Of a stretch of 64,000 nucleotides of DNA, positions 1 to 64,000 are shown piece after piece. Below the pieces are notes generated by a model that did not search any database, was not told the DNA's origin, and saw only the letters and a program-made list of their open reading frames with translations. Position numbers and translations under genes: made by a program. Positions within the stretch are counted from its first letter, which is position 1, and the number at the start of each line of letters is the position of its first letter. The DNA is from Amphiura filiformis (lineage: Eukaryota > Echinodermata > Ophiuroidea > Amphilepidida > Amphiuridae). The stretch spans positions 42,300,990 through 42,364,989 of the forward strand of contig NC_092637.1 in assembly GCF_039555335.1 (NCBI RefSeq). Direction: 5' to 3'.

Positions 1-349
1 TGAATTAGCCAAAAACTGCTACACAAAAATTTTAAACGAATTCGAACCTGTATGCTAATGAGAAAAATAGGTTATTTCATTTGATATCAATTTAATACAT
101 GAATATCATTAATAAAAATAATGTAGGCTATATTATCATGATTATCATGCTGTATAATTGATTATCAGTAATTCCATAAGGAATTTAGTCCCATTTACAA
201 GAAACATTTACATGTCCTTTTTACATGAATGCTTGAAAGCAACGACATTTTATGTAAATATGTCAATTTTAAAGAATTCCATTTTCCAAATATATCAGGT
301 CACCTTCCTTTAATTAAAGTTCTTTTTTTGCCTCTCATCCATAATACAG
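1..349 (+). other. NANS: Last intron of NANS (3' part)
   Basis: AT-rich sequence with no coding signal, ending in a pyrimidine-rich tract and a CAG acceptor at 347-349 in front of the NANS terminal exon. I see no recognisable repeat in it. Confidence 0.7.
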
Positions 350-541
350 CTTGGTAAGAGTGTTGTCGCAGCTAAGGACATTCCAGCCGGTGCTGAGCTG
401 ACCAGCGAATTGCTGACCGTCAAGGTAGCTGAACCCAAGGGATACCCACCAGAAAATATCAGCAACTTGATCGGTAAACGGACAACGAGGGCGATTGATT
501 ATGATGACGCGGTTCGAGAAGAAGATGTCGTAATGCAATAA
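350..541 (+). CDS. NANS: Sialic acid synthase, terminal coding exon (partial gene)
   Basis: The exon encodes the last 63 residues and the stop codon (TAA 539-541) of N-acetylneuraminate-9-phosphate synthase, which condenses N-acetylmannosamine-6-phosphate with phosphoenolpyruvate in the cytosolic sialic acid pathway. It starts LGKSVVAAKDIPAG and contains LLTVKVAEPKGYPPENI, very close to the C-terminal SAF (antifreeze-like) domain of animal NANS, which has LTVKVGEPKGYPPEDI at the same place. The SAF domain closes over the active site of the partner subunit in the dimer. The acceptor is CAG at 347-349 and the exon is in phase 0. All upstream exons, including the TIM-barrel catalytic domain, lie left of the window. 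The tail is short (ends EEDVVMQ) compared with the human protein. Confidence 0.93.
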   Translation, partial: LGKSVVAAKDIPAGAELTSELLTVKVAEPKGYPPENISNLIGKRTTRAIDYDDAVREEDVVMQ

Positions 542-607
542 TGCTGGTTTTATTGCGACAGCAATGTTGCCTTAATTTAATAGCCATAAGTATAGAGGGA
601 GTGTGTA

Positions 608-811
608 GTCTGTTCAATATAAGTTGGAACATGACCTAAAAAGATGCATGTATCTTACATAAATGGTGCAAAGGATGTTGCCAACTTATGATATAACATA
701 CTTTTGTAGGAGAAGATCATTTAAGAGAAAGATAGAACATGACCTTGGACACGGTGTGTAAGATGCGAAGGTTAATGGATGAGGTCATGTTCAACCTTTT
801 ATTGCACAGAC
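608..811. mobile_element. Short TA-flanked MITE
   Basis: Terminal inverted repeats GTCTGTTCAA / TTGCACAGAC continue inward to a shared GGTCATGTTC-type arm. A TA dinucleotide flanks each end, as for Tc1/mariner-like targets. No coding capacity. Confidence 0.6.
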
Positions 812-904
812 TATAATTTTATCAGTGTGAGCCCAACAGGTCAGACTGGTGCCATTTTAAAGCACAAAGCATTACCATAGAGGCTAGATTGGGAGAGTGT
901 CATT

Positions 905-1254
905 AAGGGGTACTACACCCCTGTCCAATTTTGTGCCTATTTTTGCATTTTTCTCAAAAATTATAGCACATTGGTGACTAGTAAGGTATGTATATTATAG
1001 GGGCAAGGACTACAACTACTGTACTGAAAATTCAGCAAACTCAAAGCAAGTAGTTATTGATTTATTGATCAAATATTGGTTTTCCCTCATTTTTTACTGT
1101 AACTCCACGACTGTTGTCTGTGCTGAAATAAAATTTCCAGTGCAGTAGTTGTAGTCCTTGCCCCTATAATATACATACCTTACTTGTCCCCAATGCGCTA
1201 TAATTTTGAGAAAATGCAAAATGGGCACAAATTGGGCAAGGTGTAGTACCCCTA
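905..1254. mobile_element. MITE family A, diverged copy
   Basis: Near-palindromic element with ends AAGGGGTACTACACCCC / GGTGTAGTACCCCT and long inverted arms containing GGGGCAAGGACTACAA. It is related to the copies at 14105, 22440 and 27562, whose arms differ in the centre. Likely a TTAA-targeting (piggyBac-type) non-autonomous element. Confidence 0.75.
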
Positions 1255-1373
1255 AGCTTTTGTTTTAAGTATACAGATACTTTTTGTGCGCAGTTTATAA
1301 AAAGCGACATGTCAAAAACAACATGGCGGAGTTGGCACTCTTCTTGTCTAACCTCTATGGCATCACTCATATT

Positions 1374-1547
1374 GGGCTATTCCAGTTGAAATCCATACAC
1401 CCCCTGTGGAAGATATGACACAGGGGGTGTAGATTTCAAATGGAGTTGCCCATTCAGGTACCTTCATTTGAAATTCACACTCCCTGTGTAGAAAATTAAG
1501 GTCATGTCTTCCATAGGGGGTGTATGGATTTCAACTGGAATAGCCCA
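1374..1547. mobile_element. MITE family B, copy 1
   Basis: Ends GGGCTATTCCAGTTGAAATC / GATTTCAACTGGAATAGCCC, inner arms with ATGTCTTCCATAGGGGGTGT. The same palindromic family occurs at 3472, 4076, 38860, 39930, 41671 and 59092. Confidence 0.85.
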
Positions 1548-1556
1548 TTTATAGTG

Positions 1557-1681
1557 CATCTCAAGTTGATCGTAAAGCCATGTGCAGTTTCAAATCATGC
1601 TCGCTAATCTAATCCCGCCGGTGACTACACATACTGCATGCTGATGATATAAAATGCACCGATGGCATTCTCAACTTGAGA
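1557..1681. repeat. Small inverted-repeat element
   Basis: CATCTCAAGTTGA on the left is matched in inverted orientation by TCAACTTGAGA on the right, about 100 bases apart. Probably a short MITE; family not recognised. Confidence 0.45.
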
Positions 1682-2368
1682 CGAGACACAGTAGTTAAAG
1701 GGGTTATATGGATGTGTGTTTGTGTGCTATCGTAGATATCTTTATTTCATTACTTCAATATTTGCCACATGTGAAAAGATGTTTTTCATTTTGCTGATAT
1801 TTCTTAGTTTGTTTTCTATTATAAAAATGTGTATACAAAGTGGCGTAACCACACGCCCAATTGAATTAGCTAATTTTGGCTGCGGAGACTTGGCAAAATG
1901 AAAGAGAACATCATTGAAAACATATGTGCCAATTTTTGAAGAAAAAAATAGCAAAAACAACTTACGCCATGATAAAATGAAGCCAACAAATTGTTAATAT
2001 GCACTAAATAACTCATCCAAATTTACACGTTAGGACCCTCATTTTCAGTTGTGGTATAGATATTATGACAGCTCTCTATCTGGGCTGTATATGATAGGGT
2101 TAGTCCTGGGCTTTTTCTATCATTATTGGACATACACATGTATTGAAGTCTTTCATATTGAAAGCTACTTAATTTTAATGTAAGCACTTGTTTTCTAGAA
2201 TAGACATACTTTTTTGTAAAAACTTCCAAGATTCTGGATGCAGGAGGCGATATAATCAAAGGCTGCCTTTGCCTATGGAAAAATGGATTGTTTGGGTGGG
2301 TTCCCCGACCAACCATAGCTCAAACCCCTCAACAAATAAAGAGTGTAGAGATTTATATGTGTTGGTAG

Positions 2369-2641
2369 TCACAGCAGCTAAAGGGAGTATCCCATCATGC
2401 ATTGCAGTCTATCTGCATGCTCCATAGCAAATGTATACAAAATATAAACAAGAGCTGCTTAGATTTTGAGAGCTATGGATAGTTTCACAATACTTTAGAG
2501 ATCATATTTTTTCAAACAAAAGTCGAAGCTCTCCTGATATAAGCGAGTTGAAGTGAGGGATTTTGTGTACTTTCTATGGCATGTGCAGTTCTACTATGGT
2601 ACTGCAGAGCATGATGGGATACACCTATCAGCTGCTGTGGT
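2369..2641. mobile_element. Inverted-repeat element (MITE)
   Basis: Arms CACAGCAGCT...TATCCCATCATGC and GCATGATGGGATA...AGCTGCTGTG face each other across about 190 bases. The whole is flanked by direct GTTGGTAGT words. No coding signal. Confidence 0.6.
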
Positions 2642-2657
2642 TGGTAGTAGACATCAT

Positions 2658-3097
2658 AGAAAAGTTTTAAACTATAGTGGGAATCCCAATTGAATGAACG
2701 CAGCTTTCAATAGCGTGACGAACTTTTGCGTACACTGCGCGATGTACGCCAGCGTGTGCGACTGTGCGTGAGTAACACGGAAGTGAATCGAACCATGCCA
2801 ACGCACTCGTGATTGGTTAGCATTGTATAATCCAAGGTCGTGCGTTCGTGTTGTAGTTTAAAATACGCGATATGCGATCGCGGTTGGATCAAGTACAGCT
2901 GTTGAAAGCTGCATTCATTCAATTGGAATTCCCACTATAGTCAACAACACTCACGTTTTTATCCAAATAAATCCAGAGTAACCATACTCCGTCATCAGCA
3001 GTGTACTTATGGTGAATGACTGATGTCTACACCCTCATGGAGTATGGAATTATTTGGATATAAACGTGAGTGTTGTTGACTAGTTTAAAACTTTTCT
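2658..3097. mobile_element. Nested inverted-repeat elements (family C plus a second hairpin)
   Basis: An outer inverted pair (AGAAAAGTTTTAAACTA at 2658, mirrored at 3081-3097) encloses two adjacent palindromic units. One is 2672-2940 with ends CTATAGTGGGAAT / ATTCCCACTATAG; its core is shared with 42280-42545. The other is 2940-3080 with ends GTCAACAACACTCACG / CGTGAGTGTTGTTGAC. Confidence 0.65.
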
Positions 3098-3471
3098 TTG
3101 ACCTCATCAAATAATGTGAGGCCTCAAAGAGAAGAAGACGATCGGATATTTTTATTCCCAACACAAATTCTATATAGAATTCCACAAAGGTTTGACAGTA
3201 GTTTCACATTACAAGACTAAAAGACAGTCGATATTTGATTTTGTTTCAGTCCAGTGTTTTATTTATTATCAAGCACAAATATATGAAACACAAAATTTGA
3301 CTACCAAACCAGATAATTTAAATTTTCCCCTGATTTCCTGGCATGCATAGAAATATATGGGGTGTATCTCACAGTCCCACGATTGATGAGATGTAGAGCT
3401 GAGTCTAATCTTGTTTTACATCTACAAATCTAAAATCTTAACTTGTGTGTCATTCTACATACAGTAAGTAA

Positions 3472-3743
3472 TGGGCAATTCCATATTAAAATCCACAATA
3501 CCCCTGTGGAAGATTTTAGAACCATCTTCCACAGGGGGAATATGTTTTTCACATGTAATTGGTCAGAGTTTTTAAACCCATTCTCCTTTATTATGGCATT
3601 ACTTTTATCTTTTACAACCGGAGTGAGTATTTCAAATGGAAGTTATCCAATTGTCTATTCTATTCTGAACTTCTACTCCCTCTTTGGAAGACTTTAGCTA
3701 AATCTTCCACAGCGGTAATGTGGATTTAAAATGGAATTGTCCA
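3472..3743. mobile_element. MITE family B, diverged copy 2
   Basis: Ends ATGGGCAATTCCATATTAAA / TTTAAAATGGAATTGTCCAT with inner words ATCTTCCACAGGGG and CCCCTGTGGAAGAT. Same architecture as family B but clearly diverged. Confidence 0.65.
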
Positions 3744-3814
3744 TTGTTATTTATTATTTACAAAATCTTTCTTTTTCAAACGTTTTTTTGGTGTGTGTGT
3801 GCACTGTAGCTTTG

Positions 3815-4009
3815 AATACGCGGATTTAGGGTTTCTCTACCGAAGCCAATTTGTGCTGAAATTCCTTTCCACAATGCAATAAGCGTTTTGCATAACAATA
3901 GATACAGTTCGGAGGTTAATCTGTCTCCTTTGTTATGCAATACGCATATTGTGGGAAGGAATTTCGGCACAAATTGACTTCCGGTAGAGAAACCCTAAAT
4001 CCGCGTATT
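3815..4009. mobile_element. Palindromic MITE
   Basis: Long, nearly perfect inverted arms: AATACGCGGATTTAGGGTTT on the left and AAACCCTAAATCCGCGTATT on the right. A loop is left near 3890-3930. Confidence 0.75.
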
Positions 4010-4075
4010 ATCAATGAATGATGATTGAGTTGATCAAATGTATCTAATTATTTTCACATGGTTTGATATAAGGAT

Positions 4076-4260
4076 CTATTCTAGTTGAAATCCATGTGTA
4101 CACCCCCTATGGAAGACATGACATTAACCTCCCACACAGGGAGTTTAGCTTTCAAATAGAGTCACCCATTCAGGTAACCCCATTTGAAATTCACACTCCC
4201 TGTGTGGAAGATTAAGGTCATGTCTTCCATAGGGGGTGTATGGATTTCAACTGGAATAGC
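4076..4260. mobile_element. MITE family B, copy 3
   Basis: CTATTCTAGTTGAAATCC at the left and GGATTTCAACTGGAATAG at the right, with the family's ATGTCTTCCATAGGGGGTGT inner arm. Confidence 0.85.
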
Positions 4261-4644
4261 ACAATTTGTAACCACAAAACTGCTCCCGATTTTGCCAATA
4301 GTGTACTAAAGTTTGTTCGACTTATAATAGGCGAACATTATTTGGGTTTTGTTATTTACAATGTACAAGTCAACTTACGCTTGCATAAATTCACACAAGC
4401 GTGTGCCAATCAAGCATTACGCAAGGTGCAACTAGCATAAGTGCCTGCGCCCAACAGCATGCACACCATTCTACATGTACAAATGTATAGTATATGGTGT
4501 CAACTGTGTTATATTGTGTCGTATCTTACGGCTAAGAACCAATAAGATTGCAGGAACTTTCTCAAGCGTTTAATAATTGCAGATAAGAATACCTAGCAAA
4601 GCGAAAACATATAAATGTTGAGTTAAATAAAGGGTTGCAATTAC

Positions 4645-4860
4645 ATTCCAAAAACATTTTTGAACACTCATAACATAACATAGATTATTTAAGTGTTGTC
4701 AAAATATTTTGCAAACATATTTATGAAAAAGGTATTTTACAATAACAATTTGACAACGTGTTGTTATAAGGGTGGTTTCAACATTTTTATGACCTTAATG
4801 ATAACCCAACATTTAAATGTTATTAAAACATTTTAACCAAAACCAATATACTTTAGTACT
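4645..4860. mobile_element. MITE family E, decayed copy
   Basis: Contains the family's inner words GTGTTGTCAAAATATTTTGC and TTTAAATGTTATTAAAAC seen in the fuller copy at 23270-23679, but the terminal CAGCAAACAC ends are lost. Confidence 0.55.
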
Positions 4861-5174
4861 TTATGCTTAATGTACAGCAGTAGTTTTGTGATGGTAAATT
4901 GTAAAATTGTGGATTTCACAATATAATGTTATCAATTCTAATTTTTAGAATTTATATGACAATCATGTTTCATTGTTTTATACAAAACTAGAAGAATAAT
5001 GGTACATTACTGTTAAAACAATAAAAAAATATATAAAACAAAGAAATTATGTGCATCATATTTGAGTGTATGTGTGATGAACTATTGTACAGGGTGACCC
5101 AGGGAAGGAAGCAAATACTAAATAGGACACTTAGAGTTGGAGAATAAACGTTGGGAATTTTAGGGTTTTTTTTA

Positions 5175-5353
5175 TGATCAAGCAAAATCAGTTTGAAGTT
5201 GGTCATATTCAATTTTCAATTTCGTATTGGATTGTAACAAGCATTTGCAAAGCTACAATTCTAAAACAATAGGAAACAAAAGGAAATATTTCCTGTGTTT
5301 GGCTATATCTCAAAATCAATATTTTCGACTTCCGACTGATTTTGCTTGATCAC
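5175..5353. mobile_element. Inverted-repeat element
   Basis: TGATCAAGCAAAATCAGT at the left is mirrored by ACTGATTTTGCTTGATCA at the right; the interior is AT-rich and non-coding. Confidence 0.6.
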
Positions 5354-6060
5354 ATCACATAATATGGTCATGCAAATTTACAATTCTGAAAATTTTGAAT
5401 ATTTAAAGAAGTGTGCACAAAATAAAGTTCAAATACATGTAAAATTGCAGACTCATGTAAAAATGTCTGAATTTGTCTTAAAAACACGGCTTGCGTATGA
5501 CACCATCCCCTAGCCGCTTGTCTGCAATTACAATCACAACTAAACAATACAAGTTTACACACTTGTAGATTTAGTTCTGTGACATCGTCCATTCTGTATG
5601 TTGACTGACGGAAATTATATACAAGGCCTAAAACAATGGCCTTGTATTATGCCTAAAAATAATCTGCATTGCTGTAAAAGTAAATTAGGGGGTCGGTCGT
5701 CCGCTTTACTTTTCTTTCTTGTACGAATATACAAACAGGCAAAACATTTTCACAAGATTTCTTTATGCCAAATATGAAAATTCAAATAGGCCAATGAACA
5801 ACAATAAAAAAACGCGACCCTTTTTTTCGGATTTTAGGGTGGGTGGGTCGAATGGGGCAATGCAAATCTTTTGGTTAGGCATAGAGCACTTTATACATGC
5901 AGTTATCAGGAACTCACAAATTCAATGTACATTGTTCATGGATTGAACCATCACGAAATGCTCCTTCAAAGATTTGTTCTCAAAGAGAAAAGTTCTATAG
6001 TTCTAGTCAAAATAATGTCATTTTTATACACTCGGTCCTGTGATGACACGAACATAGTCA

Positions 6061-6074
6061 AGATCTCTTTTTGG
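6061..6074 (-). promoter_or_regulatory. Histone downstream element (purine-rich)
   Basis: On the minus strand, just 3' of the stem-loop, lies CCAAAAAGAGATCTTG. This purine-rich tract sits where U7 snRNA pairs in replication-dependent histone pre-mRNAs. The histone copy at 14973 has CCAAAGAGAGATCTTG at the same place. Confidence 0.65.
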
Positions 6075-6083
6075 AGTTGTGGT

Positions 6084-6099
6084 GGCTCTGAAAAGAGCC
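6084..6099 (-). terminator. Histone mRNA 3' stem-loop
   Basis: The minus strand reads GGCTCTTTTCAGAGCC, the metazoan replication-dependent histone stem-loop with its six-base stem and four-base loop. It starts 24 bases after the stop codon. It predicts SLBP binding and U7-dependent cleavage without polyadenylation, so this copy was built as an S-phase histone gene and did not arise as a processed cDNA. Confidence 0.93.
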
Positions 6100-6123
6100 G
6101 TTTGTTTTTTATGAAAAGCACAT

Positions 6124-6675
6124 TTACCTGGAGGTTGTATATTTGGTAACAGCCTTAATGCCTTCGCTGACAGCAAGGTTAGCAAGTTCTTCAGGTAGTA
6201 TAAGACGGACAGCAGTCTGTACCTCATAGCAGGAGATCGTGGATTTCTTGTGATAATTAGCTAGACGGGAAGCGTCCCCGGCGATGCGCTCAAAGATTTC
6301 GTCGACGAAATCGCCCATGACGCTCATGGAGCGGCTGGACATACCAGTGTTAGGCCTAGGGTGAACCTGCTTCAAAACCTTCTGCACCTCCAGGTTGACG
6401 ATTGTAATTAGCAGTCGCTTGTCTTTAGCTAGTCGAGAAGCTTCTCCGGCGATGCGCTCACATATGTCTTTGACGAAACTGTTCATGATACTCATGGCAC
6501 GGCTGGATATATCAATGTCTGGGTGAACCTGCTTCAACACCTTATAGATGTGGATATCGTAGCTTTCTTTTCTGCACCTACGTCTTTTACCAGCAACTCC
6601 AACTGGACGAGGCCTGTACTTTCCTGCTCTGTTTGCACTCTGCTTTGCACCTTTACCATATTTTATGGGAGTCAT
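6124..6675 (-). CDS. Two-unit histone H2B (tandem histone fold), copy 1
   Basis: Intronless 183-residue reading frame. Residues 1-37 form a basic tail ending [11 protein letters not shown]. Next comes an H2B histone-fold start ([20 protein letters not shown], helices alpha1-L1-alpha2, through [11 protein letters not shown]), then L2 and the beginning of alpha3 ([12 protein letters not shown]). This runs straight into a second H2B unit ([38 protein letters not shown]) that ends with a normal alpha3/alphaC ([30 protein letters not shown]). Canonical H2B is about 123-125 residues; the extra ~60 is the duplicated middle. The C-terminal lysine of AVTKYT, the ubiquitination site in canonical H2B, is kept. 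In fold 1 the alpha2 Phe of NDIFERI is Cys. A histone stem-loop follows 24 bases after the stop. Relative to copy 2 it carries a 6-base in-frame insertion (RP after KQVHP). No TATA box is evident upstream. H2B homology is certain; incorporation into nucleosomes is inference. Confidence 0.9.
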
Positions 6676-7297
6676 GTTTAGACACGAGAGTATACACGTC
6701 CACTCTATTCGAATAGTCGCCTGGTTATGGTTGTGTGTGTTGTGACTTGTGATGGGCCTAGTCTTGGAGAACAGTGAAGTGCAATTATCTGACTTTCAAG
6801 TGTTGTTTGTGGCATTTGTTTCCTGGTTTGTTTAAGGGCTGGGGTATGAACGTTTGGACAGTATTTATTTTGGGACATTAGAGCACATCAGACATATCGA
6901 ATTGCATTCTGAATACGAAGAATGTCATTCTGATATCAAATAATTTTGATTTTTGAAATTCGCAATTTAATACACATTTTATGGCAAATCATTAAAAATT
7001 GATATTGTTGATATTTAACAGTACTTGAAGTAAACTTTATAAATCTGATGATTTATACTTAAAGTGTATGTAGGTGGGATGAAAAGCCGACGATCAATTG
7101 AAAATTTTGACCTTTCGTATTGAAGATATGGATTTTTTTCCCAAAACACCAAAAAAAATTAGGTCTTTTTGGGAAAAAATCCATATCTTCAATATGAAAG
7201 GTCAAAATTTTCAATTGACGTCGGCTTTTCCTCCCTGCTACATACACTTTAAGAATATATCATTAGATTTATATAATTTACTTCGAGGACTGTTATA

Positions 7298-8560
7298 TGT
7301 GACCGTACAGCACGAATGAGCCGTAAATTCCCTAAATTGTATTCTGAGTTACAGCGTAAAATGTGTACGAATGTCGTAGGGGAGAGCGGGGAGTGTTCGC
7401 CCTAGGGGCAGGTTCGCCCACCCCTTGTTTCTCAGCACTACGGCTATCAGGGAATTTGGTGATGGCAAAATTAGGTGACATAGGTCATTATAAACTTCTC
7501 ATATTAGCTACGCGACATATAGGGACGTGTTCATCGAACTGCAGCCAAAACAAAAAAATTACACCAAAACGTAATTTTTTCTTGCATTCATAATGTTGTA
7601 TTATCATTGATACATAAATACAGATGGTTTTAATGGACATCTGTATTGGGAACATATGGGATTTGTCAAAGATTTAATGCAGTTATAAACTCCTTATTCG
7701 ATTTGTGTTTTGCATACCCCGAAGAAAATACAAAATGTGCACAAGGGGCTCGTTCGCCCTTTTGAGGATGGGGCATGTTCGCCCTATATCTTCCCCAGGC
7801 GGACTTACCCCAAACTGGAGGGCGGACCTGCCCCATCAGCGTATTATGCAAAATATTGATAATTAAATCATTAAACAAGGTCAAACTACTGAAAACATGT
7901 TTTTTTAAAGTTATGTGATATCGGTATTACTCATACCACCGTTTATGTCCTAAACCATTTCTCCCCAAAGTTGTAAACATGATACGTTTAAGCTCACTTT
8001 GGACCCCTACATTTTACCCTGACCCGACCCCTGCAACAAATTTTGTGACTCCCCAGAAGAGAATGAATGCCCTGTGTACTCTTGCTAAATGTTTGCATTG
8101 AATAATGTTATTGTTATGCAATGTTTAAACCTTTTTTGTGATTTGGGTGAACTTACCCCACCATATGGGCGAACCTGCCCCAATATGGGGCAAGTTCGCC
8201 ACTTTGTAAAACTTTTTTGTTTGCTCTATCCTGTTGCTATTGTAAGGCCTATAGTTCTGGGATTGTGGCCGTATATAGCCAAGACATAGGGCTTTCACAT
8301 GGGCTAATCAGGTCATCCCTAACCTTAAAATTGACATCGCTAGGCTGGTCAGAAAAAAATAGGGCGAACACTCCCCGCTCTCCCCTATTCAATGTCGTTG
8401 AAGGAGCAAAGTTTAACAAACTATAACCCCGCTTCTGGGTGTCGTTTGAAGTCAAATGGTATACCATTTTAAAGCTTATGATGTATATTTGTTAAACATG
8501 AAATAAAACAAAATTGACCGGGGGAAGAATTTACGGCTCATTCGCCGTGAACGGTCACAT
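7298..8560. mobile_element. Transposon family G inserted in family F
   Basis: Ends TATATGTGACCGT / ACGGTCACATATA continue to GAATGAGCCGTAAATT and its inverse. It sits inside the right arm of the family F element. Its right-hand 130 bases (AAAGCTTATGAT, AAATAAAACAAAATTGACCG) recur at 55385-55512. No protein-coding region is seen. Confidence 0.75.
7377..8387. mobile_element. Transposon family H inserted in family G
   Basis: About 1 kb with ends TAGGGGAGAGCGGGGAGTGT / ACACTCCCCGCTCTCCCCTA. The word AATGTCGT lies on both sides, offset by four bases on the right, and may be an 8-base target duplication. Just inside the ends and around 7740-7830 and 8140-8200 are further GGGGCA(A/G)GTTCGCC-type words in both orientations. 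No transposase frame survives. This is the third level of nesting. Confidence 0.75.
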
Positions 8561-9000
8561 ATATCAAAAATTTGAAAAATATCAAATTTTTATAATTTGT
8601 CATAAAATTTGTATTATATTGTGATTTAAAAAAATGAAAATTATTTGATATCAGAAAGACATGCTTCGTATTCAGAATGCAATTCGATAGGTCTGAGGTG
8701 CTCTCATGTCCCACAAAAAATACTGTCGAAACGCAATAAACGCTCATTTTGGATCCCTTAAACACTTCAACCATCCAAGCACCCCATAAGTCAAGTGTGC
8801 ATAGCCATTTATACAGCATTGTTACTGGAACTATAGAAGAAAGGGAACCACAACGACTTCGATCGGCCAAGTTCTAATCCGTTTATCTATTGACGCACAT
8901 CTCTTTCTTCCATGCTGGAACAATTATTATGTTTCTGCATGGGAAATAAACAATTAGGGCCTACTAGTATAGAATTTGTATGACTTGATAATTTTAAAAA

Positions 9001-9436
9001 TATGTGACGTGTCATGCCAAAAGCAGACACTTTTAGGCAGGATTGTAAATGGAGAAATAGCCAAAATCTGGCCGGGGTGATTTTTTTCACAATTTGGGTT
9101 TGTTGCGAATTTGTGATGTTATTAATGTTAAAAATATTTTCTGATAGTTTCAGACCAGAATATAACCGGCATCTTGTATTTTTTGAGATATTTTTCAAGG
9201 TATTTCCTACTCTCAGTCTCTCAACATTGTCAACAATATTTTTAAAGGCCGATATCTCAATTTCCAATTTTATAATACCGTAACTTACGAACTCAATAAC
9301 TTCGCTTACAAATGTCCGATTTCATTTGGGAAAACGGCGTAGTGGAGCAAAATATCTCTAATATTTAAGATATGTAAAAACCTCAAAATTGATAACCTGC
9401 CCAAAAGTGTCTGCTTTTGACATGACACGTCACATA
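9001..9436. mobile_element. MITE family I, copy 1
   Basis: Ends TATGTGACGTGTCATG / CATGACACGTCACATA, then AGACACTTTT(G)GGCAGG arms. An inverted-orientation copy lies in Vax intron 2 at 36004-36427. Confidence 0.85.
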
Positions 9437-10246
9437 TATCTGTCGCCTGATTTCCACCACATTTTAACTTTTTGTTATTCTTTGCTCAAAATGCTTAGTA
9501 TATAGGCGACGCACGTAAAAATCCCTGGTGTACATGTACGGGCGGGCGGATCTTTCAAGTAGGGTCGCCGGTCGGTTGGGCTTCTCTGTTTGGTTTTTTT
9601 TTTTTTGGGGGATGACCCCAAAATCACCCAAAACCTTTAGCCGTTTACTATTGAGTTCTATGGGGGAGTTAATTTGTTAACTATGACATGTTATTGCTCT
9701 ATTGACCTGACAAACAACATTTACGGTGTAAAGTGTGTTAAGAAATATAAGCAAAAATTGATCAAGAATACAAGGAGAAATAACAACAACAAACAAACAA
9801 ACAAAAAACACACTGGACAAAATCTGGATAAGTTGCAACCAAAAAATCAAAAATGCAGATTTTGGTGGCAGATGAAAGCTCATAAACCCCAGTGAAACTA
9901 TTAGACCTGCAATATCTTAAAATTGACGCAAAAACGATTGGATACGTAATACCCTCCCGATTCAGCTCCGAACTTGGTATAAGATGTTTGAGATGGGCCT
10001 CTACTCTATCGGACTGAGGTACGAGCCATAGTAAATATTCAAAAAAAATAGTAAAGAAGATCATAATTACTCCTAAATATTCGACGTAGAATCCAAGCAT
10101 CCGTTCAAGTTCTAATGTTTGTTGGCAGAAAATCAATTCAATTTGATGTCTGGTGAAATATCGATTTTATGTCATCAAACATTTGTTAAAAAATATGACA
10201 AATGTCATATGACAAATGACAAACGTCATTTAAAATATAACCGGAA
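9437..10246. other. Intergenic, nothing recognised
   Basis: AT-rich sequence with a T-run near 9595-9608 and an AAAC/AAAT-rich patch near 9780-9810. No gene, RNA or paired repeat ends seen. Confidence 0.4.
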
Positions 10247-10254
10247 ATAGAATG

Positions 10255-10661
10255 CCCCCCTGGGGCACTCGACTTTTGGACGGGGATGTGCGGACAAGTG
10301 TTTTTCAGCCTATTTCTGAATCAAATTCACAGAAAATGGCAAAAGAACATGGTTTTCAGTGTTGTTGTTTTTTCAAGATCCGTTTTCATGCCTGCAAAAG
10401 GGGATCTTTTCGTGAGACTGGAAAATCTGACCAAAAAGGGGGTCATTCAGTGAGACTGGAACAAATTTTCGGTCATGATATAAAAGTTGATACAAAATAA
10501 TTTTCAAAAATTCATCAAAATTTGAATTTTTGTTGAAAAATAATGAAAAAAGAAAGAAAATTTGGTCATTCAGTGAGAGTCATTGGGTGAGAGGAAGTTG
10601 AAAAATGGGGGTCAATGTGGCCGCACATCCCCGTCACCCATTTTTAGTGAGTGCCCCCCGG
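10255..10661. mobile_element. hAT-like MITE with 8-bp target duplication
   Basis: ATAGAATG flanks both ends (10247-10254 and 10662-10669). Ends carry GGGGCACTC / GAGTGCCCCC, then GACGGGGATGTGCGG and its inverse CCGCACATCCCCGTC. The interior has no coding frame. Confidence 0.8.
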
Positions 10662-10669
10662 ATAGAATG

Positions 10670-11361
10670 GAATTGGAATAGATAAAATTTAACGAAAATA
10701 TATGACATCTTTCTCAAAATGCTGAAATAATACTAGTAATAATTATCGGGAATGGTTTTTGTCCATTTTGAGCTGGAATAACAAGGTAAAGTTGGGTCGT
10801 GTATAAACATTACAAATATGCCAAAAAAATCAGGTTTGAAAAAAAAAATAACCACATAAGATCGTACATTATGACTTTAATTAATCTAATTATGTTTAAC
10901 TTTTGACGAATGGATACTGACACAAAATCGATGCTAGGCCTATATTTCCAACCAAAAATGACACCAAGAAGGAGTGCAAAAATAATACGCAAAAGTATTA
11001 AAAAAATTACACCCCTGGGTGAGGTCCTCTATAGACTCCAACCGGTGTTTACCCTTTTAACACCCGATTTTTTGCAGTGTATCATTGACACAAACATTTT
11101 GTTTTTTGGCGGGTGGGGGTGGGGTGTAAATATAATTACGGATTCTTATAATAATTGTATAGCCCACATTGCAATCTACGAATTCATAATTACAATAATG
11201 TGTCATTGTTTTAATACACGACTGGAGTATATTATTTACAAAGTCTGATAAAACAATACAAATATGTTATTTAACTATTACCTTATTTACACTCTATCGT
11301 TTAATCGTTATACTACATTATCTATACAATCTATAGTGACATATCATTAATTTTCCTGGAC
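10670..11361. other. Intergenic, nothing recognised
   Basis: AT-rich sequence without paired repeat ends or convincing coding potential. A TAGGCCTA octamer is at 10935. Confidence 0.4.
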
Positions 11362-11998
11362 CTTAGGCTGCGTTCACATAGAAGTATACTATTCGGGTAT
11401 ACGGTGCACGTTTTACAGGTGAACGCGTATATAGTTAAATCGAGCAAGGCAATTTCATAGTACCGGGTCACATAAGGCTACGATCGCATAGAAGTATACT
11501 ATTCGGGTATTATATACGATGCACGTTTTGCAGGTGCACGCGTATAGATTAAATCGAGCAAGGTAATTTCATAGTACCGGGTCACATAAGAGCTATTCGA
11601 AAAGGCCGTATCCGGGGGCCGTATACCTGCGTATAGTATAGTATAGTGGGAATCGCGCGTGTTCGATTTTAGTGCAGCGTATACCGTCCAAATTTTAAAA
11701 ACCTAAACCATATGTGGGCAAATTCATTTTTTAATAGATGCACTATCTAATTCTGCACATTATGACACCTCATTGAATGCAATGTGACCTCAAGAAGTAA
11801 AGTTACAAGCATTTGATAAGACGAAGAAAATGGGTAAACTGACATACTCGCTATTCGCTATACGAAATACGCTCATTCGATCAGGCTGAGTTCACATAGT
11901 ATACTCCTATATGAACTCAGCCTGAACGAATGAGCGTATTTCGTATAGCGAATACCGTATACCGTATACTTCTACATGTATGTGAACTCAGCCTAAGG
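11362..11998. mobile_element. Inverted-repeat transposon with internal duplication
   Basis: Ends CCTTAGGCTGCGTTCACATA / TGTGAACTCAGCCTAAGG. The first ~100 bases (GAAGTATACTATTCGGGTAT to CATAGTACCGGGTCACATAA) are repeated directly from about 11470. A small hairpin around GCTGAGTTCACATAG lies near 11885-11925. Confidence 0.7.
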
Positions 11999-12120
11999 AT
12001 GTATTGAAATACTCGCAAACGCAAAATCGGAGTCAACTGACATTTTGGAATAAGATTTTTTCGTGGATATCTACTGAAAAATGCCATAAAAAGAGATTGT
12101 TAGGATCACGAAATACTCCT

Positions 12121-12300
12121 TTAAGGGGGTACTACACCCCTGTGGTAAATTTGTGACCATTTTTGCATTTTTCTCAAAAAATAATTACACACTATATGTG
12201 TTGACAAAGTATTTTGCAAAAATGTTTGTTACAATAACATTTTGACAACATGTTGTTGTGATGGTGGTTTTCATGTAAAACGCCTTCAAAATAAGGCGTT
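12121..12300. mobile_element. Fragment of MITE A fused to fragment of MITE E
   Basis: 12121-12198 matches the left end of family A (TTAAGGGGGTACTACACCCC). From about 12199 the sequence switches to family E inner words (GTGTTGACAAAGTATTTTGC, TTTTGACAACATGTTGTTGT). Either a nested insertion followed by loss, or a deletion junction. Confidence 0.6.
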
Positions 12301-12882
12301 AAATATGGGTATATTTATAGCAGTTTCGTAAAAAAAAAAATTAATAGCCCTCCTCCTTCCCTTTTTCAAAGCACCAGGACTCTAAACATGTTTTTTATTT
12401 TTACTATCCTTCACCCGGATCCTTCATCATGTTTATTTTCGACTTGTAGATTTGGCCGATTTTGGTCTGATTTGTTTACAAACGGAAATTACAACACAGT
12501 AGCAGCTAGTAGCACAGGGGTGCAATAATAACAATATTACGGTAATGCTATATTCTTATTCAATGGGTGCGTCTTGTAAAGAATTCACGTAATTTGATTG
12601 GTTTTCAGGTGTATAATATCCACAGAATTCTGTGATAATATCTCACAATAGTTGATAGTGATATTAGTCAGGGCGCGCGCCGCCACGCAACGGCGGCACG
12701 CTTGTTGCTCCTCAATGATCGCGCGATAATGCGTTGGCGTAATACACGTGCGAGAACTAAGAACGCGATTCGGCGGCTTAGATGTTCGTGATGGTTTCGT
12801 TCATTTAAAACAACGGGGATGTCCTAACAAAAGTAACTTTATTTTTTCGGAAAAAAAATTACATTAAAACTGAATAAGAATG
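12301..12882. other. Intergenic with a GC-rich, CpG-containing patch
   Basis: Mostly AT-rich, but 12670-12780 is rich in CG and includes GGGCGCGCGCCGCCACGC followed by CGGCGGC. No frame, tRNA or paired ends recognised; possibly part of an old transposon. Confidence 0.35.
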
Positions 12883-13063
12883 AGAATAAATGATAGGATT
12901 TTGTCTTTTGCCTATCAATATCGTGTCATAATGGATGGGCTGGCCAATATTTTATCGTAGTGGATACCGGCTGCGCCGGCATCCACTACTCAAAATATTG
13001 GCCAGCCTATCCATTATGACACGATATTGATAGGCAAAAGACAAAATCCTATCATTTATCCTC
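12883..13063. repeat. Near-perfect 180-bp hairpin (snap-back element)
   Basis: Arms of about 80 bases, e.g. AAATGATAGGATTTTGTC on the left and GACAAAATCCTATCATTT on the right, enclose a short loop around CCGGCTGCGCCGG. Such near-identical arms imply a young foldback element or recent arm homogenisation. Confidence 0.85.
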
Positions 13064-13085
13064 TAAATACCGTATGTATATGTTT

Positions 13086-13213
13086 GCCATGGGCTTCAAC
13101 ATGGAAAGTCTCAGTTTTGAGATATTTTCTCAAAATATCAAAAGCTATCTTAAGAACCAATGAACCAGGCTAGTCATTTTGATGCATTTTTCATGCTGAT
13201 TCCAAATACCGTT
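13086..13213 (-). repeat. Dispersed repeat J, inverted copy
   Basis: Inverted match to the blocks at 25139-25345 and 29638-29845; shared words include GAGATATTTTCTCAAAATAT and TGCATTTTTCATGCTGATTC. Family unknown. Confidence 0.6.
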
Positions 13214-14104
13214 TTGACCGTTTTAAGGTTTGACTATAAATGGCGCTATGCATGGGTTCCCTTATAAGTGCGATTTTAGGCACAACCTAAACCGGCAAAG
13301 GGCTTAGAACCTTAATTCTGGTTCGGATTTTCAGTGGAGAGACCCCGGGGATCGAGGGACCTCTCTTTGCACATGAAATTTACCCCAAGGAAAAGGAATT
13401 AGGCGAATCTTTTACCGTATGCCATGGAAGTTTTCAATTCTGAAAATTTAAAAGTGTGAAAAAATTTACAAGTTGCCTAAAAATTAAGGATAAGTCATTA
13501 AAATTGTCATAAGGTACAATGAAAAATTTGTCAAAAAATGAGGAGAACAGCATTATTGACAAAGTTTAAATACATGTAAAATTACAGATTACTGATAAAA
13601 ATGTCTTTAATACACAGTTTTCGGCTTAAGCAATAGCAGGCTATATATGTTAGCACATGATGCACATCGATGACACAACATACCAGTACCAACTGGTACA
13701 TGTAGGTGCCATAATCTGAATTTTGGTGATTTTTACGATCCTCCAGATGAACAAATCACTGAATAGGCCTTTTATACGGATGATCACCTCTAGCTACCTC
13801 TACCATTTCCACGGATATTCGTCGATAAATATCGATCATGCGATTAGGTATTGAACACAAAGATGAAGACTGGCATGGTTACCACGTCATCCTCAAGCCG
13901 CTTGTCTATTTACAATCACAACTACAAGTTTGTGACTTTCTTGTTGATTTAGTTCGAATTGACATCGTCCATTCTGTATGTTGACTGACGGAAATACAAG
14001 GCCTAAACAATGGCCTATTATGTTTTAAAACAAAGAGACATTTTGCATTGCCCTTTACAGACTAGGGGGGAGTTGCCAAGAAATGTATATTCTAAGGCTT
14101 GTTT

Positions 14105-14479
14105 TTAAGGGGGTACTACGCCCCTCAATAAATTTGTGTCTATTTTTGCATTTTTCTCAAAAACGAATAACACACTGGTAACAAAAGTTATGTATATTAT
14201 TGGGGCAAGGATTCCAATTACTACACTGGAATTTCAGTGACCCAAGGCAAGCGGTACGTTATTTATGATAAGAAATAAGGTACCGCTAGGATGTACCTCA
14301 TTTCCTATCATATATCATATATACGGAACCGCTTGTCTTGAGTCACTGAAATTTTAGTGTAGTAATTGGAATCCTTGCCCCAATAATATACATAACTTTT
14401 GTTACCAGTGTGTTATTATTTTTTGAGAAAAATGCAAAAATAGTCACAAATTTACCACAGGGGTGTAGTACCCCCTTAA
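14105..14479. mobile_element. MITE family A, full-length copy
   Basis: TTAA at both ends, then AGGGGGTACTACGCCCC and GGGGTGTAGTACCCCCT. Inner arms GGGGCAAGGATTCCAATTAC / GTAATTGGAATCCTTGCCCC. Present only in copy 2 of the duplicated histone locus. Confidence 0.88.
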
Positions 14480-14880
14480 TATATCAGAGTTGTGCAGTAC
14501 GAACTACAAATAGGCAAAACATTTTCACAACAATGTTTGATTTGATACCAATATGAAAATTGAAATATGAACAAGGAAAACGCGACCCTATTTTTTTCAG
14601 ATTTTAGGGTGAAAAGGGCAATACAAATCATCTTTCTTTTTTAGGTGTTAAAGCACTGTATACGTTCAATTATTATTAGAAACTCACATGTCAGAATCAA
14701 CTGAAAATTTGGAAATAAGCGTTTTCGTGGGTTGAACCTTTATACCATCACGAAATGCTCCATCAAGGATTTAGTGCATCCATCATGTCCATGGTTAAAT
14801 TGTCATCAGAAGAGTACGAATCCTGCTAGTCTTTTTATATCATTTAATATGCATCCCTGTGATGACATGAACATAGTCAA

Positions 14881-14894
14881 GATCTCTCTTTGGA
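14881..14894 (-). promoter_or_regulatory. Purine-rich histone downstream element, copy 2
   Basis: Minus strand CCAAAGAGAGATCTTG, matching the element downstream of histone copy 1. The canonical stem-loop that should precede it is altered: 14912-14950 instead holds two TTCTTCTC words around a GGGCGG core. Confidence 0.5.
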
Positions 14895-14972
14895 ACTATA
14901 AAGCAAGTTGTGGTGTGTCTCCGAGAAGAATCCGCCCGGGAGAAGAACCATTGTTTTTTATGAAAAGCACAT

Positions 14973-15524
14973 TTACTCCGAGGTTGTGTATTTGTTGACA
15001 GCCTTTATGCCTTCGCTGACAGCGCGGTTAGCAAGTCCTTCAGGTAGTACAAGACGTACAGCAGTCTCTACCTCATGGCAGGAGATCCTGGATTTCTTGT
15101 GATAATTAGCAAGACGGGACGCGTCCCCAGCGATGCGCTCAAAGATTTCGTTGACGAAATCGCTCATGACACTCATGGAGCGGTTAGATATACCAGTGTT
15201 TGGATGTACCTGTTTCAACACCTTCAATACCTCTCGATTGACGATCGTAATTAGGAGTCGTTTGTAATTTGCAAGACGAGAAGCTTCACCGGCGATGCGC
15301 TCACAGATGTCGTTGACGAAACTGTTCATGATGCTCATGGCACGGCTGGATATATCAATGTCTGGGTGAACCTGCTTCAACACTTTGTAGATGTAGATAT
15401 CGTAGCTTTCCTTTCTGCGACTACGCCTTTTACCTGCAATTCCAGCTGCATGACGAGACCACTTTCCACGATACTTTCCTGCTTTCTTTGCACCTTTAGG
15501 CGTACCACATTTTACGGGAGACAT
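14973..15524 (-). CDS. Two-unit histone H2B (tandem histone fold), copy 2
   Basis: Intronless 183-residue frame, the same length and architecture as the copy at 6124. A basic tail ends [11 protein letters not shown]; unit 1 has [18 protein letters not shown] and [17 protein letters not shown]; the L2/alpha3 junction is [12 protein letters not shown]; unit 2 runs from [18 protein letters not shown] to a C-terminus [15 protein letters not shown]. From the KRR motif on, the two proteins differ by roughly 20 substitutions and one two-residue indel in about 150 positions. I chose the ATG at 15522-15524 because it aligns with the start of copy 1; an in-frame ATG eight codons upstream (15546-15548) exists. 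The acidic-patch region reads [12 protein letters not shown], so the Glu of PGEL is displaced. A TATA-like TTTTATAAC lies about 90 bases upstream. The 3' stem-loop is not canonical, so this copy may be expressed differently or be losing histone-type 3' processing. Confidence 0.87.
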
Positions 15525-15610
15525 GTTTCGAGTCTGTTTTGGCAACACAGTAAGCTACAGTAATATACACATGCATTCGACTCGAATACTCGAGTGGTTG
15601 TGTGAACTTG

Positions 15611-15619
15611 TTATAAAAG
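15611..15619 (-). promoter_or_regulatory. Candidate TATA element of histone copy 2
   Basis: Minus-strand CTTTTATAAC about 90 bases before the chosen ATG. Histone H2B genes usually have a TATA box at about this distance. The aligned stretch of copy 1 lacks it. Confidence 0.35.
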
Positions 15620-15986
15620 ACAGTGCAACTAATCATGTAATAACTATCATTCAATCTCAAGTGTCTTTTGTCGCGGCGTTTGTTTGTTCATCTTTTCTGC
15701 ATGGTTTGTTTAAACACTTCAACCTACCATCATGCGCCCCATAAGTCATAATAACCATTCACATTAGCATTGTTACTGGGACAATTGGTAGGGCCTATTG
15801 TATGTTTTCTGAATGGGAAATTTAAACAATTAGGCCTACTGGCTTTTGTCCTCAAACACCACATTAATGGATACAAGATCCCGGGACAATATGGCAATGA
15901 CACAATTGAATACACAATAAAAATTCCTTTAAAAAAGGAATGGGCGCCCAACTGTTTGGATACTTTTTTTTCTCTTTAAAACAATA

Positions 15987-16381
15987 AGGCCAAGTAAAAA
16001 TAAAAACATGTTTCTCGTCCGGGTTTTTAAAAATTTGGAGAATGAGGGGCTTTTTATTTTTTATTTTTTATTGGAAAACGACGCTAAATACCTGTATTTG
16101 GCACCATGTTTCGGGTATTCGACATACAGATTGATATCTGAGAAAAAAGAGGAGGCCCTTTTTATTTTATTGTTTTGAGAGGTAGACCCCTCTAGTGATC
16201 ACAAAACTCTTCTTAAATGATGTATTATGCATTTACAAAACCGTAAAATAAGTTTCAACTTCTGAAACATCTTTTTCTACAAGTTATAACTGAAAGTTTA
16301 CAAAATAAAAAGAAATTTGAAAAATCTTCAAAAAATGAGGAGGGCGCGGACGAGAAACATGTTTGTTTTTTTACTCGGCCT
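15987..16381. mobile_element. Inverted-repeat transposon remnant
   Basis: Ends AGGCCAAGTAAAAA / TTTTTACTCGGCCT with inner AAACATGTTTCTCGTCCG and CGGACGAGAAACATGTTT. No coding frame. Confidence 0.7.
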
Positions 16382-16399
16382 AATGTAATATTAGCATAG

Positions 16400-16590
16400 A
16401 AAGAAGTCCATTAATTTTGTATTTTAAACAAAGAATATACGCACAACATTTTATCCCGAACATATCAGAAAACAATAATAAAATCAAATCCAAGCAAATT
16501 GTGGTTTTATTTCTAAGCTGGGCATACTTTTAAGCAAAACAATTGCGAAGTAAATCTAGCAAGACCGAAATTAGACGCTCTTTGCAAAGT
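16400..16590 (+). repeat. Dispersed ~180-bp duplication, copy 1
   Basis: Matches 18810-18985 closely, e.g. TTTTGTATTTTAAACAAAGA and CAAATTGTGGTTTTATTTCT. Family unknown; no coding signal. Confidence 0.7.
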
Positions 16591-16913
16591 CAAGCCAAAC
16601 AAGAGAAATGTGTCTGATTGGGGAAGGTGTTCTGACAATCCAAATATAAACTTAGTCCACCTCAAATGACCTGTAACAATTTGTGATTGACATTACTTAA
16701 TTCACCTCGGATGACTTTGATCTGACATTCAACTTTTTCGTTCTTACACCAATCATATCCATAACAATTTAACTCTTACAACTTCCTGTCAACTCTCTAA
16801 TTTAAAACTCTAAATTTCTGTCCGTTTGCCTTTTCTGTCTACAGTTTGTTACAATTATTATGATAAGCAAACATTGCTGGGTAGATAACAGGATTTAGTT
16901 ATTTTCTTAATCC
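16591..16913. other. Intergenic, nothing recognised
   Basis: AT-rich sequence without paired ends, frames or RNA signals that I can support. Confidence 0.4.
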
Positions 16914-17256
16914 AATCATGGAGGTAGTATAGCTACAACATTGGCGAAAAATGTTGCCACACCTGAGCGTTAATTGGTTAACATCCTTCCCTGCTCCCCT
17001 ATTGCAATGTTGATTTGGACAAAATCGTCATCATTTCTACATTACAGTCTCCCAACATTGGAAAATGGGGGGTAGGGGGTGGGGAAGGGGCAAGTGTAAT
17101 CTGAATGTGCATTTGCAACTATTATACAAAATAGTACGGAACTATCCCATATTTAGCTTCGATTGCGTGCTTTTAACACCAGAACGTGCTGGTGTGGCCC
17201 TGTGTGGCAACGAATTTCCGCCAGAGTTGTAGTAGGCTTACTACCTCCATGATCCA
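16914..17256. mobile_element. Inverted-repeat MITE
   Basis: CATGGAGGTAGTATAGCTAC on the left is mirrored by GTAGGCTTACTACCTCCATG on the right. The word ATCCAATCATGG is present at both borders. Confidence 0.65.
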
Positions 17257-17458
17257 ATCATGGCAATAACGTCAATTTTGGTCTTCAGTGTTTTAAAATA
17301 CAACAATGTAGAACATGTATAATTAATATGCCGTGTTGTTTGCATACAGTTTTCCGCCCAATTGTGCCACCATATTGCAACTTTGGCAATAACCGCTATA
17401 TAGATTCTATGGTAATTAGCAAACAAAAGCCATCAGTAGAGTCCTCGTTAATTGATCT

Positions 17459-18527
17459 TACACACTAAAAACTACGGGGTTATATTTTCCGTGGTCATTT
17501 TGAATTGACCACGTTTTGGGTTGTTTTGACCCTTCAAGGGGGTTGTACTGTTTTAATTTGACCACATTCACGAGGTCATTTTAGCCACGACGAACGTGGT
17601 CAAAAACTTAGTGGTCATTTTGCCGATACCGTCGCGCATTGATATCAGTTTCAATCTTCCGCTTTGAAAATCTCAATTCATAAATGAGTTTAAACTCGAG
17701 CTGCAATTAATGTTTGTTGATTAATAAATAAAACTAATTTTTTGACCGAAGTTACCCAATTTGTCAACTTTATAATGACTTGCATTTCGGAACTATTTGC
17801 ACACACGGTGTGCATCGGCTCCCACGTGGTAACATCAGCGCCATATTTGTTCTGATTGTGCAGCTCAGTGGATTGTCGTGTGTGCTTGTCTGCATGATGG
17901 AATATGAAAAGTTAGTTGAAAAGTGAGACTGCAAGGATGCATAGACCCTTGTCTATGCACGCAGATTCATTCCAATTTCATGCTGTCGTGGCTGGTGTCT
18001 TGGCTGCAGTTGTTATAAGCTTATATCATGTAGGCTAGGCCTAAGCTTATAATACGTGAACTGTCATAGGCGATGACTGACTGTGTGTGAGTGTGATACA
18101 CAGATGCATTTTGCAGTTTGCTGTTTATGTAATGCTTTCTCTGTGCAGAAACACACTTATGTCCTGGTGGGACCAGCATGACCATAGGCCTACTAAAAAA
18201 TCCAAACAACCCCTAAATGTGGTTATTGAGTAACCCTATAAAACGACCCTTTCAAATGGGTCATTTCATTTGACCCCGAAATGAGGTCATTAAGTAACCC
18301 AATAAGGCAACCCTTTTGAAGGGGTCATTTCATTTGACCCCGAAATGTGGTAATATTTTGACCCCAATGGGGTTACTATTTGACCCAAATACGTAGTCAT
18401 TGCAATGACCCCGACCAATGGGGTCAAAATGACCCCGTTAGTGGTATGGTGTTTAGTTGATAACTATGCTGGGGTCAAAAATGACCCCGTTTGGGTCATT
18501 TTTTGACCCCGTAGTTTTAAGTGTGTA
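17459..18527. mobile_element. 1.07-kb non-autonomous transposon rich in GGTCATT words
   Basis: Ends TACACACTAAAAACTACGGGG / CCCCGTAGTTTTAAGTGTGTA. Subterminal zones are filled with alternating GACCACG, GGTCATTT and GACCCC words in both orientations, which look like repeated transposase-binding motifs. No transposase frame survives. Confidence 0.75.
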
Positions 18528-18809
18528 TCACTATGGACCACAATAGTCTCATCCCAATGGCATAGTCCAATAACCTCAATTACATAATCATAGTGCAAAA
18601 TTTGACCTCAAGTTGCAGAGTATGAGTTTGTGTACCCAAATTTTCAAAGGATGAAAGTAGGCCTACAAATGTATTAGGGCTTAAGAACTGTTCCCATGAT
18701 AGATGAGCATGTTGTGGATCCTAGTGTATGGTCAAATGTCACCGTCTATCGGGTAGGCACACGGTAAACTGGTTGAACCCATACAAAGGTCAGGATTTAT
18801 TTGGTGTTT

Positions 18810-18985
18810 TTATAAATCCTAATTTTGTATTTTAAACAAAGAATATACGCTCACCATTTTATCCTGTGCATATCAGAAAACAATAATAAAATAAAATCCA
18901 AGCAAATTGTGGTTTTATTTCTGAGCTGGGCATAATTTTAGCAAAACAATTGCGAAGTCAATCTAGCAAGAGTGAAATTAGAAGC
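18810..18985 (+). repeat. Dispersed ~180-bp duplication, copy 2
   Basis: Copy of 16400-16590, with AAGCAAATTGTGGTTTTATT and GGGCATAATTTTAGCAAAAC in common. The two copies flank the 17459-18527 element in the same orientation. Confidence 0.7.
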
Positions 18986-21039
18986 TTTTCACAAAGAATC
19001 ACAAAGTCATGCCTATATTTTGGCGCCTCCGTAGAGGGCGCCAAAAAGCCCTTCCTCTGCGTACCGTCTAGTCTGTATTTACTTGTTTCCCCGTTTTTCG
19101 TTCCAGTCAAGTTGTTCATAAACCAAACTTGATAACCCCCCCCCCCCATGCATGCACCATTACCCACTTTTTTTAATAAATTGTTGTTGTTAACTTTGTA
19201 AAACTTGATCAAAATATCGGATAGATAGGAATGATAGTGACGTTTACATAGGCCTAGTATTCACTTTTTTCACGCAGTGAAATGATGCCACTTGCACCCA
19301 CATCTCATATGCACAGTTTATCCCTTAATACCGGTACATATCCTGTGTCTTGAATAGCTATATAGCCCACCAACCCTGTGGTTAAGAGGCTAGGAAATAA
19401 TTCGAAATATCTCATACCCTAGTTTGTCATGCCTTTATCTAATCTTGCCCCACATGACAACTTGCTATTTAGCCCTTAAACCTGACAAAGAGTCTGTTAA
19501 GTGTAGGAATTTTGGAGCCTTTTTTATAAACATGTTTGCAATTGGCTTATCACACGCTGACAATACACATAACTGTTTGGTTAATCAAAACTAGCAGGTC
19601 ATGGCCAGGCCTAATCACAAAGTAAACATATCATCTGTATTAGAAAACTATGCAGCAGGCGATTTACTTCAGAAAAAGTTCAATATAACTACATTGCACA
19701 AAACTAAGTCCATTATCTATACTAGTTAATTGAATGTTTATTGACTCTTGTAATAACCCATGTGTATAAACCTGTATAATATTGGTGTTCATAAATATCC
19801 CTGACCCTGACAAAAGCTAGCAAGAGCAAATGGATGTGTAATTTGTTTACTTTAGTGATAAGGCATCTTGAATACTATTTTCTTCGTAGTTATAGCCAAA
19901 TTTGTTTTTGTAGGTGGCTTAATAAAAAATCCTTTAAAAAGGAATGGGCGCCCAATGTGAGCTTGGTCGTGATCTGGTGAATTTCATGGTGTTTAGATTT
20001 GGTATTATTATTTCTTGCAAACCCGGTGACACCTCATTATAGAAATCAGACCTGTCGAAAGGTTGTAAGAGGGGGTAGCCTTTTCCAGGCACGAATTGGG
20101 CCATATATAAAGAAAGTTTTGCTACTTTGCAACGCAATAAAAACCTAAATGCAAAATGAGATCCTGTATAGGTGGCTCCCGAGGTGGGTTTAAAAATGCA
20201 AAATGAGGTTTTTAAAAAATATTGTTTTCCAGAGTCAAGACGCAGGTATCATTATTAAGCCTCATATCACTTATTTATTGTCGAATAAGTGCAGAGTAGG
20301 TTAGATATAAATATTAAATGTTAGACCAAAGTAGCTCAAAGTACATGTACTATACACCTGATCCGTGAACTTGTCTTTTTTAAAGACAAATTCTTGTTGC
20401 CAATATTTTGCTCAACTTGATCCTTGAATAAATTCAGGGTAATTTTGCATACTTGCCTCGATCGAAACTTGGTCGAAAGTATTTCTATTATGTTCAAATG
20501 CATTGTATAGTCTAGCCGCCCTCTAATTTATATATTTGCATAATTAACATTTATGCACATAGCTTATTTATTATGCAATTAGACAATATGATACATTAAC
20601 AAACATATCATATTAGAAACACTTTGACCAAGTTTCATGGCTTCACGGCCATGACGGCATTAACTACATTAAAGCCATAATGTACGATCTTTTAATATGA
20701 AATTGGTTAATTTTTTTCAAACCTGATTTTTTTGCATTTTTGTAATGTTTACACATGTCCCAACTTGCACCTAATGGAATCGGACAAATTTGTTATCTTT
20801 GTAGGTCAACAGAGCAAAGTTTGACATATTATCATAATTTAAAAATTATGATAATATGTCCTCCTATAGAACTGCGTGTTAAATGGCCAAAATAACCAGT
20901 GGGGTTTCATTCACTTTACCTGGTTATTTCAACCTAAAATGAACAGCAACCCTTCTCGTCAGTTATTACTAATATTATTTCAACATTTTGAATAAAGAAT
21001 AACAACATCAAAATTTGACGAAAATCCTACATTAAGGCT
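18986..21039. other. Intergenic, no gene recognised
   Basis: AT-rich; a C-run near 19137-19147 and a small hairpin at 20817-20868 (GACATATTATCATAATTT and its mirror). A fragment CCTTTAAAAAGGAATGGGCG at about 19930 is shared with about 15927. No supported frame. Confidence 0.4.
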
Positions 21040-21704
21040 TTAAGGGATCTAAAATGAGCGTTTATGGCGTTTCGACAGTATTTTTTGGGGGACATGAGAG
21101 CATCTCAGACGTATCGAATTGCATTCTGAATACGAAGCATGTCTTTCTGATATCAAATATTTTTCATTTTTGAAAATCACGGTATATAATACAAATTTTA
21201 TGACAAAATATAAAAAATTGATATTTTCAAATTTTTGATATATAACAGTCCTTGAAGTAAATTTCATAAATCTAATGATATATTCTTAAAGTGTATGTAG
21301 CTGCGAGGAAAAGCCGACGATCAATTGAAAATTTTGACCTTTCATATTGAAGATATGGATTTTTCCCCAAAAGACCTATTTTTTTTGGTGTTTTTGGAAA
21401 AAACTTCATATCTTCAATACGAAAGGTTAAAATTTTAAATTGATCGTCGGCTTTTCATCCCACCTACATACACTTTAAGTATAAATCATCAGATTTATAA
21501 AGTTTACTTCGAGTACTGTAAAATATAAAAATATCAATTTTTAATGATTTGCCATAAAATGTGTATTACGTTGCGAATTTCAAAAATCAAAATTATTTGA
21601 TATCAGAAGGACATTCTTCGTATTCAGAATGCAATTCGATAGGTCTGATGTGCTCTCATGTCCCACAATAAATACTGTCCAAACGTTCATACCCCAGCCC
21701 TTAA
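21040..21704. mobile_element. MITE family F, uninterrupted copy
   Basis: TTAA at both ends, outer arms with TCGAATTGCATTCTGAATAC and its mirror, and a central hairpin built from AAAGTGTATGTAGCTG and CAGCTAC-type arms with GCCGACGATCAATTGAAAAT. This copy defines the 665-base length of the family. Confidence 0.88.
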
Positions 21705-22019
21705 AGCCATATTATAACATTTCTGTAAAAATAGATTAGTATTTATTTTCGATAAAATGTTAGCTTTTAATATCAGATATGTCCCTATTTAATTTTGAGC
21801 CGGACAAATGAGGCAAAGCAAAGAAAATAGGAATTTACTACTAGCGCCAATGCATGTTACTCCAGCGGTTGTAATACGGTACGACCCTCTGATGGGGGTG
21901 TGTCCCGCACGCCGTGTACGTACTCTGTTATCGCATACACGTGTTCGACAAATATTTCCATCGTAATAATAAAACGACGGTTCCAGCGTTTTATTCAAAA
22001 TCGCGGATTTTGACAAATC

Positions 22020-22345
22020 TAGCATGATTTTATGTTATTTGCTATCTACTGAAGATAGCATGATTTTGTAAAAGTTGCTATTTACCGAGGATAACATTAG
22101 GCCTATTTTGTGTTATTTGCTATCTACCGAAGATAACATGATTTTGTAAAAGTTGCTATCTATAACATTAAAATTGCTATCTACTGAAGATAACATATTT
22201 TGTATTAGTTGCTATCTACGATTAGTTTGTGTTAGTTGCTATCTACTGAAGATAACATAATTTTGCGTCATGTACTATCTTCTGAAGATAACATTAATTT
22301 GTAAGAATTGCTATCTACTGAAGTTAACATATAATTGTTTCTACC
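22020..22345 (+). repeat. Near-palindromic tandem repeat, array 1
   Basis: Loose tandem copies of a ~35-45 base unit whose core, TTGCTATCTACTGAAGATAA, is nearly self-complementary (GCTATCT...AGATAAC). Units differ in the AT-rich linker. One unit contains TAGGCCTA at 22098 where other units have TA. Confidence 0.85.
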
Positions 22346-22439
22346 CACTGTACAGTTGTATATATAGGCAAAGAAATGCATTAGTTGAGATAGAAAAGTA
22401 ACTCATTTGCTATCTACTTTATAATCATCTAAAATGGTC

Positions 22440-22802
22440 ATTAAAGTATTTACACCCTGTGGTAAATTGTGACCATTTTGCATTTTTCTCAAAAATAATA
22501 ACACACTGGTAACAAAAGTTATGTATATTATTGGGGCAAGGAATCCAATTACTACACTGAAATTTAATTGACTCAAGACAAGCGGTTCAGTATATGTGAT
22601 CGGATACGAGGTACATCCTAGCGGTACCTCATTTCTTATCCTAAATAACGAACCGCTTGTCTTGTGTCACTGAAATTCCAGTGTAGGAACTGGATTCATT
22701 GCCCCTATATTATACATAACTTTTTTTACCAGTGTGTTATAAGTTTTTGAGAAAAAGCAAAAATAGTCACAAATTTACCACAGGGGTGTAGTACCCCCTT
22801 AA
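22440..22802. mobile_element. MITE family A, copy with eroded left end
   Basis: The right end is intact (GGGGTGTAGTACCCCCTTAA); the left end reads TTAAAGTATTTACACCCTG. Inner arms as in the copy at 14105. Confidence 0.82.
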
Positions 22803-23059
22803 AATTCTGTCCGTGTAAACTCAAATGACCAACGCACTTCAAACCTGTTATAACACTACACTTGAATTGACCATTAATCCACCAGTATCTATAAGTGTTT
22901 AATAAGGTCAAATAAATAATGGTTTCAATACTTTATCAATAGGCATGAGTGTTTATGTAATAGAGTGGTCGTAGCATGGTGTGGGTTTAGTTCATCTTTG
23001 TAACGATCGTGATATGAGTATGTAATTATCACTGACTTTTTGTTACAAGAGGACATCAG

Positions 23060-23225
23060 ACTTGTATACGAGTCATGACTCGAGACTAGACTTTTTAAAA
23101 AATGGAATGACTCGACTCGAATCTTGAAATGTTCCCCATTGTACAGTGACTCGAATCATTTGACTCGACTCGAGCTATTGCTAGAAATGACTCGAGTCGA
23201 CCATGAAATGACTTGACTTGTTACA
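23060..23225. repeat. Degenerate GACTCGA repeat
   Basis: Irregular recurrence of GACTCGA, ACTCGAGAC and TGACTCGAATC words in both orientations over about 165 bases. A low-copy degenerate satellite-like tract. Confidence 0.6.
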
Positions 23226-23269
23226 ACTCTGGAGGACATTTAATATGTTCTCACACAAGTAGGCCTACC

Positions 23270-23679
23270 CAGCAAACACAAAACGTTTTCGACATCATTC
23301 GCAAAAGGTTAGAAAAGGTTGCCAGAAAACGTTTATATCGGGTTATATAAAGGGTATATAAAGGATATAAAACGTTTTCATAACATTTAAAAACATTTTT
23401 TGATAACTTATTCTAACATAATGTTATTTTTAACACTTAAAAGTGTTGACAAAATATTTGGCAAAAAAATGTTTAAAAAAAATATTTTACAATAACATTT
23501 TAAAAACATTTTACAAATATTTTTGCAGCGTGTTTTCATACAAAACGTTTTAAAACGTTTTCATGACCTTTATAGAACCCGACATTTAATGTTATTAAAA
23601 AACGTTTGTACCAAAACCAAAAACCCAAAATAGGCCTATAACCTGTATAAAACGTTTTTAAAACGTTTTGTGTTTGCTG
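23270..23679. mobile_element. MITE family E, fullest copy
   Basis: Ends CAGCAAACACAAAACGTTTT / AAAACGTTTTGTGTTTGCTG with a string of AACGTTTT words inside. This terminus is common in non-autonomous DNA transposons of aquatic animals. Other copies: 4645, 12199 and 32464. Confidence 0.85.
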
Positions 23680-23998
23680 TATAAGAACACATTATAAAAA
23701 ATTACTGTTAATCGATTCTTAAAAAAAACCAAGTACACATCTACACAAAGTTCAGTGTTTAAAAGTTTACCCATCCTTTAAATTTAAACATGCAATTTAA
23801 ATGTTAAACAAGCTGTGTAATTTTAGCAAAAGTTTTCTTTTAAAATAGATATTATGATTATGTTGTAAAAGAGGTTTAAAGATTAAGGATTAGCGCACAC
23901 AAATGAAATGTGCACGGTCACTTTACCTCGTTCCAACCAATCAGGACAGTCATTTTGCTGTTCATGATATTATTATTTAAAAAAATTATACATTATCA

Positions 23999-24759
23999 TT
24001 AAGGGATCTGGAATGAGCTTAAAGTGTATGTAGCTGGGAGGAAAAGCCGACGATCAATTGAAAATTTTGACCTTTCATATAGAAGATATGGATTTTTTTC
24101 CCAAAAAGACCTAATTTTGTTGGTGTTTGGGGGAAAAAATCCATATCTTCAATACGAAAGGTCAAATTTTTCAATTGATCGTCGGCTTTTCATCCCACCT
24201 ACATGTATATACACTTTAAGTATAAATCATCAGATTTATAAAGTTTACTTCGAGTACTGTTAAATATCAAAATATCAATTTTAATCATTTGCCATAAAAT
24301 GTGTATTACATTGCGAATTTCAAAAAATCAAAATTATTTGATATCAGAAGGACATTCTTCGTATTCATAATGCAATTCGATATGTCTGATATGCTCTAAT
24401 GTCCCACAATAAATACTGTCCAAACGTTCATACCTCATACCTCAAGGGAAAAAATCCATATCTTCAATACGAAAGGTCAAATTTTTCAATTGATCGTCGG
24501 CTTTTCATCCCACCTACATGTATACACTTTAAGTATAAATCATCAGATTTATAAAGTTTACTTCGAGTACTGTTAAATATCAAAAATATTAATTTTTAAT
24601 CATTTGCCATAAAATGTGTATTACATTGCGAATTTCAAAAATCAAAATTATTTGATATCAGAATGACATTCTTCGTATTCATAATGCAATTCGATATGTC
24701 TGATATGCTCTAATGTCCCACAATAAATACTGTCCAAACGTTCATACCTCATCCCTTAA
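23999..24759. mobile_element. MITE family F with internal tandem duplication
   Basis: TTAA at both ends. The left arm is shortened (AAGGGATCTGGAATGAGC then directly AAAGTGTATG). The right arm, starting GGGAAAAAATCCATATCTTC at about 24131, is repeated as a second ~315-base block from about 24446, each ending TGTCCAAACGTTCATACCTC. Confidence 0.85.
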
Positions 24760-25138
24760 TCATCATCATGCATCATCCCGCCCACTCATACTAGTAGTAG
24801 GTCTTATTAGGCTCTTGCATGCATTTACGCATATCCTGAAAATTATTTATTCAATTTAGCAACGAATTGCATTTATCTTTTGCAACTATAATATACTCAT
24901 ACGAATTAGATCAACGAGGTTTTCAAACATTAACTATGCAATAAAACATAATAAAACTCCATTATCACTGTGTTTGCTTATTCTGCGCCAGGTTTGAGAA
25001 TTCTTCCACTTACAATCTCTTTTACCCAAACATCGATTATTATGTCTTTATCTTTAATGATAATTGCTCCATCTCCGCAAATTGCCTCTAATACTTATTT
25101 AACCTCCGACGCGATTTCAAACTCCACTATAACCACGC
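24760..25138. other. Intergenic, nothing recognised
   Basis: AT-rich; a CATCATCATGCATCATC stretch near 24761. A 92-codon frame begins here, but its composition and overlap with repeat J argue against a gene. Confidence 0.4.
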
Positions 25139-25345
25139 GGGTGACTGCAGACGACAAGTTTCAAATTTTCTTTAAAAATACAAAAATTTCAGAATTGTAT
25201 ATTTTCATGACCATATTTGGAATCAGCATGAAAAATGCATTAAAATGAGTACAAACAAGCCATGTATTGGTGCAGTTGTTCTTGAGATAGCTCTTGATAT
25301 TTTGAGAAAATATCTCAAAACTTGAGACTTTTCATGTTGAAGTCT
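25139..25345 (+). repeat. Dispersed repeat J, copy 2
   Basis: Shares TTTTCATGACCATATTTGGA and GCATTAAAATGAGTACAAAC with 29638-29845. Both copies begin with GCGGGTG...GACGACAAGTTT. Confidence 0.7.
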
Positions 25346-26239
25346 ATGACCAGCAGCAGGCAAAGCATTACATACACCAGGGAAACATATAAGAATGCAG
25401 TTATTGACATAAGACTTTGTCGAGGTTTTCTTGACTGCTGTCTACTGTTTGCACAGTACTGTTTTTCAAGTCATTTTGCTCTTTCCCCAGCGACCACTTG
25501 TTGAATTATAACAACAGAGGGCGCACATATTTATTAATCATAACTCATTTAATTTGTTGCCCAAGTCTTTATGATGGTTAAATTAAGAGGTTAACCCGGG
25601 TTAATCGGTACTGAAACGGAAATTGGTCTGTATTTGATATAGTTTGTGCAGAGAAAATCGCCTGGTGGTTTGTCGCGTGTAGTGGTGCGTATTTTGTATT
25701 GAACTGAGCCCGGGCTCACGGTGAATGTCAGCACGCGAGGAGAACACGAATAGAGAGCTATTGGCACTGAATTGTCCAAGCGGACCAGATTAGCAAAAAA
25801 TGATGGTTGAAACCTTAATTTTACAGTTCTAGCATGTTTTACTTAAATATATACATGGATCTCATAATGAATTTCTTCATTGACATTGAGATATATAACT
25901 TAATCCTATCGTTGACATAATTTGTTTTTTCATTACTAATAATTATGTTCTTCCTTTACGAACTTGACTGAATTAGGATTTTTGCCATTATAATTATCTA
26001 ACTTTCTAGATGCAAAAGAATGAAAAAGTACTGTTTTATGGAGTGCCTACGTGAGTGATCACTCCATCGAGTTAACATTTTTTGAAAGTGAATTATCAGC
26101 CTTATTCACTCTTTTTCAGATAGAGTGACTTTCAATATACATTCACACGATATACATTTTTATTCTATGAAGTGAAATTCACTATGCGAGTTTTTGTTTT
26201 TATCTTTTTAGTTTAGAAAGAGACAGTTAGTAGTTTGAA
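25346..26239. other. Intergenic, nothing recognised
   Basis: Unique-looking AT-rich DNA apart from a GC-richer patch at 25590-25770 without a convincing frame. Confidence 0.4.
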
Positions 26240-26314
26240 TACAGTTTGTCCACTCTGAAGTACAAAGCGTCCGCGTGACTACTTTGTATTTCAGAGAAGA
26301 CTGACTGTAGTTTG
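26240..26314. mobile_element. Short MITE family K copy
   Basis: ACAGTTTGTCCACTCTGAAG at the left and TCAGAGAAGACTGACTGTAG at the right, with AAGTACAAAG / CTTTGTATT inner arms. The longer relative is at 56758-56927. Confidence 0.6.
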
Positions 26315-26319
26315 TTGCA

Positions 26320-26905
26320 GCGAAGATAACATGATTTTGTATATCTATTGAAGATAAAATGATTTTGTAATAGTTGCTATCTACTGAAGATAACATTATT
26401 TTAGTAATAGTTGCTATCTACTGAAGATAACATCATTTTAGTAATAATTGCTATCTACTGAAGATAACATTATTTTAGTTGCTATCTAAGATAACATTAT
26501 TTTAGTAATAGTTGCTATCTACTGAAGATTATTAGTTGTTAGGTGAAGCGGAGGTATGGTACGGGAAATTATCGTGCGCTCAGTGTCATACTGGGTGAAG
26601 CCGAAGGCTGAACCCAGTATGACACTGAGCGCACGATAATTTCCCGTATCATACCTCCGCTTCACCTAATAACTAATAATTTTAGTAATAATTGCTATCT
26701 ACTGAAGATAACATTATTTTGTAATAGTTGCTATCTACTAAAGATAACATTATTTTAGTAATAGTTGCTATCTACTGAGGATAACATTAGTTTAATAATA
26801 GTTGCTATCTACTGAAGATAACATGATTTTGTGTTACTTGCTATCTACTTACGATAACATTATTTTGTAATAATTGCTATCTACTGAAGATAACATTATT
26901 TTGTT
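26320..26905 (+). repeat. Near-palindromic tandem repeat, array 2
   Basis: About a dozen units of the GCTATCTACTGAAGATAACA type with linkers such as TTATTTTAGTAATAGTT. The array is split by a perfect-looking hairpin at 26530-26685. Confidence 0.88.
26530..26685. repeat. Near-perfect foldback element inside the tandem array
   Basis: Arms of about 70 bases: TTATTAGTTGTTAGGTGAAG left and CTTCACCTAATAACTAATAA right, with a small central loop around GGTGAAGCCGAAGGCTGAAC. It interrupts the repeat array. Confidence 0.85.
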
Positions 26906-27561
26906 AGTACTAAAATTAGTACCTTGAAAATTGTATTTTAGTTTCACTGCTTATGGTTTCATTTCTTTGTTTCCTGGTGTAATGTCTGCAGTGTCAGTCC
27001 TTTTAAATAAGATATACTGTTTTATGATTTGATTTAAGAAAGGTTTGCTAACTTAGTCAACTTTTTTTCCCGCTGTGATCAAGACCATCATAGACCCTTT
27101 TTACCTGAGATCTTTGACACATCATCTACGAGGACACATTTCTCTAATCCCTATATATTTTTACATTCATAGAATAACCTCTCAATCTTATGGGTACACA
27201 AACTCACTCTCCGTAACTTGAGGTCAAAAGTTTGACTTGTGGTCCTTATATGGAAGCTAATAAATTGCGCCATTGGAAATGAGACCGTTATGCCTCTTTG
27301 TGAATAAAATGGCAGATGGCCAGACCTTTCTTTCAGGGCCAGACTGAATTCGGATTACTCCCAATCGGATCAGAACCATGACACGCGCACACCTGCGCCA
27401 TCATAAATTGTGATAATCCGGTAATTGCATATTTTGTTGTATGTGATTTAATCGTTGCAAATGTGCGCGAAATTACTATCTTTGTTGCAAAAATACCCTG
27501 CTGAGGAAATCCTAAAATAGGTCTCATTTAGTATGAATTGATTTTAAGCTAATTTGGTCAC
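26906..27561. other. Intergenic with one dispersed repeat
   Basis: Around 27188-27300 is an inverted match to about 18540-18640 (GGGTACACAAACTCA against TGAGTTTGTGTACCC, and TTGAGGTCAAA). Otherwise nothing recognised. Confidence 0.45.
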
Positions 27562-27929
27562 TTAAGGGGGTACTACACCCCTGTGGTAAATTCGTGACTA
27601 TTTTTGCATTTTTTTTTAAAAATAATAACACACTGGTAACAAAAGTTATGTATATTATTGGGGCAAGGAATCCAATTACTACACTGAAATTTCAGTGACT
27701 CAAGACAAGCGGTTCAGTATATATGATAGGAAACGAGGTACATTCTAGCGGTACCTCTTTTCTTATCATAAATAATGAACCGCTTATCTTGGGTCACTGA
27801 AATTCCAGTGTAGTAATTGGATTCCTTGCCCCAATAAAATACATAACTTTTGTTACCACTGTGTTAATAGTTTTTGATAAAAATGCAAAAATAGTCACAA
27901 ATTTATCGAGGGGTGTAGTACCCCCTTAA
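27562..27929. mobile_element. MITE family A, full-length copy
   Basis: TTAA at both ends, AGGGGGTACTACACCCC / GGGGTGTAGTACCCCCT, inner arms GGGGCAAGGAATCCAATTAC and mirror. Confidence 0.88.
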
Positions 27930-28315
27930 TGATATCGTACATGTAATGTAAATGAGAAGATGAAATAAATTTAGAAAAGAGTGATGTAGCATGATAAAGA
28001 TATGAAGAGAGTAAAAGAGGTGGCGAGAATTCAAATTGGATTGAAGAACATGAAGAAGGGGGAAAGGGGATGGAGAGAGGGAGCCTAGAGGCAGAGAGAT
28101 GGAGAGAGAAGAAAAGTATATAAGAATATACAAGCATTAATTAATTAAGTTAATTGATTAAGCATTAGTACAAGCATTAAATCAGTTATAAATGTCTCGA
28201 AAACGAGAAAATTTGGTGATAACCGGTGGAAAATTTGTTTACCATATAAATTGAATTTGAAATAAACTTTTAGAGGAATGCACAAACAAAAAATAAAAAC
28301 AAAGTAAAGTAAGGG

Positions 28316-28680
<365 letters not shown>

Positions 28681-28805
28681 AAGTTGCTATCTACTGAAGA
28701 TAACAAAGAGAAAAGAAAGTTGCTATCTACTGAAGATAACATAATTGCTATCTACTGAAGATAACATAATTGCTATCTACTGAAGATAGCATAATTTTGG
28801 TGTTA
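28681..28805 (+). repeat. Near-palindromic tandem repeat, array 3
   Basis: Four GTTGCTATCTACTGAAGATA-type units. The first two are separated by AAAGAGAAAAGAAAG, so repeat units lie embedded in the end of the AAAG microsatellite. Confidence 0.85.
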
Positions 28806-29637
28806 TGTGCTATCAACTTAAAGAGAAAGAGCAAAAATACTTGTATCATTTTATTTCATATTTCCTGATGTTTGTCTTTACTACTACATCGTTATGTATT
28901 ATAACTTACTTCAATTTTGGTGGCGATAAAGACTTATGCATATTCAACACCTTATAAAAGACAGCGAGAAGTCATCAGAAAACAAGTGCCTCTTCTCAGA
29001 TCCTTAAGGATGTGCCATAACGTCTTGTAATCACATTTAACTCTTTATGGCGTTGTCAGATTGGAACCTATGAAAAAGTAAACGGCTTCAATTTTCAATG
29101 CAATTGTAAACTCATAAAATCATAATTAATTGAGTTATAGCTCAAATATCCGTTTTATTAAAGTTCTAATTGACAAAACGCAGGTTGTATGTTCGAATCC
29201 ATATTATCAACAATTATGATCAATGGTCATGTTGGTACGGTGTTATTTTACTAAAATTCGGTTAGACGGAGATTATAATTTGTGTCGCGGTTGAAAAGTT
29301 TTCCCAAGTTTGATGTTCCATTTAAATAATTTGAAACTAACAAAGAAATTCAGTTCAAGTGCATCCGAAAGTACGCAGTACTGTTGTTCTTGCTCTGTTT
29401 CCCGCAACATACTATTAATCTCATATCAGTTTTAACCTAAATTTAAAAATTACTTGTCCCAATTAAAGCTTTTAACTTTTAAAACACATTATCTCAATGG
29501 AAGATGGAAGCTACCTTGAACTTAATCATTGTAAAATTGCATGCATAAATAGCGCATATAAAATATTAAACCATATTCGCGAAATAGGTTTTTACAGTGA
29601 TGGAATGCACTGCATACAAAAGCTCTTAACTCTCTTC
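28806..29637. other. Intergenic, nothing recognised
   Basis: AT-rich sequence without paired repeat ends or supported frame. Confidence 0.4.
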
Positions 29638-29845
29638 ACGCGGGTGTCGACTGACGACAAGTTTAAAAAAAATTTAAATATTCATAAATTTCAGAAATGT
29701 AAATTTTCATGACCATATTTGGAATCAGCATGAAAAATGCATTAAAATGAGTACAAACAAGCCTAGTATTGATTCAGTAGTTCTTAAGATAGCTCTTAAT
29801 ATTTTGAGAAAATATTTCAAAATTTGAATTTTTTCCGTTGAAGCG
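29638..29845 (+). repeat. Dispersed repeat J, copy 3
   Basis: Matches 25139-25345, including CATGACCATATTTGGAATCA and AGCTCTTAATATTTTGAGAA. Confidence 0.7.
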
Positions 29846-29949
29846 CATGGCTAGCACGCAGAGCATTAAAGAGGCTATTTGTTAATTGAGTGGTTAACTC
29901 TGATAATAATTCACGATTAAACCCTGTCTTCATAAAGATGTCTAAATGC

Positions 29950-30309
29950 GTGTTATGAAAACACAATCATGGGTCTAGAAACACAATCCAAATGCGCAAC
30001 GGGGGTGTCCAAATGTGAAGTTAAGTGGGTTGAAGTGCGTGTACAATAACAAGAAACGGGTCCTAATTGATGGGTAGGCCCGCCATCGCGAAAACACCCG
30101 TCGCCGATAAGTACGCAGAGTTTATTGGTAGACTACCTGCCGAGGCGCTGTTAGAATTGAGGAAAGGGTGTGAAACAGGGTGAATAGAGATTATTACTTG
30201 TGGAGTAAAGAGAGAGAAAAAATTTGCCGGGAAAATCGGGTTATCTGTTTAAGGCGCGTGCTTGGTGGAGTTTGCGCTTTTGAAGTTTGATCTTGTGAGC
30301 ATATATAAG
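29950..30309 (+). promoter_or_regulatory. Vax: Candidate Vax upstream region and TATA box
   Basis: TATATAAG at 30302-30309 is a candidate TATA element 310 bases before the start codon. Upstream, 29950-30270 is less AT-rich than its surroundings. Near 30020 it has TTAAGTGGGTTGAAGTG, two adjacent words resembling NK2-class homeodomain sites. Function is inference. Confidence 0.35.
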
Positions 30310-30618
30310 TTGGGTGTGCGTGTATAGGGCTTCATTTGGGGGCTAAGCATCATCAGTGATGGGATGGATTATGACAAGTATTTTGGTAAAAAGTGGCTAC
30401 ATATTTATCTGACTAAATGAAATGCCTGTTCTGAAAGTTGTATGTGGAAGAGTTTTATTTTCTGGACTGGACTGAGAAATAGCATGATATCCTTATGATT
30501 TGTTATGCCATCATTAGACAGTTTCTTTAAAAGGAAACTTTTATTGTACCAGTTGACTAGCGCTGAGCTTCCGATAGGCTAATTTTTACATCTTCTGCAT
30601 CAATTTTAACAACTCATC

Positions 30619-36628
<6,010 letters not shown>

Positions 36629-36952
36629 AAAACTTGCCAGCTCTCGCTGGCTTGAAATTCTCACCGATCATCATACAACGACAAAATAATCTAAACGACT
36701 TTGATAACATTAATTTCTGTCAATTTCGGTTATTGCGACATACTGATACTAGTTTGAATACTGATGTTTGTCGCATTTCTCATAATTGATTACCCCCCCC
36801 TCCCCGCCCTCGTCATCGTCATCTTGACTTTATGTCGGCACTTCATGTGATGTTAATTTGGAAAACACGATAAGAATTATGCCAATTCAAATACCTGACT
36901 GTTTTCTTCAAAACCGCAGGGCAACTTTCTAGGGTGCATGTATATGTCTAAC

Positions 36953-37217
36953 GGACCGTTCACAAACACTTGGTAGGGGGGGGCTGATGCAAAAGGGGGG
37001 CCTTGAAAAATGTTGATCCTCCTAAGGGGGCCCTGAAAAATGACCACAAATTTTCCTGTAAAAATTAAGCTTTTCTCTGGGGTTGATTCATAATTTTCAT
37101 GTCAAAAAGGGGAGCCCTGAAATTTTCGAGGTCTGTAAAGGGGGGCCCCGAAAAATTTTCGCGATGAAATTTTTTTCGCATCAGGCCCCCCCCCTTACAG
37201 GTGTTTGTGAACGGTCC
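36953..37217. mobile_element. MITE downstream of Vax
   Basis: GGACCGTTCACAAACAC / GTGTTTGTGAACGGTCC ends, with G-rich and C-rich inner arms (GGGGGGGCTGATGC / GCATCAGGCCCCCCC). Confidence 0.8.
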
Positions 37218-37837
37218 CTAAAATAAACAGATTTTACGTGATTTATGCAAATTTAGGCGGCGTTCCCACTCCTAGAAGAGCTATGTATGTAATGGCATTT
37301 TGTTGTTGCCCATGATGTTTTATCACGAGATATGCTGCTATATAGAGCTTGTTGTCCTTTCCAAGAAAATATAATGATAAAATTAAAATAACAAAATAAC
37401 AAAAACAGATATTATATATAACATGTATAAAAACACAGTTCAATCAAGAGAAGAGTAAAAAAAAAAGACTGAAGCTGGGAACTATCAAATTATTCTTAAG
37501 AAATGTTTAACGCTATTTTAACCTTTTTGAAAGGCTACTAGTATAAATGAGAAATTAAAGCTGTTTTTCCAATACCCGGAAGCCCAATGGTGCTGTATTT
37601 TCCAATAACCGGATGACCAAGGAGCATATTTCTAGGATGTTAATTTTGTCTTTCCAAAGCCTGGATAGCCTGGATGTCCAGTGTGTAATATAATTTTTTT
37701 TCTAAAGATGTATATTTGTTCAAAAACAAGAGTATTAATGTGTTGTTGTTTTTTCTAAATATGATAAAGACGAGTGGTATAACTGTGTGACTAATGGTTC
37801 ACTTTATATTCGTAAAGAGTGCAGTAAACTTGGTAAG
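37218..37837. other. Intergenic, nothing recognised
   Basis: AT-rich, with a twice-repeated word TTTTCCAATA(A/C)CCGGA around 37565-37610. Confidence 0.4.
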
Positions 37838-38093
37838 AATATAGACGAATCCAACGAGCCAAGTCATGATCAGGATTTGGTCGGCCATTATTGGGTCCCC
37901 GCAACACCAAACTGGTGTTGTGACTGCCCAATTGGGTGGATTAAAGCCGCTTAAAAATCGATGTTAGATTCTTGTGTGTTGTAAACTGTCATCATTCTTT
38001 TGTCTACGTGTAACACGGGTGATATAAACATTTTATGTGAGATTGAGCCGACGTTGAGGTGTAGGAATGCGTGAAATTGGATTCGTCTATACT
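37838..38093. mobile_element. Inverted-repeat MITE
   Basis: TATAGACGAATCCAA at the left and TTGGATTCGTCTATA at the right. A small internal hairpin CACCAAACTGGTGTTG lies near 37907. Confidence 0.75.
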
Positions 38094-38103
38094 CCCAGGC
38101 CGG

Positions 38104-38332
38104 CAGTGGCGCAGGCAGGACTTTTTCAAGGGGGGGGGGGGTAAACTTTCAAGTTGCGCAAAATTTGACAGAAATTGTCAAAAATGGGCTAAAACGAATA
38201 GAAATGCCTACAAATCTGTAAATATCAGGGCGGGTAGCATCCCATAGGGGTCAAGGGAAGGGGCAAGATTTTTTACACGGAGGTAGCTTCTCCCTTTCCC
38301 CCACCCTTGGAACTCACTGGCTACGCCACTGT
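38104..38332. mobile_element. hAT-like MITE
   Basis: CAGTGGCGCAGGCAGGA / ACTGGCTACGCCACTG ends; inner AAAAATGGGCTAAAACGAAT and AATATCAGGGCG resemble 33996-34195. Confidence 0.7.
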
Positions 38333-38859
38333 TCCTAAGATTGTAATGTAAACCTTTCGGTTACTATTGCACGATGAATGTGGATTATGCCTAGACTCTA
38401 GGCTATAGAGAAACCAATTTTACTGACTAACGCTTAAAATGTTTTTGATTGCCATAACACCTACAATATAAAGCATATTATACCGGCGACCCTTATATAG
38501 GCCTATATTTTTTTAATTTCTGAAACGAAACAAAATCTTTCACCACCAACTGTAATTTTTAACATAAAAGAAAAAGATACTTAATATTTTTTGCAATTCT
38601 TCTAATTCTAACGTCTTCATGTGTAATTTTAGCAATTTTCTTCAAAAGCCGAAATTGTGTAATTTTTGATTTCGAGAACTAGAATCGCCCATTTTTCGTC
38701 CGATATGGCAAACAAAACAGATCACGCCCGAGTTTGCAATTCTTTAATGCTGACGTTTTCATGCGCAATTTGAGCAATTTTCAGTCTTCAAAAACCGAAA
38801 TTATGGAACTTTTGATTTCAAGAACAAGACAGCGAAGAGGCAAACCGCCTCTCATATTC
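38333..38859. other. Intergenic, nothing recognised
   Basis: AT-rich; around 38600-38820 a loose direct repeat (GTGTAATTTTAGCAATTTTC against GCGCAATTTGAGCAATTTTC), probably an old tandem duplication. Confidence 0.4.
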
Positions 38860-39208
38860 GGCCATTCCAGGTGAAATCCATACACTTCAGAGATGCCACT
38901 CAAAAAAAAAAAAAAAACTGTGAGAAAAACACGTGAATGCAGGCCAAAAAGCCCCCAAACGGGCTGAAAATAAATAAAAACGTAGGAATTTGGACTCACA
39001 CAAAAACCCTGAATTCAGGCTAAAACCTGAGAAGTGGCATCTATGCACCCCTGTGAAAGACATGCCCTTAATATTCCACACAGGGAGTGTGAATTTCGAA
39101 TGGGGTGTTACCTGAATGGGTGATTCCATTTGAAACCTACACCCCCTGTGTGAGGATTAAGGCCATGTCTTCCATATGCATGTATATGGATTTCAACTTG
39201 AATAGCCA
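38860..39208. mobile_element. MITE family B, copy interrupted by another element
   Basis: Family B ends GGCCATTCCAGGTGAAATCC and GATTTCAACTTGAATAGCC, with an insertion at 38891-39042. Confidence 0.8.
38891..39042. mobile_element. Short element inserted in family B
   Basis: Terminal AGATGCCACT / AGTGGCATCT, 152 bases, with an A-run next to the left end and a small GCCTGAATTCAGG-type hairpin inside. Confidence 0.65.
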
Positions 39209-39338
39209 ATATGGCAAACAACAAATGATCAAGCCTAAGGAACACTTCAACTAAATTGATATAATAACTCACTTTTTTTTTATTGTTTAACATATTTAAA
39301 GGGGTATTTTGTGATTTTTGCATCCTATTTTAGGGTAT

Positions 39339-39677
39339 GGTTCAATAGCCTCGGTTCGAGGCTTCTGGGCTCTGGGATGGTGATTTTTTTTTCGATTTTT
39401 TCCTCTTTTTGTTTTGCTTCTCGATTTATTTTTTTATTCATGTGTCTTCATATCCTGTCCACCCACCTCGGATCTGTACATGATAATTTCAGATTATTAC
39501 CTCCCTTCCTTGTCATGGTTCTGAGAAAATAACCAGAGAAAGTTGCTGATTCCAACCAGTTTTTATGTCTTACTCGCAACACTGTAAAGTTCTATCAGTG
39601 TATTGTAGGCTCCTTCTAATTCTTTCTTGCTGCCCTAGTCACCATCCCAGAGCCAGAAGCCTCGAATGGTTCAATAG
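39339..39677. mobile_element. Palindromic MITE
   Basis: GGTTCAATAGCCTCG...GGCTCTGGGATGGTGA on the left is mirrored by TCACCATCCCAGAGCC...CGAATGGTTCAATAG on the right. Confidence 0.75.
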
Positions 39678-39929
39678 ATAGCAAAAAGCTTATTTCCCAA
39701 CTTTCAGTTGATTAGGACAATGTATTACAGCGCCCCATATGCCACTGTTATGTAATTTCCAGTTGTCAACAATCGGAAAATACAAATTGGCCGATATCTT
39801 TGTCAAACCACACAATCTGCAACAAAATTTAAAGCACACAATCATTTTTTAGTCCTACAGGTTTCTGATTGTATAAAAATGAATAGAGGAAAGTGCCGCC
39901 ATAATTTTCAATGTATATCTTCTTTGTAT

Positions 39930-40429
39930 TGAGCTATGCAAGTTGAAATCCACACCCCCTATGGAAGACATAACCTTAATCCCTACTCAATGCGTGTTTC
40001 AAATGGAGTCACCCATCAGGTGAAACCCCAATTGATATTAACACTCCCTGTGTGGAAGATGAAGGTCAGGCAGCGGCGTAGCTGGGATTTTTTTCCAGGG
40101 GGGGAGCCTGTATGGGACGGGGGCCCAAATCCACCAAATTTCCCTGCACTTGGGGGGTGGGGGCCCCAAATAGACAATTTTTGCCAGGCTTATTGATAAT
40201 AATCGTATGGCATTGCATATCGTATGAATTCCCCATCTGTCTGCCCCTCCTCTCCCTCTCTCCTCTCTTTTTCCTCTCTCTCCCTCCTTTTTCCTCTTTT
40301 TTCTTTGCACTAGGGGGGCGGGGGCCCAAATAGGCAATTTTTTGCGGGGGGGCAATTTCCACCCTGCCTCCGCTACGCCACTGAGGTCAGGTCTTCCATT
40401 TGGGATGTATGGATTTCAACAGCTCATAT
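39930..40429. mobile_element. MITE family B, copy split by a hAT MITE
   Basis: GAGCTATGCAAGTTGAAATC at the left, GATTTCAACAGCTCAT at the right. The right arm is interrupted at 40071-40383. Confidence 0.82.
40071..40383. mobile_element. hAT MITE nested in family B
   Basis: CAGCGGCGTAGC / GCTACGCCACTG ends and a perfect 8-base target duplication AGGTCAGG at 40063-40070 and 40384-40391. Inside, GGGGG(T/C)GGGGGCCCAAATA words occur near both ends. Confidence 0.92.
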
Positions 40430-41670
40430 AACAATGTACAGTTGTCCAACGTTTCTGTAGTCTACAAAAAGAAAATAATTTGTTGTAACACAAAAATTGT
40501 ATTATATAGTTGTTAATATATCTTTATTTCATATTTACTTCATCTTCACAATAAAAGACAATAATTTTATTTGACACAATTACACTAGTACAACACTGAT
40601 TTCTTGTAATTTTTGCATATTACATATACAACTTATAATATATTTTTGGTACATTCTGACTGCTATACATATTTTACATCGTAGAATGTAAATGAGTTTT
40701 ACAGCAAATGAGGGGTTAATACAATCCTTAAGACAAAATGGTGTATCAATATTTCCTTTTATAGTATCATACTTTCTTTTGCTGTTGCACACTAGACTAA
40801 ATCCACCAGTCATCTTCACTGTGCATGCTTGTCGATTAAAAATCTTATAACTCATATTGTGTCGGACTCATGAAAATATTCTTGTATAATGTTGGTTGTG
40901 CTCCATACATCACTTTGGTAATAAATAAAGTAGATTAACAAACAATAAATTGCATGCTACATACTTGTAATACAGATACACCCTTATGTCTTAAAAAGAT
41001 TGACATTAACATCACTCTGGTTACCATGGCAACTTTACAGGTGATTTAATAATGATTCAAATTTGCTGTTTCAAATTCACAAACATATTTAGTATGGATA
41101 ACACACCGTTTGGGAAATCATAGTCCAGTTGCTCTAGGAAAAAGGAATAAAAATCAAACCCACTAATACCTCCAATTATCCCTGCTGATCCCCTATTATA
41201 AAGCTATCAACAGGGTGTAAAAAGTGTGCCAACAGGACCCATAATGACATTATAACATAGCAATTTTCTATCTTTTGGCTTGTCCACTGTAGTTTATCAT
41301 TAGGGTGGGCTTGGCCAGCTGGGAGTGATATTTGCCAATTACCAGTAATTCACTGTCGTAGTGCACAATGGTTACTGCTCCAAACCTGGGCTCATACACC
41401 TGTTCCGAATTTTGATATGCCATAGGCTTTGCGTTGTGATCATTTCGATCAGTGGTTCGTAACAAAGAAAGCATGATCCAGTTGACCTAGCAACGGTCAT
41501 ATTCTAACGTGCACTACGACAGCGAATTGGGCCTGGATTTATATCCTTTCTCATAGAGCAAGTATAAGCAAATGTAACCTCCACTGATGTAATTAGTAAT
41601 GAAAAATGAGAGAAAAAGTAACTACTAAAATTTAACCCGCACATGTTAGACTAGAAAGGTCTGGAAAACT
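40430..41670. other. Intergenic with one inverted-repeat element
   Basis: AT-rich. 41349-41527 has AATTCACTGTCGTAGTGCAC mirrored by GTGCACTACGACAGCGAATT. The rest shows no supported gene or repeat; part may be the 3' UTR of a neighbouring gene, which I cannot show. Confidence 0.4.
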
Positions 41671-41856
41671 GGCTATTCCAGATGAAGTCCATATACCCCC
41701 TATGAAAGACATGACCTTAAACTTCCACACAGGGAGTGTATATTTCAAATGGGGTTACCTGCATGGGTGGCGCCATTTGAAAACTACACCCCCTGTGTGG
41801 AAGATTTAGGTCATGTCATCTACAAGGGGTGTATGGATTTCAACTTGAATAGCCCA
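41671..41856. mobile_element. MITE family B, copy 6
   Basis: GGCTATTCCAGATGAAGTCC / GGATTTCAACTTGAATAGCC with the family inner arms. Confidence 0.85.
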
Positions 41857-42001
41857 TTTCACATGGGATCTTAGTTATAATGCTTTGGGCAAATTACACC
41901 TCACACAAGTGTGATGTCTTTGCCGGAAAACACTGGGGCACACTATTTTTAGTCCCTATGAATGACAATTCAATATAGCATATCTCATAGCATTACACAT
42001 A

Positions 42002-42609
42002 CCAGAGAAGATTTATAAGCAGTCCCATGATACAACTGAAACATCCGGGTACTTGAGAACCAGTCTAGTAATCACAGAGTTTCACACAATTGCTCAATGT
42101 TGATTCCCGTTCCAAGGATGCGATTTTCAAACACTCAAAATATGTCCAAAACTTGGGTCGATAAGCGTTTTCAGATGATCCCTGAAAAGAACATCGGTGC
42201 CCTGTTCAAATGAGCTCTTTTTTGTTACTATCGACCCACATTTGAATGAGGAATAAAAGTCTGAAAGTACAAGATATCGGTATACTAAAAGTAGAAATGT
42301 CAATGTAATGGACACAGCTGCCAACAGCTGTACGCGATGCGACCGATTTCGTATGTCGCGTATTTCAAAGTACAACGCGAACGCACGACCATGGACACAG
42401 TAATGAAAATACTAACCAATCATGAGTGAGTTGGCAAGGTTGGATTCACTTCCGTGTTACGCACATGCGGGCGTTCATCACACAGTGTACGCAGAGAATC
42501 ATCAAGCTTTTGACAGCTGTATTCATTCAATTGAAATTTCTAGTAAACTGGTCTCAAGTACCCGGATGTTTCACTAGTATCATGGGATCGCCTATAAATC
42601 TTCTCTGGG
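42002..42609. mobile_element. Nested palindromes with family C core
   Basis: Outer arms CCAGAGAAGATTTATA / TATAAATCTTCTCTGG and CATCCGGGTACTTGAGA with its mirror enclose a family C unit (about 42280-42545). Its AACGCACGACC, ACCAATCATGAGTGAGTTGG and ACTTCCGTGTTAC words match 2672-2940 in inverse. Confidence 0.72.
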
Positions 42610-44046
42610 GTGATACCAAGTCCAGACACTCCTAGTCTACCATCTTCAATCAATATTTAAGCTGATAACCATTTACCACTTGACAGACAACATCAACATA
42701 ATCAGTGAAGTTTAATCTACTTTTTTCCACTTATAAATATATAGGCTACGTATTGCTTTTCAGAATGAACATGAGATGGGGAGGAAAGGGGAGGTTAAAA
42801 TATCTAGAAGTACATTCACATGATTTCTAGTTTTTCTAATTACATATACTTTTCACCATATTTGTCACAAAAGGGCACATATGTGCAAAATCTACAGTCA
42901 CTATCTACTTTGACTTGCTTTGTTTTCTTGATTAAAAAGTGAGGAGAGCACCATCTTTGTTTTAATACCCTTAAAGGAAAAGGAAACTCAAAACAGAAAT
43001 TAATTTTTAATCATGTCTGCTAAAATGCACATGCTTGCATGTGTGCATGTTTGATTTTGTTTGTTTTCTTTTGAATTTGACTTTTCCTTTTTATAAAAAG
43101 GTTTTCGTCAATTAAAATTTGAGATGTGAAAACTAGAAATAATAAATTGCTTCAAAATGGCACTTTGATTTTGAATATTAGATTTAGTTTTGTCAACAAG
43201 GTGTGTTTTTGATAAGAAAAATCCTTGCGACTCTTGGAAAACCCTTTTATTTTAATAGAATTACACACACTGAGCAGTTGTACATGTACACATAAACAGT
43301 AGGGCTGTTGTTGAGTAGAATTTTCATTGTCGACAATCATCAAATCTCAATCATGTTCGAAATTTGAATGTTCAGAGAGAAAATGAAGGCTATTAATCCA
43401 CCATATCATTGTCATCTTGTGCTCAATTATTCCTTTCTTTATATCTAAAAGTTATTTTATGGTAAATAAGATTATCACTAATATTTTTAAAGATCAGGAA
43501 AATTGCTTTGTCATCAATATTGTCGACAACAGCCTTGTCCACAACAGCCCTAATAAATAGAGGTAACTGCATTTAAGAATATTGATCATCGCCAAACAGG
43601 AGGAAATTATGAAGATTCGCTATCCAAGCCAATACACCCACTGTTCACAAACTAATCATCTTTCAACCAGTGTTCAAAAATAGAGAGTTAAGCAAGTTTG
43701 GATACTGGTAATCCTCATTGTTAAATGGTCCTCACATTTGGGACTGATCATAATTTTAAGAAATGACTACATGTATATTGGCAATCTACCAATAAATAAT
43801 AACCTTCCCCAATTTTCACAGTTAGTTTAATTAAGCTTATAAATAAAAGCTAAAGGAAATAATTTCTCATTATTTCACCCATATCTTTAAAATTACATGT
43901 GTACAATTTATCCGAAATTATTTCCATTCATTAACACAAAAAGAAAGTAAAATATTGAATGAATATTTAAGTAAAGACATAACTAGCTAGCTAAAAATAG
44001 AATAAAATAATGTTACCTATTATCTCGACCCACCTGAAACACCTAT
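42610..44046. other. Intergenic, nothing recognised
   Basis: Unique-looking AT-rich DNA without supported features. Confidence 0.4.
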
Positions 44047-44213
44047 AATCAAATTAAGTATTTCTTGACCAAACTGGAACATGCGTGTTGCGTCCATGTA
44101 GTGTACTAAGCGTGTGCGCAGTGTAAGGCGTGTGTGTTTTCTTCTGTGTTTATCGCGGAGCCACTAGCGTTCACAGTGTTCCAGTTTGGCCAAGAAATAC
44201 TTAATTTGATTAG
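44047..44213. mobile_element. Short palindromic MITE
   Basis: AATCAAATTAAGTATTTCTT left, AAGAAATACTTAATTTGATT right, with CAAACTGGAACA and mirror inside. Confidence 0.8.
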
Positions 44214-45316
44214 AGTTCCCAAATCTGATTGCAACTTTGAATTACTGCAAGTACTTGATAAAGTCTTTTCAAAAATATACACAAATACACTCATGCTACT
44301 TGCAACAGGATAATTCCTTCATTTTTAGGTTTTCTTTTATCATATTTCTTTCACTTATTTCTAAAATTATCATGGCTTAAATTTCACACAATTTGTCACT
44401 ATTCTTGGAAACCTGAGCGGAATAAAAAATAAAGTTAATACTTATTTGAAGTTTTGAACAAATCAATTTGCATAAATTGAGAATTCCAAAAAAAAACCAC
44501 TGGCAAAGATCCAACTGCATGTCAGAGGTCACTTTTTTGTGATGACACTTAATTGTTATGTCAGAGGTCATTTTCTGGTGTCAAAGGTCACATTAATAAT
44601 TAATTAGTTACATCTTATAATTAACACAAAATTAAGGTTACCACCTATTTTAAATTTGTGACTCATTATTAGAACCCCATTTTTGGACACCTTATAAATG
44701 TGACGCACATAGTATTAATATTCAGATTCATAACATACAATCCTGCAAAAAAAAATGTTGGTACACTGTGTCTGTCATTTGGTATATCTCTGCCCCTACT
44801 CCCCCAATGCAATGTTGGATGAAGCCATGTCATGTAAGATACAGAGGGGAGTCTACGCTTCACATAATATTGCATGCATGTTTCAGTCGCCTCTCCAGTT
44901 TTGATAGGGCATGTATTTCAATTGTTTAGTACAAGTGTGCAAACTATTTTTTCCAGGATTGTAATGATAAAAGCAACCCATTTAAATAATAAACTTAACT
45001 CATGACCCATAGTATAAGTAACTCATTCAAACAAGCCATATTCCAATTCACAGTACGAGGAGACCATTTCAACATATAGCTACAATCCCAAGCATGAATT
45101 ATTACCAAACCAGCCAGGGACCACTGTAATAGAATACAACATAGGGCCACATGTTTACAATACACATGGTCTAAAATAATTATTCTAATACATTACAAAC
45201 GAAATGATTATAATAAAGTAAACTCATTTATGATAAATTAAAAATTGGAATGCATTTGCTTACTTGTGCTTACACGTCAGGGCACGGAAAATATTGCATG
45301 CAAGAAAAGTATGGAT
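44214..45316. other. Intergenic, nothing recognised
   Basis: AT-rich. TCAGAGGTCA(C/T)TTTTT words recur at 44522 and 44560. No gene seen. Confidence 0.4.
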
Positions 45317-45928
45317 TTCTAAACTGGCCTCAAAAAGAAACTTATAATTTTTCACAAGGTCATATCTTAAAATCCTCTCCATAAAAATGAACAAAATTTG
45401 CACACAGGATTACTTCAATAGTCTACTTAAACACATGTCAGTAACCAAGCAGTTGTCCAACTGACACAACAGAAAAATGCACTGACATGGAACACCTTTC
45501 TGGACCACAATTCACATTTTAACAGATTTCTTTTGTTGGGTTCCAATTATTAACCTGTACATGAACAAAAATTCCACACAGGATAACTTCAATACTCTAT
45601 TCTAAACACATGTCAGTAACCAAGCAGTTGTCCAACTGACACAACAGTAAAATGCACCGACATGGAACAGCTTCCGGGACCACATTCACAGGCGAATAAT
45701 TGGAACCAACAAAAGAAATCTGTTGGGATGTGAATTTTGGTACAAAAAGGTGTTCCATGTCAGTGCATTTTGCTGTTGTGTTAGTTGGACAACGGCTTGG
45801 TTACTGACATGTGTTTAGAGTAGACTATTGAAGTAATCCTGTGTGCAAATTTTGTTCATTTTTATGAAGAGGATTTTAAGATATGACCTTGTGAAAAATT
45901 ATAAGTTTCTTTTTGAGGCCAGTTTACT
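45317..45928. mobile_element. 610-bp palindrome with an extra internal direct copy
   Basis: Outer arms TAAACTGGCCTCAAAAAGAA / TTCTTTTTGAGGCCAGTTTA. The left arm block ACACATGTCAGTAACCAAGC...ACATGGAACA appears twice in direct orientation (about 45431 and 45606) and once inverted (about 45750), so one arm segment was duplicated. Confidence 0.8.
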
Positions 45929-46418
45929 TAATATACATCCAATTCTTCACTTTGCCAATCACAAAGCACACAAGCTGTCTCCTCATTTCTCCCAAAATGG
46001 CTTTAAACAGTAAATTCTCATTTCTATTGGCAACATGTGTGTGATATCTTAGACAAAAATAAAATAAGCCTGCCCTGCATGTAAGCACTTCATTTAAGAG
46101 CATTCAGAGGTAGACGAACTTGCATCTTTGGGATAATTCAATAAAATGTCCCTATCATGTGCATTTTAAATTCAGTTTTGAGGAAAAGAGAGGTTTAATT
46201 TAATTCTCCAAAGCCCATAATACAGAAAATATTCAACATACAACGTCAGTATAATGCATCTGTTCTCTTAAGAATCATGCCACTAATGAATTGTGCCGAG
46301 ACACCCTGACATGTTGTGGTGAAACACTAACATGTCATGCAGATATGACATCCACACATGAGCATGCAACATAGAGAGGACACAAAACACTAGCAAGTCT
46401 TAAATCACTGTCCATTCG

Positions 46419-46600
46419 CTCCTTGCATGGTCATCAAGTTTTGGGTAGATCCTCCAACTGGCAACATACATGAATGGCATTGAATCAGTTATACAAGAGT
46501 TATTTAACTTACAGTTAAGTTACATAATTCTTCCTTTCATGTCTGTTGCCAGTTTGAGGCTCTACCCAACATGGCGGAACCATGCAAGGGGTGAATAAAG
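46419..46600. mobile_element. Palindromic MITE
   Basis: CGCTCCTTGCATGGT...CTGGCAACA on the left is mirrored by TGTTGCCAGTTTGAGG...ACCATGCAAGGGGTG on the right. Confidence 0.7.
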
Positions 46601-47016
46601 GCTATGCACCACACAATTTTGTATGTTTGATCTTGCCCAAGACAGGCATTTTCTCTCCAGAAACCCTGTCACTCTCTGCATTACAAGGACTGAAAACTTC
46701 AGCAAGAATCAATTTCTTAATTACAGCGATTCTTATGAAATAAATTTGCAGAACTACACACTGATTCCTTTTACTAAGAATTGTCAACAAATTTGCAAAA
46801 TTCTCCAGATTCTAAATAAGTGCCCATATGGGACTCGCATTGGATTCCTGTAAAGCATGATAGCATTATTGTAATTGATCAAAATCAGTTCTAATCAATA
46901 TCAAAATGTTCAAATCAATAATAAACCAAAATTATCTACTTCTTACCGGTGAGATTGTCTATAAATATAATCTTAACCTCTGAATACCCTTAACGAGCAT
47001 AATTAATGACTTAGGA
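46601..47016 (-). other. ATP6V1B: Region downstream of the V-ATPase stop, probably 3' UTR
   Basis: Directly follows the stop codon on the minus strand. No unambiguous polyadenylation site could be chosen. Confidence 0.35.
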
Positions 47017-62032
<15,016 letters not shown>

Positions 62033-63033
62033 CTGAAACGAAACACAAACAACACAAAGAATTAATTTCAAACCATTCATGTCAAGGTACATACACATGG
62101 TCTATAGCCAAAAAATTCCATACACTCGTGTGCTCAAAAGTAGATCGGTTGGAAATATCCTTACCTAGTCTTATACAAAGGTAGAAAAATCTCCAATAAG
62201 CTAATAATTGCTAAGTGGTCACCCATCTTTGTAAAAGCAGAAGAATTCTTGGTTTAGGTGGGAAACTTGTGGAAGTTTTCAGTCAGTTTAAATCTCGCTT
62301 AAAAGTGACCCTTAGTGTAGAACTGATCAAATCGAGAGGTTCATCGAAATAACTTTCATCCAAATTTCAACATTTCAACAGAATAAACCACCTCTGGTGC
62401 AAAAAAAAGCACCACTGTCCGACCGAAAAACAATAGCAAGTTAACACACTCTACTAGCATTGAAAGTGTTATCTACATGTATGTATCGTGCAAAAAAAGG
62501 TGCACTAGAGTTCTAGAGATCGAGTCGAGTAACTCTTCAAACTTCTTCTGTGCAAACTTAAATAGGGCAGCACCAACCAAGGTCTTAGCCAGCCATGCGT
62601 CCACACGTCTGTAAGACGGCCTAATCTAATTTTAGACGGGTGGATTTAATGAATTTTACAGATGTGATAGCTCTAAAACAGATGATTTTAAGGTTATATG
62701 AACTTGAGACTAATTCAGAGTGACATGTAAAGCCCAAATCAGGACATATTTGACACCAGTGACCCTTCCATGGGTATCCGCAAGTTGTTTTATATTTGAG
62801 GGTCAAATTTTGGTATCTGCTTGGACAGGTGGTTTCTGATTTCTGGCTAAGACTCTGGCACCAACGAAAATATAATACCGATAATGAGACATCTGCTTTC
62901 CCTGGTTTTAAAGATTGCAAACTAATCAGGCTTCAAGTTCAGCCATGTCGATGACACATCCAGCTGATCACGTCATGACGGGTGATCAAAAATGTTGTAA
63001 TAAATATTGCACTTCAACTTAATTTTAGAATCA
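62033..63033. other. V-ATPase first-intron sequence
   Basis: AT-rich; no supported exon for the V-ATPase N-terminus and no clear transposon ends. Confidence 0.4.
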
Positions 63034-63245
63034 AAATAGGCAACCTATGCAATGTATGCTATAAGGATTCAATCATGTTTCACCGTTGTTCATCACCGAT
63101 TAACAATGATGCGTCCGCGTCGTCTGCATGGTTTACTTCGCAAGGGAAGCTTTAGCTGCCCGAGCGAAGTAAACAACGCAGACGCGCCGGACGCGAATTG
63201 TTAATCGGTAATGAATAAGTATGGTGAAACATGATTGAATCGCTT
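63034..63245. repeat. GC-cored foldback element
   Basis: GATTCAATCATGTTTCACC left, GGTGAAACATGATTGAATC right. Inner arms GTTTACTTCGC / GCGAAGTAAAC and GATTAACAAT / ATTGTTAATC surround an AAGCTTTAGCTGC loop. Confidence 0.82.
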
Positions 63246-63460
63246 ACAACAACGAAAACAAGCTAAAGAATAAAGATCGTATTTATAATTCAAATTCATG
63301 AATTCACGAGGAATGTCAGTTAATCATTGACAGTCAGCCTTACAAAAAGATTGATGATTTCTGTTGATCATGTTGATCAGCAATAAAACTGAATAATACG
63401 GAAATCTTCCGCTACTTCCAAAATACTGAATTCAACTTAAAGCGTGATACGCACACAGAC

Positions 63461-64000
63461 TGTTTCAGTTTCAGTTTCTGTTGTCGTCGGTAGGGTAGAC
63501 AAATTGTCCACATTTCGCCAACTTCATTAGAGTATTTATTGACTTGACGCGCTTGCAGGAATTTAACTTGAGAACTTCTAACAATTGTTCAGTTTTTGTT
63601 TAAAAATGTCTAATGTGGTTGCTGCTGTGACTTCCCCAGGTAGCTTGTTCCATTCTGGGATTGTTCGATTGAAGTATGAAAACTTGTTGATATTGAGTCT
63701 GGTGTGCCGTCTTTGGTATTTATGAAGATGGCTTCTCCTGGTTCTGGTGACTTGTGCAGGAATCAGATAATCCTCGCTCTTGACCCCGACCACGACCAGT
63801 CCATTCGAAATTTTATACATCATTGTAAGTCTATCATTCTTTCTTCTTTTTTCTAATGTTTCCCAGTTCAATTTAGTTAACATATCTGTGACACTGCTGT
63901 ACATTGTATTTGCTAAAGTTCCGGCTACAAAATCTGGCTGCTCTCCTCTGCACCATTTCGATTCTGTGCTTATGTATTTGGGTATGGGGGTCCCAAACAA
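63461..64000 (-). mobile_element. LINE 3' end (reverse transcriptase C-terminus), runs off the window
   Basis: A minus-strand frame from the window edge to a stop at 63578 encodes the C-terminal region of a CR1/jockey-type non-LTR reverse transcriptase: SSVTDMLTKLNWETLEKRR, LTMMYKISNGL, SYFNRTIPEWNKLPGEV, LDIFKQKL. A ~95-base 3' UTR follows, ending in GAAACTGAAACTGAAAC, the kind of short tandem tail typical of such LINEs. The visible part of the frame is open. Confidence 0.85.

Follow-up and report, generated by a model that had tools for sequence, protein, structure and literature searches.

Two genes for an internally duplicated histone H2B in the brittle star Amphiura filiformis

We identified two genes in the 64 kb stretch of Amphiura filiformis DNA analysed here (the window), each encoding a histone H2B chain in which about 54 central codons are repeated in frame. 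Our preferred interpretation, to which we assign a probability of roughly 55%, is that they form a lineage-specific family of H2B variants in A. filiformis whose core is duplicated internally and in which a complete histone fold carries an appended half-fold. Histones are among the most conserved kinds of protein, so two rearranged copies that look preserved by selection were unexpected, and a doubled H2B core kept in two animal genes offers a natural test of how far the histone fold can be rearranged. The doubled H2B can be tested directly, as the resources for A. filiformis include a genome sequence, RNA-seq from development and expression profiles of arm regeneration (PMC5831733, PMC11310086).

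The first gene (copy A) spans 183 codons from ATG to stop without interruption, and the intact frame attributed to it by a sequence-only reading is therefore confirmed. The repeated motifs which that reading described are likewise present in the order given, in a 183-residue chain with one basic tail and one alphaC. At the nucleotide level, copy A contains a 94 nt repeat (6257-6350 and 6425-6518, 79% identical, spacing 168 nt). When the protein was cut at residue 94, the two halves aligned with a score of 125 against a shuffle maximum of 47 (n=1000), so that the repeat is not due to chance. Pfam Histone (PF00125) matched two stretches of copy A (E 2e-24; the family's matches have E values of 2e-24 and 2.3e-25), and H2B chains head the best 60 of 178 matches in a sequence search of solved structures. 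Units 1 and 2 are 69–72% identical within each chain, both lying in one uninterrupted ORF; for copy A the figure is 0.69 without its 2-residue insert and 0.19 in an ungapped window. Synonymous divergence between the units is 0.41 in copy A and 0.77 in copy B, and between copies it is 0.36 and 0.54.

The second gene (copy B), which the sequence-only reading had missed, is 79% identical to copy A, and 8.3 kb separate the two ORFs. Its ATG lies at 15524, with a GTG start at 15548 also possible from the ORF list. The halves of copy B score 157 against each other, compared with a shuffle maximum of 48 (n=1000). Its repeat period is 162 nt rather than 168 nt, copy A carrying a 6-nt insert. A dS of about 0.4 between copies A and B marks them as paralogues that have diverged, and excludes both allelic variants and an uncollapsed haplotype. 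The junction common to both shows that, barring gene conversion, the internal duplication preceded the gene duplication; the samples are too small to date either event.

Table 1. Positions of the duplicated H2B genes, their parts and associated elements in the window.
Feature	Position	Strand	Basis or remark
Copy A, internally duplicated H2B ORF, 183 aa (P0001)	6124..6675	-	ORF, Pfam
Copy A basic N-terminal tail, residues 1-36, with KRRRCRK stretch before alpha1	6568..6675	-	sequence
Copy A unit 1 alpha1, residues 37-52	6520..6567	-	singlet H2B alignment; helix 39-50 in low-confidence model
Copy A unit 1 L1 and alpha2, residues 53-83	6427..6519	-	repeat, alignment; model helix 58-78
Copy A altered L2-equivalent, residues 84-91	6403..6426	-	copy comparison, alignment
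Copy A junction helix (alpha3 start and alpha1 end), residues 92-105	6361..6402	-	alignments; low-confidence helix 88-104
Copy A unit 2 L1 and alpha2, residues 106-142	6250..6360	-	repeat, alignment; model helix 114-141
Copy A unit 2 L2, alpha3 and only alphaC, residues 143-183	6127..6249	-	helices 149-159, 162-181; alignment
Histone stem-loop in the 3' UTR of copy A, with the purine-rich element downstream of it	6059..6104	-	Rfam RF00032
Copy B, intact paralogue of the same architecture, 183 aa (P0005)	14973..15524	-	ORF list, Pfam
Copy B internal repeat, first copy, 122 nt	15265..15386	-	
Copy B internal repeat, second copy, 122 nt	15103..15224	-	80% identical, period 162 nt
Duplicated block around copy A	5721..6682	.	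74% match to 14497-15531
Duplicated block around copy B	14497..15531	.	purine-rich element kept, 3' stem-loop not recognisable

Alignment with the A. filiformis singlet H2B P0062 defines what was duplicated. The first half of the chain aligns over tail, alpha1 and alpha2 as far as residue 83 (copy A) or 89 (copy B), short of the cut; for the second half the match begins near KVLKQVH, in the latter part of alpha1, and continues through alpha2, alpha3 and alphaC. The tandem repeat thus opens midway through alpha1 and closes where alpha3 begins, boundaries that we take to be K43 to Q95 in human H2B numbering. Between the two alpha2 blocks a single segment, IVN-x-EV-x-KVLKQVH, replaces both the alpha3 of unit 1 and the alpha1 of unit 2, and in alignments it resembles both alpha3 (REVQ) and alpha1 (KVLKQVH). 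It is preceded by an L2-equivalent, KRLLIT, that is common to both copies and diverged from canonical H2B. By sequence, the chain appears to comprise about one and a half folds, with one tail, one alphaC, two blocks formed by the end of alpha1, L1 and alpha2, and one junction. The claim of two H2B histone-fold units is thus supported for the repeated core but not for two whole units, as in the alignment unit 1 has no alpha3 and unit 2 no alpha1 of its own. It is unlikely that both folds could be complete at the same time, since the alignment suggests that the junction helix would have one hydrophobic face for both roles.

Several other origins and arrangements were set aside. Alignment and helix count both argue against two complete folds of the kind that define a histone doublet. 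A fusion of two whole neighbouring H2B genes is at odds with the junction, where there is no second tail or alphaC, and a mis-annotated spliced fusion with the single uninterrupted ORF of each copy, in place of separate ORFs joined by a predicted intron. An intramolecular handshake between the units also seems unlikely, because a helix of 14–17 residues could hardly keep its position while folding back onto the L1 site beside it.

We examined the arrangement in two AlphaFold models, both of low confidence (mean pLDDT 47.1 and 48.8; pTM 0.39 and 0.28). The alignments used for them included, as relatives of the second unit, double-H2B proteins from databases that are themselves probably gene-model artefacts; alignments A1 and A3, in which singlets were split across the two units, were excluded from modelling. 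In both low-confidence models the C-terminal 90–95 residues align to a whole H2B, and neither contains an extra helix. The C-terminal part of the chain accordingly groups with H2B on two counts, by sequence, over everything that follows the last part of alpha1, and, at low model confidence, by structural match to a whole H2B. The models conflict at the junction, with a helix at 88-104 in copy A and a single helix spanning 60-106 in copy B, and this disagreement together with the low pLDDT and pTM makes the fold tentative. Structure matches to nearly the whole chain (2rvq, 1kx5, 8xjv_Ac and 7u0g) had rmsd values of 10–23 A and were disregarded.

The sequences show an H2B gene with the in-frame tandem repeat, duplicated to give two copies that share their junction, both open and both with low dN/dS in fold and linker. 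In the interpretation that we favour, the C-terminal 90–95 residues would fold as a complete H2B, with the junction helix serving as alpha1 and followed by alpha2, alpha3 and alphaC; this fold would pair with one H2A and could enter an octamer. The N-terminal alpha1-alpha2 half-fold would then be an additional module separating basic tail and fold. In H2B the basic stretch normally leads directly into alpha1 and passes between the DNA gyres. Here it is about 55 residues upstream of the fold, for which reason the half-fold would be expected to change the stability of the nucleosome or to provide a further surface for contacts.

The opposite register, which we consider doubtful, would make the N-terminal unit the working H2B, with the junction helix as alpha3 and a second alpha2-alpha3-alphaC appended, or would have the chain switch between registers. 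Switching is conceivable because the alignment assigns one set of hydrophobic positions in the junction helix to either alpha3 or alpha1. The junction fits REVQ (alpha3) and also KVLKQVH (alpha1). Unit 1 also has the lower dN/dS (0.063 versus 0.172), and its alpha1 still adjoins the basic stretch. However, in both low-confidence models it is the C-terminal register that superposes on H2B, hydrophobic residues replace the L2 of unit 1, and unit 1 of copy A has lost Tyr83, a residue kept in 82 of 83 singlets. In H2B, Tyr83 contacts H4.

Comparison of the two copies allowed us to ask how they have evolved. Across the fold, dS is 0.433 and dN 0.058, a dN/dS of 0.134 (bootstrap 0.067–0.25); by part, the ratio is 0.063 in unit 1, 0.081 in the linker, 0.172 in unit 2 and 0.289 in alphaC. 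Fisher tests on rounded counts gave 2e-11 for the fold, 2e-5 for unit 1, 3e-4 for unit 2 and 0.001 for the linker; for alphaC alone constraint is not significant (p=0.11), and the tail value of 1.62 does not differ from 1 (p=0.32). The linker, 14 codons long (14 residues in copy B), is thus itself constrained. Its first part differs from canonical L2, which makes it unlikely that the linker was kept through conversion by singlet genes; its REV end is also found in singlet alpha3. The coding sequences are identical at 465 of 546 positions, with two 6-nt indels and no frameshift, whereas the 3' flanks are identical at 271 of 391 positions and carry 11 indels of 1 to 30 nt; the 5' flank, which could be aligned at only 15 sites, 8 of them identical, with a single 6-nt indel, was left out. 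At the flank rate 15.4 coding indels would be expected, against the two observed, both in frame (probability of two or fewer, 2.9e-5). Neutral substitution alone, simulated in sets of 2000 runs, preserved the open frame 31 and 30 times at 30%, and 183 and 192 times at 15%. The sequence-only reading had proposed low dN/dS and the lack of stop codons in related copies as a check; run on the paralogue, it came out in favour (fold 0.13, two coding indels). Low dN/dS in the fold, a constrained linker and few coding indels make the duplicated H2B look, from sequence comparison, like a maintained gene family.

Constraint is accompanied by changes at positions that are nearly invariant in H2B. Our reference was 83 of 111 singlet proteins, picked by a pattern that includes an 11-residue motif; invariance at positions 43-53 follows from this pattern, which affects D51, T52 and G53. 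Both units keep most of alpha2 relative to these singlets. Changes common to both copies number four in unit 1 (G38D, T52I, G53D and F70C) and 12 in unit 2 (D51N, A58S, I61V, S64D, D68E, E76D, H82N, N84H, S91C, G104E, K108N and T115I), position 82 being variable among singlets. Copy A alone has changed in unit 1 at Y40 (83/83 singlets) to H, N67 (82/83) to K, Y83 (82/83) to D and at position 82, and in unit 2 at I54 and N67. Copy B alone has changed in unit 2 at S56 and T119 and at T88, Q95 and E105 (83 singlets each), which became R, E and G. Positions N63, R92, L101, H109 and K125 have changed differently in the two copies; in unit 2, R92 (83 singlets) is Y or H and H109 (83) is L or R. K120 and E113 are retained in both. 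Such changes would be unusual for a nucleosomal H2B, and the pattern suggests that A and B are a constrained but fast-moving H2B variant, not bulk histone.

These same substitutions would also fit decaying by-products of histone gene turnover, copies that stayed open for a time and are now drifting. Copy B has lost its recognisable stem-loop and no relative with the same junction appears among the matches listed, in keeping with decay, but the fold dN/dS of 0.13, the constrained linker and two in-frame indels in place of 15 render it improbable. We regard as quite improbable a chain that pairs with two H2A and so bridges two H2A-H2B dimers or two nucleosomes: most of alpha2 is kept and purifying selection acts in both units, but one helix is present where two would be needed and, judging from the alignment, a single set of residues would be required for packing against each alpha2 helix. 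It is unlikely that these genes are the first case of a eukaryotic core histone maintained with a repeated fold block, as a helix-sharing "one-and-a-half" H2B that either holds two H2A or switches registers; if it were true, brittle-star chromatin would contain a covalently extended dimer. An assembly or sequencing artefact is barely credible even for an assembly built on nanopore reads (PMC11310086), as a single misjoin cannot explain two diverged copies that have the same junction, periods of 162 and 168 nt and no frameshift between them.

The 3' ends distinguish the two copies. The Rfam RF00032 match of copy A lies on the gene strand, starts 19 nt after the stop and, at 38 bits, exceeds the gathering score of 34; the region folds at -10.5 kcal/mol (z -2.93). 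For copy B there was no RF00032 match up to E 1, and the downstream purine-rich element is retained. The retention of histone 3' processing signals, as first proposed, therefore applies to copy A and not to copy B, which lacks a recognisable stem-loop. The combination of an uninterrupted ORF and a 3' stem-loop after the stop that marks replication-dependent histone genes is seen in copy A only. Since the stem-loop is present, copy A is probably made in S phase; copy B, its recognisable stem-loop lost, probably is not.

In tblastn searches of the 64 kb window with H1, H2A, H3 and H4, no match was better than chance (E 3.7 or more); the window ends 6.1 kb from copy A, so that a histone cluster farther out is possible. 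The surroundings contain interspersed repeats of up to 470 bases, in both orientations and 84–95% alike (6831-7298, 21039-21705 and 24018-24762), a family that sits just upstream of copy A.

We were interested in whether similar proteins occur elsewhere. In a search of 5.8 billion proteins, capped to the candidates with the most words in common, the junction was seen only in A and B among the best 120 of 7989 matches, and in a junction-restricted search with 1226 candidates it was again seen only in these two among the best 120 of 1222. A. filiformis is the only brittle star named among the matches listed, and absence elsewhere is therefore weak evidence. In viral contigs four stretches fit a search pattern and none encodes a relative. 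Forty retrieved proteins, A and B among them, have two LKQV[HY]P motifs, a count that misses double-H2B proteins without the second motif (P0035, P0036, P0040, P0041 and P0088). The other 38, mostly from animals but also from mosses, an ENA contig and one PDB chain, differ in period, none having 54, and in 30 of them the units are at least 95% alike. Predicted H2B-H2B proteins in databases likewise have two H2B units per protein; in the window genes both units, 69–72% identical, are encoded in one uninterrupted ORF. Speaking against uniqueness is P0040, a 175 aa UniRef entry from the fish Lates calcarifer, in which the beginning of alpha3 runs directly into the HPDTG of a near-identical second unit. 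This helix-sharing layout is analogous to that of the window genes, but P0040 has near-perfect repeats, lacks a second LKQVHP and is probably a gene model. P0038, from a frog, is another partial H2B doubling. P0076 (181 aa, from an ENA contig of 1057 bases) consists of an alpha1-alpha2 half block, a basic linker and a complete H2B, with units 78% alike, and may be of independent origin or a chimera.

The literature places the two genes among known histone arrangements. No clear precedent for an animal H2B with a repeated core emerged from the best-listed protein matches or the open-licence literature, in agreement with the sequence-only reading; in the latter, titles and abstract openings report no animal H2B-H2B chain, and 'H2B-H2B', where used there, denotes contacts between separate H2B molecules. 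The animal histone fusions examined in one study appear to be splicing mis-annotations (PMC9145170). The term 'H2B-H2B' does not occur in the accessible text of a review of double histone folds, in which two folds assemble intramolecularly into a pseudodimer (PMC13088155), nor does 'histone' in the main text of the A. filiformis genome paper (PMC11310086). Like the doublets of viruses and archaea (Marseilleviridae H2B-H2A and H4-H3; the M. kandleri type), the window genes have two histone-fold blocks per chain; unlike them, both blocks are H2B, one helix is missing and the arrangement arose inside one gene. With canonical H2B (A. filiformis P0054 and P0062, and other echinoderms) they have in common the tail, alpha1-alpha3, alphaC and an uninterrupted ORF, and copy A also the stem-loop, whereas the duplicated central 54 codons, the altered L2, the changes at near-invariant positions and the lack of another core histone gene around them in the 64 kb window set them apart. 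Germline and sperm H2B variants resemble A and B in having a changeable tail and a constrained fold, but the tails of A and B lack SPKK-type repeats; the accessible part of PMC8857922 describes no internally duplicated H2B among such variants, and the word 'doublet' appears there twice, both times among the references.

Four further features of the window were observed. The stretch 30619-31212 (+) is the first exon of a homeobox gene, 100% identical over 90% of the query to A. filiformis P0182, a spliced protein annotated as uncharacterized that contains a homeodomain (PF00046). A long trinucleotide repeat at 31166-31811 produces several open frames (poly-Asp, poly-Ser, poly-His and poly-Met) with no sign of a gene. 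An ORF at 63578-64000 (-) presumably resembles the C-terminal end of a retroelement reverse transcriptase. Finally, 8997-9436 and 36005-36431 form an inverted pair of a 430-base element, 86% identical and with short terminal inverted matches.
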